NCBI GenBank assembly: GCA_950097245.1
Contig: CATNCS010000001.1
Location: 51,238-115,237, forward strand
Source of the DNA: an uncultured Oscillospiraceae bacterium
GTDB lineage: Bacteria > Bacillota > Clostridia > Oscillospirales > Oscillospiraceae
Direction of reading: 5' to 3'
Length of the DNA: 64,000 nt
This document shows positions 1-64,000 of the stretch, in pieces. How positions within the stretch are numbered: position 1 is the first letter of the stretch; each line of letters starts with the position of its first letter. Made by a program: the position numbers and the translations under genes. Below the pieces are notes generated by a model, which saw only the letters and a list, made by a program, of their open reading frames with translations, did no database searches and was not told where the DNA came from.

Positions 1-1599
1 CGGGACGGAGGGACCCGCTTCGGTGAGCTTCTGCCCCCGGGCGTCGGTCATGGCCCGGACACGGCCCACTGCGGTGCCGGCGATGATGACATCGCCCTGC
101 TTCAGGGTGCCGTTCTGCACCAGCAGAGTGGCCACAGGGCCCCGGCCCTTGTCCAGCCGGGCCTCAATCACCGCGCCGTGGGCGGTGCGGTTGGGATTGG
201 CCTTCAGCTCCTGGACCTCGGAGGTGAGCACCACCATGTCCAGCAGGTTGTCGATGCCCATGCCCGTCTTGGCGGAAATCTTACACACAATGGTCTCGCC
301 GCCCCACTCCTCGGGCACCAGCTCATACTCGGTGAGCTGCTGCATGATCCGGTCTGGGTTGGCCGCCGGCTTATCCATCTTGTTGATGGCCACGATGATG
401 GGGATATTGGCCGCCTTGGCGTGGTTGATGGACTCCACGGTCTGGGGCATAATGCCGTCGTCGGCGGCCACCACCAGGATGGCCACGTCGGTAATCATAG
501 CGCCCCGGGCCCGCATGGCGGTAAAGGCCTCGTGGCCGGGGGTGTCCAGGAAGGTGACGGGGTTGCCCTTCACGTCCACCTGGTAGGCGCCGATGTGCTG
601 GGTGATGCCGCCGGCCTCGCCGGCGGTGACGTTGGCATTTCGGATATAATCCAGAAGGGAGGTCTTGCCGTGGTCCACGTGGCCCATGACCACCACCACG
701 GGAGCCCGGGGCTCCAGGTCCTCCTCCCTGTCCTCGGCGGTGTCGATGAGCCGCTCCTCGATGGTGACGATCACTTCCTTCTCCACCTTGCAGCCCATCT
801 CCTCGGCGATGATGGCGGCGGTGTCGAAGTCGATGATGTCGCTGAGGGAGGCCATAACCCCGTTCTTGATGAGGCACTTCACCACCTCGGCCCCGGTCTT
901 CTTCATCCGGGAGGCCAGCTCGCCCACGCCGATCTCGTCGGGGATGAGCACCTTGGTGGGGGCCTTCTTGGCAATCTCCAGCTGGAGGCGGCGCATCCGG
1001 TCCTGCTCCTCCTGGCGGCGCTTGTTGCCGAAGGACTGGCCCCGGCCGCCCTGCTGGCGGCCCCGCTGGTTCTGCTTCTGGAGCTTCTGCTTGCCCCCCC
1101 GCATATCCTGGCGGCGCTGGTCGGTGAAGTTCTCCAGCCGCTCGTCGTACTTCTCCAGGTTGACCGCCGGGCCGCCCCGGGTGTCCACCACCTTCTTGGC
1201 GGGGACGCGGGAGGTGGGCTGCTGAACCGGCTGCTTTGCCTGTCCCTGCTGCTGGGGAGGGTTGGGCTTGGCGCCCTGGTCCTGGACGGGCCTGGGCTGC
1301 TGCGCCTTCTTCTCCCCCTTGGGGGCGGGCTGCCTGGGCTCCGCCTTGGGGGCGGGCTCCTTCCTGGCCTCCGGCTCGTGGTAGACGTCGGCGTAGACCT
1401 GTTCGATGGAGTCGATCTGGTTGTGCTGGGTCAGGTACTCGAACACAATGGACAGCTCCTCGTCGGTGAGGGGCTGCATGTGGTTCTTGGGGGGATGTCC
1501 GTACTGGGTCAGGATATCCATAATATCCTTGGAGGGCAGGGCTTTACCGCCCCTGCTGAAGTCCTTGGCCAGCTTATGGACCGGATATTTAATCATCAT
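1..1599 (-). CDS. infB: Translation initiation factor IF-2, C-terminus outside window
   Basis: This is the GTPase that delivers initiator tRNA to the 30S ribosome and promotes subunit joining. The ORF track misses it because no stop codon lies in the window; I read 533 codons on the minus strand. The N-terminal part is an IF2_N-type domain followed by a Pro/Gln/Lys-rich linker and a second IF2_N region. The G domain then shows P-loop GHVDHGKT, switch DTPGHEAF and NKMD. The start ATG at 1599 follows GAGGTG by 9 nt, and a second ATG follows directly. It is the last gene of the rimP-nusA-ylxR-ylxQ-infB operon visible here, 20 nt after ylxQ. Identity is certain; only the 3' end is missing. Confidence 0.98.
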
Positions 1600-1619
1600 A
1601 GATGAATGCACCTCGTTTC

Positions 1620-2156
1620 TCAGGGTTTACGGAGCTTGCCGGTAAGCCGGCGTCCGCCAGGACCATGCTTCACTGCTTTGCCCCCCTGGTGCGGGGGCAT
1701 CTCCTCCTTGGGGGGCGGAGGAGCCCAGGGTTTTCGCTTGCCCTGGCGGAGGTTCTTCTCATGCTGCCGCTGTTCCTTCTGCCGCTGGAGCACACGGTCG
1801 GCCTTATCCCGCAGCTGCCGGGCGGCGGGGCCGTATCTGTCCGGGTCCCGGGCGGCCAGCTTCTCCACAACGGCGGCCCCGAAGCCCGCGTCGGTGAGGG
1901 CCAGCATGGCGCAGGAGGACCGGCCCAGAATAAAGCCCAGCTCCCCCTTGGTGAAGGGGGTCTCCAGCCAGAGGACTCCCCCCGCCTCGCCGAAGTGGGC
2001 GGCCCGGCGGCGGGTGTTGGGGGCGGCGTCGGCGGCCAGCAGGATCAATCTGGCCTGCCGGGCCCGGCAGGCTCCCCCCACCGGCTCCTCACCGATCTCC
2101 AGCCGGCCGGCCTTTTTGGCCAGTCCCAGCAGGTGGAGAATGGGATCATTGGGCAT
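1620..2156 (-). CDS. rplGA: L7Ae/L30e-family ribosome-associated protein (YlxQ-like) with basic tail
   Basis: The first ~100 residues form an L7Ae/L30e RNA-binding fold: an N-terminal helix [17 protein letters not shown], a [12 protein letters not shown] strand, and a later [18 protein letters not shown] region. About 75 residues follow that are highly basic and Pro/Gln-rich and lack family structure, making this protein longer than the usual ~100-aa YlxQ. The gene overlaps ylxR by 11 nt and precedes infB, the conserved position of ylxQ in Firmicutes. It probably binds a kink-turn RNA in or near the ribosome, but the target is not evident from sequence. The gene symbol rests on position plus fold. 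Confidence 0.88.
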
Positions 2157-2424
2157 CCGCGGGCACCTCCTTCATCTGTTCCTCCAGCCCCGCCCATACC
2201 TCGTCGGGCATGGGGGCGGAGAAGGCCCGCTCCAGCGCCCGGCTCTTCCGGGCCCGCTTCAGGCACTCCGGGTTGGGGCACACATAGGCCCCCCGGCCGG
2301 GCAGCTTGCCCTTGAAGTCCAAGGACACCGCCCCCTCCGGGGATTTGACCACCCGGATCAGGGTCTTCTTCTCTTTCATTTCCCGGCAGCCGACACATTG
2401 GCGCATGGGTATCTTCTTGGGCAA
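2146..2424 (-). CDS. ylxR: YlxR family (DUF448) nucleic-acid-binding protein, TTG start
   Basis: A 92-residue protein with the family signature RQCVGCREMKEKKTLIRVV near the N-terminus and GRGAYVCPNPECLKRA in the middle. These are basic and cysteine-bearing motifs that fit RNA binding. The ORF track extends further upstream, but AAGGAG lies 8 nt before a TTG at 2424, and that start gives the usual family N-terminus (MPKKIPMRQC). It sits between nusA and ylxQ in the conserved order and overlaps ylxQ by 11 nt, suggesting translational coupling. A palindromic repeat separates it from nusA. YlxR has been linked to regulation of ribosome or RNase P function in other Firmicutes; nothing here adds to that. 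Confidence 0.92.
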   Translation of the reverse strand: MPKKIPMRQCVGCREMKEKKTLIRVVKSPEGAVSLDFKGKLPGRGAYVCPNPECLKRARKSRALERAFSAPMPDEVWAGLEEQMKEVPADAQ

Positions 2425-2462
2425 GACTCTCTCTCCTTCATCAACGCGGGGGAATTGTTGTG

Positions 2463-2534
2463 TGTAGGGGCGGACATTGTCCGCCCGCTGTTGGCGCTTT
2501 TGATTCCTGCGGGTGCACATTGTGCGCCCCTACA
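2463..2534. repeat. Palindromic repeat copy 1 (TGTAGGGGCG family)
   Basis: A 72-bp imperfect inverted repeat bounded by TGTAGGGGCGGAC and GTGCGCCCCTACA, with an internal mini-palindrome at each end (GGGCGGACATTGTCCGCCC type). Its inner edge ends 3 nt from the nusA stop codon. It lies inside the rimP-infB operon between nusA and ylxR. Five further copies and one half copy occur in the window. Confidence 0.85.
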
Positions 2535-2537
2535 AGG

Positions 2538-3752
2538 TCATTCCTCCGGGGCCTCCCCGTTCTCCTCCGCTTCGGCCATAGCCGCCTCCAGGGCGTCGGC
2601 CTGGGCCTGGGCCTCCGCCTGGGCGGCCAGCTCCTCGATGGACTCCAGGGGGGCGGAGGCGGGCTTGATGTCAATTTTATAGCCGGTGAGCTTGGCGGCC
2701 AGGCGGGCGTTCTGGCCCTCCTTGCCGATGGCCAGGGACAGCTGGTCGTCGGGGACCACCACCCGGCAGCTCTTGGCGTCGCCCACAGAGGGCAGCTCCT
2801 CCACGCTGATGACGTCGGCGGGGGACAGGGCAGCGGCGATATACTCCGCCGGGTCCTCAGACCACTTGATGATGTCGATCTTCTCCCCCTTGAGCTCCTC
2901 CACAATGGTGTTCACCCGCTGGCCCCGGGGACCCACACAGGCGCCGATGGGGTCCACGTTGGGCTCCACGGCCCAGACAGCCATCTTTGTCCGGGAGCCC
3001 GCCTCCCGGGCCACGGAGCGAATCTCCACCGTGCCGTCGTAGACCTCGGGGACCTCCATCTCAAACAGCCGCTTCACCAGGCCGGGGTGGGTGCGGGAGA
3101 TGAGCACCTGGGGGCCCTTGGTGGCCTTGCGGACCTCCACCACGTAGACCTTCAGCCGCTGGCCCTCGGTATAGCGCTCCCCCTTCACCTGCTCACCCGT
3201 CCCCAGATAGGCGTCGGTAAACTCAGAACCGGAGTGCAGCCGCAGAGACACCGCCCCGTTCCGGGGGTCGATGCGGGTGACGGTGCCGGTGAGCAGCTCG
3301 TGCTCCTTGGTGGAAAACTCGTCGTAAATCATCCCCTGCTCCGCCTCGCGGATGCCCTGGATGATTACCTGGCGGGCGGTCTGGGCGGCGATACGGCCAA
3401 AGGCCCGGGCCTTCACCTCCATGCGCACCGTGTCCCCCAGCTCGGCCTGGGGCAGGGAGCGCCTGGCCTCCTCCAGGCTGATCTCGGTGGCGGGGTTATC
3501 CACCTCCTCCACGATCTCCTTCTTCAAAAACAGCCGGACGGTATAGGTGGACTCGTCGGCCTCGATAAACAGATTGTCCCCCACGCCCTCGTGGTCCCGG
3601 CGGTAGGCGGACAGCAACGCCTGGGTCACCTTCTCCATCATGTACCCGGGCTTGATTCCCTTCTCCTGCTCAATCTGATGGATCGCCTCAAAAAATTCCT
3701 TGCCGTCCATCTCGTTGGGGTTGACGGCCTTCTTTGTCACTCGTTTTGCCAC
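2538..3752 (-). CDS. nusA: Transcription termination/antitermination factor NusA
   Basis: A 404-residue NusA that binds RNA polymerase and nascent RNA to modulate pausing, termination and antitermination. The N-terminal polymerase-binding domain comes first. It is followed by an S1 domain (around GDTVRMEVKARAFGRIAAQ) and tandem KH domains with GACVGPRGQRVNTIVEELKGEKIDII and LAIGKEGQNARLAAKLTGYKIDI. The C-terminal ~45 residues are acidic and Ala/Glu-rich, with no AR repeats, as in most Firmicutes. The start is GTG at 3752, 8 nt after AGGAGG. Palindromic repeats flank the gene on both sides (rimP-nusA and nusA-ylxR gaps). Confidence 0.98.
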   Translation of the reverse strand: MAKRVTKKAVNPNEMDGKEFFEAIHQIEQEKGIKPGYMMEKVTQALLSAYRRDHEGVGDNLFIEADESTYTVRLFLKKEIVEEVDNPATEISLEEARRSLPQAELGDTVRMEVKARAFGRIAAQTARQVIIQGIREAEQGMIYDEFSTKEHELLTGTVTRIDPRNGAVSLRLHSGSEFTDAYLGTGEQVKGERYTEGQRLKVYVVEVRKATKGPQVLISRTHPGLVKRLFEMEVPEVYDGTVEIRSVAREAGSRTKMAVWAVEPNVDPIGACVGPRGQRVNTIVEELKGEKIDIIKWSEDPAEYIAAALSPADVISVEELPSVGDAKSCRVVVPDDQLSLAIGKEGQNARLAAKLTGYKIDIKPASAPLESIEELAAQAEAQAQADALEAAMAEAEENGEAPEE

Positions 3753-3769
3753 GTGCTCTTCCTCCTACG

Positions 3770-3837
3770 GCAGGGGCGCACAGTATGCGCCCGCTCATTA
3801 CGCATTTGTTTGCGGACGGATGATATCCGCCCTTACA
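3770..3837. repeat. Palindromic repeat copy 2
   Basis: About 68 bp, with AGGGGCGCACAGTATGCGCCC at one end and GCGGACGGATGATATCCGCCC then TTACA at the other. The end abuts the rimP stop codon (3838) directly. The outer ends are less perfect than in other copies. Confidence 0.78.
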
Positions 3838-4293
3838 TTAGAACCTGGGGTACAGCCGTACCAGCGCAATCTCCTGCTTGCTGAAACGGGTCTCCGCCCC
3901 GTTCACGTCTAAGGTCACATCTCCGATCTCATACCCCTTGAGGACGCCCACAAACTCCTTGCGGCCCTCCCGGGGACGGTAGAGCTTGACCTCCACCTCT
4001 TCCCCCAGAAAGGCGGCAAAGTGCTCGGGCTTTTTCAGCGCCCGGTCCGCCCCGGCGGAGGACACCTCAAAGGTGTAGCTGCCCTCGATGGGATCGGCCT
4101 GGTCCAGCAGGTCGGACAGGGGGCGGGAGACAGCCTCGCAGTCGTCGATGGACACGCCGCCCTCCCTGTCGATATAGACCCGGAGGAACCAGGTCCCCGC
4201 CTCCTTTACATATTCCACGTCCCACAGGGAGCACCCGGCCTGCTCCACCACCGGAAGGGCCAGGGCGGCCACCGCGTCGGTCACCTTTGCCAT
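3838..4293 (-). CDS. rimP: Ribosome maturation factor RimP
   Basis: A 151-residue RimP, which assists 30S subunit maturation. The N-terminal alpha/beta domain carries GCSLWDVEYVKEAGTWFLRV, followed by the SVSRPLSDLLDQ-like and SYTFEVSSAGADRALK signatures and a C-terminal SH3-like barrel. The ORF track starts at a TTG (4302) that would sit only 2 nt from AGGAGG. The ATG at 4293, 11 nt from the same site, gives the usual MAKVT-type start, so I use it. It is the first gene of the operon, driven by the promoter at 4397-4425. Confidence 0.96.
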   Translation of the reverse strand: MAKVTDAVAALALPVVEQAGCSLWDVEYVKEAGTWFLRVYIDREGGVSIDDCEAVSRPLSDLLDQADPIEGSYTFEVSSAGADRALKKPEHFAAFLGEEVEVKLYRPREGRKEFVGVLKGYEIGDVTLDVNGAETRFSKQEIALVRLYPRF

Positions 4294-4396
4294 ATTGGTC
4301 AAAACCTCCTGAAAACCGGTGTTTCTCCGGTTTTTTCAACAATAAAGAGCGGAGCCACAACCCCACTCTTACCATACTACCTTACTTTCTGATTAT

Positions 4397-4425
4397 ACTA
4401 TACCACACCGCTGCGGGAATTGCAA
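4397..4425 (-). promoter_or_regulatory. Promoter of the rimP-nusA-infB operon
   Basis: On the minus strand TTGCAA is followed by 17 bp and TATAGT. The transcript would run ~100 nt before rimP through a GGAGAAACACCGGTTTTC hairpin. Confidence 0.75.
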
Positions 4426-4522
4426 GAGATTACACCGAAGTTTTTTCCAAAAATTCGGAGCTTTTCAAAAATCCTCCCGTCAAAGACGGTCAAAAAATCC
4501 AGTTTCTCCGCTCATTTCCGGA

Positions 4523-4551
4523 TTGAACCTTTTAAAGCGGGCACATACTAG
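4523..4551 (+). promoter_or_regulatory. Possible promoter of the small lipoprotein gene
   Basis: TTGAAC, 17 bp, TACTAG. The -10 match is modest, but the position (~48 nt before the start codon) fits. The AT-rich stretch 4430-4520 between the divergent promoters holds no ORF. Confidence 0.4.
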
Positions 4552-4598
4552 ATCGCGGATGGGACTTCCGTGAAAAAACGAGCGGGAGGATTCTTCAC

Positions 4599-5081
4599 AT
4601 GAAAAAGAGCATTGCGGCTCTGGCCCTGGCCCTCGCCCTGGCGGGTACGCTGACGGCCTGCAGCAATCGGGACCCTAACGCCAACAACGGCGGCAGCAAT
4701 ACCAACGGCGGCGCCAACAGCGGCGTCACCTCCGGGGCCAACGGCTCCGGCACAACCTCCGGCACCGGTTCCGCCTCCGGCACTCCCGGCACGGTGAGCC
4801 GGCGCTACGGCGGCCAGACCGTCTACAACGGCCGCACCTACAGCAATGGCCGGGACTATTTTGACGACGGCCGCTATACCGCCGGCTCCAACGGCCGGGT
4901 CTACGGCGGCGACGGCAATGCCGTCTCCCGGGACCTGACCCGGGACGCCCGGGATATCGTCCGGGACACCGGCGACGCCATCGGTGACATCGGCCGTGGC
5001 ATCGGCGATGTGATTACCGGAAACGACACCTACTCCGGCACCCCCAGCTGGGAGCCTGACTCCAGCGCGGTGCGCTATTAA
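4599..5081 (+). CDS. Small secreted lipoprotein, Gly/Asn/Ser-rich, function unknown
   Basis: 160 residues. An N-terminal signal (MKKSIAALALALALAGTLTAC) ends in an LTAC lipobox, so the protein should be lipidated at Cys21 on the outer face of the membrane. Residues ~22-65 are a Gly/Asn/Ser/Thr-rich linker. The remainder holds short Tyr/Gly/Arg/Asp repeats (YGG, YNGRTYSNGRDY, DLTRDARDIVRDTGDAIGDIG). I recognise no domain; the DARDIVRDTGDAIGDI stretch could form an amphipathic helix. RBS GGGAGGA lies 8 nt upstream of the ATG, and a strong terminator follows, so it is monocistronic. Confidence 0.85.
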   Translation: MKKSIAALALALALAGTLTACSNRDPNANNGGSNTNGGANSGVTSGANGSGTTSGTGSASGTPGTVSRRYGGQTVYNGRTYSNGRDYFDDGRYTAGSNGRVYGGDGNAVSRDLTRDARDIVRDTGDAIGDIGRGIGDVITGNDTYSGTPSWEPDSSAVRY

Positions 5082-5085
5082 CCAA

Positions 5086-5120
5086 AACGGGACGGGCAAT
5101 CGCCCGTCCCGCGCTTTTTT
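5086..5120 (+). terminator. Intrinsic terminator after the lipoprotein gene
   Basis: CGGGACGGGC-AAT-CGCCCGTCCCG hairpin followed by CTTTTTT. The next convergent-RNA promoter begins 3 nt later. Confidence 0.9.
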
Positions 5121-5156
5121 CCTTGACAAATATGTATCATCGGGTATAATAAATAC

Positions 5157-5250
5157 GGAAGGGCGCTGTCAGCAAACGACTAGCCCCCTGTTTTAGTTAC
5201 AAGAAGTAACCGCCAAACTGTTGGGAGCAGAGGGCGGTTACTTCTTTTTA
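5157..5250 (+). ncRNA. Candidate antitoxin RNA of the Hol_Tox-like locus
   Basis: A strong promoter (TTGACA at 5123, 16 bp, TATAAT at 5145-5150) points at the small toxin-like gene on the other strand. The predicted RNA begins near 5157 and ends at the shared hairpin 5201-5247 (AAGAAGTAACCGCC/GGCGGTTACTTCTT plus T-run). It is therefore antisense to the last ~12 nt and 3' end of the toxin mRNA. Its GCCCCCTGTT (5183-5192) recurs as a direct repeat at 5357-5366 inside the toxin 5' leader, giving a second possible pairing site just upstream of the toxin ribosome site. No ORF of note lies in it. Inferred from promoters and terminator only. Confidence 0.65.
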
Positions 5251-5318
5251 CCCTGGATGAACAGGCCGCAGATACCAATGATAACGAGACACAACTGCAA
5301 AACCTCTGATGTACTCAC
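5238..5318 (-). CDS. 26-residue holin-like toxin peptide (type I TA candidate)
   Basis: A GTG-started ORF of 26 codons missed by the ORF track. It begins MSTSEVLQL, continues as a single hydrophobic segment (CLVIIGICGLFI) and ends in GKKK, the layout of the small putative holin-like toxins common in Firmicutes. A GGGGGG ribosome site lies 7 nt upstream. The promoter is TTGACA (5455-5460), 18 bp, TATAAT (5431-5436), giving a ~110-nt structured leader with CCCGCC/GGCGGG and CCCCC/GGGGG hairpins. The stop codon and final lysines lie inside the bidirectional terminator stem shared with the convergent RNA. Toxicity is inferred, not seen. Confidence 0.72.
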   Translation of the reverse strand: MSTSEVLQLCLVIIGICGLFIQGKKK

Positions 5319-5463
5319 TGGGCAGCCCCCCTTTCGCAAGATCAGGGGGCAGAAGCGCCCCCTGTTGGGGGACTAACCGTCTACTGTTATGACAGCGCAC
5401 CTTCGTCCCGCCTGGCTGGCGGGCATTTTTATTATAACGCAATCAGTTGGATTCTGTCAAATC

Positions 5464-7428
5464 CTACTTCTTTTTCTTTGGCTTTGCCCAGCCCTTCTTG
5501 CGGATTGGCTTGGCGGAGCCTTCTTTTTTCTCTACCCGGGTGCGGGTGTCGGCACGGGGCTTTTTCCGCGGCTGTCCCTTGGACGGCGGGGCGGCGCAGA
5601 GGCCGCCCCCTACGGGAGTGCCTCTGTCCGGCTTGACCAGGCAGTGCTTGCCGTAGCCGATCAGGTCCTCCCGGCCGGTTTTGCGGAGGGCCTCCAGCAC
5701 CAGCTTGCGGTTCTGGGGCTTGCGCCACTGCATCAGCGCCCGCTGGAGGGCCTTGTCGTGGGGGGACTTGGGGACAAACACCGGCTCCATGGTCCTGGGG
5801 TCGATGCCGGTGTACCACATGCAGGTGGCCAGGGTGCCGGGGGTGGGGTAGAAGTCCTGGACCTGCTCGGGCATGTGGCCCTGCCGGTTCAGCCACTCAG
5901 CCAGCCGGACGGCGTCCTCCAGCGTACAGCCCGGGTGGGAGGAGATGAGGTAGGGCACCAGGTACTGGTCCTTGCCGTAACGGCGGTTGAGCTTGAAGTA
6001 CTTCTCCCGGAACTTTTCGTAGACCTCAATGTGGGGCTTGCCCATATAGTCCAGGGTGTGGGCCACACAGTGCTCCGGGGCCACCTTCAGCTGGCCGGAG
6101 ATGTGGTGCTGGACCAGGTCGGTGAAGAACTCCCCGCTGGGGTCCTTCATCAGGTGGTCAAAGCGAATCCCCGACCGGATGAACACCTTTTTCACCTTGG
6201 GAATGGCCCGGAGCTTGCGCAGAAGCAGCATGTAGTCGGTGTGGTCGGCGTCCAGGTTGGGGCAGGGCTCCGGGGCCAGGCAGGCCCGGTTCCGGCACAT
6301 GCCGGATTTCAACTGCTTCTGGCAGGAGGGGCGGCGGAAGGTGGCAGACGGTCCGCCCACATCGTGGATGTAGCCCTTGAAGCCGGGGTGCTCTGTGAGC
6401 AGGCGTACCTCCCGGACCACGCTGTCGTGGCTGCGGCAGGAGACGGTCCGGCCCTGGTGGAAGGCCAGGGAACAGAAGCTGCACGCCCCGAAGCAGCCCC
6501 GGTTGTGGGTGACGGAGAAGCGCACCTCCTCAATGGCGGGGACGCCCCCCATGTCGTCGTACATGGGGTGTGGCTCCCGGACGTAGGGCAGCTCGGCCAC
6601 CCGGTCCATTTCCCCAGTGGTCAGGGGAAAGGCGGGCGGGTTGACAATCAAAAACCGGTCTCCGTGCTTCTGGATGATGGCCTTGCCGGACACCGCGTCG
6701 TGCTCCTGATACTCCACCATGTTGGCCTTGGCGTAGGCCGTTTTGGAGGCGGACACCTCCTCAAAGGAGGGCACCTCCACCCGGGGATAGGCGCACAGGG
6801 AGGGGTACTTTCCAATGACGCAGGTCCCCCGCACGTCGGTAATCTCAGAGACGGGGGTCCCGGAGGCCAGCCGGGCGGCGATCTCTAAAGTCGCCGTCTC
6901 CCCCATACCGTAGGTGAGGATGTCCGCCTGGGCGTCGAAGAGGACGGACCGGCGGACCTTGTCCTCCCAGTAGTCGTAGTGGGCGAAGCGGCGGAGGGAG
7001 GCCTCCAGCCCGCCGATGACGATGGGGATGTCCCCAAAGGCCTCACGGACCCGGTTGGAGTACACCGCTACCGCGTGGTCGGGGCGCAGGCCGGCCTTCC
7101 GCCCGGGGGAGTAGGCGTCGTCGTGGCGGCGCTTTTTGGCGGCGGTGTAGTGGGCCACCATGGAGTCGATGTTCCCCGCCCCGATGAGCACCCCCAGCCG
7201 GGGCCGGCCCAGGGCGGCGAAGGCCTCCGCCGATCTCCAGTCCGGCTGGGCCAGCACCGCCACCCGGTAGCCCTCCGCCTCCAGAATCCGGCCGATGATG
7301 GCCGGGCCGAAGGAGGGGTGATCCACATAGGCGTCGCCGGTGATGAGCAGAAAGTCGAAGAAATCCCACCCCCGGCGGGCCATGTCCTCCCGGCTGACGG
7401 GGAGGAATAAATCTCGGTCAAAAGGCAT
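5464..7428 (-). CDS. YgiQ family radical SAM protein
   Basis: About 654 residues from ATG 7428; the ORF track runs on upstream into a different locus. The N-terminal ~300 residues are the YgiQ N-domain ([16 protein letters not shown], then [20 protein letters not shown]). A radical-SAM core follows with the 4Fe-4S motif CFGACSFC in [18 protein letters not shown], and later PEHC and HPGCT segments. The last ~40 residues are Lys/Arg/Pro-rich. The family is conserved but its substrate is not established. Part of the C-terminal tail (GGGLCAAPP) is encoded by a half copy of the palindromic repeat. The ribosome site is weak (AGAGGG), so the start could shift slightly. Confidence 0.93.
5588..5615. 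repeat. Half copy of the palindromic repeat inside the ygiQ reading frame
   Basis: GGGGCGGCGCAGAGGCCGCC followed by CCCTACGGG is almost the same as the right half of the repeat at 9935-9962. Here it is read through in frame and encodes part of the basic C-terminal tail. Confidence 0.7.
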
Positions 7429-7494
7429 AATCTGCCCTCTTTTCTTTTGGAATACTGCCAGTATATCAGCCTGCGGAGAATCCGTCAACGTGTC

Positions 7495-7523
7495 TTGCGT
7501 CCCCTGTCGGATTTTGGTATAAT
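7495..7523 (+). promoter_or_regulatory. Promoter and ribosome-site-sequestering leader of Fst-like locus 1
   Basis: TTGCGT, 17 bp, TATAAT. The ~40-nt leader that follows carries CCCCACCT, which can pair with AGGAGGTGGG at the ribosome site. Confidence 0.75.
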
Positions 7524-7570
7524 GGCGGTGCTGTCCCCACCTACACCGGCAGCGGGAGGAGGTGGGAATC

Positions 7571-7666
7571 GTGGAGTACATACTCGGTTTCATTGTGTCT
7601 GTCGCAGCGAACGTAGTCTCCCACTGCGTGAGCAAGTGGCTTGACAGGCATAACAGGGAACAGTAA
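7571..7666 (+). CDS. 31-residue Fst/par-like membrane peptide, copy 1
   Basis: A GTG-started 31-codon ORF too short for the track. It starts [11 protein letters not shown], has a hydrophobic core ([11 protein letters not shown]) and ends [11 protein letters not shown]. This resembles Fst/Lpt-type toxin peptides: a membrane helix followed by a WL-D/N-H-basic tail. The ribosome site GGAGGAGGTGGG is complementary to CCCCACC in the leader. Downstream are a shared bidirectional terminator and a convergent antisense promoter. Two near-identical paralogues lie at 7900-7995 and 22483-22578. The toxin role is inferred from architecture and family likeness. Confidence 0.75.
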
Positions 7667-7678
7667 GCCCACCATAGC

Positions 7679-7729
7679 AAAAAGCGGCCCTCCGGAGAGC
7701 TCCCATCTCTTCCGGAGGGCCGCTTTTTG
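7679..7729. terminator. Bidirectional terminator of Fst-like locus 1
   Basis: AAAAAGCGGCCCTCCGGA and its complement TCCGGAGGGCCGCTTTTT enclose a small loop. A-run and T-run on opposite sides let it stop both convergent transcripts, so the two RNAs overlap through the stem. Confidence 0.9.
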
Positions 7730-7769
7730 CGGTGGAAATATGAAATACATCCTCGGTTTGGCTTTCGCC
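7679..7769 (-). ncRNA. Candidate antitoxin RNA of Fst-like locus 1
   Basis: Minus-strand promoter TTGCAT (7800-7805), 18 bp, TATAAT (7776-7781). The ~90-nt RNA starts with a TGGCGAAAGCCA hairpin (GNRA-type loop), then AACCGAGGATGTATTTCAT, which is nearly the complement of the toxin initiation region, and ends in the shared terminator. On DNA this appears as a direct repeat of the toxin start (TACATCCTCGGTTT versus TACATACTCGGTTT). That matches the direct-repeat design of Fst RNAI/RNAII. Confidence 0.7.
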
Positions 7770-7825
7770 AGAGATATTATACCACATTGGTGTCACTCAA
7801 TGCAAGAGGAATTTTCACCGCCGCC

Positions 7826-7854
7826 TTGCGTCCCCTGTCGGATTTTGGTATAAT
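7826..7854 (+). promoter_or_regulatory. Promoter of Fst-like locus 2
   Basis: TTGCGT, 17 bp, TATAAT. The spacer (CCCCTGTCGGATTTTGG) is the same as in locus 1, so the two loci are recent duplicates. Confidence 0.75.
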
Positions 7855-7899
7855 GACGGTGCTGTCTCACCCATACCGGCGGCAGAAGGAGGTGGGATT

Positions 7900-7995
7900 G
7901 TGGAATACTTATTTAACTTCTTTGTGTCTGTCACAGCAAACGTAGTTGCCAGCTGCGTAAGCAAATGGCTCGACAGGCACAGCAGGGGACAGTGA
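7900..7995 (+). CDS. 31-residue Fst/par-like membrane peptide, copy 2
   Basis: GTG start after AAGGAGGTGGG. Starts MEYLFNFFVSV, hydrophobic core to ANVVASCV, ends SKWLDRHSRGQ. It has the same length, promoter and layout as copy 1, 329 bp away in the same direction. Amino-acid differences are concentrated in the first ten residues and the last few. The antisense direct repeat has diverged in step with the toxin start, which suggests each antitoxin is specific for its own toxin. Confidence 0.75.
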   Translation: MEYLFNFFVSVTANVVASCVSKWLDRHSRGQ

Positions 7996-8005
7996 GCCCG
8001 TTACC

Positions 8006-8094
8006 GCAAAAGCAACTCCCGGAGAGTGCCAGCTCTCCGGGAGTTGCTTTTGCTCGGTGAGATCATGGAATTATTTAACTTCTTAGCTTTCGCT
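8006..8094 (-). ncRNA. Candidate antitoxin RNA of Fst-like locus 2, with shared terminator
   Basis: Minus promoter TTGCAA (8124-8129), 17 bp, TATGAT (8101-8106). The RNA begins with AGCGAAAGCT, then AAGAAGTTAAATAATTCCA, complementary to the toxin start (ATTTAACTTCTT is shared exactly). It ends in the bidirectional hairpin 8006-8053 (AAAGCAACTCCCGGAGAG and its complement CTCTCCGGGAGTTGCTTT). Confidence 0.7.
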
Positions 8095-8138
8095 ATGTTT
8101 ATCATAGCACACCTTTTCCACATTTGCAAGAGCCAATT

Positions 8139-8357
8139 TCACCGCCGCTCCCGCACGTCGGAACGGCCCACCAGATAGTCCAGGCTGACGTCGAAGAAGT
8201 CGGCGAGGGCAATGAGGCCTTTAAATTCAGGGTATCGGGTGGCATACTCATAGCATTGATAAGAGTTTAACGCCAATCCAAATTGTGCTGCCATCTCTCG
8301 TTGCTTTAACCCACGTTCTTTGCGCAGCATTTTTAAGCGTTCACAAAATTCTGCCAT
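8139..8357 (-). CDS. XRE-family helix-turn-helix regulator
   Basis: 72 residues from ATG 8357, which has GGGAGGAAATT just upstream; the track start is too far up. A single HTH_3 domain spans almost the whole protein: RLKMLRKERGLKQREMAAQF (helices 1-2), NSYQCYEYATRYPEF (recognition region) and LIALADFFDVSLDYLVGRSD (the usual XRE closing helix). It is divergent from the 87-aa gene at 8438, and the shared gap holds an inverted repeat, so it probably represses both genes. No effector domain. Confidence 0.9.
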   Translation of the reverse strand: MAEFCERLKMLRKERGLKQREMAAQFGLALNSYQCYEYATRYPEFKGLIALADFFDVSLDYLVGRSDVRERR

Positions 8358-8373
8358 AATTTCCTCCCGCCCC

Positions 8374-8416
8374 TTGACATAGGCTTTAAGCAGGTATATA
8401 ATTAGCATGCTTAAAG
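8374..8416. promoter_or_regulatory. Promoter with probable XRE operator
   Basis: Plus-strand TTGACA (8374-8379), 17 bp, TATAAT (8397-8402). The inverted repeat CTTTAAGC...GCTTAAAG (8384-8391 and 8409-8416) straddles the -10 element, so a bound dimer would block transcription. Confidence 0.65.
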
Positions 8417-8437
8417 TCTATAAAAGGAGTGACTAAA

Positions 8438-8701
8438 ATGCAAGAACTATTTGCTGAGTTATTCTGGAAAAACGAAGAGGTCTCCCACGCGGTGGCCTGT
8501 CTCTGTGAAAATCTTCCCGGCTATCACTCCGCCAGGGAGGAATACAACAAAATCGAGTCACAGGTCCGGGAACTGATCGGATACGAGCTGTACAACCAGC
8601 TTCTGGACCGGCTGACGGAGTACAGCAGCTACGAGGAATACGCCTATTACGCCGTGGGGCTGGGTCTTCGGGAGGCCACGTTCCGGGAGCTGTGCATGTA
8701 G
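8438..8701 (+). CDS. Small acidic helical protein paired with an XRE regulator, function unknown
   Basis: 87 residues from ATG 8438, 8 nt after AAGGAG; the track begins at an overlapping GTG that lies in the ribosome site. Glu/Tyr-rich and predicted all-helical (MQELFAELFWKNEEVSHAV, then YELYNQLLDRLTEYSSYEEYA). No catalytic motif, signal or membrane segment. It resembles small uncharacterised Clostridia proteins found beside XRE regulators (possibly DUF6809-like, from memory only). The operator upstream suggests the neighbouring regulator controls it. Confidence 0.8.
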   Translation: MQELFAELFWKNEEVSHAVACLCENLPGYHSAREEYNKIESQVRELIGYELYNQLLDRLTEYSSYEEYAYYAVGLGLREATFRELCM

Positions 8702-8704
8702 CGC

Positions 8705-9856
8705 CTACCGGTCAAACCCGATGTACTTCTCCAGAATCTCCAGGGGCACCCGGCTGCCTGTCTCGTCTCCGATTTTGAAAAAGCCGTACTTCTGATAAAA
8801 CCGCTGGGCCCTGTTGTTATAGGGGGCGCACCGCAGGCGCAGCTTGTCCCGGCCCATGGGGCGGTAGAGGGACACCGCCTGACCGATGAGCTGCACCCCC
8901 AGGCCCTGGCCCCGGCGCGGGGGGACGATGTAGCAGAAGGGGATGTACCCGGCGTTGTCCTGGCTGTACCGCTCCGGGTCCAGCTGAAACATCCCGGCCA
9001 GGTCATCCCCGGCAAAGGCCAGGGTCACCCCCCAGGGGGTGCGGGACAGGTGGAGCCGGGCGTCCCGCAGAAAGCCCTCCCCGTCAAAGGGGACGCCCTC
9101 CCCGTGGGTGGAGGTCCAGGCCTCCCGGCGGGCCTCCAGGTAGAGCTCCCGCTCCTCCTCCCAGCGGATGGGCCGGTACCACAGGTTGACGTCCTTCGCC
9201 TTGCCCCCCTTCCGCCACCAGGCCTGCCGGGCCAGGGTGGAGATCTCCTCCGGCAGGTGGGAGTTGTCCAGCTCCAGCTCCAGCCCGAACTGATCCCCGT
9301 CGAAGGTGAGGCGGGTTACCGCTGTGTTGTCCCCGTGGGGGACGTCGTGCCACTCCTCCGGCGGGACCGCCTTCACCCGGGCGATAAACTGGCGGATGGC
9401 CATGCCGTGGCTGAACAGGACGACGGTCTGGTTCGGGTGCTTTCGGGCAATGGCCCGCACCGCCCCCTCAATCCGGTCCCCCAGCTGGAAAAAGCTCTCC
9501 CCGCCGGGGGCCTGCCAGGTGGGGTCGCTGCGGTTGAACCGCTCCATCTCCTCCGGCCAGCGGTGGCGGACATAGCCGAAGGGCAGGTCCTCCCAGTCCC
9601 CCAGGTTCATCTCCCGCAGGCCGGGATCGGTGTTCAGGGGCAGGTTTTTAGGTATGTAGACGGCCCGGGCGGTTGCAGATGTGCGAAACAGGTCGCTGGA
9701 GTACACCGCGTCAACAGGTACATCCCGGAAGCACGCCTCCAGGGCCGCGATCTGCCGAAAGCCGTTCTCGGTAATCAGGGAGTTGTACCAGCCGTGGACC
9801 CGGCGGTACAGGTTGCCCTCCGCCTCAGCGTGGCGGATGAGATAAATGGTGGTCAT
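8705..9856 (-). CDS. Histidine phosphatase-GNAT acetyltransferase fusion
   Basis: 383 residues with two enzyme domains. Residues 1-~200 are a histidine phosphatase (phosphoglycerate-mutase-like): IYLIRHAEAEGN with catalytic RHAE, then VYSSDLFRTSATA and VVLFSHGMAIRQF carrying the second catalytic His. Residues ~215-383 are a GNAT domain: CYIVPPRRGQGLGVQLIGQA is the acetyl-CoA loop, followed by LRCAPYNNRAQRFYQKYGF. The substrate is unknown. It follows pyrD by ~109 nt with a palindromic repeat between, so it could be the last gene of the pyr operon. Both domains look intact. Confidence 0.9.
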   Translation of the reverse strand: MTTIYLIRHAEAEGNLYRRVHGWYNSLITENGFRQIAALEACFRDVPVDAVYSSDLFRTSATARAVYIPKNLPLNTDPGLREMNLGDWEDLPFGYVRHRWPEEMERFNRSDPTWQAPGGESFFQLGDRIEGAVRAIARKHPNQTVVLFSHGMAIRQFIARVKAVPPEEWHDVPHGDNTAVTRLTFDGDQFGLELELDNSHLPEEISTLARQAWWRKGGKAKDVNLWYRPIRWEEERELYLEARREAWTSTHGEGVPFDGEGFLRDARLHLSRTPWGVTLAFAGDDLAGMFQLDPERYSQDNAGYIPFCYIVPPRRGQGLGVQLIGQAVSLYRPMGRDKLRLRCAPYNNRAQRFYQKYGFFKIGDETGSRVPLEILEKYIGFDR

Positions 9857-9880
9857 CCTATCAGTCCTTTAAAAATTGTG

Positions 9881-9959
9881 TGTAGGGGGCGGGCTCTGTC
9901 CCGCCCCATCCCAGGGAGTCCCTCAAATAGACGGGGCGGCACAGAGGCCGCCCCCTACA
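9881..9959. repeat. Palindromic repeat copy 3
   Basis: TGTAGGGGGCGGGCTCTGTCCCGCCCC at one end and ACGGGGCGGCACAGAGGCCG then CCCCCTACA at the other, each itself palindromic. It ends 6 nt from the pyrD stop codon. Confidence 0.85.
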
Positions 9960-9965
9960 GGGCAT

Positions 9966-10880
9966 CTACCAGGGTTTCACCCCGCCGGTCAGCTCGCTGA
10001 CGGCGGACAGGCCCTGTTTTGCGGCGATGTCCGCCAGGCCGTCCCGGACCTTCAGCGGGGCGAAGGGGTCGGCAAACAGGGCGGTGCCCACCGCCACGGC
10101 GGAGGCCCCGGCCAGCATCAGCTGGGCAGCGTCCTCCCCCTTGCTGACGCCCCCCATGCCCAGGACGGGCAGGGAGACAGCCTGGGACACCTCCCACACC
10201 ATCCGCACCGCCACCGGCAGCACGGCGGGGCCGGACAGTCCCCCGGTGTTCATCTTCAAAACGGGCCGGCGGGTGTTGACGTCAATGCGCATCCCCCGGA
10301 TGGTGTTGATGAGGGACAGGGCGTCCGCCCCGGCCCCCTCCACCGCTTTGGCAATTTCGGTGATGTCCGTCACGTTGGGGGACAGCTTTACCATCACAGG
10401 CACGCCGTTGGCGTGCTTTTTTGCCTCCTCGGTGACCTCGGCGGCCAGCTCGGGCCGGGTGCCGTAGGCCAGCCCCCCCGCCTTCACGTTGGGACAGGAG
10501 ATGTTCACCTCAATCATATCCACTCCGGCGGCGGAGAGCTTTTCGCACATGATGCCGTACTCCTCCGGAGTATTGCCGGAGATGTTGGCAATCACCTTCG
10601 TGTCAAACTGCCGCAGGAAGGGCAGCTCTTCGGCAATAAAGGCGTCCACCCCGGGGTTTTCCAGCCCCACAGAGTTGAGAATGCCCATAGGGGTCTCGGC
10701 GACGCGGGGGGCAGGGTTGCCGTTGCGGGGGTGGAGGGTGAGCCCCTTGGCGCAGATGCCCCCCAGCTCAGACAGGTCGTAGAATTGGCTGTACTCCCGG
10801 CCGAAGCCGAAGGTGCCGGAGGCCACCACCACCGGGTTTTTCAGGGTGACACCGGCCAGCTTGACGGACATATCAGGCAT
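9966..10880 (-). CDS. pyrD: Dihydroorotate dehydrogenase B, catalytic subunit
   Basis: 304 residues; oxidises dihydroorotate to orotate with FMN in a complex with PyrK. Visible signatures: VVVASGTFGFGREYS near the N-terminus, NISCPNVKAGG (substrate/FMN loop with the catalytic Cys region of class 1B), PVMVKLSPNVTDI, and the C-terminal phosphate-binding GMGGVSKGEDAAQLMLAGASAVAVGTA. The start ATG 10880 lies 9 nt after AGGAGG inside pyrK and overlaps the pyrK stop by 8 nt, so the two subunits should be translationally coupled. Confidence 0.97.
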   Translation of the reverse strand: MPDMSVKLAGVTLKNPVVVASGTFGFGREYSQFYDLSELGGICAKGLTLHPRNGNPAPRVAETPMGILNSVGLENPGVDAFIAEELPFLRQFDTKVIANISGNTPEEYGIMCEKLSAAGVDMIEVNISCPNVKAGGLAYGTRPELAAEVTEEAKKHANGVPVMVKLSPNVTDITEIAKAVEGAGADALSLINTIRGMRIDVNTRRPVLKMNTGGLSGPAVLPVAVRMVWEVSQAVSLPVLGMGGVSKGEDAAQLMLAGASAVAVGTALFADPFAPLKVRDGLADIAAKQGLSAVSELTGGVKPW

Positions 10881-11667
10881 CCCAGTCCACCTCCTCCGCG
10901 TTGAACACCGGGCCGTCCTTGCACACGTGCTTGACGGTCCCGTCCTTCATGGCTACCGCGCAGACCAGGCAGGCCCCCACGCCGCAGCCCATCCGCTCCT
11001 CCATGGAGACCTGGCAGGGTACGCCAAATTCCGCCGCCACCTTTGCCACGCTTTTCAGCATGGGCCTGGGTCCGCAGGCCAGGACGCCCTGGTAGTGGTG
11101 CTCCTTCTCCAGCTCCTGGCGGACCAGGGCGTCCACAAAGCCGTGATAGCCCAGGGAGCCGTCGTCGGTGGCGATCTGCACATCGATGCACTCGCTGTCA
11201 AACTCGTTCAGCAGGATGGCCCGGTCCTTGGACCGAAAGCCTAAAATGGCGGTGGAGGAGCAGCCGGTGTAACAAGCACAGGCGTAGAGGGGGGGCACGC
11301 CAATGCCGCCCCCCACCAGCAGATAGGGGCCGGGCGTCGTCTGAAAGCCGTTCCCCAAGGGACCCAGTACATCCACTGTGTGTCCCACCGGGCAGCGGGC
11401 CAGCCAGCTTGTTCCCTCGCCTTTGACCTCAAAGACAATCCGGATTCTGCCCCCCGCTGCATCCCCTTCCCAGAAGCAGACGGAGATGGGCCGGCGGAGC
11501 AGCAGGCCGTCTCCGCATTTAATGTGGACAAACTGCCCCGGATAGATGCTCTGTCCTTCTACTGTCCTGGCGTGGTACAGCATATCCCCCACATCCAGCG
11601 TCATGGACACCGCGTCCCGGGTCAGCCACTCCTTGGCAATCACCTTGCATTTGCGTTCTACTTTCAT
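10873..11667 (-). CDS. pyrK: Dihydroorotate dehydrogenase electron-transfer subunit
   Basis: 264 residues; passes electrons from PyrD FMN through FAD and a 2Fe-2S cluster to NAD+. A ferredoxin-reductase-like FAD domain comes first (GQFVHIKCGDGLLLRRPISV), then an NAD-binding region (YLLVGGGIGVPPLYACAC). The C-terminal cluster motif is MGCGVGACLVCAV followed by HVCKDGPVF, supplying four cysteines. It overlaps pyrD and follows the zinc-ribbon gene by 14 nt in the pyr operon. Confidence 0.96.
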   Translation of the reverse strand: MKVERKCKVIAKEWLTRDAVSMTLDVGDMLYHARTVEGQSIYPGQFVHIKCGDGLLLRRPISVCFWEGDAAGGRIRIVFEVKGEGTSWLARCPVGHTVDVLGPLGNGFQTTPGPYLLVGGGIGVPPLYACACYTGCSSTAILGFRSKDRAILLNEFDSECIDVQIATDDGSLGYHGFVDALVRQELEKEHHYQGVLACGPRPMLKSVAKVAAEFGVPCQVSMEERMGCGVGACLVCAVAMKDGTVKHVCKDGPVFNAEEVDWDA

Positions 11668-11681
11668 ATGTTCACCGCTTT

Positions 11682-12224
11682 CTATTTCTCCCAGGGCGGG
11701 CGCGTTTCCTTCCGTCGTCCCAGCCCCAGGAAGCCGCCGCTCCGCAGCTCGGCCGGCTCCGGTTTCTCAACAGGCTCCGTCGTCTCCTCCGCCGGTTTTT
11801 CCTCCGGCTTTTGGAAGCCGGCGGTGTACAGCTCCACCTTGCCGCAGTTGGGGCAGGCGTACAGGTCCACGTCGTACTGCTCCAGAAACAGGGAACTAAG
11901 CCCGCCGTGGCCGTCCGCGCCGATGGAGAAATCCTTCAGCTTTAACTCCATTTTCGCCCCGCAGGCGGGACAGAGAGAGGCCTTTTCCCGCCACTCCTCC
12001 AATTCCCGCTTTCTCTTTTCCGCCCTCTCCAGGAAGGTCCGGACACGCTCCGGCTCTCTGGCCCATTCGCCGTTCAGCAGCCCACGGCACCGCTCAATTT
12101 GAGAAACCCGGACATACTTCTCCGCGCAGTCCGCGCATGCCGGCTGTGACACATCTCCACACGTCAGCGTGTCTATATCAAACAGCGTCAATTTCTTCCC
12201 GCAAAACGAGCATAATTCCGCCAT
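11682..12224 (-). CDS. Zinc-ribbon protein embedded in the pyr operon, unknown function
   Basis: 180 residues with several CxxC pairs: CSFC and CADC in the first 35 residues, CPAC near residue 95 and CPNC near 138, as in tandem treble-clef/zinc-ribbon folds. A charged helical segment (RTFLERAEKRKRELEEWREK) separates the metal sites. The tail is Glu/Pro-rich and ends in a short Gly/Arg segment. No catalytic motif, signal or membrane segment. It sits 9 nt after pyrF and 14 nt before pyrK with its own AGGAGG, so it is co-transcribed with pyrimidine genes, though nothing in it points to pyrimidine chemistry. Confidence 0.85.
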   Translation of the reverse strand: MAELCSFCGKKLTLFDIDTLTCGDVSQPACADCAEKYVRVSQIERCRGLLNGEWAREPERVRTFLERAEKRKRELEEWREKASLCPACGAKMELKLKDFSIGADGHGGLSSLFLEQYDVDLYACPNCGKVELYTAGFQKPEEKPAEETTEPVEKPEPAELRSGGFLGLGRRKETRPPWEK

Positions 12225-12233
12225 TTCTTCCTC

Positions 12234-13157
12234 CTACACAATGGTGACATACTGCCTGATGTCGTCCCGCATGGCAAGGGCTGCGTTCCGGGCGGCGGCG
12301 GCGAAGTCGCGGCCGTCCCCGCCCGTCTTCTGCCAGGCGCACATAATCCCCCGGGAGGAGTTGACAATGGCCCCGTGGCCGTACTTGTCGAAGGCGTACT
12401 GCACGTCGTCCGCCGTCCCCCCCTGGGCCCCGTAGCCGGGCACCAGGAAGAAGGTGTGCTCCAGCCGCTTCCGCAGGGCGCGGATATCGGAGGGGTAGGT
12501 GGCCCCGGTGACCGCCCCGGCCATGGTGAAGCCGTATTTGCCCTCGGTGCCGGCGGCGATGCGCTCGTTCAGGTCGCCCATCACCTGGTAGACCAGCCGG
12601 TCCCCGGCCACGATGTCCTGGAGCTCCCCGGAGCCGGGGTTGGAGGTCTTCACCAGTACAAAGACGCACTTGTCCTCCATTTTCGCCGCCTCCAGGAAGG
12701 GTTTCACCGAGTCGGAGCCCATGTAGCCGTTGAGGGTGACACAGTCGGCGTCGAAGGACTTGAAAACCTCCCCCTCGATCCTGGCCCCGGACAGCCAGCC
12801 CTCGGCGTAGGCGGCGGCGGTGGAGCCGATGTCCCCCCGCTTGACGTCGGCAATGACGAACAGGCCCTTCTCCCTGGCGTAGCGGATGGTCCGCTCCAGC
12901 ACCTCCATCCCCTGCCAGCCCAGGTTTTCGTAGTAGGCCGCCTGGGGCTTGACCGCCGGTACGATGTCGCACAGGGCGTCGATGAGGCCCACGTTGAACT
13001 GCCAGACGGCCTCGGCGGCCCCCTTGAGCCCCACCCCGTGCTCCTCAAAGGCGGCTTTGCGGATGTGCTCGGGCACGTATTCGATCCGGGCGTCCAGCCC
13101 GGCCACGGTGGGGTTTTTCATGGCCCTGATTTTATCCTGCAAAATATCGAATGACAT
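12234..13157 (-). CDS. pyrF: Orotidine 5'-phosphate decarboxylase (type 2)
   Basis: 307 residues; converts OMP to UMP. The catalytic Asp-x-Lys-x-x-Asp array is in FVIADVKRGDIGSTAAAYAE. Other signatures are TVAGLDARIEYVPEH at the start, VTLNGYMGSDSV, VFVLVKTSNPGSGELQD and LVPGYGAQGGTADDV (phosphate loop). The ~300-residue length and these inserts place it in the longer PyrF group rather than the ~240-residue one. AAGGAA precedes the ATG. Repeat copy 4 lies between it and pyrC. Confidence 0.96.
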   Translation of the reverse strand: MSFDILQDKIRAMKNPTVAGLDARIEYVPEHIRKAAFEEHGVGLKGAAEAVWQFNVGLIDALCDIVPAVKPQAAYYENLGWQGMEVLERTIRYAREKGLFVIADVKRGDIGSTAAAYAEGWLSGARIEGEVFKSFDADCVTLNGYMGSDSVKPFLEAAKMEDKCVFVLVKTSNPGSGELQDIVAGDRLVYQVMGDLNERIAAGTEGKYGFTMAGAVTGATYPSDIRALRKRLEHTFFLVPGYGAQGGTADDVQYAFDKYGHGAIVNSSRGIMCAWQKTGGDGRDFAAAARNAALAMRDDIRQYVTIV

Positions 13158-13180
13158 GATGGTTGTTCCTTTCTATCGTG

Positions 13181-13252
13181 TGTAGGGGCGGATAATATCC
13201 GCCCGTTCACTATTTCGCCTTGTTTTGCGGGCGGATAATATCCGCCCCTACA
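13181..13252. repeat. Palindromic repeat copy 4
   Basis: TGTAGGGGCGGATAATATCC at the left and GGGCGGATAATATCCGCCCC then TACA at the right; the most regular copy. It lies between pyrC and pyrF, 8 nt from the pyrC stop. Confidence 0.88.
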
Positions 13253-13260
13253 ATATGACA

Positions 13261-14541
13261 TTATACCCCATCCTGGTAGATGACCTCGCCCCTGGCGATG
13301 GTATACTTCACCCGGCCCTTGACCGTCCGTCCGGCAAAGGGGGTGTTCCGGGCCTTGGAGGCAAACTGCTCCGGGTCGATGGTCCAGGCCTCGTCGGGGT
13401 TGAAGATGACCAGGTCGGCCACCGCCCCCAGAGACATGCGGCCCCGGGACAGGTGGAGGATATCGGCGGGGTTGGTGGACATGCGGCGGATGATGGCGGG
13501 CAGGTCCAGCTTTCTGGTGTGGTACAGCTGGGTGAGGGTGAGAGCCAGGCTGGTCTCCAGGCCGATCATGCCGCTGGGGGCCCGGCTGAGGGGGCGGGCC
13601 TTCTCCTCCGGGGAGTGGGGGGCGTGGTCGGTGGCGATGGCGTCGATGGTGCCGTCCTTCAGCCCGGTGATGATGCCCTGGACGTCCGCCTTGGTCCGCA
13701 GGGGCGGGTTGACCCGGGCCATAGCCCCCTGCCGGAGCACCTCGTCCTCGGTGAGGGTGAAGTACTGGGGGCAGGTCTCACAGGTGATGAGCACCCCCTT
13801 CTTCTTCATCCTCCGAATGATATCCACGCTTTTGGCGGTGGACACATGGCAGATATGGACCCGGGCGCCTGTTTCCTCGGCCAGCATGGCGTCCCGCATG
13901 ACCATGATCTCCTCCGCGATGGCGGGCCGGCCCTCCAGCCACAGCTGGCGGGACACGCTGCCCTCGTTCACCGCCCGGCCGGCCACCATGGAGGTGTCCT
14001 CGCAGTGGCACAGCACGGGCATCTCCAGCTGCCGGGCCCGGATGAGCACGTCCCGCATGAGGTTGGCGTTGTCCACGTTGTTGCCGTCGTCAGACAGGGC
14101 AATTGCCCCGGCCGCCTTCAATGCCTCGGCGTCGGTGGGCTCCTCTCCCCGCAGGCCCCTGGACAGGGCCGCTACGGGGTACACCCCCACGCCGTTGGCC
14201 TGGCGCGCCCGGTCCAGCACATAGTTCACCTGCTCCGGGCAGTCCACCGCCGGGCTGGTGTTGGCCATGCAGGCCAGGGAGGTGACCCCTCCCCGGGCCG
14301 CGGCTCCGCAGCCGGTGAGGATGTCCTCCTTATAGGTCAGGCCCGGGTCCCGGAGGTGGACGTGCATGTCCACCAGCCCCGGGGCCACCATCAGCCCGGT
14401 GGCATCGATCACCCGGTCGGCCTCACAGTCCAGCCCGTGCTCCAGCAGACTCACCCGGCCGTTTTCCGCCAAAAGATCCTGGACCAGAACGGTCCCGGTC
14501 ACCGGGTGGACCACCCGTCCGTTTTTAATCAAAAGCTTCAT
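13261..14541 (-). CDS. pyrC: Dihydroorotase
   Basis: 426 residues; cyclises carbamoyl aspartate to dihydroorotate. Class I amidohydrolase signatures: GLVDMHVHLRDPG (metal HxH), the KEDILTGCGAAARGG region, HICHVSTAKSVDIIR, TCETCPQYF, AIATDHAPHSPEEK (catalytic Asp). GGAGGAGACATC precedes the ATG. It is the first gene of the pyr operon, behind the promoter at 14616-14644. No pyrB, pyrE, pyrR or carAB lies nearby, so the rest of the pathway is elsewhere. Confidence 0.97.
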   Translation of the reverse strand: MKLLIKNGRVVHPVTGTVLVQDLLAENGRVSLLEHGLDCEADRVIDATGLMVAPGLVDMHVHLRDPGLTYKEDILTGCGAAARGGVTSLACMANTSPAVDCPEQVNYVLDRARQANGVGVYPVAALSRGLRGEEPTDAEALKAAGAIALSDDGNNVDNANLMRDVLIRARQLEMPVLCHCEDTSMVAGRAVNEGSVSRQLWLEGRPAIAEEIMVMRDAMLAEETGARVHICHVSTAKSVDIIRRMKKKGVLITCETCPQYFTLTEDEVLRQGAMARVNPPLRTKADVQGIITGLKDGTIDAIATDHAPHSPEEKARPLSRAPSGMIGLETSLALTLTQLYHTRKLDLPAIIRRMSTNPADILHLSRGRMSLGAVADLVIFNPDEAWTIDPEQFASKARNTPFAGRTVKGRVKYTIARGEVIYQDGV

Positions 14542-14615
14542 GATGTCTCCTCCGCGAATACGTGGTCGGTTTCAAAAGCGCCTCCGCCCGTCGGCGCAGA
14601 CTGTTCTGATAATAA

Positions 14616-14644
14616 ATTATAGCGGAAGATACAGGATTTAGCAA
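14616..14644 (-). promoter_or_regulatory. Promoter of the pyrC-pyrF-pyrK-pyrD operon
   Basis: Minus strand TTGCTA, 17 bp, TATAAT; leader of ~70 nt with a GCGCCGACGGGCGGAGGCGC hairpin. I see no clear PyrR-type anti-antiterminator. Confidence 0.65.
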
Positions 14645-14722
14645 CGAGTTTTTCAAATTTTCGGGGTATGCTATCACAGACGGAGAACAAGTCGCATTCT
14701 CCGGGATAAAGGAGGGAAATTT

Positions 14723-14914
14723 ATGTACGGAAATTCCTGCCACTCCAACGGCTGCGGGTCCTTCATCATGGGTACCGCCGCCGGCATGCTGGCCGGCGTC
14801 GCCGTGGGCACCATGATGGCAACCCCCAGCCGGCAGATCAAACGGACCGCCCATAAGGCCGCCCGCCGGGTCAACGAGGCCATCGACCACCTGGCCGACG
14901 CCATGGACATGTGA
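14723..14914 (+). CDS. Small Cys-rich glycine-zipper protein, function unknown
   Basis: 63 residues. After a Cys/Ser/Asn start (GNSCHSNGCGSF) comes a Gly/Ala/Met-rich membrane-like segment (MGTAAGMLAGVAVGTMMA). A basic amphipathic helix follows (RQIKRTAHKAARRVNEAIDHL). The layout is like YtxH or small membrane-anchored proteins, but I recognise no family with confidence. AAGGAGGG lies 8 nt upstream, and a stable hairpin (GGCCCCCGGC/GCCGGGGGCC) follows at 14923-14946. Confidence 0.75.
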   Translation: MYGNSCHSNGCGSFIMGTAAGMLAGVAVGTMMATPSRQIKRTAHKAARRVNEAIDHLADAMDM

Positions 14915-14951
14915 GCAAAACAGGCCCCCGGCTTGCGCCGGGGGCCGCCGC

Positions 14952-15089
14952 TTATGGTTTGTCTTCGTTCTCTTCATCCATTGCATCCATATAGAGTTCT
15001 TCACACTTTTGTTGCGCAGCAATTAAAATATTGATCGCCTTTTCCGTTTCACATGCCATCGTCAAATACATCTCCTTGTATTCCGACAT
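14952..15089 (-). CDS. 45-residue acidic protein divergent from an RHH regulator
   Basis: Too short for the ORF track. ATG at 15089 with AAAGGAGGCAAAA directly upstream. Starts MSEYKEMYLTMACETEKAIN, helical, with an acidic tail (MDEENEDKP). A very good promoter drives it (TTGACA 15158-15163, 17 bp, TATAGT 15135-15140). No known family; no membrane segment. It is divergent from the ribbon-helix-helix gene and may be its regulatory partner. Confidence 0.65.
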   Translation of the reverse strand: MSEYKEMYLTMACETEKAINILIAAQQKCEELYMDAMDEENEDKP

Positions 15090-15106
15090 TTTTGCCTCCT
15101 TTATTG

Positions 15107-15163
15107 CGTCATAAATACGTCATTTCTCCTGTTGACTATATCACGACGTTAAAATGATGTCAA
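15107..15163. promoter_or_regulatory. Divergent promoter region with repeated CGTCAT boxes
   Basis: CGTCAT occurs at 15107 and 15118 (11 bp apart), with ACGACGT further in. The minus-strand promoter is strong. The plus-strand one (TTGACT 15132-15137) has a poor -10. Spacing by one helical turn fits ribbon-helix-helix dimers bound side by side. Confidence 0.45.
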
Positions 15164-15187
15164 GAATAACTTCAAGGAGGCCCACCT

Positions 15188-15355
15188 ATGGATAAGAATT
15201 TAGCCCGTTTCACATTGCGGGTAGAGAAGCAGCTCCTTGATAAGCTCGCCTATATTTCGGAGTATGAAGGCCGTACAAAAAACAAAGAAATCGAACAGCT
15301 CATTAAGCGCCACATCTCTGAGTTTGAGGAAACGCATGGAAAAATAGAGATATAA
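15188..15355 (+). CDS. Arc-like ribbon-helix-helix DNA-binding protein
   Basis: 55 residues, absent from the ORF track. ATG follows CAAGGAGGCCCACCT. The N-terminal beta strand ARFTLRVEKQLLDKLAYIS and the following helices (NKEIEQLIKRHISEF) match Arc/MetJ-type regulators that bind operators as dimers. The strand residues F-T-L-R would contact DNA. A terminator follows at once. It probably regulates itself and the divergent 45-residue gene. Confidence 0.8.
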   Translation: MDKNLARFTLRVEKQLLDKLAYISEYEGRTKNKEIEQLIKRHISEFEETHGKIEI

Positions 15356-15385
15356 AAGCCGAAGGGAGCGATCCCCTCGGCTTTA
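15356..15385 (+). terminator. Terminator after the RHH gene
   Basis: AAAGCCGAAGGGA/TCCCCTCGGCTTT hairpin with a short T-run that merges into the TTGACA of the next promoter. Confidence 0.8.
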
Positions 15386-15386
15386 T

Positions 15387-15414
15387 TTGACAATAAATGC
15401 TGTTGTGTTATAAT
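15387..15414 (+). promoter_or_regulatory. Promoter of the 28-residue peptide locus
   Basis: TTGACA, 16 bp, TATAAT. The ~95-nt leader includes a CCCCTCAGCCAGAGGGG hairpin and the motif AGGGCGCTGT. Confidence 0.75.
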
Positions 15415-15516
15415 AATCTTGCCCCTCAGCCAGAGGGGACAGGGCGCTGTTACATTTGGCGGTTGGTTCACCGATATTACCCCACTGCAAAATCCTGGAT
15501 GGGGGAGGTGAAGCGG

Positions 15517-15603
15517 ATGTGGAAAAAACGTATAGTCACTGTACTTCAGATCCTGGCGTACCTGGCAGTCATACTGTACGTAATGACCATAGATGCGTGT
15601 TAG
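15517..15603 (+). CDS. 28-residue basic membrane peptide (possible type I toxin)
   Basis: ATG 15517 after GGGGGAGGTGAAGCGG. MWKKRI gives a positive N-terminus; TVLQILAYLAVILYVMTI is one hydrophobic segment; it ends DAC. The gene has its own strong promoter and structured leader. A convergent promoter on the other strand (TTGACA 15707-15712, 16 bp, TATAAT 15685-15690) points into it. A TTAGCCGC/GCGGCTAA hairpin straddles the stop codon. This copies the layout of the locus at 5123-5460, but the peptide family is not one I can name and the shared hairpin lacks a T-run. Confidence 0.6.
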   Translation: MWKKRIVTVLQILAYLAVILYVMTIDAC

Positions 15604-15678
15604 CCGCCCGGCTGGACCCGAGCGGCTAACCTTAGTTAAGTTAGTCTAAATTGGGCCAACCGCTGTAGCTGCGCCCTT
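15600..15678 (-). ncRNA. Candidate antisense RNA convergent with the 28-residue peptide gene
   Basis: Predicted from the promoter TTGACA/TATAAT at 15685-15712. The transcript would start AAATACAAGGGCGC, like the start of the RNA at 5151 (AAATACGGAAGGGCGC), and run into the hairpin at the toxin stop codon. Confidence 0.5.
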
Positions 15679-15720
15679 GTATTTATTATACCATCCACCG
15701 CCTTTTTGTCAAGGCGTTTT

Positions 15721-16527
15721 TTAATACAGTCCGTCCAGAATATCCACAATATCCCCGATTACCCCGTCGTTGCAGTGACAGAGAATGCGGGCGCCCCAGT
15801 CCTTCACCTCCCGGGCGCAGTTGGCGGGGGCGAAGGGGACGGCGGACAGCTCCAGCATGGGGATGTCGTTCTGGTTGTCCCCCACGCAGTAGATGTGGTC
15901 CGGAGCCACCCCCAGCAGCCGGGCCACCCGGGCCACCCCGCCCCCCTTGTTGCTGCCCTTGGCGGTCAGCTCCAGGTAGCGGGGGTTGGAGAAGATGGCC
16001 TCATACCGGTCTCCGTACTCCGCCAGCAGCCGGGCCTGGACCTGGAGCAGCACCTCCCGCTCCTGGTGGAACAGGGCCTTCACCCAGGGGGTGGGCATGT
16101 CGGAAATTTCACACTGGGTGTAGTCGCAGTTCACCTTTTTCAGGTGGGCGGCGGTGATATAATTGGGGTGGCAGACGTAGATGTCCTCCCCGTGGTAGAC
16201 CTCCAGAGACAGGGAAGGGAACTCCTCCATCATCGCCCCCAGGTCCCGGGGGGCGCTCTCCGGCAGGTGGGTCTGCTCCAGCATCCTGTCCGCCTGGAAG
16301 TCGTAGATGGCCGCCCCGTTGGACAGCACCGCCGGGGCGTTCATGGGCACCAGGGGGGCGAAGGGGGCGAAGGTGCGGTGAGCCCGGCCGGTGGACATGA
16401 CAAAATATCCGCCCTCCCGGGTAAAATATCGGATGGCCTCCAGGTTGCGCTCCGGGATGCGCAGGTCCAGGCCGTACAGCGTATCGTCAAAGTCGCTGGC
16501 CAGTAAAACGCCGTCAAATTTTCCCAT
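15721..16527 (-). CDS. HAD superfamily (Cof-type) phosphatase
   Basis: 268 residues. Motif I is LLASDFDDTLYG (nucleophile Asp and acid/base Asp). Motif II is FVMSTGRAHRTF. The C2 cap lies in the middle. Motif III/IV is RLLGVAPDHIYCVGDNQNDIPMLELSA near the C-terminus (metal-binding GDNxND). This matches Cof/YidA-like sugar-phosphate phosphatases; the substrate cannot be read from sequence. AGGAGGCCCC precedes the ATG. It lies just after the thiT gene on the same strand and could be co-transcribed. Confidence 0.92.
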   Translation of the reverse strand: MGKFDGVLLASDFDDTLYGLDLRIPERNLEAIRYFTREGGYFVMSTGRAHRTFAPFAPLVPMNAPAVLSNGAAIYDFQADRMLEQTHLPESAPRDLGAMMEEFPSLSLEVYHGEDIYVCHPNYITAAHLKKVNCDYTQCEISDMPTPWVKALFHQEREVLLQVQARLLAEYGDRYEAIFSNPRYLELTAKGSNKGGGVARVARLLGVAPDHIYCVGDNQNDIPMLELSAVPFAPANCAREVKDWGARILCHCNDGVIGDIVDILDGLY

Positions 16528-16553
16528 GGGGCCTCCTTTCGCCCCAACGGGGC

Positions 16554-17108
16554 TTATTTCAGGTCCTCACCCTGATAATATTTCTTCATTGCCTTGGACG
16601 CCAATGCGAAAATCGCCAGGCAGAGAAGCAAATCAACGCCGATATAGCTGATGTTATAGACAAAAGAATAAAGATAAGGATTGTCAAATACCATGCCGAT
16701 GACCTCGGTAGGAACCAGAATACGGTACACAGTGATACCGCTGACAAAGTGAACCATAAAGCGGCCAGCAGCTCCCAGCACACTGCCCCAATAAATACCG
16801 CCGGGCTTCCCCTTGCCCAGCCCCGCCAAGGCCACCGGGATGGGCGCGGCGATGTAATCCAGGATAATGGAGACCCAGCCGTAACCTACCGCCCCCTGGA
16901 CAAATACCTGAAGCACACCAAACGCGGTACAAGTCACCAGGCCAGGACCCACGCCCCAGCGCACACAAAACAGAAACAGGGGCAGCATTTCCAGGGAGAT
17001 GGAACCACCGTTGGGGAACTCATAAGGTTTAATCATTCCCAGCACCAGGGCTAGGGCAATCATGATACCGGCCTCCGCCAGCATCCGGGTCGCTTTGTTT
17101 TTTGTCAT
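16554..17108 (-). CDS. thiT: Thiamine ECF transporter substrate-binding subunit
   Basis: 184 residues from ATG 17108; the track start runs back into the leader. Six hydrophobic segments. GGSISLEMLPLFLFCVRWG and GVLQVFVQGAVGYGW carry the conserved thiamine-site residues of ThiT. It captures thiamine at the membrane and works with shared EcfA/A'/T components that are not in this window. The TPP riboswitch directly upstream confirms the assignment. Its ribosome site GGAGGAAACGAC can pair with GTCGTCTCCTC just after the aptamer, which would hide it. Confidence 0.93.
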   Translation of the reverse strand: MTKNKATRMLAEAGIMIALALVLGMIKPYEFPNGGSISLEMLPLFLFCVRWGVGPGLVTCTAFGVLQVFVQGAVGYGWVSIILDYIAAPIPVALAGLGKGKPGGIYWGSVLGAAGRFMVHFVSGITVYRILVPTEVIGMVFDNPYLYSFVYNISYIGVDLLLCLAIFALASKAMKKYYQGEDLK

Positions 17109-17196
17109 AGTCGTTTCCTCCAATAAGTGAAGATACCGCATTACATCCGGACGGGTGTAGTGCGGTCTTAGAGGAGACGACGGCAAGATCTCTCTT

Positions 17197-17298
17197 CCAC
17201 TTCCTACGCCGGCATTACCCGGATCAGGTTCAAGGGACCGGAGACAGCTTTGTTTGTCTCTGCATCTCAGCCGGGAACTGTGCTCCCAGCGCCCCTGT
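17197..17298 (-). promoter_or_regulatory. TPP riboswitch (THI element) upstream of thiT
   Basis: Conserved core read on the minus strand: CCCGGCTGAGATGC, then ACCTGATCCGGGTAATGCCG and GCGTAGGAA. No intrinsic terminator follows. The downstream GTCGTCTCCTC is complementary to the thiT ribosome site, so control is probably translational. A -10-like TACAAT lies at 17304-17309. Confidence 0.96.
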
Positions 17299-17361
17299 GT
17301 TCGATTGTACTGCGGTTCTTTTTTATTTTAGAAGCTTTCCGGGCGTTTGTCAACCCTCTCC

Positions 17362-17390
17362 TTGACAATCCTCCGCCCCGCCGATATACT
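17362..17390 (+). promoter_or_regulatory. Promoter of the ylmH-like gene
   Basis: TTGACA, 17 bp, TATACT, about 27 nt before the GTG start. Confidence 0.65.
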
Positions 17391-17416
17391 GTATCCCACA
17401 AAGGGGGTGGGACGCC

Positions 17417-18217
17417 GTGAACAAAAAGGAGCTGCTGGACCGCTGCGCCCGGGACGGGGCGGAGCGCATTCTTCTGGCCCGGGCGCTGGACAAGCTGGAG
17501 CTGGCCCGGAGCCGGGGCATCTCCACCCATACGGCCTTTCTCTCCCCCGGGGAGCAGGCCTCTGTAACCGACCTGCTCAACGGCGCGGGAAGGCCCAGGC
17601 ATCTCTTCTGGGGCGGCTATCCGGACAGCGAGCGGCAGATCTGCTGTTTTCCCGCGGACTGGCAGGAGGAGGACAGCGTCCTGACCGACCCCGAGGGCCC
17701 GCTGGCCGCCCTGGAGGCCAAATTTCCGGAGAGCGCTTTCCTCACCCACCGGGACATTCTGGGCTCCCTCATGGGCCTGGGCCTCTCCCGGGAGGCGCTG
17801 GGGGACATCCTCCTGCCCCGGCCGGGGCTGTGCCAGGTGGTGGCCCTGCGGGACGCTCTGCCCATCCTCTTGTCCCAGTGGGAGGGGGCCGGGCGGCATA
17901 AGGTGAGCCTGTCTGAGATTCCCCTGGACGCGCTCGCCCCCAGGCCACCCCAGGTGAGGACCATCCGGGACACGGTGGCCACCCCCCGGCTGGACGCCGT
18001 CGTCGCCTCCGGCTTCTCCCTGTCCCGGGGGAAGGCCGCCGGGCTCATCTCCTCGGGCAAGGTGTCTCTGAACCACCGGGAGTGCCTCAAGGCCGACCGC
18101 CCGGTGGCGGAGGGGGACGTGCTCACCTGCCGGGGTCTGGGCAAGTGCGTGATAAAAGAGGTGCCCGGCCAGTCGAAGAAGGGCCGGACCATGCTGGTGA
18201 TAGAACGCTACCTGTAG
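17417..18217 (+). CDS. YlmH-like S4-domain RNA-binding protein
   Basis: 266 residues, GTG start after GGGGGTGGG. The N-terminal ~170 residues match the YlmH-type N-domain (THTAFLSPGEQA, LFWGGYPDSERQICCF). The C-terminal S4 domain reads RLDAVVASGFSLSRGKAAGLISSGKVSLNH. YlmH homologues bind ribosomes and are involved in rescue of stalled complexes or division in other Firmicutes. It is normally near divIVA/ylm genes, but not here. Its TAG stop codon lies within the terminus of repeat copy 5. Confidence 0.9.
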   Translation: MNKKELLDRCARDGAERILLARALDKLELARSRGISTHTAFLSPGEQASVTDLLNGAGRPRHLFWGGYPDSERQICCFPADWQEEDSVLTDPEGPLAALEAKFPESAFLTHRDILGSLMGLGLSREALGDILLPRPGLCQVVALRDALPILLSQWEGAGRHKVSLSEIPLDALAPRPPQVRTIRDTVATPRLDAVVASGFSLSRGKAAGLISSGKVSLNHRECLKADRPVAEGDVLTCRGLGKCVIKEVPGQSKKGRTMLVIERYL

Positions 18218-18284
18218 GGGCGGATAATATCCGCCCGGCTCAGCCGAATTTTGTTATCGCGGGCGGATGATATCCGCCCCTGCA
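18213..18284. repeat. Palindromic repeat copy 5, overlapping the ylmH stop codon
   Basis: Starts TGTAGGGGCGGATAATATCC and ends GGGCGGATGATATCCGCCCC then TGCA. The TAG of TGTAGGGG is the stop codon of the upstream gene. Confidence 0.87.
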
Positions 18285-18304
18285 CACGAAAGAGGTCATA
18301 TATT

Positions 18305-18514
18305 ATGGAACAGGCAAAGATCGACCGCATCAACGAGCTGGCCCGGAAATCCCGGACAGAGGAGGGCCTCACCCCGGAAGAGAAGGCGGAGCAGGCGGCC
18401 CTGCGGCAGGAGTATGTGGCCGCCATCCGGGCCAGCCTCACCGCCCAGCTGGACAGCACCGTAATCCAGTACCCCGACGGCACCCGGAAGAAGCTGAAAC
18501 GGAAGCGGCCTTAA
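18305..18514 (+). CDS. DUF896 family protein (YnzC-like)
   Basis: 69 residues. The diagnostic helical hairpin is there: KIDRINELARKSRTEEGLTP, EEKAEQAALRQEYVAAIRAS, then a basic end (RKKLKRKRP). Members are small cytosolic two-helix proteins of unknown role, seen in SOS operons of Bacillus. It lies 87 nt after ylmH, with repeat copy 5 filling the gap; the ribosome site is poor. Confidence 0.92.
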   Translation: MEQAKIDRINELARKSRTEEGLTPEEKAEQAALRQEYVAAIRASLTAQLDSTVIQYPDGTRKKLKRKRP

Positions 18515-18526
18515 TGGTTTTTTAAT

Positions 18527-18555
18527 TTGACAAGCCGTCCATTTTCTGCCATAAT
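18527..18555 (+). promoter_or_regulatory. Promoter of the degV-like gene
   Basis: TTGACA, 17 bp, CATAAT, about 40 nt before the start codon. Confidence 0.65.
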
Positions 18556-18595
18556 TGCCTTGGTCTGCACCAACCAGTGAAAAGGAGGCCCCGCT

Positions 18596-19459
18596 ATGGC
18601 GCGTATCAAATTTTCTACCGACTCCGCCGCCGACATCCCCGTCTCTCTGCGGGAGGAGCTGAACATTCAGGTGCTCCCCTTCCCCATCGCCATGGGGGAC
18701 CGGGAGCTGTCCGACGGCTTTGACTTCACCCCTGAAGAATTTTACGACATGCTCCTGGCCGCCCCCAAGATTCCCACCCACGCCCAGCTCAACCCCTATG
18801 TGTTCACCGAGCTGTTTGAGCAGGCCTGGGAGGAGGGGTACACCGATCTGATCCACACCTCCATCAACTCCAAGGGCTCCGCCACCTGTTCCAACGCCTT
18901 CCAGGCCAGGGGCGACTTCTACCGGGACCACCCGGAGGCGGAGGAGACCTTCCACATCCACATCATCGACGCCCTGAACTACACCATGGGCTACGGCTGG
19001 CCGGTGGTCCAGGGGGCCAGAATGGCCGCCGGGGGCGCTCAGGCCCGGGAGGTTGTGGACTATATTCAGGACTGGGTGGACCATGTCCGGGTCATCTTCT
19101 CCCCGCTGGACCTGCGCTTTGCCAAAAAGTCGGGCCGGGTGTCCGCCGCGGCCGCCTTCGTGGGGGAGGCCCTGGGCCTGAAGCCCGTTATGACCTTCAC
19201 CGGCGGGGAGTCCAAAATCCTGGCCAAGGTCCGGGGGGAGAAGGCCGTGACGGCCAAGCTGGCAGATATGTGCAAACATGAGCGCCGGCCCGGCACCCCC
19301 TATCTGATGATTCAGGGCAACAATGAGGAGCAGTCCGGCAGGCTGCTGGACGCCTGCCGTCAGGAGCTGGGGGAGGAGCCCGCCCTGTCCTTCCATATCG
19401 GCGGGGTGATTGCCATCAACGCCGGGCCCAACCTGGTGGGCGTCATCTACCGCACGTGA
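18596..19459 (+). CDS. DegV family fatty-acid-binding protein
   Basis: 287 residues. The family opens with a conserved FSTDSAADIP motif, present here as KFSTDSAADIPVSLREELNI. Later HTSINSKGSATCSNAF and the C-terminal FHIGGVIAINAGPNLVGVIY match. DegV/FakB proteins bind a fatty acid and hand it to FakA kinase for incorporation into phospholipid. No fakA is in view, so the role here is by family only. AAAGGAGG precedes the ATG. A strong terminator follows, so it is a single-gene unit. Confidence 0.94.
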   Translation: MARIKFSTDSAADIPVSLREELNIQVLPFPIAMGDRELSDGFDFTPEEFYDMLLAAPKIPTHAQLNPYVFTELFEQAWEEGYTDLIHTSINSKGSATCSNAFQARGDFYRDHPEAEETFHIHIIDALNYTMGYGWPVVQGARMAAGGAQAREVVDYIQDWVDHVRVIFSPLDLRFAKKSGRVSAAAAFVGEALGLKPVMTFTGGESKILAKVRGEKAVTAKLADMCKHERRPGTPYLMIQGNNEEQSGRLLDACRQELGEEPALSFHIGGVIAINAGPNLVGVIYRT

Positions 19460-19468
19460 ACCCTTTCC

Positions 19469-19504
19469 GCCCGGCCGTTTTTTCACGGCCGGGCTTATTA
19501 TTTT
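19469..19504 (+). terminator. Terminator after the degV-like gene
   Basis: CCCGGCCGT/ACGGCCGGG hairpin followed by a T-rich run. Confidence 0.85.
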
Positions 19505-19575
19505 ACAGATTATTCATCTGGTTTGTGGTATCTTAGCTATGTAAAGATACACAAGAATCAAAGGAGGTCTCCTCC

Positions 19576-20730
19576 ATGACCAACAAACAGCTCACCTGGA
19601 GACAGCGGGGCGCGCTGTGGCTGCGGCTGGGCATCCGGCTGGTGCTGGCGGCGCTGGCTGTGTGGAGCGCGGCGAGGTTCGGGCGGCCCCTGCTGTCCCT
19701 CTTTGCCCCCTTTCTCTTCGCTCTGGCCGCCGCGGCCTCTCTCAACCCCCTGGTGAAAAAGCTGCAAAAGGCCCTGGGCTGGAACCGGCAGGCCCTCACA
19801 CTGCTGCTTCTGCTCCTTCTCTTCGGCCTGCTGGGCGGGGGACTGGCCCTGCTGGTCTACGCCGCCGCGGGGCAGCTGGTGTCCCTGGTGCAGAACTGGA
19901 GCGGCCTGCTGGAGCAGCTCCAGTCCGTTCTGGATCAGCTGGAGGAGCTGGCCGCCCACTTTCTCACCCTGGTGCCGCCCCAGGTCACTGAGATCGCCCG
20001 GAGCGCCGGGGACGACCTGTTCCAGTGGCTGTCTGAGGCGGTGCCTGCCGCCCTGGCCGGCCTGGGTATGGAGGCGGGGGAGCGGGCCATGGGCCTGCCC
20101 GCCTTCTGCGTGGCGGTGGTGATCTTTGTCATGGCCACCTTCTTTCTCACGGCGGACTACCCCTATCTCCGCAGCCGGTACGTCCAGCACCTGGACGAGG
20201 GGCTGCTCCGCTTTCTCAGTCAGCTGCGCTCCACCGCCCTAGGGGCCTTCGGGGGGTATGTGAAGGCGGAATTACTCCTGTCAGTGGGGGTGTTCTTCAT
20301 CCTGCTGGCCGGCTTTTTCCTCATTCGGCAGCCCTACGGCCTGCTGCTGGCCCTGGGACTGGCCGTGATGGACTTTATCCCTATTATCGGGGCGGGCACC
20401 GTGATGGTGCCCTGGGCCTTTATCGACCTGTTCACCGGTGATCTGCCCGCCGCCGTGGCACTGATGTCCATCTGGGGCGTGATCGCCCTGTTCCGCCGGG
20501 TGATGGAGCCCAAATTCGTGGGGGATCAGACGGGGCTGTCACCCATTCTGTCTCTGGTGTCCATCTACGTGGGCATGAAGCTGGCCGGGGTGCTGGGGAT
20601 GGTCTTCGGGCCGGTGGTGCTGCTGGTGGTCCTCAACCTGGCCGGCATGGGCATGTTCCGGGGCCTCCGCCTGGACCTGGAGGAGGCCGCCCGGGACATC
20701 ACCGCTATTTTGTCAGAGAGAACGCAGTAG
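19576..20730 (+). CDS. AI-2E-family membrane permease (YtvI-like)
   Basis: 384 residues with about eight hydrophobic segments in the order typical of AI-2E/YtvI proteins. Two start the protein (residues ~12-60 and ~72-95). A long soluble amphipathic region (~96-165) follows. Five or six more fill the C-terminal half, with VMDFIPIIGAGTVMVPWA and RRVMEPKFVGDQTGLSPILSLVSIYVGMKLAG, the family signature. YtvI is linked to sporulation in Bacillus; the substrate is unknown. AAAGGAGGTCTCCTCC precedes the ATG. The TAG stop is inside repeat copy 6. Confidence 0.92.
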   Translation: MTNKQLTWRQRGALWLRLGIRLVLAALAVWSAARFGRPLLSLFAPFLFALAAAASLNPLVKKLQKALGWNRQALTLLLLLLLFGLLGGGLALLVYAAAGQLVSLVQNWSGLLEQLQSVLDQLEELAAHFLTLVPPQVTEIARSAGDDLFQWLSEAVPAALAGLGMEAGERAMGLPAFCVAVVIFVMATFFLTADYPYLRSRYVQHLDEGLLRFLSQLRSTALGAFGGYVKAELLLSVGVFFILLAGFFLIRQPYGLLLALGLAVMDFIPIIGAGTVMVPWAFIDLFTGDLPAAVALMSIWGVIALFRRVMEPKFVGDQTGLSPILSLVSIYVGMKLAGVLGMVFGPVVLLVVLNLAGMGMFRGLRLDLEEAARDITAILSERTQ

Positions 20731-20798
20731 GGGCCGCCCCCTTGGGCGGCCCGCCGGACACGGGTCAAAACGGGCCGCCGAGGGCGGCGGCCCCTACA
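20727..20798. repeat. Palindromic repeat copy 6, overlapping the ytvI-like stop codon
   Basis: GTAGGGGCCGCCCCCTTGGG at one end and GGGCGGCGGCCCCTACA at the other. The stop codon TAG belongs to the element's GTAGGGG edge, as in copy 5. Confidence 0.85.
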
Positions 20799-20957
20799 GA
20801 ATCAGGCCGGCCGCCGTTCACAAAATCCCCAAATTCCCCCTGCAAAGTTCAAAAAGATAACTGTTTTTCTTCATGCTTTTTTCATAATTTAGAGGTATGA
20901 TACCCTCAGTTCCAGGGAACACCTGAAGACAACCCGTTTCGAGAGGAGCGTTTGATT

Positions 20958-22334
20958 ATGGACGAATTCAACTTTTACAACAGCGAGAACGACGGCTACC
21001 GGGGCGGCTTCGGCGGCTATGTGGACCCGGAGCCGGTGATGCCCAACACCCCCTTCTCCACCGGCGGCATGAGGCCCCCGAAGAAAAAGCGGCGCGGCGC
21101 GGCCAAGGCCGTCGCCCTGGTGCTGGCCTGCGCCATCGCCGGAGGCGGCGCGGGGGTGGGAGGGGCCTACCTCTACAACCGCGCGGCGGTCCCCGCCAAC
21201 ACCACCACCATCTACGAGGAGGACCGGCCCCAGGTGCGGACGGTAGTCAACACCAACAACGGCCAGCCCATGACCCCCGAGCAGCTCTACGCCGCCAATC
21301 TGGCCTCCTGCGTGGGCATCACAGTGAACACCACCGTGAACATCTTCGGCCAGACCACCACCTCCGCCGCCTCGGGCTCCGGCTTTGTCCTCAGCCAGGA
21401 CGGATACATCGCCACCAACTACCACGTCATTGAGAGCGCGGTGAACGACTCCTCTGTGACCATCCAGGTGTCCTTCGCCAACGGCGACAAGTACGACGCC
21501 AAGCTGGTGGGGGGCGAGAAGGACAACGACGTGGCCGTGCTGAAGATTGAGGCCACCGGCCTGACCCGGGTGACCCTGGGGGACTCCGACAAGCTGGTGG
21601 TGGGCGAGGCGGTCTACGCCATCGGCAACCCCCTGGGCGAGCTGACCTACTCCCTCACCGACGGCATCGTCTCCGCCCTGGACCGGCTCATTACCACCGG
21701 GGAGAACGGAGACAACACCACCCTGAATGTGCTCCAGACCAACTGCGCCATCAATCCGGGCAACTCGGGCGGCCCCCTCTTTGACAGCTACGGCAACGTC
21801 ATCGGCATCACCACCGCCAAGTACACCCAATCCTCCTCCGGCGTCAACGCCGAGGGCCTGGGCTTCGCCCTGCCTATCAACGACGTGAAGGATATTCTGG
21901 CCGATATTATTGAGCACGGCTATGTCACCGGCAAGCCCTATATGGGCGTTCAGGTGTCTGACGTGTCCTCCGAGGCCCAGCGCTACGGCGTCACCGCCGG
22001 CGCGGCGGTGTCCTATGTGGCTGAGGGCTCCTGCGCTCAGAAGGCCGGCCTGAAGGTCAACGACATCATCACTGCCATCGACGACACCGCCATCGACTCC
22101 TCCTCCGCCCTCACCGCCGCCCTGTCCACCGGCTACAAGGCTGGTGACACCGCCACCCTCACCGTCATCCGGGACCAGAAGGAGCTCAAGCTGTCCATCA
22201 CCTTCGACGAGAAGAATGCCGAGACCGAGGGCCGCAACCAGCTCCAGCAGAATCAGCAGCAGCAACAGCAGCCCTCCCAGGGCAACGGCGGCTACTACTA
22301 CCAGTGGCCCTTCGGGAATATGTTCCCGTGGTAA
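20958..22334 (+). CDS. HtrA/DegP-like membrane serine protease with PDZ domain
   Basis: 458 residues from ATG 20958, 9 nt after GGAG; the track TTG is less likely. The N-terminal cytosolic part is followed by one membrane segment (residues ~45-65). The trypsin-like domain has His in ATNYHVIES, Asp in DNDVAVLKIEA and Ser in NPGNSGGPLFD. A PDZ domain follows (YMGVQVSDVSSEAQRYGV, AGLKVNDIITAIDD). The C-terminus is a Gln-rich tail ending YYYQWPFGNMFPW. It should act on misfolded proteins outside the membrane. No regulator gene is adjacent. Confidence 0.95.
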   Translation: MDEFNFYNSENDGYRGGFGGYVDPEPVMPNTPFSTGGMRPPKKKRRGAAKAVALVLACAIAGGGAGVGGAYLYNRAAVPANTTTIYEEDRPQVRTVVNTNNGQPMTPEQLYAANLASCVGITVNTTVNIFGQTTTSAASGSGFVLSQDGYIATNYHVIESAVNDSSVTIQVSFANGDKYDAKLVGGEKDNDVAVLKIEATGLTRVTLGDSDKLVVGEAVYAIGNPLGELTYSLTDGIVSALDRLITTGENGDNTTLNVLQTNCAINPGNSGGPLFDSYGNVIGITTAKYTQSSSGVNAEGLGFALPINDVKDILADIIEHGYVTGKPYMGVQVSDVSSEAQRYGVTAGAAVSYVAEGSCAQKAGLKVNDIITAIDDTAIDSSSALTAALSTGYKAGDTATLTVIRDQKELKLSITFDEKNAETEGRNQLQQNQQQQQQPSQGNGGYYYQWPFGNMFPW

Positions 22335-22378
22335 AGTTTTTCTTGCAAAAGCAGGCAGCGGTATGTTATAATCGTGTT

Positions 22379-22472
22379 GGCGAAAGCCAGACTGATAACG
22401 ATCCAGTTTGTACCCACCGCAAAAAAGCGGCCCTCCGGAAGAGGTTGGAGCTCTCCGGAGGGCCGCTTTTGC
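22379..22472 (+). ncRNA. Candidate antitoxin RNA of Fst-like locus 3, with shared terminator
   Basis: Plus promoter TTGCAA (22343-22348), 18 bp, TATAAT (22367-22372). The RNA begins near TGGCGAAAGCCAGA (same GNRA-capped hairpin as loci 1 and 2). It then carries AACGATCCAGT, the exact complement of the toxin initiation region. It ends in the bidirectional hairpin 22419-22472 (AAAAGCGGCCCTCCGG and complement). Confidence 0.7.
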
Positions 22473-22482
22473 TGTGGCGGGC

Positions 22483-22578
22483 TTACTGTTCCCTTCCATG
22501 TCTGTCAAGCCATTTGCTCACACAGTTGGAGACTATGTTCGCTGCGACAGACACAAGGAAATTAACGATCCAGTCCAT
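22483..22578 (-). CDS. 31-residue Fst/par-like membrane peptide, copy 3
   Basis: ATG 22578 after GGGAGGAGGTGGGTTT. Starts MDWIVNFLVSV, core SVAANIVSNCV, ends SKWLDRHGREQ. Promoter TTGTAA (22648-22653), 17 bp, TATAAT (22625-22630). The leader again holds CCCCACC opposite GGTGGG at the ribosome site. It lies 15 kb from copies 1 and 2, in opposite orientation, between htrA and a helicase gene. An ATG replaces GTG, the main initiation difference. Confidence 0.75.
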   Translation of the reverse strand: MDWIVNFLVSVAANIVSNCVSKWLDRHGREQ

Positions 22579-22679
22579 AAACCCACCTCCTCCCGCTGTC
22601 GGTTTTGGTGGGGACAGCGTAAAAATTATAGCAAAATACGACAAGAATTACAAGCCGTAAAGAAAAGAGACCTAAAGGA

Positions 22680-22707
22680 TAGACAATCTCAAAAAAACAG
22701 GTATAAT
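22680..22707 (+). promoter_or_regulatory. Probable promoter of the helicase gene
   Basis: TAGACA, 16 bp, TATAAT, about 37 nt before the ATG. Confidence 0.6.
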
Positions 22708-22743
22708 ATAGCATGATAGATTATACAGAAGAGGGATATAACT

Positions 22744-23925
22744 ATGGAGATAAATGGACAAACTGTCAGCGGCACAGGACGCTACGATGAAATGAACCTC
22801 TCCCCCGAGCTGATGCGGGCGATTGAGAAAAAAGGCTATGTGGAGGCCACCCCCATCCAGACCGGGGCCATTCCATACTTCATGGACTGGAAGGACGTCA
22901 TTGCCAAGGCCCCCACCGGAACCGGCAAGACCTTCGCCTTCGGCATCCCCATGGTGGAGCACACCGACCCCGCCTCCACCGATGTCACCGGCCTGGTGCT
23001 GGCCCCCACCCGGGAGCTGGCCATTCAGATTCAGGACGAGCTGCGGGACCTGTGCGCCTTCAAGGAGGGGGTGCGGGTGGTGTGCCTCTACGGCGGCCAG
23101 CCCATCGGCGGGCAGATCAACCAGCTGAAAAGGAAGCCCCAGATTGTCGTCGCCACCCCCGGGCGGCTGATGGACCACATGAAGCGGCGCACCGTCCGGC
23201 TGGACAGGGTGGAGACGGTGGTGCTGGACGAGGCCGACCGGATGCTGGACATGGGCTTTGTCCGGGACGTGACCCACATTCTGGACCAGATGCCCAAGCG
23301 GAAAAACCTGGGGATGTTCTCCGCCACCATCTCCCGGGAGGTGCTGGATATCTCCTGGGTCTACCAGCGGGAGCCGGTGGAGATCACCGTCCAGGCCGAC
23401 CAGGAGAACCGGCCCGACATCGCTCAGTACCGGCTGGATGTGGACCGCAGCGAGAAGGCAGACACCATGGCCCGTCTGCTGGAGATGGGGGACTACGAGC
23501 GAGTGATTGCCTTCTGCAACACCAAGAACATGACCGACCGGCTGGCCGGCCTGCTGGAGATGCGTGGGGTGTCCTGCGAGGCCATCCACGGGGACATCAC
23601 CCAGTCCCTCCGGGAACGGACGCTGCAAAAGTTCCGGGACGGCAAGCTCCGGGTGCTGGCCGCCACCGACGTGGCCGCCCGGGGACTGGACATCGACGAC
23701 GTGGACGCGGTGTTCAACTACGACGTCCCCGACGAGAACGAGTACTACATCCACCGCATCGGCCGCACCGGCCGGGCACGCCGCCACGGGGTGGCCTTCT
23801 CCCTGGTGGCCTCCATCTCCGAGGGCCTGCGGCTGGACGACATTGTAAAGTCCACTGGCAGTCAAATTCGAACAGTCTATTTCAATGAAAAGGGCGACCT
23901 GGTGGCCGCCGCGGAACGCAAATGA
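22744..23925 (+). CDS. DEAD-box RNA helicase
   Basis: 393 residues, essentially the bare two-RecA-domain core. Motifs in order: Q motif TPIQTGAIPYF, I APTGTGKTFAFGIP, Ia APTRELAIQIQ, Ib TPGRLMDHM, II LDEADRMLDMG, III FSATI, IV VIAFCNTKNMTDRLA, V TDVAARGLDIDDVD, VI HRIGRTGRARRHG. No C-terminal RNA-binding extension (no DbpA or CshA tail), so specificity is unclear. The ribosome site is weak (GAGGGA). The stop overlaps the next gene's ATG (ATGA). Confidence 0.96.
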   Translation: MEINGQTVSGTGRYDEMNLSPELMRAIEKKGYVEATPIQTGAIPYFMDWKDVIAKAPTGTGKTFAFGIPMVEHTDPASTDVTGLVLAPTRELAIQIQDELRDLCAFKEGVRVVCLYGGQPIGGQINQLKRKPQIVVATPGRLMDHMKRRTVRLDRVETVVLDEADRMLDMGFVRDVTHILDQMPKRKNLGMFSATISREVLDISWVYQREPVEITVQADQENRPDIAQYRLDVDRSEKADTMARLLEMGDYERVIAFCNTKNMTDRLAGLLEMRGVSCEAIHGDITQSLRERTLQKFRDGKLRVLAATDVAARGLDIDDVDAVFNYDVPDENEYYIHRIGRTGRARRHGVAFSLVASISEGLRLDDIVKSTGSQIRTVYFNEKGDLVAAAERK

Positions 23926-24497
23926 ACAAACGTCATTCCCGCTTTTTGCTGGATTTCTTCGCCTGCTTCCTCATCCCCGCCTACACCCTGCTCTTTGCCG
24001 GCGGCGTTCAGTGGTTTGGCACCAACTTTTCCGTCATCGCCGTCACCGGGCCGGACCACTACCGGGGGTTTATCTACTGGGGGGTGCTGGCCGGGGGGTA
24101 TTTTCTGGTTCTGCTCAACGCCCTGGCCGCGACTCTCCCCCAGCCCGGTGCCCGTTTGACGGTCCGCGTCCTCACCGCCGCCGCCCTGCTCTCTCTGGCT
24201 TACGCCGTGGCCATCCCCTACCTGCCCGCGTATTTTCCCAAATACGCCGCCCTCCATGTGGCCCTCGCCGCAGAGGCCTGCGTCCTACTGATGCTGGCCC
24301 TACTGCTTGTCATTCTCTTCCACCGGCAGACGGACCCAGACCGCTGGCGGAGACCTTTTCTGGTCTGGAAACTGATTGTTCTGGGCTGCGCGGTCATTTT
24401 CCTGATCCCCCAGATGGTGACCACCGCCCTGGAGGTGTTTTTTACCATCTCCGCCGCCCTGCTCGCCCGGAGGACCTGGCTGCTGGCGAAATTTTAA
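23922..24497 (+). CDS. Multi-spanning membrane protein, function unknown
   Basis: 191 residues with five to six hydrophobic segments (residues ~8-27, 45-63, 72-90, 98-125, 140-180). It starts by ATGA overlap with the helicase, so expression depends on that gene. No charged active-site motif or domain is recognised. The short loops and basic ends (MNKRHSRF, RRTW) suggest an inner-membrane protein. Base composition matches its neighbours. Confidence 0.78.
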   Translation: MNKRHSRFLLDFFACFLIPAYTLLFAGGVQWFGTNFSVIAVTGPDHYRGFIYWGVLAGGYFLVLLNALAATLPQPGARLTVRVLTAAALLSLAYAVAIPYLPAYFPKYAALHVALAAEACVLLMLALLLVILFHRQTDPDRWRRPFLVWKLIVLGCAVIFLIPQMVTTALEVFFTISAALLARRTWLLAKF

Positions 24498-24599
24498 TCA
24501 TTCTTTCATCTTTTCCCTATGGTATTTTCAATCCTTAAGGCGTATGATGCAGTACAGAAACAGACCTGCCATACTTTTTCAACAAGGAGCGATTATAAA

Positions 24600-24809
24600 A
24601 TGGGAAGCAAGAAATTATACCGGACTGAGGGCCCCTATAAGATGCTGTGCGGTGTGTGCGGCGGCATCGCCGAGTACTTCGACATCGACCCCACCCTGGT
24701 GCGGGTGGGCTGGGTCATCGCCTTTTTCTGCGCCAGCGTAGGCTTCTGGGCCTACCTGATCTGCGCCCTTATCATGCCTAAGAAGAGCGACATCTACCCC
24801 GGGTATTAA
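24600..24809 (+). CDS. PspC-domain envelope stress protein
   Basis: 69 residues from ATG 24600, with AAGGAG 10 nt upstream; the track start is upstream in the leader. Classic PspC signature: LYRTEGPYKMLCGVCGGIAE then YFDIDPTLVRVGWVI, followed by a single membrane helix and a short basic end (MPKKSD). PspC proteins sense or resist membrane stress. It is followed 16 nt later by a GNAT gene with its own AAGGAGG, so the two are probably one unit. Confidence 0.95.
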   Translation: MGSKKLYRTEGPYKMLCGVCGGIAEYFDIDPTLVRVGWVIAFFCASVGFWAYLICALIMPKKSDIYPGY

Positions 24810-24825
24810 ACAAGGAGGTCCCCCT

Positions 24826-25701
24826 ATGCTCACCGTCCGACCCTCCGTCCCCACCGACGTCCCCGCCCAGCGGGAGCTGTGGAAGCTGGCCTTTGGGGAC
24901 AGCGACCAGTATATCGACAACTTTTATAACACTTACTACCGCCCGGACCGGGTGGTGGTGCTGGAGGAGGACAGGGCGGTCAAGTCCATGACCGCCTGGT
25001 TTGACACAACCTTCGCAGTCCCGGGCCGGGGGGAGTACCGGGCGGCCTACCTCTACGCCGTGGCCACCCATCCCGACTGCCGGGGCCGGGGTCTGGCGGG
25101 CAAGCTGCTGGCCGGGGCGGACAACTATTTCCGCTCTTTGAGCATCCCCGCCGTCACCACCGTGCCGGCGGAGCCCTCCCTCCACAACTTCTTCGGGGCC
25201 AACGGCTTCCGGGAGTGCTTCCGCATTTTGGGCGGAACGCTGCGGCCGGAGGAGCTTCCCCTGTCGCCCTCCAACCTCCTCCGGCCCGCCTCAACTGAGG
25301 AGTACGGCCGGGTCCGGGAGACACTGCTGAAGGATATCCCCCATATCGCCTACCCCGCAGACGCCCTGGCCTACCAGGCGGGCTGCTGCACCCTGGGGGA
25401 CGGCGGACTGTTCGTCGGGGAGACGGCTTCCGGGCCGGTGTGTCTGTGCGCCGAGCGGGCGGACGGTGAGCTGGTTATCGTCAAGGAGTGCCTGGGCTCC
25501 GACAAGCGCCCGGTCTTTCTGGACCTGCCCCGGATCGCCCCCGCCCGGCGGTGGGAGATACGGGGGCCCCGCCCTCGGGACGAGAGGCCCGACCTCCGGG
25601 GAAATCTGGGCAAATTCGGAATGCTCAAATGGCTGGACCCGGAGCTGGAAAAAAGCTGGAACTGGGACACGGTGGGCTATCTGGGGCTTGCATTTGACTG
25701 A
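24826..25701 (+). CDS. GNAT family N-acetyltransferase, two-domain
   Basis: 291 residues. Residues ~1-140 form the GNAT fold, with the acetyl-CoA loop in YLYAVATHPDCRGRGLAGKLLAGA, then LHNFFGANGFRE. Residues ~150-291 are a second region (HIAYPADALAYQAGCC, RWEIRGPRPRDERPD) that looks like a divergent acetyltransferase-like half, as in Eis-type or GNAT-SCP enzymes, though I cannot place it firmly. The acceptor is unknown. A terminator (AAAAACGGC/GCCGTTTTTTT) follows. Confidence 0.88.
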   Translation: MLTVRPSVPTDVPAQRELWKLAFGDSDQYIDNFYNTYYRPDRVVVLEEDRAVKSMTAWFDTTFAVPGRGEYRAAYLYAVATHPDCRGRGLAGKLLAGADNYFRSLSIPAVTTVPAEPSLHNFFGANGFRECFRILGGTLRPEELPLSPSNLLRPASTEEYGRVRETLLKDIPHIAYPADALAYQAGCCTLGDGGLFVGETASGPVCLCAERADGELVIVKECLGSDKRPVFLDLPRIAPARRWEIRGPRPRDERPDLRGNLGKFGMLKWLDPELEKSWNWDTVGYLGLAFD

Positions 25702-25717
25702 GCTCTTGCATCTTATA

Positions 25718-25759
25718 CAAAAACGGCTGTGACTTTTTGTGGAAACGGCCGTTTTTTTG
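25718..25759 (+). terminator. Terminator after the GNAT gene
   Basis: AAAAACGGC...GCCGTTTTTTT stem with a long loop. Confidence 0.75.
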
Positions 25760-25816
25760 TGTCCAATTTCGTCTGCCACAGCCATTTGGTTGTGGCAACC
25801 CCCACAAAACATATGC

Positions 25817-25844
25817 TTTACATGGCAAAATTTTATGGTATAAT
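25817..25844 (+). promoter_or_regulatory. Promoter of gdhA
   Basis: TTTACA, 16 bp, TATAAT, then a leader of ~90 nt with AGGAGG before the ATG. Confidence 0.65.
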
Positions 25845-25939
25845 ATACATATCAGAGCACCTGAGGCCCCTTTTAACAGACAAAATGAAAGGGTTCTGTC
25901 AAAATTACCGTACCAAATTTTTTTAGGAGGAATGCTGCT

Positions 25940-27292
25940 ATGAACCAGTACATCGAGAGAGTCCTGAACGCCACCAAGGCCAAGAACGCCAACGAGCCCG
26001 AGTTCCTGCAGACCGTGGAGGAGGTTCTCTCCTCTCTGGAGCCTGTCATCAACGCCCACCCCGAGTATGAGAAGGTCGCCCTGCTGGAGCGCATGGTGGA
26101 GCCCGAGCGCCTGGTGGAGTTCCGGGTCACCTGGGAGGACGACAACCACAACTGGCAGGTCAACCGCGGCTACCGCGTGCAGTATAACGGAGCTCTTGGC
26201 CCCTACAAGGGCGGCATCCGCTTCGACCCCTCCGTCAACCTGTCCATCATCAAGTTCCTGGGCTTTGAGCAGGTCTTCAAGGACGCCATGACCGGCCTGC
26301 CCATCGGCGGCGCCAAGGGCGGCTCCGACTTCGACCCCCGGGGCAAGAGCGACGCTGAGGTCATGCGCTTCTGCCAGGCCTTCATCACCGAGCTGTACCG
26401 CCACATCGGCCAGGACATCGACTGCCCCGCCGGCGACCTGGGCTGCGGCGGCCGTGAGATCGGCTATATGTACGGCCAGTACCGCCGCATCGTGGGCGCC
26501 TCCGAGTTCGGCGCTCTGTCCGGCAAGGCCGTGTGCACCGGCGGCTCCCTGATGCGTCCCGAGGCCACCGGCTACGGCGCTGTCTACTATCTGGTAGAGG
26601 CCCTGAAGCACGACGGCGAGGACATCAAGGGCAAGCGGATCGCCATGTCCGGCTACGGCAACGTGGGCTGGGGCATCATGAAGAAGGCCGCTGAGCTGGG
26701 CGCCAAGGTCACCTACTTCGCCGGCCCCGACGGCTACATCCACGATCCCGACGGCGTGGACACCGAGGAGAAGCTGAACTACATCCTGGAGATGCGGGCC
26801 AAGGATCCCATGCACTGCGCCTCCTACGCCGAGAAGTTCGGCTGCGAGTTCGTCGCCGGCCAGAAGTGCTGGGGCGTGAAGGACGTGGACATCTACATGC
26901 CCGCCGCCACCCAGAACGACGTGAATATGGACTGGGCCGAGAAGATCGCCGCCTCCGGTGTGAAGTACTACATTGAGGTCGCCAATATGCCCACTACCAA
27001 CGACGCCCTGGAGTTCCTGAAGAAGCAGCCCCACATCGTGGTGGCCCCCTCCAAGGCCGTCAATGCCGGCGGCGTGTCCGTCTCTGAGCTGGAGATGGCC
27101 CAGAACGCCGAGCGCCTGTACTGGAGCGCCGAAGAGGTGGACGAGAAGCTGAAGGGCATCATGAAGAACATCTACGCCTCCTCCGTGGAGGTGGCCGAGC
27201 GCTATGGCCTGGGCTACGACCTGGTGGCCGGCGCCAACATCGTGGGCTTCCAGAAGGTTGCCGACGCCATGATGGCTCAGGGTATCTTCTAA
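25940..27292 (+). CDS. gdhA: NADP-type glutamate dehydrogenase
   Basis: 450 residues, the normal length for the hexameric small-subunit type. Signatures: GPYKGGIRFDPSVNLSIIKF and LPIGGAKGGSDFDPRGKSD (glutamate site, catalytic Lys), DLGCGGREIGYMYGQYR, KRIAMSGYGNVGWGIMKKA (Rossmann GxGxxG), NAGGVSVSELEMAQN near the C-terminus. It fixes ammonia onto 2-oxoglutarate or runs in reverse in amino-acid fermenters. Codon usage is highly biased (almost all GCC/GGC/CTG/AAG), typical of an abundant protein. A strong terminator follows. Confidence 0.97.
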   Translation: MNQYIERVLNATKAKNANEPEFLQTVEEVLSSLEPVINAHPEYEKVALLERMVEPERLVEFRVTWEDDNHNWQVNRGYRVQYNGALGPYKGGIRFDPSVNLSIIKFLGFEQVFKDAMTGLPIGGAKGGSDFDPRGKSDAEVMRFCQAFITELYRHIGQDIDCPAGDLGCGGREIGYMYGQYRRIVGASEFGALSGKAVCTGGSLMRPEATGYGAVYYLVEALKHDGEDIKGKRIAMSGYGNVGWGIMKKAAELGAKVTYFAGPDGYIHDPDGVDTEEKLNYILEMRAKDPMHCASYAEKFGCEFVAGQKCWGVKDVDIYMPAATQNDVNMDWAEKIAASGVKYYIEVANMPTTNDALEFLKKQPHIVVAPSKAVNAGGVSVSELEMAQNAERLYWSAEEVDEKLKGIMKNIYASSVEVAERYGLGYDLVAGANIVGFQKVADAMMAQGIF

Positions 27293-27325
27293 GACATCCG
27301 TTCATCACTCTCTCAAACAAACACA

Positions 27326-27364
27326 AAAGCCCGGGCGTCCCTCAAATGGGGCGCCCGGGCTTTA
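27326..27364 (+). terminator. Terminator of gdhA
   Basis: AAGCCCGGGCGTCCC...GGGGCGCCCGGGCTTT hairpin and T-run. The TTTACA of the next promoter starts at 27361. Confidence 0.9.
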
Positions 27365-27389
27365 CATTTTTGCCGGAATCCATTATAAT
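27361..27389 (+). promoter_or_regulatory. Promoter of the serine hydrolase-capA pair
   Basis: TTTACA, 17 bp, TATAAT; overlaps the gdhA terminator tail. Confidence 0.6.
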
Positions 27390-27443
27390 GGAAGCGATAC
27401 GACAGGAATATACAAAAACACCCATGAAAAAGGAGAGCTTGCC

Positions 27444-28805
27444 ATGCCTCGAAACCTCTTTCGCCCGGGAGCGCTTTTTATCGCCCTGGCGCTGCTCCTC
27501 ACCGCCTGCGCCCCCGCCGCTTCCCCCTCAGAAAGCTCCGCCGCCAGCTCAGGGATGGAACCGGTGGATGCCAGCGAGGTGGTTATGCGGGACGCCGTCC
27601 CCACGATTCTCCCTGAACCGGAGCCCGAGCCTCAGCCCGTCCTCACCCAGGCGGACATCGACGAGGCCCTGGACACGGTGATGGAAAACTACTCGGCCGC
27701 CGGCGTGACGGTGGCCACGGTGGAGCTGGGTCAGCTGAGCCAGGCCGGCGCCTGGGGCTGGGCGGTAAAAAACGAGCGGGAGATGACCCCTGACACCAAG
27801 ATCCGTATCGCCTCTATCAGCAAGGTGGTCATCGCCATGTGCGCCATGGCCATGGCGGAGGACGGCCTCATCGACCTGGACGCCCCCATATCCGACTACT
27901 GGGGCAAGGGGGCGGTCAACCCCTACAGCAAGAGCCAGCCCACCGCCCGCACCTTTATGACCCACACCTCCTCCATCAAGAACCTGGACACCACACGGGG
28001 CCTGTCCAAGCTGCGGGGCATCCTCCAGAGCAAATCCTCCTGGCGGTCCATGGAGCCGGGGAACGGGGGCTACTGGGCCTACAGCAACTTCGGCATGTGC
28101 ATCCTGGGCACCACCCTGGAGCTGGCCTCCGACCAGCTGCTGGACGACTACCTCCAGGCCCGGCTGCTGGAGCCCATCGGGGCCAGGGCCTCCTTCTGCG
28201 GGGGCAGGCTGGCCGCAAGCGAGGTGGCCACCCTGTACAGCGGGGGCAGCGTCAGCCGCTCCGCCGCCGCCCACACCGGCCAGTCCATCCCCACCCAGAT
28301 CGGACAGACCGCCTCCTACTTCCCCGGAGGCTACACCACCAGCGCAGTGGACATGGCCAAGCTGGTGGCCGTGCTGGCCAACGACGGGGTGTACAAGGAG
28401 CCGGTTGAGCTCTATACCCTGGTGGAGAACACGGAGACCGGAGAGCAGCTGGCGGTGTCTGAGTCCCTCCCGGGCAAGTTTAAGGAGACCCGGCTGCTCA
28501 CTGAGGAGTCCGTCGCCGACATGGAGACCCCCCGGTTTGCCGTGGAGCTGGCGGACTACGCCCCCTTCGAGCAGTGCCTCATCCTCCGCCGGCAGGAGAA
28601 CGTGATGGGCCAGGATGTGCTCTACTACCACACCGGCAGCGCCTACGGGGTCTTCTCCCTGATGACCTACAACCCGGAGACCAAAAACGGGGTTGTGGTC
28701 ATCACCACCGGCGCCCGCCGCAATATGAATGAGCGGGGCATGTACGCCCTGTGCTACGACATCATGGAAATTCTGTACACGAAAATGGAGGAACAGCCTG
28801 TATGA
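27444..28805 (+). CDS. Beta-lactamase-family serine hydrolase, lipoprotein
   Basis: 453 residues. Signal peptide with lipobox LTAC (Cys22), then a Ser/Ala/Pro/Glu linker with PEPEPEPQP. The catalytic SxxK is in KIRIASISKVVIAMC and the second motif Tyr-Ser-Asn is in YWAYSNFGMCILG. A late HTGSAYG may be the third box. This fits class C-like or DD-peptidase-like hydrolases that act on peptidoglycan or small esters outside the membrane; resistance is not implied. It overlaps the capA-like gene by ATGA. Confidence 0.93.
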   Translation: MPRNLFRPGALFIALALLLTACAPAASPSESSAASSGMEPVDASEVVMRDAVPTILPEPEPEPQPVLTQADIDEALDTVMENYSAAGVTVATVELGQLSQAGAWGWAVKNEREMTPDTKIRIASISKVVIAMCAMAMAEDGLIDLDAPISDYWGKGAVNPYSKSQPTARTFMTHTSSIKNLDTTRGLSKLRGILQSKSSWRSMEPGNGGYWAYSNFGMCILGTTLELASDQLLDDYLQARLLEPIGARASFCGGRLAASEVATLYSGGSVSRSAAAHTGQSIPTQIGQTASYFPGGYTTSAVDMAKLVAVLANDGVYKEPVELYTLVENTETGEQLAVSESLPGKFKETRLLTEESVADMETPRFAVELADYAPFEQCLILRRQENVMGQDVLYYHTGSAYGVFSLMTYNPETKNGVVVITTGARRNMNERGMYALCYDIMEILYTKMEEQPV

Positions 28806-30085
28806 GACGCTTTCTATCCCTCGCTTTAAGCCTTGTCCTGCTGGCGGGGTGCGCCCCCAGCCAGCCCGTGGACGCCGACCAGTCTGCCGACATTTCCCAG
28901 CCCCCCGCCCAGTCCCAGCCGGCTGATGTCACCCCGGAGCCCGAACCGGAACCGGAGCCCGAACCGGAGCCCATTGTCTCCCACCTGATGGTGGCGGGGG
29001 ACATTATGAGCCACATGCCCCTCACCAACGACTGCTATGTGAAGGAGACCGACTCCTACGACTACACCCACGTCGTGCAGGAGGCCGCCAAACAGCTGGC
29101 CCTGGCCGACTACGCCGTGGGCAACCTGGAGACCACCCTGGCCGGCGGGCCGGAGTACTCCGGCTACCCCCGGTTCAACTCCCCCGACGAGCTGGCCTAC
29201 AACATCAAGGACGCCGGCTTCGACCTGCTGTGCACCACCAACAACCACTGCCTGGACAAGGGCATCGACGGCCTGAACCGCACCCTGGACGTGCTGGACG
29301 GGGCCAATATGCCCCATGTGGGCACCTACCGCTCCCAGGAGGAGCGGGATGAGAACAGCGGCATCTATGTGGCCGACGTAGGAGGCATCTCGGTGGCCTT
29401 CCTGGCCTACACCTACGGCCTCAACGGCCACCGCCTGCCCGACAGCAAGCCCTACGCCGCCAACGTGTTCAACACCGACTACTACACCTCCGTCTCCAAC
29501 CCGGACTACGATATGCTAAAGGCCGACCTGGCCGCCGCCCGGGCGCTGGACACCGACCTGATCGCCGTCATCACCCACTGGGGCATCGAGTACCGCACCA
29601 AGCAGAACGGCCACCAGGAGAAGCTGACCCAGTTCCTGGTGGAGCAGGGGGCCGACCTGGTGCTGGGGGGACACCCACACGTCCTCCAGCCCTACGACAC
29701 CGTCACCGTCACCGGGGAGGACGGGCAGGAGCGGCAGGGCTTTGTGATCTACTCCCTGGGCAACTTCATCTCCAACCAGAACTTTGACGACCACAAAAAG
29801 GACCTGGCCACCAAGACCACCGCCATTCTGGACCTGGAGCTGACCAAGGACCCCCAGGGGAACACCTCCCTCACCGACGTGCGCTACACCCCCTACTACA
29901 TGGTCCACCGGAACAACAAGCCGGCGGGCGAGCGGCGCAACCTGGTGAACGTCCATGAGGCCATGGCCGCCTACGAGGCCGGGGAGGAGACCATTATCGA
30001 CAAGAACTCCTACCGGCAGCTCCAGGAGGCGCTGGCCCTGTGCCACGAGGTGCTGGGCGAGGCGGGAGACCTGCCCTCGGAATAA
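28802..30085 (+). CDS. CapA-family (PGA_cap) lipoprotein metallophosphatase-like protein
   Basis: 427 residues from ATG 28802, overlapping the previous stop. Lipobox LAGC near residue 17, then a linker of Pro-Glu repeats. The PGA_cap domain has VAGDIMSHMP (metal-binding Asp), VGNLETTLAG, LCTTNNHCLDKGIDGLNRT, VITHWGIEY and VLGGHPHVLQPY. Family members take part in polyglutamate synthesis or act as calcineurin-like phosphatases; no capBC genes are here, so an enzyme role at the cell surface is more likely. The translation is coupled to the serine hydrolase. Confidence 0.93.
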   Translation: MRRFLSLALSLVLLAGCAPSQPVDADQSADISQPPAQSQPADVTPEPEPEPEPEPEPIVSHLMVAGDIMSHMPLTNDCYVKETDSYDYTHVVQEAAKQLALADYAVGNLETTLAGGPEYSGYPRFNSPDELAYNIKDAGFDLLCTTNNHCLDKGIDGLNRTLDVLDGANMPHVGTYRSQEERDENSGIYVADVGGISVAFLAYTYGLNGHRLPDSKPYAANVFNTDYYTSVSNPDYDMLKADLAAARALDTDLIAVITHWGIEYRTKQNGHQEKLTQFLVEQGADLVLGGHPHVLQPYDTVTVTGEDGQERQGFVIYSLGNFISNQNFDDHKKDLATKTTAILDLELTKDPQGNTSLTDVRYTPYYMVHRNNKPAGERRNLVNVHEAMAAYEAGEETIIDKNSYRQLQEALALCHEVLGEAGDLPSE

Positions 30086-30130
30086 CAAAAAACCGCGCCC
30101 AGCTGTCTCCACAGGCGGGCGCGGTTTTTG
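30086..30130. terminator. Bidirectional terminator between capA-like and CAP genes
   Basis: AAAAAACCGCGCCC...GGGCGCGGTTTTT; serves both convergent genes. Confidence 0.9.
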
Positions 30131-30733
30131 TTATTTCACAAACAGCTGGGACCAGGCGTAGCCCCGGTAGCGGTTGCCGGTGTTGGGCGAAAAGCCCACC
30201 CCCAGTTTGGTGAACTTCTCGTTCAGGATATTGGCCCTGTGCCCTTCGGAGCGCAGCCAGGCGTCCACCACCTGCCTGGCGCTGGTATGGCCGGTGGCCA
30301 CGTTCTCCCCGGTGTAGTTGGAGTCCACCCCCGCCTCGGAGATGGCGGTCTTATACTTGGTCCCGTCGGGGCGGGTGTGGCTGAAGGTGCCCACGCACTC
30401 CTTGGCCCGGACCTGGGCCGCGCCGCACAGGGCGGGGTCCAGGTCCAGAGCGGCCAGGCCCGCGTCTGCGCGGGCCTTGTTCACCAGCTCCAGCACCTCG
30501 TTCATAGTGGTCCGCTGATCCTCGGTAAAGGCGGCAAAGGGGTCCTCCTCCTGGCCGGGCTCGGAGTCCGGGAGGTCGGCCCTGGGTACGTCGCTGTCCC
30601 CAATGTCCACGGACCCGGGGGCATCCACCGGAAGACTGTCATTTTCCAAAAGGGCCGGCCGGGGAACGTCTGCCCACAGGAGAGCCCCCGCACACAGCGC
30701 CGCCGCCAGCAATATCGGATATTTTTTCTTCAC
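30131..30733 (-). CDS. Secreted CAP-domain (SCP/PR1-like) protein
   Basis: 200 residues, GTG start 8 nt after AGGGGA. The N-terminal hydrophobic segment (KYPILLAAALCAGALLWA) is an export signal or anchor. A short acidic/Pro linker follows. The CAP domain then covers ~residues 75-200: NEVLELVNKARADAGLAALD, AQVRAKECVGTFSHTRPDG (His), GVDSNYTGENVATGHTSARQ (Glu), WLRSEGHRANILN (His), RGYAWSQLFVK. CAP proteins of Firmicutes are secreted and of unclear substrate. It may share a unit with the MATE gene 21 nt upstream. Confidence 0.93.
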   Translation of the reverse strand: MKKKYPILLAAALCAGALLWADVPRPALLENDSLPVDAPGSVDIGDSDVPRADLPDSEPGQEEDPFAAFTEDQRTTMNEVLELVNKARADAGLAALDLDPALCGAAQVRAKECVGTFSHTRPDGTKYKTAISEAGVDSNYTGENVATGHTSARQVVDAWLRSEGHRANILNEKFTKLGVGFSPNTGNRYRGYAWSQLFVK

Positions 30734-30754
30734 AGATCATTTCCCCTCTCTGAA

Positions 30755-32131
30755 TCAGTTCAATTTCTGCTCCTCCTGGGGCAGCAGGGTCCTCCTCTTG
30801 CGGAGGAACAGGGTCAGCGTGGTGGCGGAGGCCAGGATATCGGCCACCGGCTCGGCCACATAGATGCCCATGACGTTTTGGGTTATCATCGGCAGGATAA
30901 TCGCCAGAGGCACCAGCAGGATCACCTTTCGCAGCAGGGCCAGGAAGAGGCTGGTTTTAGCCTGACCCATGGCCATAAAGGCGGACTGACAGGCCATCTG
31001 GGCTCCAAACGCCCAGATGCCGCCGAAGAAGATGGGCATCACCCTCCCCACCAGCTCTACCAGCTCCCGGTTGTCGTTAAAGATGAGGGCCAGAGGCCTG
31101 GGAAAAAGGATCACAATCAGGAAAGAAGTAACGGTCACAGTGAGGGTGGTGCGCAGCAGCAGGCGGAAGACCTCCCGCACCCGCCGGTAGTTTTTCGCCC
31201 CGTAGTTATAGCTCATAATGGGCTGCACCCCCTGGGTCACCCCCTGGACGGGCATCACCACCATCTGCATCACGCTCTGCATCACGGTGACGGTGGCCAC
31301 GTACAGGTCCCCGCCGTAGAACTGCAGGCCGGAGTTGAGCACCACCGTCACCAGGCTTTCGGTGGACTGCATGATAAAGGGGGCGACGCCCAGGGCGGCG
31401 ATGCTGCCGATTACCTTGCCCTCCAGCCTCATGTTTTTCCGGCGGATGCGCAGCCCGGACCGGGGGGAGCACAGAAAGCCCACCACCCAGCAGGCGCTTA
31501 CCCCCTGGGAGATAATTGTGGCGGTGGCTGCCCCCCGCACCCCCATGTCAAAGACAAAGATAAACAGGGGGTCCAGCAGGATATTGAGCACCGCTCCGAT
31601 GAGCACCGAGCACATGGCCACCAGGGCCTGGCCCTGGGCGGTGATGTAGGCGTTGAGCCCCAGGGCCAGCTGGACAAAAACGGTGCCCATCAGATAGATG
31701 GAGATGTAGTCCAGGGCGTAGCCGATGGTGTCCTCCGAGGCGCCGAAGGCCATGAGCACTGGCTCCTTGACGGCGGTGAACACCGCCGTCAGCAGGGCCG
31801 CCATAATCAGCAGCAGGGTGGTGGAGTTGCCCAGAATTTTCTCCGCGCCCTCCCGGTCCCCCGCCCCCAGGCGGATGGAGGCCAGGGGGGCGCCCCCCAT
31901 GCCCGCAAAGGCAGTGAAGGCGGAGATAAGCATGAGGATGGGAAAGGTCACCCCCAGGCCGGTGAGGGCGGTACGGCCCACCTCCGGAATGTGGCCGATG
32001 TAGATGCGGTCCACAATGTTATACAGCATGTTAATGAGCTGGGCCGCCACCGCAGGCAGAGCCAGCCTGAACATCAGCGGGCCGACAGGGGCATTTGCCA
32101 GCGCCTCCTCGCTCCTATGGGACTGGGACAA
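30755..32131 (-). CDS. MATE family multidrug efflux transporter
   Basis: About 458 residues. The track start TTG (32146) falls in the ribosome site; I use TTG 32131, 7 nt after GGAGGA. Twelve predicted membrane segments in two MatE halves: the first opens NAPVGPLMFRLALPAVAAQL and carries RIYIGHIPEVGRTALTGLGV; the second carries APFIMQSTESLVTVVLN and QPIMSYNYGAKNYRRV. Such pumps export cationic compounds using Na+ or H+. The drug range cannot be read from sequence. Confidence 0.94.
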   Translation of the reverse strand: MSQSHRSEEALANAPVGPLMFRLALPAVAAQLINMLYNIVDRIYIGHIPEVGRTALTGLGVTFPILMLISAFTAFAGMGGAPLASIRLGAGDREGAEKILGNSTTLLLIMAALLTAVFTAVKEPVLMAFGASEDTIGYALDYISIYLMGTVFVQLALGLNAYITAQGQALVAMCSVLIGAVLNILLDPLFIFVFDMGVRGAATATIISQGVSACWVVGFLCSPRSGLRIRRKNMRLEGKVIGSIAALGVAPFIMQSTESLVTVVLNSGLQFYGGDLYVATVTVMQSVMQMVVMPVQGVTQGVQPIMSYNYGAKNYRRVREVFRLLLRTTLTVTVTSFLIVILFPRPLALIFNDNRELVELVGRVMPIFFGGIWAFGAQMACQSAFMAMGQAKTSLFLALLRKVILLVPLAIILPMITQNVMGIYVAEPVADILASATTLTLFLRKRRTLLPQEEQKLN

Positions 32132-32233
32132 GCTGCGTTCCTCCAATCAAATCTGCGCCGTACGGCGCGCGCCGTTTTCGATGATAGAGGGCAGTATACC
32201 ACAGTTTTAAGAAAAATGGAAGAGGGAAACTGC

Positions 32234-33376
32234 TCATCCCGGCTGACCTGTTCCGCCAGAGGGAGTATCCCCCTCCCAGCTCACCTGGGTAGAGTCGCTG
32301 ACAAAGGCGATGTAGCTGGGTCCAAAGGCCAAAACCGCATCCAGATTGGACTTGTCCAGGAAGGTGAGGCAGTCCGTCCGCTTGTCCCGCTTCCAGGTGA
32401 TCTCATAGAGCTGGCCGTCCCGGAGGAGGAGGCCGTCCCCGGTGCCGGTGGTGCGCACAGACATACGGCCCTTGTCGTCGCCCTTGACCCGGCCCACGTC
32501 TGTGTACAGCACCAGCACGTTGCTGAAGCCCACCTCCTCATTGTCTGCGCCGTCCACATAGGGGATGGGGTCGGAGCCGTCCAGGCTCTGGGACATGACA
32601 TACCGCCCCTGCTCCGCGTCATAGGCGAAATAGCCGGTCTTGTACTTGGAGAAGGGGATGGTCAGACTGACGGCGGGCCGGCCGACATAGGCGGTCTCCC
32701 CGGCAAAGGCCCAGGGGACTGCAAAGCCCTCCTCGTGGTCCAGGCGGAAGCGGCTGGGCATCTGCTCCAGCACCTTCTCGCTGGAGGTGAACAGGGAGTG
32801 CTCCAGGCCGGCGGTCTTTCTCCGGTCCTGGTCCCGCCAGCACATCTTGCCATAGGGTCCGTTGACAAAGTCGATGTGGGTGACCCCCCAATCGCTGAAG
32901 GCGTCGTAGGCCTGGGGGCTGCCTCCGGCGTGGATGTAGATGGCGTCGTGGCCCAGGGCCAGGCTGACGTAGTAGTCCCGGGCGGAGCGGATGCTGCCCA
33001 GGTCGCCCACCCCCTCCAGGTCCTGGAACACCCCCATCATCCGGGTGATGCCCCCCTCGGCCACAATCTCATAGATCACGTCCGCCCGGGACACCCCCAC
33101 CTGGGGCAGGGCCTTTTTCAGGTTGTTGAACATGACGGCGACGGGCCGCTTTCCGCTGATGTCCGTATACAGCCCCTCGCCGGTGAGGGGGTTGCTGTAG
33201 GGGTACACCGGCTCGGGCTCCGGTTCCGGCTCCACCGGGGCGATAACGGAGATGTCCGGCTCCTCCGGAGGCGCTGAGGCGCTGCCCGGCTGGGAGGTGT
33301 TCCCGCCCCCGCAGGCGGCCAGCAGAGTCAGGGTCAGGGCGCCGGCAAAAAGTGCGGCCCACTGTCGTTTGTTCAT
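32234..33376 (-). CDS. DUF3048 lipoprotein (YerB-like)
   Basis: 380 residues. Signal with lipobox LAAC (Cys ~22), then a Ser/Pro/Glu linker with EPEPEPEP. Residues ~65 on are DUF3048: RPVAVMFNNLKKALPQVGVS, DVIYEIVAEGGITRMMGVF, IRSARDYYVSLALGHDAIYI. The second half is the DUF3048 C-terminal domain (NVLVLYTDVGRVKGDDKGR). Cell-surface location is clear; the biochemical function is unknown. The promoter lies at 33404-33432. Confidence 0.93.
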   Translation of the reverse strand: MNKRQWAALFAGALTLTLLAACGGGNTSQPGSASAPPEEPDISVIAPVEPEPEPEPVYPYSNPLTGEGLYTDISGKRPVAVMFNNLKKALPQVGVSRADVIYEIVAEGGITRMMGVFQDLEGVGDLGSIRSARDYYVSLALGHDAIYIHAGGSPQAYDAFSDWGVTHIDFVNGPYGKMCWRDQDRRKTAGLEHSLFTSSEKVLEQMPSRFRLDHEEGFAVPWAFAGETAYVGRPAVSLTIPFSKYKTGYFAYDAEQGRYVMSQSLDGSDPIPYVDGADNEEVGFSNVLVLYTDVGRVKGDDKGRMSVRTTGTGDGLLLRDGQLYEITWKRDKRTDCLTFLDKSNLDAVLAFGPSYIAFVSDSTQVSWEGDTPSGGTGQPG

Positions 33377-33403
33377 CTGAAAATCCCTCCAATCGTCTCT
33401 CCT

Positions 33404-33432
33404 ATCATACGATATTGATTGTTTAAAGTCAA
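33404..33432 (-). promoter_or_regulatory. Promoter of the DUF3048 gene
   Basis: Minus strand TTGACT, 17 bp, TATGAT. It directly follows the terminator of the upstream 67-aa gene (AGTCCGCC/GGCGGACTTTTTT, 33433-33458). Confidence 0.7.
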
Positions 33433-33482
33433 CAAAAAAGTCCGCCGGAGGGCGGACTGATGGATTTATCTCCGTTTTTTTG

Positions 33483-33686
33483 TCACACCGCCTTCAAACA
33501 GGCGTCCAGCTGCTCCCGAAGGGTCCGGCTGGCATCGGTCAGGTAGCCGCAGACAGCGTCGAATCCGTCCGTGCAGGGGTCCAGTGTCCGGTCCAGCCCC
33601 ATGGACATCAGATAGACTGCGTTGATACCACTGGAAATCTGGTTGACTGTCACGTCCAAATCAAGTAATTGCTCCCGTAAACTCAT
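33483..33686 (-). CDS. 67-residue helical protein, function unknown
   Basis: ATG 33686 with AAGGAGGAAACG upstream; the track extends further but without a better ribosome site. Starts MSLREQLLDLDVTVNQISSG and ends TLREQLDACLKAV. Two long amphipathic helices with a Cys/Asp/Gly turn (DPCTDGFDAVCGYL). No signal or known domain. A terminator (33433-33458) closes it. It lies 109 nt after the 59-aa gene and may be its co-transcribed partner. Confidence 0.7.
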   Translation of the reverse strand: MSLREQLLDLDVTVNQISSGINAVYLMSMGLDRTLDPCTDGFDAVCGYLTDASRTLREQLDACLKAV

Positions 33687-33795
33687 CGTTTCCTCCTTGA
33701 TTTTTCCCCGGCGATATGGCATAATCAGATTTGCCACTCCTCCGGGTTTGGTAATAGGAACAGTCCGTGACTTTTTGAGGGTTGGCGGGCTGTTT

Positions 33796-33975
33796 CTATT
33801 TGTTTTGACCGAGTTCCTCACCGATTTTTTCTAAAAGCCACTGTTTCTTTGTTTTCTGCTTCTCTTGAAGGCATTTATCTAACTTTTCCGCCAGTTCTAT
33901 GTCAATATCTACATAAAACGCTTTTGTGGCTTTTCGACGCTGCTTCATGTACTCGGCCCTGCTCTTGGGGGAGAT
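33796..33975 (-). CDS. Small basic DNA-binding-like protein with apparent AUU/AUC start
   Basis: About 59 residues starting at ISPKSRAEYMKQRRK, with an RHH/Arc-like body (AFYVDIDIELAEKLDKCL, then KTKKQWLLEKIGEEL). The near-perfect ribosome site AAGGAGGTGAT is followed 5-8 nt later only by ATT and ATC. The nearest GTG (33984) overlaps the ribosome site, and the upstream ATG lies in the -10 box and would not be transcribed. Related proteins I recall begin MSPK..EYMKERRK, so the ATC or ATT is the likely start. A 10-bp inverted repeat covers the promoter, suggesting autoregulation. Confidence 0.65.
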   Translation of the reverse strand: MSPKSRAEYMKQRRKATKAFYVDIDIELAEKLDKCLQEKQKTKKQWLLEKIGEELGQNK

Positions 33976-33992
33976 AATTATCACCTCCTTGT

Positions 33993-34032
33993 AACTTGTT
34001 ACCATTATATATTGTAACAAGTTGCAAGTCAA
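33993..34032. promoter_or_regulatory. Promoter and palindromic operator of the 59-aa gene
   Basis: Minus promoter TTGACT (34027-34032), 17 bp, TATAAT (34004-34009). Perfect 10-bp arms AACTTGTTAC (33993-34002) and GTAACAAGTT (34014-34023) flank the -10 element. Confidence 0.75.
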
Positions 34033-34044
34033 GGGGATTTTGCA

Positions 34045-34250
34045 AAGTTTTCTGTAGAACGAAAAAAAGCCCCTTTTGAAAGGGGCTCCGCCCGCAGGGC
34101 GGTGGGGATTGTGTTCGCGAAGCGAACATACGAAGTAATCAAGATTTTGTTTGCTTCGCACATTCCGGCTTCGCCGGAATACAATCCTCCGCCCCAGTGT
34201 GCGCACTGGGGCACCTCCTTTCAAAAGGAGGCTTGCCCCCGCGGGGGGAT
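34045..34250. repeat. Modular palindrome-chain element A
   Basis: About 200 bp built of adjacent palindromes: AGCCCCTTTTGAAAGGGGCT, CCGCCCGCAGGGCGG, GTTCGCGAAGCGAAC, TTCCGGCTTCGCCGGAA, GCCCCAGTGTGCGCACTGGG, CCTCCTTTCAAAAGGAGG. No ORF. The same style of element lies at 44225-44365. Probably a non-autonomous mobile or REP-like repeat. Confidence 0.65.
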
Positions 34251-34320
34251 GAGAGCAGAAAAAGCGGAAACCGCCACTCGGCCAAGTGACGGTTCCCTGA
34301 TTCTTTTGTACAAATCGTTT

Positions 34321-35442
34321 TTATTTGGCCGCCCAATTTCCGGTGGCCTCGGCGGTGAGGTAGGCGTTGACGAAGCCGTCCAGGTCGCCGTCCATCACGG
34401 AATTGATATTGCTGGTCTCAAAGGCGGTGCGGTTGTCCTTCACCATCTGATAGGGCATGAAGACGTAGGAGCGGATCTGGCTGCCCCACTCGATTTTCAG
34501 CTGGACGCCCTTCAAATCGGAGATCTTCTCCGCCTTCTCCTGCATCTGCAGCTCCACCAGCTTGGCCCGGAGCATCTTCATACAGTTGTCCTTGTTCTGG
34601 AACTGGGACCGCTCCTGCTGAGAAGCCACCACCACCCCGGTGGGCTTGTGGATGAGCCGGACGGCGGAGGAGGTCTTGTTCACGTGCTGGCCGCCGGCGC
34701 CGGAGGCCCGGTAGACCTGCATCTCAATGTCCTCAGGGCGGATGTCGATCTCCACGTCCTCGGGCAGATCGGGCATGACCTCCACCGAGGCAAAGGAGGT
34801 CTGCCGCCGGGCGTTGGCGTCGAAGGGGGACACCCGCACCAGCCGGTGGACGCCGTGCTCCCCCCGGAGGTAGCCGTAGGCGTTCTCCCCCTCGATCATG
34901 ATGGTGGCCGACTTGATACCCGCCTCGTCCCCCTCCTGGTAGTCCATGATCTGGTAGGTGAAGCCGTGGCGCTCGGTCCAGCGGGTGTACATCCGGTAGA
35001 GCATCTGGGCCCAGTCCTGGGCCTCGGTGCCCCCCGCCCCCGGGTGGATGGTGAGGATCACATTGGACCGGTCGTACTCCCCGGTGAGCAGGGTGGCCAG
35101 CCGGGCGGTCTCCATGTTGGCCTCCAGGGCGGCGAAGCCCTCCTCCAGTTCAGGGATGAGGGACTCGTCCTCAAACTCGTTGCCCATCTCGCACAGGGCC
35201 ATCAGGTCGTCCCACTGGCCCTGCCGCCTGTTCTGCTGGTCCACCTTGTCCTGGAGGTTCTTGATCCGCTGCTGGACCTTCTGCGCCTTGGCCAGATTGT
35301 CCCAGAAGCCGTCGGCGGCCGACTCGGCCTGGAGCATGTCCAGCTCCCGCTCCGCCCCCTCCAGGTCCAGGGCCTGGGCCAGCTCCTTCAGGGCCGGGGC
35401 CAGATTGTTCAGCTTTACCTTATACTCGTCAAATTGGAGCAT
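34321..35442 (-). CDS. prfB: Peptide chain release factor 2, no programmed frameshift
   Basis: 373 residues. Recognises UGA and UAA stop codons. The catalytic GGQ is in YRASGAGGQHVNKTSSAV, and the codon-recognition loop region follows HPGAGGTEAQDWAQM. The reading frame is continuous from ATG 35442 through the early region where many bacteria carry the UGA programmed frameshift, so autoregulation by frameshift is absent here. No hydrolase or secA gene is adjacent. The ribosome site is modest (GTGGGA). Confidence 0.96.
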   Translation of the reverse strand: MLQFDEYKVKLNNLAPALKELAQALDLEGAERELDMLQAESAADGFWDNLAKAQKVQQRIKNLQDKVDQQNRRQGQWDDLMALCEMGNEFEDESLIPELEEGFAALEANMETARLATLLTGEYDRSNVILTIHPGAGGTEAQDWAQMLYRMYTRWTERHGFTYQIMDYQEGDEAGIKSATIMIEGENAYGYLRGEHGVHRLVRVSPFDANARRQTSFASVEVMPDLPEDVEIDIRPEDIEMQVYRASGAGGQHVNKTSSAVRLIHKPTGVVVASQQERSQFQNKDNCMKMLRAKLVELQMQEKAEKISDLKGVQLKIEWGSQIRSYVFMPYQMVKDNRTAFETSNINSVMDGDLDGFVNAYLTAEATGNWAAK

Positions 35443-35585
35443 GTGTTTCCCACACTTTCTAAAATTCTTTCCGGACCATTATATAGGAACAGGGCAAAAA
35501 AGTAAAGGGAGTTTTCCCGACTTTTCCGCCGAAAACAGAAGCCCCGCGGAGACCGCAAGGCTTTTGAACCGTATTTCATCTCATG

Positions 35586-36380
35586 TCAGTCTCCCGCCCG
35601 CTGGCAGGCGACGACTACAAAGCGTCCGTTTTTGGTGTGGTAGCTGCAGGTGGACAGAACCAGGATCCGGTCCCCGTAGGCTGGCTCCACGCCGGTGTCG
35701 TAGAGGGCAAGCTTCCCAATCTGGTCGAAGTACTCCTGAAAGGCCTCCTGGTCGGGCAGCTCGGTGTACTGGTAGTACTGAAAGGTACCCGTCTCATTCA
35801 CCCGGTAAATTTTGCTGAAAAAGGCGGTGACCACCTCATACTCCCGGACCTCGTCCAGGGTGTCGAAGCGGATGACGGGGTGGGCCTGAGCGTACTCCAG
35901 GTTCTGATACTCGTCCAGGTCGCCGAACATGGAGCCGTCCTTCATGTGGTGGCCGTAGATGATGGCGTAGTCCCCGGCCGGGTCACACTTTCCGTCCAGA
36001 AACAGGGTGCCGCTGATGGCCCGCTTCTTTTCAAAGCTCCGGCGCAGGTAGTACTCCGGGTCCTCGGGGGTGTGCATGACGGGGTAGTCGATATTCGTAT
36101 CCTCAATCCACAGCCAGCCCGCCAGGTCGCTGTTCTCCTGAGCCAGGGCGGCGTACTCCGCCAGAATCAGCTCCTCCTCCGTGGGGCCCTGGGGCAGCTG
36201 CGCCCCCTCGGGCAGGGAGATGTGGATGGCGTCCCGCACCTGCTGAACCTGCCGGGCCAGCGCCTGATTGTCCGCCTTCTCCCGGTTGGAACGGAGCAGG
36301 TCCCGGGCCAGCAGTCCGGCGGAAACTGCAAACACCGCCACAAACACCAGCGTCGCCAGACGGCGCACGTTCTTTTTCAT
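35586..36380 (-). CDS. srtB: Class B sortase
   Basis: 264 residues. One N-terminal membrane anchor (residues ~7-28), then an extracellular sortase domain: IDYPVMHTPEDPEYYLRRSF, the catalytic His in YAIIYGHHMKDGSMFGDL, Cys in ILVLSTCSYHTKNGRFVVVA with Arg following the Cys in the class pattern. The insert helix before the Cys strand supports class B. It directly follows the SPQTG adhesin on the same strand, and class B sortases of C. difficile use (S/P)PxTG signals, so the adhesin is the likely substrate. AGGAGG precedes the ATG, just after a terminator. Confidence 0.95.
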   Translation of the reverse strand: MKKNVRRLATLVFVAVFAVSAGLLARDLLRSNREKADNQALARQVQQVRDAIHISLPEGAQLPQGPTEEELILAEYAALAQENSDLAGWLWIEDTNIDYPVMHTPEDPEYYLRRSFEKKRAISGTLFLDGKCDPAGDYAIIYGHHMKDGSMFGDLDEYQNLEYAQAHPVIRFDTLDEVREYEVVTAFFSKIYRVNETGTFQYYQYTELPDQEAFQEYFDQIGKLALYDTGVEPAYGDRILVLSTCSYHTKNGRFVVVACQRAGD

Positions 36381-36391
36381 AGGGCACCTCC

Positions 36392-36425
36392 TAAAAAAGG
36401 GGCGCCGGCGTTGCCGCCGGCGCCT
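36392..36425 (-). terminator. Terminator between the adhesin and srtB
   Basis: GGCGCCGGCGGCAACGCCGGCGCC then CTTTTTT on the minus strand. The srtB ribosome site begins right after the T-run. Some read-through would be needed if srtB relies on the adhesin promoter. Confidence 0.85.
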
Positions 36426-36447
36426 TTCTGCTCAGGCGAATCAGGGA

Positions 36448-39400
36448 TTACAGTTCGTCGCGCTTCTTGCCCAGCACCATGGCCAGCATCCCAAGCAGGG
36501 AGAATCCGCTCAGAGCGGCCCAGAGCGCCGTGTGGCTCCCGTCGCCGGTCTGGGGAGACTCAGCCAGAGGCACTTCCTCCTCGGGAATCTCAATCTCGGG
36601 CTCCTCGGGGAGGTTCGCCAGAGGCACTTCAGGCTCGGGAACATCTACCGTAGGATCCTCGGGGGGATTCTCGGGGGGCGGATTGTCGGGCTCGTCGTCG
36701 TCGTCATCGTCGTCGTCGCCACCGGGCTCATCGCGAACGGGGGTGGAGGTGTACTTGTTGTTGAAGGTCATCTTGTCATCACCAAGTTCACTCAAGACCT
36801 CATCACCGTTCTTGTCATAAGTCACTTTATAGATGACCATCTTTGCGGTCACCCTAGTACCTGTAATAGGCTCGCCCTTTCCGATCTCGAACTTATCCTC
36901 GATGTCATCCTTGCTGACAGTGACAACTACCTTGTACTTGGTCCCATCATAAATGATGTTCTCAGCACCGTCGTTGACCTCTGTGATATAGAACTCGTGG
37001 TCGCCCGTTTCCTTATCAAGGAAATAGCCCTCGGGGAACTTGATGACGATATCGCCATCAGCATTGTTGGTACCCGTGTAAATCGGATTGCCCGCTTTGT
37101 CCGTCAGGACAAATTTGAACTCGCCGTCCTTCAGGTCGCGGTCAGGAGTGGCCGCGGGGGCGTTCTCGTCCTTGGTCAGGGTCTTTGTTCCTTCGGGATC
37201 GTCCGGGTCATCGTACTCGAACACGTCCTCACCGATAATCAGCAGGCCGTTGTTGGCGATGCCGCCGCCGTGAGTCTTGGAGTAGTTGCCTTCGATCCAG
37301 ACGCCGCCAGTCGCAGCCCTAGCTGCGGCCTTAGCGGCTTCAATCGTCTCGGCATCGGGCTCCGCAGTTACGCCCAGCAGCCTGTCGGCATAGACAAGGT
37401 TTCCATCCTCATCCTTGGTAACCTGAACACAAGCTACCTTGCCATTGACAGTCTCCAGGTTACCCTTCTCATCATAGATGAACTTCCAGCCGACCCAGTT
37501 GGCGTCGCCACCGCCCAGCATTTGAGGACCAATAACAACGCCGGGTTTGCCATACTCGTTTGTTGACCAATCCGTCTGCTTGGCATCGCTGGCAGTGAAA
37601 ATATCCTGAGCGCCGTCCTTGAAGCCCTGGTTGTCCTTCCACAAGTCGTTTCCGTCGATCTTGGTTCCGTTCCCGTTATAGCCTTTGGAAGCAGCTTCGC
37701 CGTTGGCAGTATTCTCCCAGATGGCCGCACCGTTCTTGACATAAACGACAGTTTTGCCGTGGACACAGGCAGCCAGACCACCGCCCAGACCATCGGCCTT
37801 GTTGTCGGTGATGATGGCATTGTAGAGCTTCAGTTCACCGCCATTCTCAATGTAAATGCCGCCGCCACCAAGGTCACGCTCAGTGAGGGTCACATTATTG
37901 AGAATATGGCCGGCGGTGATGGTACCCTTGCCTTGGATATAGATGCCGCCGCCTTCACCGATATTGGCAGTGTTTCCAAGAACAGTACCGTCACTCATGT
38001 TGAAGGTGCCGTTGGGGAGCTTAATACTCCAGTCCTGCACCTTGCCATCATAGTATCTGGGCGAATCTGCGCCCTCGGTGAAGATGCCGCCACCTTCATC
38101 GGCAGTGTTGCCGGAGATGGTGCCTCCGTTCAAATTGAACCCAGCGCCATGACCAACATACACGCCGCCGCCCTGACCGATGGGTTCATTCTGACTGTTG
38201 GGGTTGCCGGTATCAGCGTGGTTATTGGAAATTGTACCGCCAGTCATGTTGAAGGTACTGTGTCCCGCGAATTTACCACTGTCATAGTAGTCCTTGACAG
38301 CTACGCCGCCGCCGTTTCCGCCGATCGCGCTGTTGTTGGTAATGGTACCGCCGGACATGTTAAAGGTACCGCCCTCTACCAGCACGCCGCCGCCGTCAGC
38401 CTCGTAGTGTTTATCCTTGTACATGTAATCTTTGACAGTATTGCCGGAAATTTCGCCGTCCTTCATATTGAAGGTACTGTCTTTGCCGACATATACACCG
38501 CCGCCGTTTGAACCTGTCGTATTACCAGAAATGGTACCGCCCTCCATAGTGAAGGAGCTGCCATTCTGGAGATAGACACCAGTGGTGCCACCAGTGATTG
38601 TACCACCGCCTTTGCTGTCATTCAGGGTCAGGTTACCTGAGTCTACCTTGACAACATTGTCCTTTCCGTTACCTGTCACGCTGTGTCCAAACAGGTCCAG
38701 GATGATTTTTCCGCCGGACGGGGTATTACCAATGGTAATGCTTCCGGCCTTGTCAGAGCTGCTGTGCGTGACATCATCTCTGAGCTGGATATAACGATCT
38801 GTGACATCGTTGTCACCTTTGACATCCCAGGTAACGATACTGTAGGTCCACTTACCGTCTTCGTCCTGAGTCCAGCCGTAGCCGTACTGCGTGTTGCCGT
38901 CAATATTGCCCACTACGCTTCCGTTTTCGGGCTTCTTGGGCTCCTCAGGGGTCTTCACTTCAGGAACCTCAGGCTGATCGCCTTCAGCGGGCTGGCCACC
39001 GGCGGGATTCTCACCATTGCCTTCGTTGGACTCGGTGTCCGCAGGAGTCTCAGAGGGCTCCACAGGGGGCTCGGTGTCCGCAGGGGGCTCGGTGTCTTCG
39101 GGCTCGGTGGGTTCGGTGCCTTCGCCATTGCCATCCTCGCTGGTGGTGTTGTCGTTGTTGACCTCGCCGCCTTCGGTGCCCTGAGTACCATCAGAGGTTT
39201 CAGAACCCTCAGTGGGAGTACCGGCGGTCTCACCGGAGTTGTCGGTATTGCTGGAGTCACCGGAGTCGGCACCGTCAGTGGAGCCGGACTGGTCAGACTC
39301 GCCGGGAGTGCTGGGCTCACTGGGAGCGCTGGAGTCGTCGCTGCCGCCATCGGGCTCAGGATCGGGCTCGGGTGTCTTGTCGGCCGGGAGGCTATCCGCA

Positions 39401-39546
39401 GGGGCACTCACCTCGGGCTTATCACTGCCGTCAATGGCCGCCTGCAGGTCGTCAAACGAAGCCGCAAAGACGTAGGAGCAGGTCATAGACGCGACCACAG
39501 TTAAGGCAAGTAATCGTGCCAAACATTTTTTCAATGTTTTTCTCAT
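36448..39546 (-). CDS. Large sortase-anchored surface adhesin (beta-helix plus pilin-like domain, SPQTG)
   Basis: 1032 residues from ATG 39546 after AAAGGAAG; the ORF track start runs back through the riboswitches. An export signal (MRKTLKKCLARLLALTVVAS) is followed by a ~150-residue Pro/Glu/Ser/Thr-rich low-complexity stalk. Residues ~230-600 hold many TFNMSGGTISNN / GGGVYVG-type repeats that fold as a right-handed beta-helix. A Spy0128/FctA-like pilin domain follows near residues 790-930 (FKFVLTDKAGNPIYTGT, ending KMTFNNKYT). Then comes an acidic/Pro region and the sorting signal ESPQTGD, membrane helix and KKRDEL. It is expressed under three c-di-GMP riboswitches and anchored most likely by the adjacent SrtB. 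Binding target unknown. Confidence 0.93.
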   Translation of the reverse strand: MRKTLKKCLARLLALTVVASMTCSYVFAASFDDLQAAIDGSDKPEVSAPADSLPADKTPEPDPEPDGGSDDSSAPSEPSTPGESDQSGSTDGADSGDSSNTDNSGETAGTPTEGSETSDGTQGTEGGEVNNDNTTSEDGNGEGTEPTEPEDTEPPADTEPPVEPSETPADTESNEGNGENPAGGQPAEGDQPEVPEVKTPEEPKKPENGSVVGNIDGNTQYGYGWTQDEDGKWTYSIVTWDVKGDNDVTDRYIQLRDDVTHSSSDKAGSITIGNTPSGGKIILDLFGHSVTGNGKDNVVKVDSGNLTLNDSKGGGTITGGTTGVYLQNGSSFTMEGGTISGNTTGSNGGGVYVGKDSTFNMKDGEISGNTVKDYMYKDKHYEADGGGVLVEGGTFNMSGGTITNNSAIGGNGGGVAVKDYYDSGKFAGHSTFNMTGGTISNNHADTGNPNSQNEPIGQGGGVYVGHGAGFNLNGGTISGNTADEGGGIFTEGADSPRYYDGKVQDWSIKLPNGTFNMSDGTVLGNTANIGEGGGIYIQGKGTITAGHILNNVTLTERDLGGGGIYIENGGELKLYNAIITDNKADGLGGGLAACVHGKTVVYVKNGAAIWENTANGEAASKGYNGNGTKIDGNDLWKDNQGFKDGAQDIFTASDAKQTDWSTNEYGKPGVVIGPQMLGGGDANWVGWKFIYDEKGNLETVNGKVACVQVTKDEDGNLVYADRLLGVTAEPDAETIEAAKAAARAATGGVWIEGNYSKTHGGGIANNGLLIIGEDVFEYDDPDDPEGTKTLTKDENAPAATPDRDLKDGEFKFVLTDKAGNPIYTGTNNADGDIVIKFPEGYFLDKETGDHEFYITEVNDGAENIIYDGTKYKVVVTVSKDDIEDKFEIGKGEPITGTRVTAKMVIYKVTYDKNGDEVLSELGDDKMTFNNKYTSTPVRDEPGGDDDDDDDDEPDNPPPENPPEDPTVDVPEPEVPLANLPEEPEIEIPEEEVPLAESPQTGDGSHTALWAALSGFSLLGMLAMVLGKKRDEL

Positions 39547-39588
39547 ATTTATCTTCCTTTCTTTGCAAATTGTCGGATGCAAAGTATC

Positions 39589-39668
39589 CGGCGGCCGGGC
39601 TGGCATTGTGCTGAGCACGTTAGCCCCCATAGCTTTGCGTCCCGTCATTTCTGGCGGTTTGCTAATCA
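39589..39668 (-). promoter_or_regulatory. c-di-GMP-I (GEMM) riboswitch 3, gene-proximal, G20A-like variant
   Basis: Minus strand: TTAGCAAACC, GAAA loop, GGGACGCAAAGCTATGGG, CTAA, then AATGCCAGCCCGGCCGCC, the conserved GEMM core and P3. By my alignment to the Vc2 aptamer the base before GCAAACC is the ligand-contacting G20; here it is A, whereas copies 1 and 2 have G. Confidence 0.9.
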
Positions 39669-39672
39669 TAAT

Positions 39673-39752
39673 CAGTAGCCGGGCGGTCATGGCCGGTGCG
39701 GCTTTAGACCCCATAGCTTTGCGTCGCGAGGTTTCCCCCGGTTTGCCTTTAT
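39673..39752 (-). promoter_or_regulatory. c-di-GMP-I (GEMM) riboswitch 2
   Basis: AAAGGCAAACC, GGGGGAAACCTC hairpin, GCGACGCAAAGCTATGGG, CTAA, then CATGACCGCCCGGCTAC. Compact form, butting directly onto copies 1 and 3. Confidence 0.93.
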
Positions 39753-39756
39753 GATT

Positions 39757-39905
39757 AGCAGCCAGGCTAACATAGCTGTCCGGAGCACGGCCTGCTATGG
39801 CCTGCTCCTCCTCCGCGAACATGACCCGCACATGGGCCATCAGAGGTTCGCCTTAGTCCCTATAGCTTTGCGTCCCAGAATTTCTTCTGGTTTGCCAAAG
39901 TGTCA
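39757..39905 (-). promoter_or_regulatory. c-di-GMP-I (GEMM) riboswitch 1 with extended P3
   Basis: TTTGGCAAACC, AGAAGAAATTCT hairpin, GGGACGCAAAGCTATAGGG, CTAA, then a long P3 arm before TATGTTAGCCTGGCTGC. About 70 nt longer than copies 2 and 3. Confidence 0.9.
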
Positions 39906-40167
39906 TAGTGTTCAGCGCGGTTATCCTGCCCGTGCCTGATTTCCGCTGTCCCTGACATGCGAAGACAGCGGAGCTACCGCCACGGCGGCGTCGCCTGAGC
40001 ATCCATTGGCCCCACCTCCTTACCTGGCCAGTCCGCGGGCCCAAAAGCCTCGCGGACGCATCCCCTCCCCCGTCTCCGGGGGTACGACGCTTCCCCTCAT
40101 ATCCAAGGATATGAGTAATGCCTCCATCCAGTGAGGAAACTCCTATTCCGCAGCCGATATTGAGGCA
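39906..40167 (-). other. Structured 5' part of the adhesin leader, RNA class unknown
   Basis: About 260 nt between the promoter and the first riboswitch. Contains stable hairpins (CATATCCTTGGATATG, CCCCCGGAGACGGGGG, GTCCGCGAGG...CCGCGGAC, CCGCTGTCT...GGGACAGCGG) and a 10-codon ORF with AAGGAGGTGGGGCCA before ATG (MDAQATPPWR). I recognise no known family. Confidence 0.5.
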
Positions 40168-40173
40168 CGTTAA

Positions 40174-40202
40174 ATTATACCACTACTCGCCGAAGAATTC
40201 AA
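40174..40202 (-). promoter_or_regulatory. Promoter of the adhesin transcript
   Basis: Minus strand TTGAAT, 17 bp, TATAAT. Predicted start near 40167 gives a ~620-nt leader. Confidence 0.75.
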
Positions 40203-40292
40203 GGGCTTCCTCCCGCCAAATTTCCCAAATCTGAAAATTTTGGTTCAACCTACCAGGTTTATGGAATTTTGTGCAAAAAACAGGAATAAAAC

Positions 40293-40322
40293 GGAAAAAG
40301 CCCGGGCCGCAGCCCAGGCTTT
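40293..40322 (-). terminator. Terminator of ilvE
   Basis: AGCCTGGGCTGCGGCCCGGGCT then TTTTTCC on the minus strand. Confidence 0.88.
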
Positions 40323-40327
40323 CTCTG

Positions 40328-41389
40328 TTACAGCTTCATGATCCAGCCGTGGGGGTCGGCGATGCGGCCCCACTGGATGCCGGTAAGCTCGTCGTAGAGC
40401 TTCTGGGTGATCTCGCCAATCTGGTTGTTGGAGACGGTGACCTTCTTGTCCCCCATGGCCAGCTCACCGATGGGAGAGACCACGGCGGCGGTGCCAGTGC
40501 CCCAGGCCTCCTCCAGGGTGCCGTTCTCGGCGGCCTCGAAGAGCTCCTCAGCGGAGATGCGCCGCTCCTCCACCTCATAGCCCCAGTCCTTCAGCAGCTG
40601 GATGCAGGACCGGCGGGTGATGCCGTCCAGCACGGAGCCGTTCAGGTCGGGGGTGAGGATCTTGCCGGCCACCTTGAACATCACGTTCATGGAGCCCACC
40701 TCTTCAATATACTTGCGGTGGAGGCCGTCCAGCCACAGCACCTGGCTGTAGCCGGCCTTCTCGGCCAGGTCGCCGGCCCGGAGGGAGGCGGCGTAGTTGC
40801 CGCCGGTCTTGGCCATGCCCATGCCGCCCTTCACGGCCCGGACATCCTTCTCCTCCACGTAGATCTTCACCGGGTCCAGCCCCTCGGGGTAGTAGGCGCC
40901 CACGGGGCACACCACCACGATGTACTGGACGTGGTGGGAGGAGTGGACGCCCAGGGCGGCGTCCAGGCCGATCATAAAGGGGCGGATATACAGGGAGGTG
41001 CCCTCCTCGCTGGGCACCCAGTCCTGCTCGGTCTTCACCAGCTCGGTGATGCCGGCCAGGGCCAGCTCCTCAGGAATCCGGGGCAGGCACAGGCGGTCGG
41101 CGGACTTGTTCATCCGGTCAATATTGTCCCTGGGCCGGAACAGCTGGATGGAGCCGTCGGCGATGCGGTAGGCTTTCAGGCCCTCAAAGATCTCCTCGCC
41201 GTAGTGGAGCACCTTGGCGGCGGGGTCGATCTGCAGGGGGCCGTAGGGAATAATACGGGGATCATGCCAGCCCTGGCCGGCGTCGTAGTCCACGATGAAC
41301 ATATGGTCAGTCATGGCCTTGCCGAACACCAGCGTGGAGGAATCAGGCTTCTCCTTGAGGGTCGCGGCACGGGTAAATTTGATTTCCAT
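40328..41389 (-). CDS. ilvE: Branched-chain amino-acid aminotransferase
   Basis: 353 residues, class IV PLP aminotransferase of the long (BCAT II-like) group. GPLQIDPAAKVLHYGEEIFEGLKAY carries the N-terminal signature; the PLP lysine lies in the GGNYAASLRAGDLAEKAGYSQ region; EAWGTGTAAVVSPIGEL forms the cofactor phosphate site. It interconverts Leu/Ile/Val and their keto acids. It stands alone with its own promoter (TTGACC 41449-41454, 16 bp, TATAAT) and terminator, not with other ilv genes. Confidence 0.96.
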   Translation of the reverse strand: MEIKFTRAATLKEKPDSSTLVFGKAMTDHMFIVDYDAGQGWHDPRIIPYGPLQIDPAAKVLHYGEEIFEGLKAYRIADGSIQLFRPRDNIDRMNKSADRLCLPRIPEELALAGITELVKTEQDWVPSEEGTSLYIRPFMIGLDAALGVHSSHHVQYIVVVCPVGAYYPEGLDPVKIYVEEKDVRAVKGGMGMAKTGGNYAASLRAGDLAEKAGYSQVLWLDGLHRKYIEEVGSMNVMFKVAGKILTPDLNGSVLDGITRRSCIQLLKDWGYEVEERRISAEELFEAAENGTLEEAWGTGTAAVVSPIGELAMGDKKVTVSNNQIGEITQKLYDELTGIQWGRIADPHGWIMKL

Positions 41390-41426
41390 AGTAGATCACT
41401 CCTGTTTCCATTTTAGGGTACCCTCT

Positions 41427-41454
41427 ATTATATCAGCATTTTTTCTCCGGTCAA
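41427..41454 (-). promoter_or_regulatory. Promoter of ilvE
   Basis: Minus strand TTGACC, 16 bp, TATAAT; leader ~35 nt with AGGAG before the ATG. Confidence 0.68.
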
Positions 41455-41546
41455 GGGCCGGGCCCCGCAAAAATCAAGATTAAACGGTAAAAATTACTCC
41501 CGCCGTCCCACAGGCGGGCCGCCGGAAAATATCTTCCAAAAGAAGA

Positions 41547-41575
41547 TTGCTTTTTCCCCGCCCATCGTCTACAAT
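41547..41575 (+). promoter_or_regulatory. Promoter of the DUF4317 gene
   Basis: TTGCTT, 17 bp, TACAAT, ~50 nt before the start. Confidence 0.55.
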
Positions 41576-41628
41576 AAAAGCGCCGCGCTCCAATCCAGCG
41601 GAGCGACTTTACAGAAGTGAGGTTCTCT

Positions 41629-42777
41629 ATGAATCAAAAAGAAGTCAGCGAGCTGCGCCGCCGGTGGCGGCCGGAAAAAAACGCAGTCAGCCGTATTTAC
41701 GGCTGCTTTGTCAACAGCAGCAGAGAGATTGTCTCCGACCTGGACGAGTCCCTGGGGACCATGCCCGAGGAGGAGGCGGACAAGTACCTGGGCCTGCTGA
41801 AAAAGGCCCTGTCCGGGGCGCTGGGCAAAAATCTGATCGACATCATATTTTCCACCCAGCAGGTCATGGACAGCGAGGAGCACAGGCTGCTGTCCGCCCT
41901 GCGCTCCAGCGCCCTGAAGGACGGGCAGGCCCGGAGCAGCTTTTACCGGAAGGTAATCGACAGTCTGGACATGGGGGACAGCAGCTATCTGCTTCTGATG
42001 GCCTGTGACAGCTACGACGTCCCCCGCCGGGGCAGGGATGGCGATATTCAGGCGGATTCCTCTGAGAACGTCTTCACCTACCTTCTCTGCTGCGTCTGCC
42101 CGGTGAAGCCGGGAAAGGCGGAGCTGAGCTACTTCCCGGGCGACAACGAGTTCCACTATGCCGCCGGCCAGGTGGTATCCCCCCCGGAGCTGGGCTTTCT
42201 GTTCCCCGCCTTCGACGGCCGGACGGCCAACATCTACAACGCCCTGTTCTACTCCCGGAAGGCGGACGAGATCCACCAGGAGTTCATCGACGCGGTCTTC
42301 CACACCGAGCCGCCCATGTCCGCCGCCGAGCAGCGGGAGGCCTTTCAGGGCGCCCTCTCCGAAGCCCTGGAGGATACCTTCAGCATGGAGGTGGCCCGAA
42401 CCATTCACGAGTGTCTGACGGACCGGCTCGCCCGGCACAGGGAGGAGAAATCTCCGGAGCCGCCGGTCCTGACGGCGGACGACGTCGGCGCGGTCCTGCT
42501 GGACTGCGCCGTTCCCCGGGAGCGGCTCGATGCCTTCCGGCGGAGCTGGGAGGAGCGGTTTGGTCCGGGGGCGGTCCTCAATCCGGCCAACCTGGTTGAC
42601 GCCGGTAAATTCGAGGTCAAGACCGCTCAGGCCTCGGTGTCTGTCAGCCCGGACTGCAGCTATCTGGTGGAGGCCCGGACCATCGACGGCAAGCGGTATC
42701 TCCTCATCCCCGCCGAGGAGACTGTGGAGGTCAACGGTCAGGCGGTAAAGCTGGACTCCTCCGCGGACCATCCATAA
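41629..42777 (+). CDS. DUF4317 family protein
   Basis: 382 residues from ATG 41629, just after GTGAGGT; the track start lies four codons upstream without a ribosome site. It begins with the family opening NQKEVSELRRRWRPEKNAVSRIYGCFVN and carries LLMACDSYDVP and SENVFTYLLCCVCPVKPGKAELSYF. Cytosolic, mostly helical, no catalytic motif known. DUF4317 is widespread in Clostridia with no assigned function. Single-gene unit closed by a strong terminator. Confidence 0.9.
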   Translation: MNQKEVSELRRRWRPEKNAVSRIYGCFVNSSREIVSDLDESLGTMPEEEADKYLGLLKKALSGALGKNLIDIIFSTQQVMDSEEHRLLSALRSSALKDGQARSSFYRKVIDSLDMGDSSYLLLMACDSYDVPRRGRDGDIQADSSENVFTYLLCCVCPVKPGKAELSYFPGDNEFHYAAGQVVSPPELGFLFPAFDGRTANIYNALFYSRKADEIHQEFIDAVFHTEPPMSAAEQREAFQGALSEALEDTFSMEVARTIHECLTDRLARHREEKSPEPPVLTADDVGAVLLDCAVPRERLDAFRRSWEERFGPGAVLNPANLVDAGKFEVKTAQASVSVSPDCSYLVEARTIDGKRYLLIPAEETVEVNGQAVKLDSSADHP

Positions 42778-42780
42778 GCA

Positions 42781-42824
42781 AAAAACGGCCCCGCGCTGCT
42801 CTGTAGCAGCGCGGGGCCTTTTTC
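42781..42824. terminator. Bidirectional terminator after DUF4317
   Basis: GGCCCCGCGCTGCT/AGCAGCGCGGGGCC with A-run and T-run on either side; also closes the convergent peptidase gene. Confidence 0.9.
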
Positions 42825-43587
42825 ATCCCTTCCGCAGGGCCAGGGCCTGCATGACGGCGGCCTCCTGGCGGGTGAGAAAGTCCCCGGGCCGCTCAATGGA
42901 GCCCTCCTTCTCCGCCATAATTCCGGCCTCAATACACGCCTCAATGTGGGGCGCCGCCCACTCCGCCGGCGCGGAAGCCCCCAGCTCCCCCCGGTAGCGC
43001 TCCATATACTCCTTCCACTTGTCGTAGCTGGACATCCAATCATCCTCCCTGTTATACTCCCTGGCGTCGATGAGCCAGTACTGCTTGACCTCCCGCCTGA
43101 AGATTTCCGGGTCGCCGTTCAGGCGTTTTTCCCTGGTGCTGGCCGGGTCGTTGATCCGCACCTTATCATCCCAGTCCCAGATCAGGATGTAGTGGCCGCC
43201 GCTGGTCCAGGTGCCCGGACCCATGAGGGCAACGGCCCAGCAGCCGTCCCTGACAGACTCCTTCACCTGGCCGTGGACGGGGTGGTCCGGCTTGTTGTGC
43301 AGGGAGCTGCCCAGCATTTGGCGGCACTCGATCCCGAAGGCCCGGAACTGGGGCACAAAGTAGCTGTAGTAGGTGCCGGCGTTCAGGGCCTTGTAGCCGT
43401 GGTCCACCGACCACCCGCAGGCGTCCACAGGGGTGAAGGTCTTGCCGGTGAGGGTCTCAATGGCCATGGCCGCCGCCGTGGGGCCGCAGCCGGAGCCGCC
43501 GATGGTGGCCGTTTCCCCCCGCACCCGGTAGGGCAGGGCCTTCCACCGCCTGTCCGTCTGCATGTAGACAACCGGCCGCCTATTCAT
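42823..43587 (-). CDS. C39-like cysteine peptidase with C-terminal SLH-like segment (endolysin-like)
   Basis: 254 residues. The peptidase part (1-~175) has Cys in GGSGCGPTAAAMAIETL, His in TSGGHYILIWDWDD and Asp/Asn in RINDPAS, the papain-like C39 order. Residues ~205-254 (AEWAAPHIEACIEAGIMAEK, then PGDFLTRQEAAVMQAL) read as one SLH repeat, which would bind cell-wall polymer. No signal peptide is evident. It is overlapped by 8 nt by a holin-like gene, as in phage lysis cassettes. It could be a remnant endolysin or a recruited wall enzyme. Confidence 0.8.
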   Translation of the reverse strand: MNRRPVVYMQTDRRWKALPYRVRGETATIGGSGCGPTAAAMAIETLTGKTFTPVDACGWSVDHGYKALNAGTYYSYFVPQFRAFGIECRQMLGSSLHNKPDHPVHGQVKESVRDGCWAVALMGPGTWTSGGHYILIWDWDDKVRINDPASTREKRLNGDPEIFRREVKQYWLIDAREYNREDDWMSSYDKWKEYMERYRGELGASAPAEWAAPHIEACIEAGIMAEKEGSIERPGDFLTRQEAAVMQALALRKG

Positions 43588-43798
43588 CGCCGCCTCCGGA
43601 CCGCCTGTCCACCGCGTCCTGCACCTTCTGGCTCTGGGTGCCGAAGTAGAAGGCGATAATCACGGCATAGATGGTCATAAAATCCTGAGAAATCCTGCCC
43701 TGGCAGGCCATACAGGCAAATACGCCGGTCAGCGCCAGGGTGACAATTGATTTGACCGACATCAGCGCCCCCAGACGCTTGAGGATAATATCATTCAT
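43580..43798 (-). CDS. Phage holin-like small membrane protein 1
   Basis: 72 residues, ATG after GGAGGAGGACC. Two hydrophobic segments: VKSIVTLALTGVFACMACQG and FMTIYAVIIAFYFGTQSQK, then a charged tail (DRRSGGGDE). The layout and the FYFGTQ ending resemble small holins of clostridial prophages. Overlaps both neighbours by 8 nt, so expression is coupled with the peptidase. Confidence 0.72.
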   Translation of the reverse strand: MNDIILKRLGALMSVKSIVTLALTGVFACMACQGRISQDFMTIYAVIIAFYFGTQSQKVQDAVDRRSGGGDE

Positions 43799-44012
43799 GG
43801 TCCTCCTCCTTTCGTTTTTTGTCCCCGTTGAGGACGGTCTTCAGACACATCAGCAGCAGCTCCCCGCCGAAAAAGGCCAGGATCACCCCCAGCAGCGGGG
43901 CGGGGTCGTGGCCGGTGCGGGACAGAATCCGCAGGGCGTAGGCGGAGGCCGCCGTCCCGCAGGCCACGCACCACAGCACCATCCCCTTGGCGAACAGATG
44001 ACGAATCCTCAC
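43791..44012 (-). CDS. Phage holin-like small membrane protein 2
   Basis: 73 residues, GTG start inside the tail of the 17-codon ORF's ribosome-site region (GGAGG upstream). Two hydrophobic segments (MVLWCVACGTAASAYALRI, LLGVILAFFGGELLLMCL) and a basic-acidic tail (NGDKKRKEEDHE). It fits a holin or antiholin partner, or the phage class of short membrane proteins before the holin; I cannot choose between them. Confidence 0.65.
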   Translation of the reverse strand: MRIRHLFAKGMVLWCVACGTAASAYALRILSRTGHDPAPLLGVILAFFGGELLLMCLKTVLNGDKKRKEEDHE

Positions 44013-44013
44013 C

Positions 44014-44067
44014 TCAAAATCCCTCCAGGTCAGAATCCGCCGGGTCCTTGAATTTGGGCTTTAACAT
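44014..44067 (-). CDS. 17-codon ORF at the head of the lysis-like cassette
   Basis: MLKPKFKDPADSDLEGF, ATG preceded by AAAGGAGTGCAAGTG. The stop lies 1 nt before the next gene's GTG, as in phage operons where an XkdX-like short ORF precedes the holin. It may be translated or act only in coupling. Confidence 0.45.
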   Translation of the reverse strand: MLKPKFKDPADSDLEGF

Positions 44068-44149
44068 CACTTGCACTCCTTTCTGTTGGTTTCAACCTTC
44101 GCGGGCAGAGCGCCTTTGTTGTACGTCCGGGTACACCTTTCCCGCGATA

Positions 44150-44225
44150 AAATAAAAAAGGGCATAATAATGCCCTGCTTCCACTAAATGTATGCAAACG
44201 TCCCACTTTGGGGCGTTTTTTTGTG
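44150..44225. repeat. Conserved leader block copy 1 (GGGCATAATAATGCCC ... ACGTCCCACTTTGGGGCG)
   Basis: About 75 bp nearly identical to 59187-59260. It contains palindrome GGGCATAATAATGCCC (a T-run follows on the minus strand, making it a terminator in that direction). It also contains CGTCCCACTTTGGGGCG followed by a T-run on the plus strand. Precedes both tail-fibre-like genes. Confidence 0.8.
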
Positions 44226-44365
44226 GTTATTAGAGGGGTACAAAAGGCTCCTTTGGAAAGGAGCTGTCAGCCGCAGGCTGACTGAGGATTGCGTTTCGCC
44301 GCAGGCGAAACGCAATCCCCACCCGGCTTCGCCGGGAGCCCCTTTCAAAAGGGGCCTTTTCCGCC
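44225..44365. repeat. Modular palindrome-chain element B
   Basis: Adjacent palindromes CTCCTTTGGAAAGGAG, GTCAGCCGCAGGCTGAC, GCGTTTCGCCGCAGGCGAAA with CGC, CCCGGCTTCGCCGGG, GCCCCTTTCAAAAGGGGC. Same type as element A at 34045. It sits between the conserved leader block and the ribosome site of the tail-fibre-like gene. Confidence 0.65.
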
Positions 44366-44392
44366 CTCAACAACATTTAAGGAGGAACACAC

Positions 44393-44851
44393 ATGAACAA
44401 AACCCAAAACTACAATCTGAATCAATGGGAGAAATCCGACAAGGTCCTGATGGACGACTTCAACGCGGACAACGCAAAAATCGATGCCGCGCTGAAAGGC
44501 GAAGCCGGCGCCCGGGCAGCGGGGGACGCCGCCCTGCAAGCCGCCCTGTCCGCCAAGGGCAACTGCCGGATACGCACGGTCACCCGCGTCGGCGACGGTG
44601 ACATCAACAAGCCCGCCACCGTTACCTTTCCCGAAAAGCCCCTGCTCGTGATGGCGGGGCTGGGCACCAGCATTTTCCTCGCCTATTACGGCGTGGGTTA
44701 CGGAACCTTTCTCCACGGCTCCGACTCGGGTATCAATCTCATCACCTGGTCCGGAAATTCTATGAGTATGGAGGGCCGCGACGCCAATACCCAGTGCAAT
44801 GTCAAGGGCGCGCAATATACGTTTGTGTACCTGGTCGATCCCAACGTATAA
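44393..44851 (+). CDS. Tail-fibre-like protein 1, conserved N-terminus and variable C-terminus
   Basis: 152 residues, AAGGAGGAACACACATG start context shared with its paralogue at 59441. The N-terminal ~60 residues (YNLNQWEKSDKVLMDDFNAD, NAKIDAALK) match the phage tail-fibre/collar N-terminal module of clostridial phages and are almost the same as in the paralogue. The C-terminal half (LITWSGNSMSMEGR, QYTFVYLVD) differs. No signal peptide. It is convergent with the SLH gene that follows. Host surface use or phage origin cannot be settled here. Confidence 0.75.
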   Translation: MNKTQNYNLNQWEKSDKVLMDDFNADNAKIDAALKGEAGARAAGDAALQAALSAKGNCRIRTVTRVGDGDINKPATVTFPEKPLLVMAGLGTSIFLAYYGVGYGTFLHGSDSGINLITWSGNSMSMEGRDANTQCNVKGAQYTFVYLVDPNV

Positions 44852-44863
44852 GCAAAGGCAAAG

Positions 44864-44889
44864 CCCCGCTCCTTTCGGAGCGGGGTCTT
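44864..44889 (+). terminator. Terminator after tail-fibre-like gene 1
   Basis: CCCCGCTCCTTTCGGAGCGGGG then TCTTT. Confidence 0.75.
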
Positions 44890-44930
44890 TGCAGAGCCTT
44901 GAGACAAACACATCTAAGGCAAGTTTTTGT

Positions 44931-47900
44931 TTAAGCTGTAGCCAGGGTATATGTCAGAGTGATATTCTTGGCCGCGCCAGCTTCAACCGTCACAGTATCG
45001 GTCCCAGTCGCCAGCGCCTGAGTGCCATCGGCAATCAAGGTAGTGGCATTAGCAAAGTTGGCGCTTGTCAGGCCAGTAGTCGTTCCACCCAGAACCGCAG
45101 TGATTTCATCGGTCACATTGACAGCAGTGCCGCCCATAGCGAAAGTCACAGTGACAGCATCGCCAACCTTGACATACACATCAGCAGCCCCGACACTGGC
45201 ACTGACCGTGTTGGTTCCCAGCTCAGTCGTAACAGCCGCAGCGGTTACAGTAACAGCCGCAGCAACCTTCTTGTACACGTCGGTGTTGGTGATGGTCTTG
45301 CCAGCAGCGGGCATAGCAAAACCGGTAAACTTCTCCCCGTTCGCCTTATACTCGTTTCCCTCCTTGTAGTAACCGGGGTCACTCGCTTCGGCAACCTCAA
45401 TCACCACACTAGCACCGACAGGAACATCAACAGCCGCAGTCGTATACGCGGTCTGAGCCTGCGCTGTGATGCCCAAACTCGAGTCTGCAGCCCACTCATA
45501 CTTCCAGCCTGTGGGGATGGTCAGCTTGGCCTTGGCGCGTTCCACGACCACGTCGATCTTCTGGCCCGCAGCGGTCACAACCTGCTGTGCAGTGCTGGTA
45601 ACCTTCCAATTCTCGGCGGCAGCGGGATCCTTAATTGCGGCGTCCGCATCGTTCAGAATGGCCACGCCACCATCCAGGGTAACGTCGATGACCTTAGTAA
45701 GGACAGTTGTACCGGAAGTATTGGTCAGATGATAGTTGACAACAGCCTTAACCTGATCTTGGCTGGTACTGGCTCCATCCTTGGTGTAGGTGAAGCTGAC
45801 CTCGTACTCACGCACGCCCTTGACGTAGGTGACAGTCTTGGAGGCGGTGATAGCGGTGTAGCCAGTCACAGTGGGAGCGGTGATGGTCCAGTAGCCGCTG
45901 GTCAGAGCGGTGGTGGAGACGGTGCGGAGCTCGGGCTCCAGCTCGTCGGTGATGCCGTTGCCCACGTTCAGGATCTTGCGGACCTTGATGGAGCAGTTGT
46001 TGCCGGTCAGGATCTCGCCCTTGGTGGTGACCTCAGTGTCGCTGATGAAGACGACCCACTTGGCAGCGCCCTGGTCGTTCAGCACGGCCACGATACGGCC
46101 GGCGAACTCCTTGGCGGTAGTGGTGACCTCGGGATCGCCCAGCTCGGCGATGGCCTGAGCCACGGAGGAGCACTCGATCTTCTTGGTGTCGCCGTCCACC
46201 TTGTGGATGACCACGGCGGGGGCGCCGTTCACGATGGCCAGACCGCTGTCCTTGGCATAGGTCGTGCCGCCGAAGGTCTTGGTGTCGGGCTGGAAGTACA
46301 TGGTGTTGCCGATCATCTTCAGATCGCTGGCCTCGTACAGCCGCCTGATCTCAGTGCCAACGGTGACGTCGCTGTAGGTCAGATGGCCGCGCTTGGTGAC
46401 ATAGGGGTTGCCAGCGCTGTCGCTGGACTCGTGCTTGGCGTCGCTCAGGCCGCACTCGCTCTTGCTGCCGGCGACAACAGTGGTCCAGTCGTGGCCGATG
46501 TCGTAGATCTCTTCCTTGTCGATCCGCTGGGAGGCGTTGACGGCCTCATCATAGCCCCAATACTGGGTGGTCTTGGCGGGAGTCTTCACGCCGGTGACAT
46601 AGTCGCCGTTGTAGCGCAGCTCCTGCACGTGACCAGGCTCCAGGCTGGAGATCACGGAGCTGAACTTGCTGTTGGTCTTCAGGGTGACGACCTTGCCGTC
46701 CACGACGGCCTCGAACTCCCAGATGGTGGTGCCGTCGCTCAGCCGCTCCTCGCTCTTGGCGGCGGTGAGGATGTAGGCGTAGTTGGCGTTGTTGCCCTTG
46801 GCCTCGCCGATAACCACGGAGGCGATGATGTAGTTGTTCTTGTCGTAGACAGTGTAGATGCTGTCATACAGGGCGGTGCCGGGGATGGCGTTGCCATTGG
46901 TGGTGGTGGTCACCTCGATCTCCACGTTCTGCACGCCGGTGTAGACGCCGGAGACCTCGGTGATGACCTTGCGGGTGGGAGCCTCAGACTTATCCACCAG
47001 CTCGGTGTCGTCGGGCTCCACAACCAGATAGACGGAGTTGTCGTTGCCGTAGACGCGGGTGCCGGTCTTGCCCTGGGCAGCGCCGTTCCAATAAACCGCG
47101 GGAGTCGTGCCGGCGGCAGCCGTGCGGATGGTATCGGAGGCATTCTCGTCGATACGGACGCTGTTGGTCTTGATGGTCAGACCACTGGGATAGCCGGTGG
47201 GAGCGCCAACATCTGTGGCCACCTCAGTGGTGATCATCCGGGTGGCGGGATGCAGGGTGTAGACGTTGTTGCTGTCCACGGTGTAGGTGTACCAGCGGTT
47301 CAGGGCGTACTTCTCAGCGGACATGGAGCCGTCCCACTGCTCGAAGTAGGCGCCGTCGGCGGTGCCTTCCACCTTCTCGATGTTCTTGTTGGTGGCCTTG
47401 GTGTCAACCTTGATCACGCTCTGGGTGCCGTCAGTGAAGATGGCGTTGGCATTGGCGTTGCCGTAGCTGATCCAGCTGCCGCTGGGATCGAAGCCGGTGA
47501 TGAACACGTAGTTGCTCTCACCCTCGAACAGGTCGATGCCGATGGGGTAGCCGTACTTGTCCAGATAGATGTTGTAGGTCTTGTTGACCAGGCGGTCATC
47601 GTCGTACAGGTCCAGAACATCGTCGTTGTAGTAGGTCTTCTGAGAGGTCTTGTACTCGGTGCCGCCGGTGACAACGCTCTTGAACAGGGCGCGGTTGCCG
47701 TCGCTGTTGATGTCGCTGGAGCTGCCCTTGCTGAACTTGGTCAGCGTGGTATCGCTCATGATCTCGGGATCAGAGATAGCGACCACGTCATAACCGGTCA
47801 GGGTCTTGGGGGTATGGCTGGTGTAGTCCTTGCCGGAGACGTTAACCAGAACGTACTGGTCCTGCTTCACGTCCTCGATGGCGGGCACGTCGGTCAGGCT

Positions 47901-49142
47901 GACAGTCTTGGTGTAGCTGTCGGTCTTATAGGTGATGTTGGGGGAGGTGCCGGACTCGGTGATGCTGCCGTAGACATTCAGGGAGACAGACTCAGTGGTC
48001 TTGCTGTAGTCGTTGGCAGCCTTGGCCAGCCAGGTGTTGATGGAGGTGATGTCGATGGTCTCAGCCTCCACGTCCACGAAGACCTGGGTCAGCACGCCGC
48101 GGCCGGTCTGGCCGTAGTCGTTGGTCTGGCGGGACAGGATGTTGGCAGCGGTATCCTCAATCAGCACGCCGTCCACATAGTAGGCGAAGTCGTACTCCTG
48201 GAGGATGGTGCGGCCCAGCTTGTCATACAGGTCCCGCTTGCTGACAGCGGTGGTGTAGGTCTCGCGGATGTTCTCCTTCTTCATGTAGGTGCCGATTTCC
48301 TTGCCGTCGTACTCCCAGGTGCGGGAGGGGCGCATGAACTCGTCGTCAGTGTACCCATACAGCTTCAGGTCGCCGTTGTACAGCCGCTCGCCCAGCTCCA
48401 CGATCCAGCCGTCGTTGGTGGAACCGATGGAGGTGGCCTGAGTCTTGCTGATAGCGGAGGCGAAGGGCTTGTTGCTGGTCACGCTGACGTAGTTGACCTT
48501 ACCGGTGGTGGCCAGAACAGTGCCGTCGGGGTTCAGGAAGGTGGTGGTGTTGCCGTCGGGCTCGACTACGGCGCACTGCAGGGCGTTCAGAACCATCTGA
48601 GCCACCTGGTCACGGGTCATGGCGGAGTCGGCATTGGCGTCCACGCCGTCAAAGATGCCGATCTTGTTGCCCTGGGTCACGGTGGCCAGAATCCAACCGT
48701 CAGCCACATCGTTGGAATACTGGAAGTAGCCCAGCGCCCGCATGAGCATCATGGCGGCCTCCACGGCGGTCACAGAGGAGCCGGGATCGTAGATGCCGTC
48801 GCCGCGGCCGGACAGGATCTTGTTGGCGTAGCAGGCGCCAACGTAACCACGAGCCCAGTCGTAGACGTCGTTAAAGGGACATGCGGCGGAGTAGTAGTTG
48901 TAGTCCAGGTTCAGCAGCTTGCCCATGACAACCGCCATCTCGGCACGGTTGACGGGACGGTCGGGACCAAAGCCGCGCTCGTCGCCGACCATGACCTCGA
49001 TCTCCTGCAGAACCTCGATCGCTTCGACGTTGTTGCTTTCGTCAACATCGTCATAGCCCACAGCGCCGGAACCGACGACCATCATGCCCAGAAACATGAC
49101 AGAGGCCAGAGTCAGGCTGAGGGCCCGCTTCAGGTTTCTCAT
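44931..49142 (-). CDS. Giant SLH-domain S-layer protein 1
   Basis: 1403 residues from ATG 49142 after TAAGGAGGAAATCCG; the track start is upstream. Signal peptide (MRNLKRALSLTLASVMFLGM, then MVVGSGA). Residues ~28-200 are three SLH repeats (GFGPDRPVNRAEMAVVMGKL, GDGIYDPGSSVTAVEAAMML, NADSAMTRDQVAQMVLNAL) that bind secondary cell-wall polymer. The long rest is Thr/Val/Asp-rich beta structure with Ig-like modules near the C-terminus. Codon bias is strong, as for an abundant protein. A paralogue with an almost identical N-terminus lies at 59967-64000. No protease or adhesion motif is evident. Confidence 0.93.
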   Translation of the reverse strand: MRNLKRALSLTLASVMFLGMMVVGSGAVGYDDVDESNNVEAIEVLQEIEVMVGDERGFGPDRPVNRAEMAVVMGKLLNLDYNYYSAACPFNDVYDWARGYVGACYANKILSGRGDGIYDPGSSVTAVEAAMMLMRALGYFQYSNDVADGWILATVTQGNKIGIFDGVDANADSAMTRDQVAQMVLNALQCAVVEPDGNTTTFLNPDGTVLATTGKVNYVSVTSNKPFASAISKTQATSIGSTNDGWIVELGERLYNGDLKLYGYTDDEFMRPSRTWEYDGKEIGTYMKKENIRETYTTAVSKRDLYDKLGRTILQEYDFAYYVDGVLIEDTAANILSRQTNDYGQTGRGVLTQVFVDVEAETIDITSINTWLAKAANDYSKTTESVSLNVYGSITESGTSPNITYKTDSYTKTVSLTDVPAIEDVKQDQYVLVNVSGKDYTSHTPKTLTGYDVVAISDPEIMSDTTLTKFSKGSSSDINSDGNRALFKSVVTGGTEYKTSQKTYYNDDVLDLYDDDRLVNKTYNIYLDKYGYPIGIDLFEGESNYVFITGFDPSGSWISYGNANANAIFTDGTQSVIKVDTKATNKNIEKVEGTADGAYFEQWDGSMSAEKYALNRWYTYTVDSNNVYTLHPATRMITTEVATDVGAPTGYPSGLTIKTNSVRIDENASDTIRTAAAGTTPAVYWNGAAQGKTGTRVYGNDNSVYLVVEPDDTELVDKSEAPTRKVITEVSGVYTGVQNVEIEVTTTTNGNAIPGTALYDSIYTVYDKNNYIIASVVIGEAKGNNANYAYILTAAKSEERLSDGTTIWEFEAVVDGKVVTLKTNSKFSSVISSLEPGHVQELRYNGDYVTGVKTPAKTTQYWGYDEAVNASQRIDKEEIYDIGHDWTTVVAGSKSECGLSDAKHESSDSAGNPYVTKRGHLTYSDVTVGTEIRRLYEASDLKMIGNTMYFQPDTKTFGGTTYAKDSGLAIVNGAPAVVIHKVDGDTKKIECSSVAQAIAELGDPEVTTTAKEFAGRIVAVLNDQGAAKWVVFISDTEVTTKGEILTGNNCSIKVRKILNVGNGITDELEPELRTVSTTALTSGYWTITAPTVTGYTAITASKTVTYVKGVREYEVSFTYTKDGASTSQDQVKAVVNYHLTNTSGTTVLTKVIDVTLDGGVAILNDADAAIKDPAAAENWKVTSTAQQVVTAAGQKIDVVVERAKAKLTIPTGWKYEWAADSSLGITAQAQTAYTTAAVDVPVGASVVIEVAEASDPGYYKEGNEYKANGEKFTGFAMPAAGKTITNTDVYKKVAAAVTVTAAAVTTELGTNTVSASVGAADVYVKVGDAVTVTFAMGGTAVNVTDEITAVLGGTTTGLTSANFANATTLIADGTQALATGTDTVTVEAGAAKNITLTYTLATA

Positions 49143-49570
49143 TCGGATTTCCTCCTTACAATTTTTTCGGCCTGAGAGGGGCCGGGTTTCGGATAAACCA
49201 TGGAAAATTTTTTCGTTCTGTCGGCTCTCCGGTAGACCCGGGAGATTTAACATTTTTGAAATCATTTTCTCTGTTTTATCCAAATTTTTCGAGGTTTTTC
49301 AACTTTTCTCCCTATCACCCCAGTGTCACGATCCTTGCACGGGATTTTTCGTTGCGGAAAGCAGGAGAAAATCCGAAAAAAGGCCTGTTTCCACGTAAAA
49401 AAGTTTCGCTGGTAGACATCCGGTAGACACCCTAAAATATGGAAAGGCCCCCAACCCCTGGGCCGCAGGGGATTGGAGGCCTTTCTGGTAGACTTTTGGT
49501 AGACCTGCGGGAGATTGTACGAAAAAATATTGTCCGCAGGCATCTTAACAAAAGCTTCACAATTCCCGCC
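49143..49570. other. S-layer gene upstream region with GGTAGAC repeats
   Basis: 430 bp without a supported gene. GGTAGAC occurs at 49231, 49411, 49422, 49487 and 49498; the last two pairs are each spaced 11 bp. A large hairpin (GAAAGGCCCCCAACCCCTG and near-complement CAGGGGATTGGAGGCCTTTC) lies at 49442-49485. A weak minus promoter (TTGAAA, 17 bp, ATAAAA) near 49300 could drive the S-layer gene. Confidence 0.55.
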
Positions 49571-49634
49571 TTGACATGGGAAAGACCCTTCTGTATAATA
49601 CATGACATCCTGTCACATTGCGACAGCCTGTCAT
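49571..49634 (+). promoter_or_regulatory. Promoter and TetR-type operator of the efflux operon
   Basis: TTGACA, 17 bp, TATAAT (49571-49599), followed at once by the inverted repeat ATGACATCCTGTC-n7-GACAGCCTGTCAT (49602-49634, 11 of 13 pairs). Placed to repress transcription of the regulator and pump genes. Confidence 0.85.
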
Positions 49635-49650
49635 AACAAGGAGGGAGACT

Positions 49651-50277
49651 GTGCCCACCGCAACATTTTTTCGATTGCCGGAGGAGAAGAGAAAAAGGCT
49701 GATTGATGCCTGTTGGAGCGAGATGACCAGGGTGCGTTTTACCGATGCATCCATCAACCGGATTATTACGGCGGCCCGCATCCCCCGGGGCAGCTTCTAC
49801 CAGTATTTCGAGGACAAAGAGGACCTGATCCGCTACTTATTGGAGGATATGCGGGAGTATTTCGTCTCTCTGCTGCGAAATATCCTCATCGAGGCCCGGG
49901 GCGACCTGTTCGCCCTGCCGCTGGCGGCCTACGACCGCTTTATCGGCCAGCGGGGACATACCGACCCCATGCTCTCCCTGTTTCTCAAGCTGCTGCGGCT
50001 GAATCAGGGGATGGATCTGCAAAATTTCATGGGCGGCCCGGAGCAATTTCTGCCCGACGAGCTGTGGGAGGCGGTGGACACCGTCAAGCTGCGGCGGGGC
50101 AGCCGGGAATATGCCGACCAGGTCTTTCACCTGTCCTGTGCGGTGCTGGCCTTCGCCATTGTGGAGACCCTGCACGACCCGGCCCAGACCACCCAAATAC
50201 GCGAGATGACCCAAATACGTATGGACCTGCTCCGCTACGGCGGGGCGGCGGAAGGATATAAGGAGGAGCCCACATGA
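49651..50277 (+). CDS. TetR family transcriptional regulator
   Basis: 208 residues from GTG 49651 after AAGGAGGGAGACT. N-terminal HTH: RLIDACWSEMTRVRFTDASI, NRIITAARIPRGSFYQYFED, KEDLIRYLL, the standard TetR recognition fold. The C-terminal ligand domain (residues ~65-200) is variable. It heads the operon and overlaps the TolC-like gene by ATGA, with a palindromic operator just downstream of the promoter. It should repress its own operon and release it on binding a pump substrate. Confidence 0.94.
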   Translation: MPTATFFRLPEEKRKRLIDACWSEMTRVRFTDASINRIITAARIPRGSFYQYFEDKEDLIRYLLEDMREYFVSLLRNILIEARGDLFALPLAAYDRFIGQRGHTDPMLSLFLKLLRLNQGMDLQNFMGGPEQFLPDELWEAVDTVKLRRGSREYADQVFHLSCAVLAFAIVETLHDPAQTTQIREMTQIRMDLLRYGGAAEGYKEEPT

Positions 50278-51659
50278 AGCAACGAATAACCGCCCTGCTG
50301 CTGACGGCGGCGCTGGCCCTGTCCCTGCTGGCCACTGCCGCCCTGGCGGCGGAGGAAAGCCCGTCCGCGCCGGCCGCCTCCGCAGTCCAGACGGAGCCTG
50401 ACGGCACCTCCGCCGGGGAGCCGGAGGCCCAGGCGGAGCCTGAGGAAAACGCTGAACAGACCGGCGGCGATACCGGGGAGGAGCCCGAGCCCCCGGTGGA
50501 GGAGTACATACCGGACCCGGTGGGGTCCATCACCTTCGGCAACCTGAACCGCCGGATGCACGAGGGCAACCTCCAGGTGCTGGCCCTTCAGGAGAGCATC
50601 GACATGATTGATGAGCTGGACTACGATAAGCTGAAGGAGGAGCTGCGGGAGCAGCTCAACGAGATTGCCAAGGCCCAGTGGAGCATGGTGATGTCCTCCG
50701 ATATGATGATCCAGGCGGGTATGATGAGCGAGTATGAGTACCACAGCGCCTACGATCAGATGGACAGCGCCTACGACGCCCTGCGCAAGCAGTTTGACGC
50801 CATCAAGGAGGGCGACATGCAGGCGGACAACGCCGACACCGTCCGTCAGCTGAAAAGCCTGCAAAACCAGATCATTATGGCCGGGGAGGCCACCTACATC
50901 GCCCTGACCGCCATGGAGCTGCAGGAGGACGGCCTGGAGCGGCAGCTGGCCGCCCTGGACCGGCAGATTACCGAGCTGGAGCTGCGCTACCAGCTGGGCC
51001 ACGTATCCTCCATGACGGTGAAGCAGGCCAAGTCAGGCCGGGCGGCCCTGTCCAGCGGCCTGTCCACTCTGAGGATGAGCCTGAACACCTACAAGGGGCA
51101 GCTGGAGCTGCTCATCGGGGCGGATATCACCGGGGAGCTCTCCCTGGGGACTCTGCCCACCGTATCCCAGGAGGAGCTGAGCTCCATGGACCTGGAGAAA
51201 GACCTGGAGACCGCCAAGGAAAACAGCTGGGACCTGTACCAGGCCACCGAGGACTACAAGGACGCCCGGGAGAAATACAACGACCACGGGGGGGACTACG
51301 GCCAGACCTACAAGGCCAACGACCGGTCCTACCAGCAGGCCCGGCACACCTACTACTCCGCCAAGTACACCTACGACAACACGGTGCAGAGCTTCGAGCT
51401 GAACCTGCGCAACCTGTATCTGAAGGTGAAGGACTGCCAGCAGATCCTGGCCGCCTCCCGCACCGCCCTGGCGGTGGAGCAGGACAACTACGCCGTGGCC
51501 CAGCTGAAGCAGAGCCAGGGCACCATCTCCCAAAACGCCCTTCTGGAGGCTGAGGATAAGCTGAAGGAGGCCCGGGAGAAGGCGGCCGGGGCGGAAAACG
51601 ACCTGTTCTCCGCCTGGAACACCTACCGCTGGGCCGTGGACTACGGCATTATGAATTAA
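50274..51659 (+). CDS. TolC-family outer-membrane-channel-like protein
   Basis: 461 residues. Signal peptide (QRITALLLTAALALSLLATA, cleavage near ALAAEE), an acidic Pro/Glu linker to ~residue 80, then long alternating helices with heptad character (ELDYDKLKEELREQLNEIAK, ALDRQITELELRYQ, YLKVKDCQQILAASRTALAV). This is the TolC/OEP helical barrel layout. Firmicutes lack a classical outer membrane, so its channel role is unclear; it may bridge the wall. Cotranscribed with adaptor and RND pump. Confidence 0.85.
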   Translation: MKQRITALLLTAALALSLLATAALAAEESPSAPAASAVQTEPDGTSAGEPEAQAEPEENAEQTGGDTGEEPEPPVEEYIPDPVGSITFGNLNRRMHEGNLQVLALQESIDMIDELDYDKLKEELREQLNEIAKAQWSMVMSSDMMIQAGMMSEYEYHSAYDQMDSAYDALRKQFDAIKEGDMQADNADTVRQLKSLQNQIIMAGEATYIALTAMELQEDGLERQLAALDRQITELELRYQLGHVSSMTVKQAKSGRAALSSGLSTLRMSLNTYKGQLELLIGADITGELSLGTLPTVSQEELSSMDLEKDLETAKENSWDLYQATEDYKDAREKYNDHGGDYGQTYKANDRSYQQARHTYYSAKYTYDNTVQSFELNLRNLYLKVKDCQQILAASRTALAVEQDNYAVAQLKQSQGTISQNALLEAEDKLKEAREKAAGAENDLFSAWNTYRWAVDYGIMN

Positions 51660-51672
51660 AGGAGACCGCCTC

Positions 51673-52863
51673 ATGAAGCAGAAAAAAATTGTTGCCGCTC
51701 TCCTGGCCGGCGCCATGATATTCGGCCTTGCCGCCTGCCAGTCCGGCGGGGAGGCCTCCGGCTCCCAGGGGGACGCCGCCCCCGCCGGAGTGGCCGTCCA
51801 GGTCCAGGAGGTGGCCATCGACACCATCTCCACCGAGAACAAGGTATCCGGCCGGGTGGTCACCGACGGGCAGGAGTCCGTCTTTGTCATGACCAACGCC
51901 CAGTGCCTGGCCGTCTACGTGGAGGCGGGGGACGCGGTCACCGCCGGGCAGACCCTGTGCGCCCTGGACCTGGCCAGCACTCTGTCCTCCTACAGCGCCG
52001 CCAATATCACCTATACCTCCGCCGTCCAGAGCTATCAGGACCAGGCGGCCATCTTCGACAAGCAGATCGACCTGGCGGAGAAGAATGTCAGCGATTTGCA
52101 GGCCCTGTTTGAGATCGGGGCCGCCTCTCAGCTGGAAATCGACCAGGCGGAGCTGTCTCTCCAGACCGCCCGGGCTCAGCGGGACTCCACCCTGGCCCAG
52201 CTGGAGGCCGGGATGCAGAGCTACAAATCCAACGTGGAGCAGCTGGGGTCCGTACTGGAGAACGTGGACGCCAAGGGCAACGTGATCGCCCCCATCGACG
52301 GCACAATTATCTCCCTCAGCGCCACGGAGGGCGGGTTCATCTCCGCCTCCGCCCCGGTGGCCGTCATCGACGGGGTGGACCGGATGGAGGTGGCGGTCTC
52401 TGTCTCCGAGGCCCTGGTGCCCAAGCTGTCCCGGGGGGACGAGGTGGACGTGTCCATCAGCTCCCTGGGGGTCGACGTGGTGGGCACCATCAAGAGCATC
52501 GACCTGGCCGCCAGCATGCAGACCAAGCTGTACAGCGTCACCGTCTCCATCAACGAGGACGTGCCCGGCCTGCTGTCCGGCATGTTCGCCGACGTGTCCT
52601 TCCGCACCGACACCTCCGCCGACACCGTCGTCATCCCCACCGAGGCCATCCTCACCAGCAACGGCCAGCAGTATGTCTTTGTGGCGGACGGCATCTCAGA
52701 GGGCAGCGGCACCGCCCGCTATGTGGAGATCAGCACCGGCCTGACGGGCAACGGCGTCACCGAGGTCACCTCCGGCCTGAAGGCCGGGGACATGCTGGTG
52801 ACAGTGGGGCAGGCCTACCTGTCTGAGGGCGACCCGGTGCGCATCGTCTCTGAGGAGGGCTGA
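51673..52863 (+). CDS. RND efflux adaptor (HlyD/MFP family) lipoprotein
   Basis: 396 residues. Lipobox FGLAAC near residue 20. Biotinyl-lipoyl half (AVYVEAGDAVTAGQTLCALD), a coiled-coil hairpin (residues ~95-190: QIDLAEKNVSDLQALFEIGA, LEIDQAELSLQTARAQRDST), the second lipoyl half (DAKGNVIAPIDGTIISLSA) and beta-barrel domains follow. It links the RND pump to the TolC-like protein. AAAGGAGACC precedes the ATG; the pump starts 6 nt after it. Confidence 0.94.
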   Translation: MKQKKIVAALLAGAMIFGLAACQSGGEASGSQGDAAPAGVAVQVQEVAIDTISTENKVSGRVVTDGQESVFVMTNAQCLAVYVEAGDAVTAGQTLCALDLASTLSSYSAANITYTSAVQSYQDQAAIFDKQIDLAEKNVSDLQALFEIGAASQLEIDQAELSLQTARAQRDSTLAQLEAGMQSYKSNVEQLGSVLENVDAKGNVIAPIDGTIISLSATEGGFISASAPVAVIDGVDRMEVAVSVSEALVPKLSRGDEVDVSISSLGVDVVGTIKSIDLAASMQTKLYSVTVSINEDVPGLLSGMFADVSFRTDTSADTVVIPTEAILTSNGQQYVFVADGISEGSGTARYVEISTGLTGNGVTEVTSGLKAGDMLVTVGQAYLSEGDPVRIVSEEG

Positions 52864-52868
52864 GGCCT

Positions 52869-55800
52869 GTGAATAATATCGCGAAATTCTGTATCAGGCA
52901 CAAGGTCACCACCCTGATGGCGGTGATTATGATCTCCATCTTCGGCGTGGTCTTTACCACCCGGCTGCAGCTGGCCCTCCTCCCGGATATGGAGGCCCCC
53001 GCGGCGCTGGTGATGTGCTACTACAACGGCGCCACCCCCTCCGACATGGAGGAGCTGGTCACCCGGCCCCTGGAGTCGGCCATCATGTCGGTGTCCGGGG
53101 TGGACGGGGTGAGCTCCACCTCCTCCGACGGGGTGAGCCAGCTCCAGATCACCTACGTGGAGGGCACCAATCTGGACATCGCCGCCACCAAGCTGCGGGA
53201 GCAGTTTGACCGGCTGTCCCTCCCCGACGGGGCCATGGAGCCCATCATCGTCAACATCAATGTGGGCGACCTGATGCCCTCGGCCATGATCGCCCTCCAG
53301 GGGGAGGACCTGGCCTCGGTCCAGGCCCTGGCGGAGGACACGGTGTCCCCCGCCCTGGAGCGCATCGACGGGGTGGCCCACGTCACCGTCTCCGGCGGCG
53401 TCACCCAGCAGATCGCCGTGGAGGTGGACCCCACCCGGGCGGCGGGCTTCGGCCTGTCCAACAGCTACATCGCCCAGATGCTGGCGGCGGACAACCTGCT
53501 CTACCCCGGGGGCGACATGCACAACGGCACCCAGACCCTCACCGTCACCACCGACGCCAAATTCCAGACGGTGGAGGACGTGGCCAACCTGATTCTCCCC
53601 CTCCAGACCGGGGGCACCGTCCGCCTGTCTGAGGTGGCCAGGGTGACCCTGGAGACCGGTGACCCGGAGGCCATCGCCAAGACCGACGGCGCACCCTGTG
53701 TGGTGCTCCAGGTGTCCAAGCAGTCGGGGGCCAACGAGGTGGACACCGCCGACGCGGTGGTGGAGGAGATGGAGAAGCTCCACGCCAAAAACAGCGCGGT
53801 GGAGTACACTGTGCTGTATACCGCCTCCGACTACATCAACATGGCGGTAAACGCCGCCGTGCAGAACATCATTATGGGGGTCATCCTGGCCGCCGTGGTG
53901 GTCTTCCTCTTCCTGCGGCGCTGGGGCGCCACCGCCACCATCGCCGTGTCCATGCCCGTGTGTATCCTCACGGTGTTCGTGCTGATGAACGTGTTTCACC
54001 TCACCCTGAACATGATGTCCCTGGGGGGCATCGCCATGGGCGTGGGCATGATTGTGGACAACTCCATTGTGGTGCTGGAGAACATCTACCGCTACTCCGC
54101 CGAGGGCCACAGCCGGATGGAGTCCTGCGTGGAGGGCACAAAGGAGGTCTTTACCTCCCTCACCGCCTCCACCCTCACCACCGTGGCGGTGTTCCTGCCC
54201 CTGGGCCTCACCGGGGGGATGGCGGGGATGCTCTTTGACGACTTCTGCCTGACCATCTCCTTCCTGATCCTGGGTTCCCTGGTGATTGCCGTCACCCTGG
54301 TCCCTCTGCTGTGCTATTTCCTGCTGGATGAGAAGAAGGTCCACCAGCACGCCCTGAAAAAGGCGGAAAAAAAGGCCAAAAAGCACGCCGCCGGCCAGTT
54401 CGGCCTGGGCCACCGGGTCAACGAGACATACACCAGGCTGCTGAGCTACTTTGTCCGCCACCTGTGGGTGGGGATGCTGGCCTCCGTGGGGCTGGTGGCC
54501 GTCTTTATTTTCGCCTGTATGTCTACCAAGATGGTGCTCATGCCTGAGATGGACCAGGGCATGGTCCAGATTTCCATCAGCACCCCCACCGGCTCCGAGG
54601 TGGAGGACACCGCCGCCATCGCCGACCGGGTGGTGGATATCGCCATGGAGAACGTCCCGGAGCTGGAGTCGGTCTACCACCTGTCCCAGCCCGAGTCCTC
54701 CACCGTGGGCCTGGTGCTGTCCGACAAGGAGGACCGGAACCGGAGCAGCAGTGATGTGGCCCAGGCCATGCGCCAGCTGACCCGGGATATCGCCGGGTGC
54801 GAGATCACCGTCTCCACCTCCGATATGACCGCCCTCATGGGCGGCGGGGCGGACATCAGCGTGGACATCACCGGCAGCGACTACGAGACCCTGACCATGA
54901 TCGCCAACGACCTGGCCGCCCAGATCAGCCAGCTGCCCGACGCGGTGGACGTGGGTACCTCTGAGGCCAAGGAGGTGGAACAGGTCACCGTCACCATGAA
55001 CCGGGAGGCCGCCTCCCAGTACGGCCTGACCGCCGCTACCGTGGGGGCCGCCGTCCGCTCCGAGCTGTCCGGCTCCACCGCCACCACCGTCACCATCAGC
55101 AACAAGGAGCTGGACGTGGTGGTCCGGGGGGACGGCAAGGCCGCCGCCAGCCTGGACGCCCTGAAGTCCATGTCCATCCCCTCCGCCTTCGGCGGGACGG
55201 TGCCCCTGTCCGCCGTGGCTGACGTGAATATCGAGCTGGCCCCCCAGAGCATCATCCGGGTGAACCAGTCCCGGCAGATTTCCGTCACCGGCGACACCAT
55301 CAGCGGCGATACCACCGCCATCACCCAGGAGATTGAAAAAATCCTGGCCGGCTACACCCTCCCCGACGGCTATAACGCGGAGACCTCAGGGGCCTACGAG
55401 GATATGATGGACAGCTTTGGCGACCTGCTGCTGGCCCTGGTGGTGGCTATGGGCCTGGTCTACTTCGTGCTGGCCTCCCAGTTTGAGTCCTTCCTCATGC
55501 CGGTGATTGTGATGATGATCCTCCCCGTGGCCTTCACCGGGGCGCTGTTCGCCCTGCCCCTCACCGGCCGGGACCTGTCCATGATCTCTCTGGTGGCCCT
55601 GATTATGCTGGCCGGCACGGTGGTCAACTCCTCCATCATCCTGGTGGACTACATCCGCCAGCGCCGGGAACAGGGGGAGAGTCGGGTGGACGCCATCCTC
55701 CACGCCTGCCCCCTGCGTATCCGCCCCGTGCTCATGACCACCCTCACCACCATCCTGGCCCTGGTGCCCATGGCCCTGGGGCTGGCCGAGGGCGCGGCGG

Positions 55801-55991
55801 AGATGATGAGCGATATGAGCATCACCATGATCTCCGGTATGGTCATCTCCACCGTTATCACCCTGCTGTTTACCCCGGTTTACTACTCCGTCATCGATGA
55901 TCTGAGCCACATCTTCTCCCGGAAAAAGAAAAAGGGAGCGCCCCCTGCTCAGCCAACCGCTGAGGAAGCCGTCCCTGCAACAGCTGAATAA
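52869..55991 (+). CDS. RND family efflux permease (AcrB/HAE1-like)
   Basis: 1040 residues, GTG start. Twelve membrane segments with two large extracytoplasmic loops (residues ~35-330 and ~560-860). MSLGGIAMGVGMIVDNSIVV carries a conserved Asp-Asn of the proton relay in the fourth helix. The final bundle includes LVSLVALIMLAGTVVNSSII-type repeats (FALPLTGRDLSMISLVALIM). It exports hydrophobic or drug-like compounds with the adaptor and TolC-like partner. Ends in an Ala/Pro/Glu tail, then a bidirectional terminator. Confidence 0.95.
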   Translation: MNNIAKFCIRHKVTTLMAVIMISIFGVVFTTRLQLALLPDMEAPAALVMCYYNGATPSDMEELVTRPLESAIMSVSGVDGVSSTSSDGVSQLQITYVEGTNLDIAATKLREQFDRLSLPDGAMEPIIVNINVGDLMPSAMIALQGEDLASVQALAEDTVSPALERIDGVAHVTVSGGVTQQIAVEVDPTRAAGFGLSNSYIAQMLAADNLLYPGGDMHNGTQTLTVTTDAKFQTVEDVANLILPLQTGGTVRLSEVARVTLETGDPEAIAKTDGAPCVVLQVSKQSGANEVDTADAVVEEMEKLHAKNSAVEYTVLYTASDYINMAVNAAVQNIIMGVILAAVVVFLFLRRWGATATIAVSMPVCILTVFVLMNVFHLTLNMMSLGGIAMGVGMIVDNSIVVLENIYRYSAEGHSRMESCVEGTKEVFTSLTASTLTTVAVFLPLGLTGGMAGMLFDDFCLTISFLILGSLVIAVTLVPLLCYFLLDEKKVHQHALKKAEKKAKKHAAGQFGLGHRVNETYTRLLSYFVRHLWVGMLASVGLVAVFIFACMSTKMVLMPEMDQGMVQISISTPTGSEVEDTAAIADRVVDIAMENVPELESVYHLSQPESSTVGLVLSDKEDRNRSSSDVAQAMRQLTRDIAGCEITVSTSDMTALMGGGADISVDITGSDYETLTMIANDLAAQISQLPDAVDVGTSEAKEVEQVTVTMNREAASQYGLTAATVGAAVRSELSGSTATTVTISNKELDVVVRGDGKAAASLDALKSMSIPSAFGGTVPLSAVADVNIELAPQSIIRVNQSRQISVTGDTISGDTTAITQEIEKILAGYTLPDGYNAETSGAYEDMMDSFGDLLLALVVAMGLVYFVLASQFESFLMPVIVMMILPVAFTGALFALPLTGRDLSMISLVALIMLAGTVVNSSIILVDYIRQRREQGESRVDAILHACPLRIRPVLMTTLTTILALVPMALGLAEGAAEMMSDMSITMISGMVISTVITLLFTPVYYSVIDDLSHIFSRKKKKGAPPAQPTAEEAVPATAE

Positions 55992-55996
55992 CAAAA

Positions 55997-56031
55997 AAAG
56001 ACGCTGAAATTCTAGCTTTCAGCGTCTTTTC
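55997..56031. terminator. Bidirectional terminator between the RND pump and an XRE gene
   Basis: AAAAGACGCTGAAA/TTTCAGCGTCTTTT with symmetric A/T runs. Confidence 0.9.
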
Positions 56032-56253
56032 TTATTTTGTCCTGGGGTAGGGCTTCTGCACATCAGTTAAGCCCAAAAGGTAATCTATGCTGGTGTGGTA
56101 GAATGCCGCTAATCGAATGAGCACATCCGTCGGGATATCCCGCTTTCCCAGCTCATAATGGGAATAGCTCACCTGACTGCATTGCAGATAGCTTGCAAGG
56201 TCCCTTTGAAGCAGGTCGCTGTCTTCCCTCAGATCGCGTATCCGTCTATACAT
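56032..56253 (-). CDS. XRE-family helix-turn-helix regulator 2
   Basis: 73 residues. RIRDLREDSDLLQRDLASYLQ, QVSYSHYELGKRDIPTD and LIRLAAFYHTSIDYLLGLTD form one HTH_3 domain. It is divergent from the 163-aa membrane gene, with perfect 11-bp inverted arms in the shared promoter region. This is the same arrangement as the XRE pair at 8139-8701, with a different partner. Confidence 0.9.
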   Translation of the reverse strand: MYRRIRDLREDSDLLQRDLASYLQCSQVSYSHYELGKRDIPTDVLIRLAAFYHTSIDYLLGLTDVQKPYPRTK

Positions 56254-56302
56254 TCTGTGTCGCTCCTCTCAAAATCAGGGTGCACACAAAAAGTATAGAT
56301 AA

Positions 56303-56345
56303 AACATTTTGTTATCTTGACTGACAAAACAAAATGTTATATAAT
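56303..56345. promoter_or_regulatory. Divergent promoter with perfect XRE operator
   Basis: AACATTTTGTT (56303-56313) and AACAAAATGTT (56328-56338) are exact inverted arms. Plus promoter TTGACT (56317-56322), 17 bp, TATAAT (56340-56345) lies between and over them. Confidence 0.8.
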
Positions 56346-56391
56346 GAAACCGCAGCGCTGAACAAGAACGATGAAAAGAGGTATCAATTAT

Positions 56392-56883
56392 ATGAGTCTG
56401 TCTGATTTATTCCCAATGATCTTTTTTCTGGCCATCATAGTCGCTTTTATTGCTTTTACGGTGTTGTACTTCAAAGCATTCTACTCAGGACGGGCAAAGC
56501 GGCAGGAAAAGGTAGAGGAACAGCGAAAACGTCACGGCGGCGAGTGCATACTGGAGTGGAGCGGCCCACTGGCCCAGGGTGCGGCAGATCAGGAGTTTGG
56601 CAATCTGGTCGTAGTCATACCCAAAAAGCGGGGAGACGGCAGTGCCCGTTTTTACGAGAAGGGCGTAATTGTGGATCAGAAACGGGTGCCCTATTCGGAG
56701 GTAAAAGATATTGTCTATCTGAAAGGACGGCCAGGGAAAAAATATACGTTAAAATCCACTATGAGAGATTCGGCGGTCATGTGGATTTATCGCAGAAAGG
56801 GATCAACTATTGGCATCCGGGATTTCAGTTATTCTTTCGATGACCAGACGATGGAAACTATTAAAAACGGATTGGGATACTAA
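56392..56883 (+). CDS. Membrane-anchored protein, function unknown
   Basis: 163 residues from ATG 56392 (GAGGT 9 nt upstream). N-terminal anchor (FPMIFFLAIIVAFIAFTVLY), then a basic stretch and a ~110-residue soluble domain with beta strands (FGNLVVVIPKKRGDGSARFY, EKGVIVDQKRVPYSEVKDIV), reminiscent of PH-like membrane-associated domains, though I cannot name one. The domain should face the cytosol if the positive-inside rule holds. Base composition is more AT-rich than neighbours, and it is controlled by the divergent XRE. Terminator at 56892-56915. Confidence 0.75.
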   Translation: MSLSDLFPMIFFLAIIVAFIAFTVLYFKAFYSGRAKRQEKVEEQRKRHGGECILEWSGPLAQGAADQEFGNLVVVIPKKRGDGSARFYEKGVIVDQKRVPYSEVKDIVYLKGRPGKKYTLKSTMRDSAVMWIYRRKGSTIGIRDFSYSFDDQTMETIKNGLGY

Positions 56884-56891
56884 AAAATTTT

Positions 56892-56916
56892 GGCCCCGCC
56901 AACCGGCGGGGCCTTT
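56892..56916 (+). terminator. Terminator after the membrane-anchored gene
   Basis: GGCCCCGCC-AACC-GGCGGGGCC then TTT. Confidence 0.8.
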
Positions 56917-56934
56917 CCAATCGTTTTGCGTTTA

Positions 56935-57084
56935 TTACTTCTGACCTGCGGAAAAAACGTACACGGTGATCAATTTCTTAACTTCCTCCGGTGTGTAGCT
57001 CTCCTGCGTAGGGTTCTCATCAATGATGTGGCACAGGTCAAGGGCCATTGCCTTTCGCGTGTCCTGCCGTTCTGCTTCTGTCAT
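56935..57084 (-). CDS. 49-residue protein, function unknown
   Basis: Not in the ORF track. ATG 57084 with AAGGAGGTTTTAAGCA upstream. Starts MTEAERQDTRKAMALDLCHI, later PEEVKKLITVYVFSAGQK. Soluble, helical, no known family. It lies between nadE and the membrane-anchored gene on the minus strand and is probably expressed from its own promoter or by read-through from nadE. Confidence 0.68.
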   Translation of the reverse strand: MTEAERQDTRKAMALDLCHIIDENPTQESYTPEEVKKLITVYVFSAGQK

Positions 57085-57121
57085 TGCTTAAAACCTCCTT
57101 TTCTTTTATAACTCCATTATA

Positions 57122-59062
57122 TCAAATCCCTGGCTGGGATTCAAGGTCTTCCAGCTCCTTCATCCACAGCGCGTTCACCGCGTCGGAGGGCATCCGCCAG
57201 TCTCCCCGGGGGGAGAGGGCCAGGGAGCCCACCTTGGGGCCGTCGGGCAGGCAGGAGCGCTTGAACTGCTGGGCGAAGAAGCGGCGGTAGAAGTTTTTCA
57301 GCCATTTCAGGATGGTCTCCCGGCCGTAGTCCTCCCCCAGGGCCTGGAGGGCCAGGCGGAAGACCTTCCGGGGGGAGAAGCCCCAGCGGACGGCGTAGTA
57401 GAGGAAGAAGTCGTGGAGCTCGTAGGGCCCCACCAGGTCCTCAGTCCTCTGGGCGATCTCCCCCTCCCTGGGGGGGAGCAGCTCCGGGGAGACGGGGGTG
57501 TCCAGAATGTCCCGGAGGACGGCGGCCAGCTGGGGGTCGGAGCCCTCCGCCTCATCGGCGGCGTAGGCGGTGAGGTGGCGCACCAGGGTCTTGGGGATGG
57601 AGCCGTTCACCCCGTACATGGACATGTGGTCGCCGTTGTAGGTGGCCCAGCCCAGGGCCAGCTCACTGAGGTCGCCGGTGCCAATCACTAAGCCCCCCCG
57701 CTGGTTGGCCAGGTCCATCAGCACCTGGGTCCGCTCCCGGGCCTGTCCGTTCTCAAAGGTGACGGACAGGTCGTCCATGGACTGGCCGATGTCCCTAAAG
57801 TGGACCCGCACCGCCTCGCCGATGTCCACGGTGCGGAAGTCAGTCCCCATGCGCTCGGCCAGGATCTGGGCGTTGGACTTGGTGCGGCTGGTGGTGCCGA
57901 AGCAGGGCATGGTGACGGCCAGGATGTCGGTCCGGGGCCGGGACAGCAGGTCGAAGGCCCGGGCGGTGATGAGCAGGGCCAGGGTGGAGTCCAGCCCGCC
58001 GGACAGCCCCACCACGGCGCAGGAGGCGTTGGTGTGCTCCAGCCGCTTTTTCAGCCCCAGGGCGGCGATGGTGAAAATCTCCTCGCACCGCTCCCGCCGG
58101 TCCGCGCCGTCCTCGGGGACGAAGGGGTTCTTCCCCACAGGCCGGGTGAGGGCGGTGTCCTCCGCCTCCAGCCGGAAGAAGCAGGGGCAGGAGGAGCCCT
58201 CCGCCGCGCCGAAGGTATTCATCCGCTGGCGCTCGTGGGCCAGACGGCCCACATCAATCTCGCTCACCGTCAGCCCGGTTTCAAAGCGATTCTCCGCCAA
58301 AATTGTCCCATTTTCCGCGATGATGTTGTGTCCGGCAAAGACCAGGTCGGTGGTGGACTCCCCCTCACCGGCGTCGGCATAGACATAGCCGCACACCAGA
58401 CGGGCGGACTGCCCCGCCACCAGGGATCGGCGGTAGGCCGCCTTGCCCGCCACCTCGTTGCTGGCCGACAGATTCAAAATTACGGCGGCCCCGTTGAGCG
58501 CCAGGCGGGTGGAAGGGGGGTCGGTGGACCACAGGTCCTCACAAATCTCCACCCCCACCGTCAGGTTGGGGACATTCTCGCAGTCAAACACAACAGGATT
58601 GTGAGCATCCAAATTGACCCGCTGGCCGCAGAAAGTGAGGAAGTAGTCGGCCCCCCGGCCCGAGGCGAACCACCGCCCCTCGTAGAACTCCCCATAGCTG
58701 GGGATATAAATCTTGGGGATGAGGGCCAGAATCTTGCCCCGGTTGATAACCGCCGCGCAGTTGTACAGCTTGCTGTCCCACCGATTCCACACCGGCAGGC
58801 CCACGGCGGTGAGCATGTCCAGGGTGGAGGTCTCCTCCAGAATATGAGCCAGCGCGTCCTCCGCCCCCTGGAGCAAAGTGTGCTGCAAAAACAGGTCGCC
58901 GCAGGTGTAGCCGGTGACGCACAGCTCCGGCAGGGCCAGCACCTTCACTCCCCGGGCGGCCGCCTCCTTCATCAGAGCGATAATCTGCCCCGCGTTGTAC
59001 TCGCAGTCCGCCACTCTGATTTTCGGCGTTCCCGCCGCCACTTTAATAAAACCGTCCCGCAT
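57122..59062 (-). CDS. nadE: Glutamine-dependent NAD+ synthetase
   Basis: 646 residues. The N-terminal nitrilase-like glutaminase has Glu/Lys/Cys of the CN-hydrolase triad: LALPELCVTGYTCGDLF and LTVGVEICEDLWSTDPPS (Cys). The C-terminal synthetase has the ATP loop VVGLSGGLDSTLALL, then RTKSNAQILAERMGTDF, TGDLSELALGWATYNGDHMS. It amidates nicotinate adenine dinucleotide using glutamine-derived ammonia through an internal tunnel. Length fits the two-domain form. AAGGGGG precedes the ATG. Confidence 0.96.
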   Translation of the reverse strand: MRDGFIKVAAGTPKIRVADCEYNAGQIIALMKEAAARGVKVLALPELCVTGYTCGDLFLQHTLLQGAEDALAHILEETSTLDMLTAVGLPVWNRWDSKLYNCAAVINRGKILALIPKIYIPSYGEFYEGRWFASGRGADYFLTFCGQRVNLDAHNPVVFDCENVPNLTVGVEICEDLWSTDPPSTRLALNGAAVILNLSASNEVAGKAAYRRSLVAGQSARLVCGYVYADAGEGESTTDLVFAGHNIIAENGTILAENRFETGLTVSEIDVGRLAHERQRMNTFGAAEGSSCPCFFRLEAEDTALTRPVGKNPFVPEDGADRRERCEEIFTIAALGLKKRLEHTNASCAVVGLSGGLDSTLALLITARAFDLLSRPRTDILAVTMPCFGTTSRTKSNAQILAERMGTDFRTVDIGEAVRVHFRDIGQSMDDLSVTFENGQARERTQVLMDLANQRGGLVIGTGDLSELALGWATYNGDHMSMYGVNGSIPKTLVRHLTAYAADEAEGSDPQLAAVLRDILDTPVSPELLPPREGEIAQRTEDLVGPYELHDFFLYYAVRWGFSPRKVFRLALQALGEDYGRETILKWLKNFYRRFFAQQFKRSCLPDGPKVGSLALSPRGDWRMPSDAVNALWMKELEDLESQPGI

Positions 59063-59098
59063 AGTCGGGCCCCCTTCGGTGGTAAATTTTCAAGTACC

Positions 59099-59127
59099 AT
59101 CATATCCCAATCCAGCCCCGATTGCAA
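59099..59127 (-). promoter_or_regulatory. Promoter of nadE
   Basis: Minus strand TTGCAA, 17 bp, TATGAT, with the start codon ~37 nt downstream. Confidence 0.7.
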
Positions 59128-59186
59128 GAAAAAAAGGGCGCACTGCGCCCTGTGAATCCCTCCCGCCGCCCGCCGAAGGCGGGAGG

Positions 59187-59260
59187 CATCTAAAAAAGGG
59201 CATAATAATGCCCTTTTTCCACTAAATGTATGCAAACGTCCCACTTTGGGGCGCTTTTTG
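59187..59260. repeat. Conserved leader block copy 2
   Basis: Near-identical to 44150-44225 (AAAAAAGGGCATAATAATGC, CCC, CACTAAATGTATGCAAACGT, CCCACTTTGGGGCG). Precedes tail-fibre-like gene 2. Confidence 0.8.
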
Positions 59261-59418
59261 TGGTTTATAGGGGGGACACCTCATCCGCCCTCTTCGGGGG
59301 CACCTTCCCCTAAAGGGGAAGGCTTGGGGAGGTCAAATTGGCTGAAGCAAAAGAAAAAGGCTTCCCCTTTAGGGGAAGCTGGCACGGCGAAGCCGTGACT
59401 GATGAGGCCGTCCCCCCA
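59260..59418. repeat. Palindromic insertion element C in the tail-fibre leader
   Basis: Contains CACCTTCCCCTAAAGGGGAAGG, then GCTTCCCCTTTAGGGGAAGC and GGCACGGCGAAGCCGTGAC followed by TGATGAGG, bounded by GGGGGGACA...CTCATCC and GGATGAGG-like ends. This is a different family from element B, inserted at the equivalent site between leader block and ribosome site. Confidence 0.65.
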
Positions 59419-59440
59419 CAACATTTAAGGAGGAACACAC

Positions 59441-59914
59441 ATGAATCGCACACCAAACTACAATCTGAATCAATGGGAGAAATCCGACAAGGTCCTGATG
59501 GACGACTTCAACGCGGACAACGCCAAAATCGACGGGGCGCTGAAAGCCGAGGCCGACGCCAGGGCCGCCGGCGATGCCGCCCTGCAAACCGTCCTGGCCG
59601 GCAAGGGCAACTGCTCTGTCGGCACGTTCACCTATACCGGCAACGGCACCTGCGGCCAGGATGATCCCACTGTGATTACCTTCCCCAAAATGCCCGCCGC
59701 GTTTATTATCATCGGCGACTGCCTGCTGGTCGCGCAAGGCGGGTCGTCAACGGGCATCTGCCTCTACTCCGGATCGTCCTACGCCATCCTCAGCACCTTC
59801 GGGGGGATGAGCTGGTCCGGCTGTACCGCCTACCTGCGAAACGGTAACGGCCCCCCCGCTCAGGCAAACTCAGCCACCACCTATACGGTCATCGCGTTCT
59901 ATCCGGAGAGCTGA
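59441..59914 (+). CDS. Tail-fibre-like protein 2, conserved N-terminus and variable C-terminus
   Basis: 157 residues. MNRTPNYNLNQWEKSDKVLM, then DDFNADNAKIDGALKAE, ~50 of the first 60 residues shared with the protein at 44393. The C-terminal part (GTFTYTGNGTCGQDDPTV, FGGMSWSGCTAYLRN) is unlike the first copy. Same start context (AAGGAGGAACACACATG). Followed by a hairpin (CCCCCCGGGC/GCCCGGGGGG) and a convergent SLH gene, repeating the 44-49 kb module. Confidence 0.75.
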   Translation: MNRTPNYNLNQWEKSDKVLMDDFNADNAKIDGALKAEADARAAGDAALQTVLAGKGNCSVGTFTYTGNGTCGQDDPTVITFPKMPAAFIIIGDCLLVAQGGSSTGICLYSGSSYAILSTFGGMSWSGCTAYLRNGNGPPAQANSATTYTVIAFYPES

Positions 59915-59919
59915 ACAAA

Positions 59920-59946
59920 AGCCCCCCGGGCTTGCGCCCGGGGGGA
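59920..59946 (-). terminator. Hairpin between tail-fibre-like gene 2 and S-layer gene 2
   Basis: CCCCCCGGGC-TTGC-GCCCGGGGGG; on the minus strand it is followed by CTTTTG, so it mainly serves the S-layer gene. Confidence 0.75.
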
Positions 59947-59966
59947 TAAACCTTAATCGCTTGGAC

Positions 59967-62900
59967 TTAGTCTGCGTCCTTCAAGGTGACAGTCAATGTT
60001 GCCGTCCCAGTTCCGGCACTCGGGGCACCGGAAACGGTAAACGTGATGTCCTTCTTGTTGGCGTCGGCCGAATCAAAAGCGGCATCGTTCGCCATGACAT
60101 CTTCAAGCTCGGCAACAGTGATACCAGCCACATCGAATGCACCGGTAGCATCCACAGCGCCCGCAGTCTTTGTTCCAGCATCAGCGGTTGTGGCAATGGT
60201 AATCACCACAGTATCGGTAGCCTTTACAAACGTATCACTACCAATCTTAGTACCACCGCTCTTCAGCGTGGCAGTAATGTCCTTGCCGTTGAAGGCGTCA
60301 CCTGTGTCAGCAGAGGGCAGGGCGGTACTTGCAGTGTTGGTAACATCGTTCTCCACTACCAACTTCGCATACTTGTCGGCCTTCAGCTCGGCATTGTCAG
60401 TCATCTCGAAAGTACCCCACGCTGTAGCAATATCAGCGGCGGTCGCATTCGCCTGCATCTGCTTGGCCTCATCCACGTAAGGATTGTAGAGGTAGTGAGT
60501 TGCAGCCTGATCGCCGGTCTTAGGCGTGACCTTCACATCAGCGCCCAGAGGCACAGCAATGGTCTCGCCGCCGGCTCCGGCAGTCTTACCAGCTTCAGCC
60601 GCAATACCCAGATCCGCCTTCGCATCCCATTCGGCTTTCCATCCCTCAGGCAGCTTTAGGTTACGGGTTACGCGCTTCACCTGGACATCAGCCTCGGCAT
60701 AGCCGTCGCCGGTGCCCTTTTTCTCCAGGCTCAGGGGGAGCAGGGTCTTGGAGGTGTCAACCACATAGCCCTCGGGCAGGTAATCGGTCAGGTCGGCGGC
60801 CTCCAGAACGAGGCGGCCAGTGCTGGAAGCGGCCTTCTTCAGAGGCATAGCCTTCTTGGGGGCCTTATTACCGGTCTTGTGGTCAACATCGGTGTAGAAG
60901 TTGACGTAAATCTCGACCCCTTCGCCGGTCTCACCCTCGCCGGGGTTACGGTCCTTGTCGCCGGTGTCAATGCCAGTCGCGTTCCAGTCGTGGATGACAA
61001 CCACGGTGGCGCGGCCGTCAACCAGGATGGCGCTGATCTTGAACTGGTAGGTCCCGGCGGTCTCGTCATAGTTGAGGTCGCCCAGGAAGCCTTCCAGGTC
61101 GGCGGTGCCGGAGCCGTAGCTCTCGGTGGTCTTGCCGTTGTTGCTCTGGATCAGCACGGACTTGACGTCCTTGTGGACATAGAAGCCCTTGCTGGCGGCG
61201 GTGTCCACATACAGGGTGCTGCCCTTCAGGCTGGGGGCGTTGTTCTCACCCATGGCGGCCTTCGCGGTCGAGGTGCTGCCGTAACCGGTGGTGGTGTCGG
61301 CAGTCATGCTCTTGTCGGCGCCGGTCTCGTCTTCCTTGTTGCCCCAGACCTCTTCGTAGAGGACGGTCTTGCTGTTGTCCTCCATGGTCTTCTCCAGGAA
61401 CTCGATGTGGTTGACGAACTCGCCCTTGACATTGTTCGCAACGTAGGACTCACTCAGAGCGGGACCGTCCACCTGGTTGACGGTTCCCGAGCTCTTACCG
61501 ACGTTCTTGCCTGCGTCATTGAAGTAGGCGTACTCAACGTCCTTCACGGTGCCGTCGGCCTTGTAGGTGACCTCATACCAGGTGTTGGCGTACATCCGGT
61601 AGATGCTGTTGGCGGGATTGACCTTGTCGCCGTTCTGGGTCAGCAGGATCTCCTCGCCGTTGGAGATGACGTAGCGGGTCCAGGTCCAGTCGTCGCTGGA
61701 GCTGTTGTAGCGCTCGCTCTCCACAGAGCCCTTGTGAGAGTACACCAGGTTCTTGCTGGCGCCGCTGTCCTCGCCCAGGATCACGGCGGCGATGACGTAG
61801 CCGTCGTTGTCAAACAGGGTGTAGATGTAGCCGGGATAGGCCTTGGCGGTGCTGCCGGTTCTGGCCGCATTCTTGATGGCGGTCGTGTCGGCGAGGGTCT
61901 CAATCTTCACGTTGTCAACGCCGGTGCCCATGCTGTCCACGCCGCTGATCACGATGACGGGGGACTCCTCAGCAAGAGTCGCGTTGGCGGTGTTAGCACC
62001 GACCGTCGAGCTGTTGGGAATCGGGAACTCCTTATAAATCTTGTTCTTGGAGGTAACTTCCTTCACCTCGGCCATGATATAGACGGAGTTGTCGTTGCCG
62101 TAGACGTACTTGTTGGTGTCGCCCTTCAGGGAGACGTGCTTGGTGTCGATGCTCTTGCTGGCGGCGTTGCTGGTCAGGTCGGCGAACTGGCCGGCCTTGG
62201 CGGGCTTGTTGCCAGTAGTGCTGTTGTAGTCGCCCACCTCAGTCAGGGTGTAGACGCCGTCCTTGTCCACGGTGTAGGTACACCAGGTGTTCCACAGGGC
62301 GTGGCCCTGGAAGCGGCCCTTGGTGGTGGTCGCACCGCCGTCAGCAGTGGAACCGGCCTTGTGGACGGTCTCGCCGTAGACGTCGGTCACGGCGCGGCTG
62401 TCGGTCATGTTCATCCGGAAATTGACGAAGGTACCGTCGGTCAGGATGCCGGCCGCGTCAGAGGTCTTGGCGTTCAGGTTGCTGCTGCCCTGGTCGATGC
62501 CGGTGAGGAAGATGTAATTCTTCACGGCGTCAACCACTTCGATACCGATCAGGTAGCCGTAGGGGTCCAGATACAGGTTGTAGCTGGTATCCTTCAGCTG
62601 CTGGGTGGCGCTGGCACCGGTGTAGTCGTCCAGCACGTCGGGATCGTAGTCGATGGTGGTGTCGTACTCGTACTTGGTTCCGTCATTGATGACGTACTTG
62701 TTCTTGGAGAACTCGCTCAGGGTAGCAGCAGAGATGACCTGGGGCTCAACCACAGTGATGATCTCGCCGTTGGACTCGGTGACCAGGACGATGTCGTCCT
62801 TCTTCATGGTCTCGGCAACCGCAAAGTCCTCGCCGGCGATCTTCAGGGGCTCGTACTGCTTGCCAGCCTGCGCAGCAGCATACGCGCCAGTGGTGTAATC

Positions 62901-64000
62901 CTTGTGGTAAACATCGCTATCGCCGCCGCCGGTCCTCGACTTCTCAAGGCCGTAGACGTCCAGGCTGACCTCGTCCCGCTTCTCGTTGTAGTCGGAGGTG
63001 GCCTTGGCCAGGTAGGTGTTGATCACAGAGACCCAAACCCGGCCGCGGGTCAGGCCGTTGTTCAGCAGGGTGGCGTCGGGGTCCACAAAGACCTGGGTCA
63101 GCACGCCCTTGCCGGTCCGGCCCACGCCGGTCTTGTTGGTCCGGGTCATGTTGTTCTCGGTGAAGTAGGACTGCGCATTGGCACCCTTCAGCACGGTCTC
63201 ATGCACGGTGGTGCCGGTCTTGCCGTCGATATCCACACCGTCGATGGTGATGACAAAGTCGTAATCCTTAATGGTGTCGGAGCCCAGCAGGTCGTACAGG
63301 TCCTTGCCCTGGACCTCAACGGTCCACTCCTGCTTCAGCAGCTCCTTCTTCATGTAGGTGCCGATTTCCTTGCCGTCGTACTCCCACATACGGGAGGGCC
63401 GGCCGAAATCGTCCTTGCGGCCGTCATACAGCTTCAGGTCGCCGTTGTACAGGCGCTCGCCCAGCTCCACGATGTAGCCTTCGTTGGTGGAGCCGATGGA
63501 GGTGGCCCGCAGGGCGCTGATGGCCCGGGCGAAGTCCTTGTTGCTGGTGACGCTCACGTAGTTGACCTTACCGGTGGTAGCCAGCACGGTGCCGTCGGGA
63601 TTCAGGAAGGTGGTGGTGTTGCCGTCGGGCTCCACAACCGCGCTCTGCAGGGCGTTCAGAACCATCTGAGCCACCTGGTCACGGGTCATGGGGGAGTCGG
63701 CATTGGCGTCCACGCCGTCAAAGATGCCGATCTTGTTGCCCTGGGTCACGGTGGCCAGAATCCAACCGTCAGCCACATCGTTGGAATACTGGAAGTAGCC
63801 CAGTGCCCGCATGAGCATCATGGCGGCCTCCACGGCGGTCACAGAGGAGCCGGGATCGTAGATGCCGTCACCACGGCCGGACAGGATCTTGTTGGCGTAG
63901 CAGGCGCCAACGTAACCACGAGCCCAGTCGTAGACGTCGTTAAAGGGACATGCGGCGGAGTAGTAGTTGTAGTCCAGGTTCAGCAGCTTGCCCATGACAA
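59967..64000 (-). CDS. Giant SLH-domain S-layer protein 2, N-terminus outside window
   Basis: At least 1342 residues; roughly 73 N-terminal residues (signal and first SLH part) lie beyond the edge. SLH repeats (GDGIYDPGSSVTAVEAAMML, NADSPMTRDQVAQMVLNAL) are almost the same as in protein 1, and so is the DNA. From residue ~250 onward the two diverge fully apart from scattered VYGNDNSVY-type motifs. The C-terminal part has Ig-like and low-complexity Ala/Thr/Lys modules. The protein should be wall-bound by SLH and exposed, and could alternate or co-assemble with protein 1. Confidence 0.92.
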   Translation of the reverse strand, partial: VMGKLLNLDYNYYSAACPFNDVYDWARGYVGACYANKILSGRGDGIYDPGSSVTAVEAAMMLMRALGYFQYSNDVADGWILATVTQGNKIGIFDGVDANADSPMTRDQVAQMVLNALQSAVVEPDGNTTTFLNPDGTVLATTGKVNYVSVTSNKDFARAISALRATSIGSTNEGYIVELGERLYNGDLKLYDGRKDDFGRPSRMWEYDGKEIGTYMKKELLKQEWTVEVQGKDLYDLLGSDTIKDYDFVITIDGVDIDGKTGTTVHETVLKGANAQSYFTENNMTRTNKTGVGRTGKGVLTQVFVDPDATLLNNGLTRGRVWVSVINTYLAKATSDYNEKRDEVSLDVYGLEKSRTGGGDSDVYHKDYTTGAYAAAQAGKQYEPLKIAGEDFAVAETMKKDDIVLVTESNGEIITVVEPQVISAATLSEFSKNKYVINDGTKYEYDTTIDYDPDVLDDYTGASATQQLKDTSYNLYLDPYGYLIGIEVVDAVKNYIFLTGIDQGSSNLNAKTSDAAGILTDGTFVNFRMNMTDSRAVTDVYGETVHKAGSTADGGATTTKGRFQGHALWNTWCTYTVDKDGVYTLTEVGDYNSTTGNKPAKAGQFADLTSNAASKSIDTKHVSLKGDTNKYVYGNDNSVYIMAEVKEVTSKNKIYKEFPIPNSSTVGANTANATLAEESPVIVISGVDSMGTGVDNVKIETLADTTAIKNAARTGSTAKAYPGYIYTLFDNDGYVIAAVILGEDSGASKNLVYSHKGSVESERYNSSSDDWTWTRYVISNGEEILLTQNGDKVNPANSIYRMYANTWYEVTYKADGTVKDVEYAYFNDAGKNVGKSSGTVNQVDGPALSESYVANNVKGEFVNHIEFLEKTMEDNSKTVLYEEVWGNKEDETGADKSMTADTTTGYGSTSTAKAAMGENNAPSLKGSTLYVDTAASKGFYVHKDVKSVLIQSNNGKTTESYGSGTADLEGFLGDLNYDETAGTYQFKISAILVDGRATVVVIHDWNATGIDTGDKDRNPGEGETGEGVEIYVNFYTDVDHKTGNKAPKKAMPLKKAASSTGRLVLEAADLTDYLPEGYVVDTSKTLLPLSLEKKGTGDGYAEADVQVKRVTRNLKLPEGWKAEWDAKADLGIAAEAGKTAGAGGETIAVPLGADVKVTPKTGDQAATHYLYNPYVDEAKQMQANATAADIATAWGTFEMTDNAELKADKYAKLVVENDVTNTASTALPSADTGDAFNGKDITATLKSGGTKIGSDTFVKATDTVVITIATTADAGTKTAGAVDATGAFDVAGITVAELEDVMANDAAFDSADANKKDITFTVSGAPSAGTGTATLTVTLKDAD

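Follow-up and report, generated by a model that had tools for sequence, protein, structure and literature searches.

Upstream of a surface protein gene in a 64,000-nucleotide stretch of an uncultured Oscillospiraceae genome (hereafter the window) lie three copies of a c-di-GMP-I (GEMM-I) riboswitch aptamer. A sequence-only reading of the window had noted that the base preceding GCAAACC is G, G and A in copies 1, 2 and 3, had equated the A of the gene-proximal copy with ligand-contacting G20 of the Vc2 aptamer, and had proposed that one leader might then read two cyclic dinucleotides. The locus thus raises the question of what an altered ligand-contact base does in the last aptamer of an array. 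Here we show that the three aptamers are complete and leave no room between them for platforms, that the last one carries A at a ligand-contact position, and that both the layout and the bias recur in more than 100 sister leaders.

Three abutting aptamers precede one surface protein gene

All three copies exceed the RF01051 gathering threshold of 35 bits, with scores of 57.7, 69.2 and 62.6 bits for copies 1, 2 and 3, and the P3 arm of copy 1 spans 73 nt, as compared with 8 nt in the consensus (Table 1). Neighbouring aptamers overlap by 3–4 nt in model coordinates, and there is therefore no separate platform per aptamer. The first whole-window scans did not report copy 3, apparently as a result of its 3-nt overlap with copy 2 and of the filter that drops overlapping matches within a clan; it did appear in a genome search. 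Scanned alone with cmscan, copy 3 matches RF01051 at 39587–39673 on the minus strand with 62.6 bits against the cutoff of 35 and an E value of 1.1e-12.

Table 1. Features of the leader and of the genes that follow it, in window coordinates
Feature	Position	Strand	Basis
TATAAT-like −10 element, inferred leader promoter	40174..40179	minus	sequence; several sister arrays preceded by similar boxes
Short leader ORF with Shine-Dalgarno, MDAQATPPWR-stop	39974..40006	minus	sequence and sister leaders
Hairpin after leader ORF (UCCGCUGUC/GACAGCGGA)	39942..39972	minus	sequence; equivalents in sister leaders
Aptamer copy 1, c-di-GMP-I, G20 = 39896, extended P3	39754..39906	minus	RF01051, 57.7 bits
Aptamer copy 2, c-di-GMP-I, G20 = 39747, A17 and A18 retained	39671..39757	minus	RF01051, 69.2 bits
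Aptamer copy 3, c-di-GMP-I, A at G20 position	39587..39673	minus	RF01051, 62.6 bits
A at Vc2 G20 / 4YAZ A14 equivalent (RF01051 position 11)	39663	minus	model alignment and structure numbering
U at A18 equivalent (RF01051 position 9), second altered ligand contact in copy 3	39665	minus	model alignment
C92 equivalent of copy 3, retained	39591	minus	model alignment
Platform hairpin S1, CGGAU-A-CUUUGC-AUCCG	39574..39590	minus	sequence; begins where P1 3′ strand would be
GCAAAG, complement of S1 loop CUUUGC, abuts Shine-Dalgarno	39561..39566	minus	sequence
Shine-Dalgarno AAAGGAAG	39553..39560	minus	sequence
Secreted surface protein, 1032 aa, FctA domain (PF12892), C-terminal SPQTGD sortase-like motif	36448..39546	minus	
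Sortase (PF04203), downstream of surface protein gene	35586..36380	minus	

A PPW-like leader ORF, defined as preceded by a Shine-Dalgarno sequence and containing the motif P[PA][WGRC], is present in 53 of the 117 sister leaders listed versus 12 of 418 control windows. It may encode a stalling peptide or else be an element of RNA structure that happens to look like an ORF. The peptides of the sister leaders include MKEQMIPPW, MSGTIPPWS and MTDLVPPWA, each followed by a hairpin and then by the array. A search of the leader against plasmids gave no match. An ORF of 1130 aa starting at 39840 (36448–39840, minus strand) takes in copies 2 and 3 and shares the frame of the adhesin; we judged it a chance reading frame because a strong Shine-Dalgarno and a signal peptide begin at 39546, and a gene caller could annotate a wrong start for the adhesin here. 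Elsewhere in the window there is a TPP riboswitch (17184–17306, minus strand, 64 bits).

The gene-proximal aptamer is altered at a ligand-contact position

Read on the minus strand, the base before GCAAACC is G39896 in copy 1 (ACTTT-G-GCAAACC), G39747 in copy 2 (ATAAA-G-GCAAACC) and A39663 in copy 3 (GATT-A-GCAAACC), confirming the G, G, A order first noted. In the alignment to RF01051, A39663 occupies model position 11 and immediately precedes the G-C pair that closes P2. This position corresponds to Vc2 G20, since P2 of Vc2 starts at G21, and to A14 of the cGAMP riboswitch structure 4YAZ, in which J1/2 comprises A9–A14 and P2 begins at C15 (PMC6274999). The equivalence to G20 is therefore borne out by a structure-based alignment: A39663 is the last base before P2 and lies at the ligand-contact position rather than outside it, and G20 had been rightly identified as a ligand contact. 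Copy 3 further contains a C-A mismatch in P2, while A47, C92 (partly fixed by the search pattern) and the core of P2 are kept.

The layout recurs in gut Oscillospiraceae and Lachnospiraceae

Matches to RF01051 are present in 21 of the 64 genomes of the genus, many of them in tandem arrays, and the same terminal platform (CCGGA-N-CUUUGCRUCC-N-GCAAAGARAGG) was found in all 20 arrays inspected. Scanning GTDB contigs with the platform pattern yielded at least 119 stretches; among the platform matches listed (130), 102 contain at least two recognisable aptamers and make up the array set analysed below. The records of the platform stretches listed mostly name an Oscillospiraceae or a Lachnospiraceae bacterium, and the taxa among them include Oscillibacter, Flintibacter muris, Lawsonibacter, Pseudoflavonifractor, Acetatifactor muris and Parablautia intestinalis. 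The spacing from first to second copy is 73–104 nt in most sister arrays listed, and the targets are secreted proteins, many with a PxTG-TM-basic tail. These leaders form a family in which c-di-GMP-I aptamers are arrayed head to tail on one shared platform; the genes that follow, in gut Oscillospiraceae and Lachnospiraceae, code for secreted proteins, often with a sortase motif. The copy-3 type AUUA-GCAAACC is present in records of both families, with differing P2 sequences.

Several sister leaders vary this layout. An orthologous leader (L035, G025:C259) has two copies only, the second of which joins the upstream sequence of copy 2, including G20, to the body of copy 3, the result of either a deletion or an assembly collapse. 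Terminal aptamers frequently have an enlarged P3, as in L071, L074, L076 and L077, the extension measuring about 60 to 130 nt or more and containing additional hairpins. In the last copies of seven leaders (L044, L078, L122, L139, L170, L189 and L201), all with A20, a base of P2 is changed to the GU/AC type (GTAAACC...GACACAAAG).

The shared platform may act on translation

The platform of the sister arrays reads CGGAY..CUUUGC-RUCCG..GCAAAG-SD, and the start codon typically lies about 9 nt after AGG. Specifically, hairpin S1 (CGGAY-N-CUUUGC-RUCCG) begins at the base that follows C92, where the 3′ strand of P1 would lie. The fifth pair of S1 is U-A, U-G or C-G in the leaders listed and covaries, C occurring with G at 17:3 and U with G at 34:69 (Fisher p 2.5e-5, relatedness ignored). 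The S1 loop CUUUGC and the GCAAAG that touches the Shine-Dalgarno would form an H-type pseudoknot. The two partners are invariant because the platform search pattern fixed both; they are also present in 20 of 20 arrays found independently through RF01051.

When the last aptamer of the window array is held in folding, CUUUGC shifts from the aptamer core (0.95 unconstrained) to the stem on the Shine-Dalgarno side (0.94). Thermodynamic folding left the accessibility of the Shine-Dalgarno unchanged, from 0.70 to 0.71 with the last aptamer constrained, so that it is hidden in neither state, and occlusion of the Shine-Dalgarno in constrained folding was dropped. An anti-aptamer strand, in which CUUUGCRUCC is complementary to the core GGACGCAAAG, reaches 0.95 in the window and a median of 0.08 over the 124 leaders listed; it was not kept as a general mechanism because of this median and because the match is lost in GU/AC-type last copies. 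By inspection, single-copy relatives appear to rely on P1 competition, with AUUUCG/CGAAAU around the Shine-Dalgarno, an arrangement that would make them ON with ligand. These relatives and the adhesin-type targets suggest that the array, too, would be ON with c-di-GMP.

Base 20 depends on the place in the array

Among the 102 listed arrays, base 20 is G in 100 first copies and A in 2. Middle copies have G in 29, A in 10 and C in 2 cases, and last copies A in 46, G in 40, C in 15 and T in 1. The first copy has G and the last a base other than G in 62 listed arrays, and the reverse holds in 2 (Fisher p 5e-22 for base 20 versus array position, a value inflated by relatedness). First copies of listed arrays keep G20 in 98% while positions 17–19 vary freely; A18 is present in 12 of these 102 copies and positions 17 and 18 are non-consensus in most, so that the binding mode of the family may differ from that of Vc2. 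At the level of the order, a strict P2 pattern gave about 15 hairpin-forming matches with A and about 52 with G in 295 genomes, non-hairpin matches having been removed by eye. A20 by itself is ordinary in the order; its restriction to non-first array copies is the unusual part. A18 is kept in 9 of the 15 order-level A20 aptamers versus 3 of the 46 A20 last copies of listed arrays. Among the last copies of listed arrays, base 91 is A in 30 of the 40 with G20 and in no others, and every copy with A20, C20 or T20 has G91; a contact between bases 91 and 20 is possible, and covariation is not claimed, the independent supported pairs numbering 4.

These counts bear on two alternatives. The terminal copy may be blind to ligand and act as a structural adaptor, preserving P2/P3 docking and relaying the state of the upstream G20 copies, an explanation we find doubtful but worth weighing. 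Position 20 would then be free to be A, C or G, and A, C, T and G all occur there in listed last copies; positions 20 and 18 are both altered in copy 3, alongside the C-A mismatch in P2, and base 20 is near-invariant in first copies even though positions 17–19 vary. However, base 20 is clustered on the tree of last copies rather than scattered, needing 10 changes where shuffles need at least 25, which indicates that it is inherited in blocks. The AUUA-GCAAACC type is moreover maintained across two families, and A47, C92 (with the caveat of the search pattern) and the P2 core remain.

Inheritance in blocks leads to the other alternative, phylogenetic inertia, in which one old A20 copy was duplicated and spread with the leaders and the base has no function; we regard it as unlikely. 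In keeping with inertia, first and last copies fall for the most part into different lineages, base 20 and array position need 25 changes each on the tree of all units, and the chimera of copies 2 and 3 carries G20. Because of this separation of lineages, phylogeny-aware tests are low in power, and the supported-branch pair test of base 20 versus array position over all units comprised just 5 pairs. Inertia is nevertheless opposed by the retention of A20 in most of the copy-3 clade (31 of 38, in both families) and of G20 in 100 of 102 first copies (listed arrays) while neighbouring positions vary, and by C20, which arises at several separate places on the last-copy tree. The maintenance of A20 in the copy-3 clade and of G20 in first copies stands.

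Copy 3 is probably better explained by relaxed or weakened c-di-GMP sensing than by cGAMP sensing

The suggestion that G20A marks cGAMP-responsive or relaxed aptamers is consistent with natural A20 aptamers binding c-AMP-GMP better; specifically, aptamer 3 of D. acetoxidans showed improved affinity for c-AMP-GMP and a perhaps slightly lower one for c-di-GMP (PMC9481103). Copy 3 shares the A at the G20 position with cGAMP-sensing GEMM-Ib aptamers but has U39665 in place of A18, and the A18 equivalent of 4YAZ, A12, is a near-permanent ligand contact in simulations of the cGAMP riboswitch. The closing pair of P2 is G-C in copy 3 versus C15-G40 in 4YAZ, which is one representative and not a class rule.

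Hypr enzymes combine Ser348 with GGDEF, and GTP specificity is driven by Asp (PMC6456294). The genome encodes four GGDEF domains, three with GGEEF and one with GGDEF, and each has Asp at the Hypr position, as do 29 of 29 readable GGDEF domains in ten genomes. A SMODS synthase (PF18144) was not found in eleven genomes, namely this one (95.6% complete) and ten relatives, and the DncV model PF21654 matched neither here nor in control genomes, so that this negative carries no weight. The search for a cGAMP synthase that the sequence-only reading had called for thus found neither a Hypr-type GGDEF nor a SMODS CD-NTase in this 95.6% complete genome. With Asp in all four GGDEFs, no SMODS CD-NTase found and U at A18 of copy 3, the two-messenger proposal is weak, and with C20 in sister arrays as well we find it unsupported. 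cGAMP sensing retains some small probability because the synthase may be unrecognised, the genome has gaps and the ligand may be external.

A two-input device, with c-di-GMP sensed by copies 1 and 2 and 3′,3′-cGAMP by copy 3, is thus highly unlikely: A20 is the change linked to c-AMP-GMP, A and C would on chemical reasoning each offer an amino donor and a ring-N acceptor fitting the adenine Hoogsteen edge, and C92 is retained for guanine, but the enzymes, the lost A18, the C in slot 20 of 15 listed sister arrays, which a cGAMP-specific reading does not predict, and, judged by the one representative 4YAZ, the G-C closing pair of P2 count against it. We give as little credence to the broader form, a natural one-platform RNA device of gut Firmicutes that integrates two messengers, c-di-GMP being read by its first aptamer and another cyclic dinucleotide by its terminal A20/C20 aptamer; that this dinucleotide would be 3′,3′-cGAMP from an unrecognised enzyme or from outside seems equally remote. 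Taken together, the enzymes, the U at A18, the rarity of A18 in A20 last copies as compared with order-level A20 aptamers, and the D. acetoxidans aptamer speak for c-di-GMP sensing that is relaxed or weakened rather than for a sensor dedicated to cGAMP, and a relaxed aptamer is possible.

A model of the array

We hold with moderate confidence that the array senses c-di-GMP and that its terminal copy, in which the ligand contacts are relaxed or weakened, links the aptamers to one translational platform. The three close-packed aptamers would sense c-di-GMP, the upstream G20 copies serving as tight sensors. The terminal copy, altered at positions 20 and 18, would bind c-di-GMP more weakly or less selectively, which we propose sets a second threshold. 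It would pass its bound state to S1, which starts after C92 where P1 would be, and the S1 loop CUUUGC would in turn pair with the GCAAAG touching the Shine-Dalgarno.

Comparison with known systems

The prevailing view of tandem c-di-GMP riboswitches is that equivalent units are stacked to make a single response sharper. More than 100 leaders share another design: the aptamers abut, there is one platform, and copies differ according to position at the nucleotide governing which ligand is chosen. The division of work between the copies of a multi-aptamer RNA becomes directly testable, and the leaders point to a large set of surface proteins of gut Oscillospiraceae and Lachnospiraceae that are candidates for control by c-di-GMP.

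All copies of the window array are full-length members of RF01051 of the Vc2 type, above the gathering score and with the GNRA-loop P2, A47 and C92 kept, whereas copy 3 differs from Vc2 by A20, U18, the lack of a P1 of its own and the shared platform. With the c-AMP-GMP (GEMM-Ib) aptamers, represented by Geobacter 4YAZ and the A-type aptamers of D. acetoxidans, copy 3 has in common the A at the G20 position and the G before C92. However, 4YAZ retains A11/A12 and closes P2 with C15-G40, where copy 3 has U at the place of A12 and a G-C pair, and the A-type and G-type aptamers of D. acetoxidans reside in separate leaders (PMC9481103), while here they share one. As in C. difficile sortase substrates such as CD2831, a sortase-anchored surface protein would come under c-di-GMP riboswitch control, but organism and gene differ, and the present leaders use class I arrays and a translation-side platform.

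Several c-di-GMP-I aptamers likewise lie upstream of one gene in the triple-tandem Bc3-5 of Bacillus thuringiensis (PMC4759541) and in 347 doublets and 12 triplets (PMC9481103). Those tandems are catalogued as sets of complete riboswitches with several expression platforms, whereas the aptamers described here abut, share one platform and differ at position 20; the copies of the window array do not each have an expression platform of their own, as Bc3-5-type aptamers do. What is new is a family in which close-packed aptamers share a single platform and the ligand-contact base depends on the place of the copy in the array.
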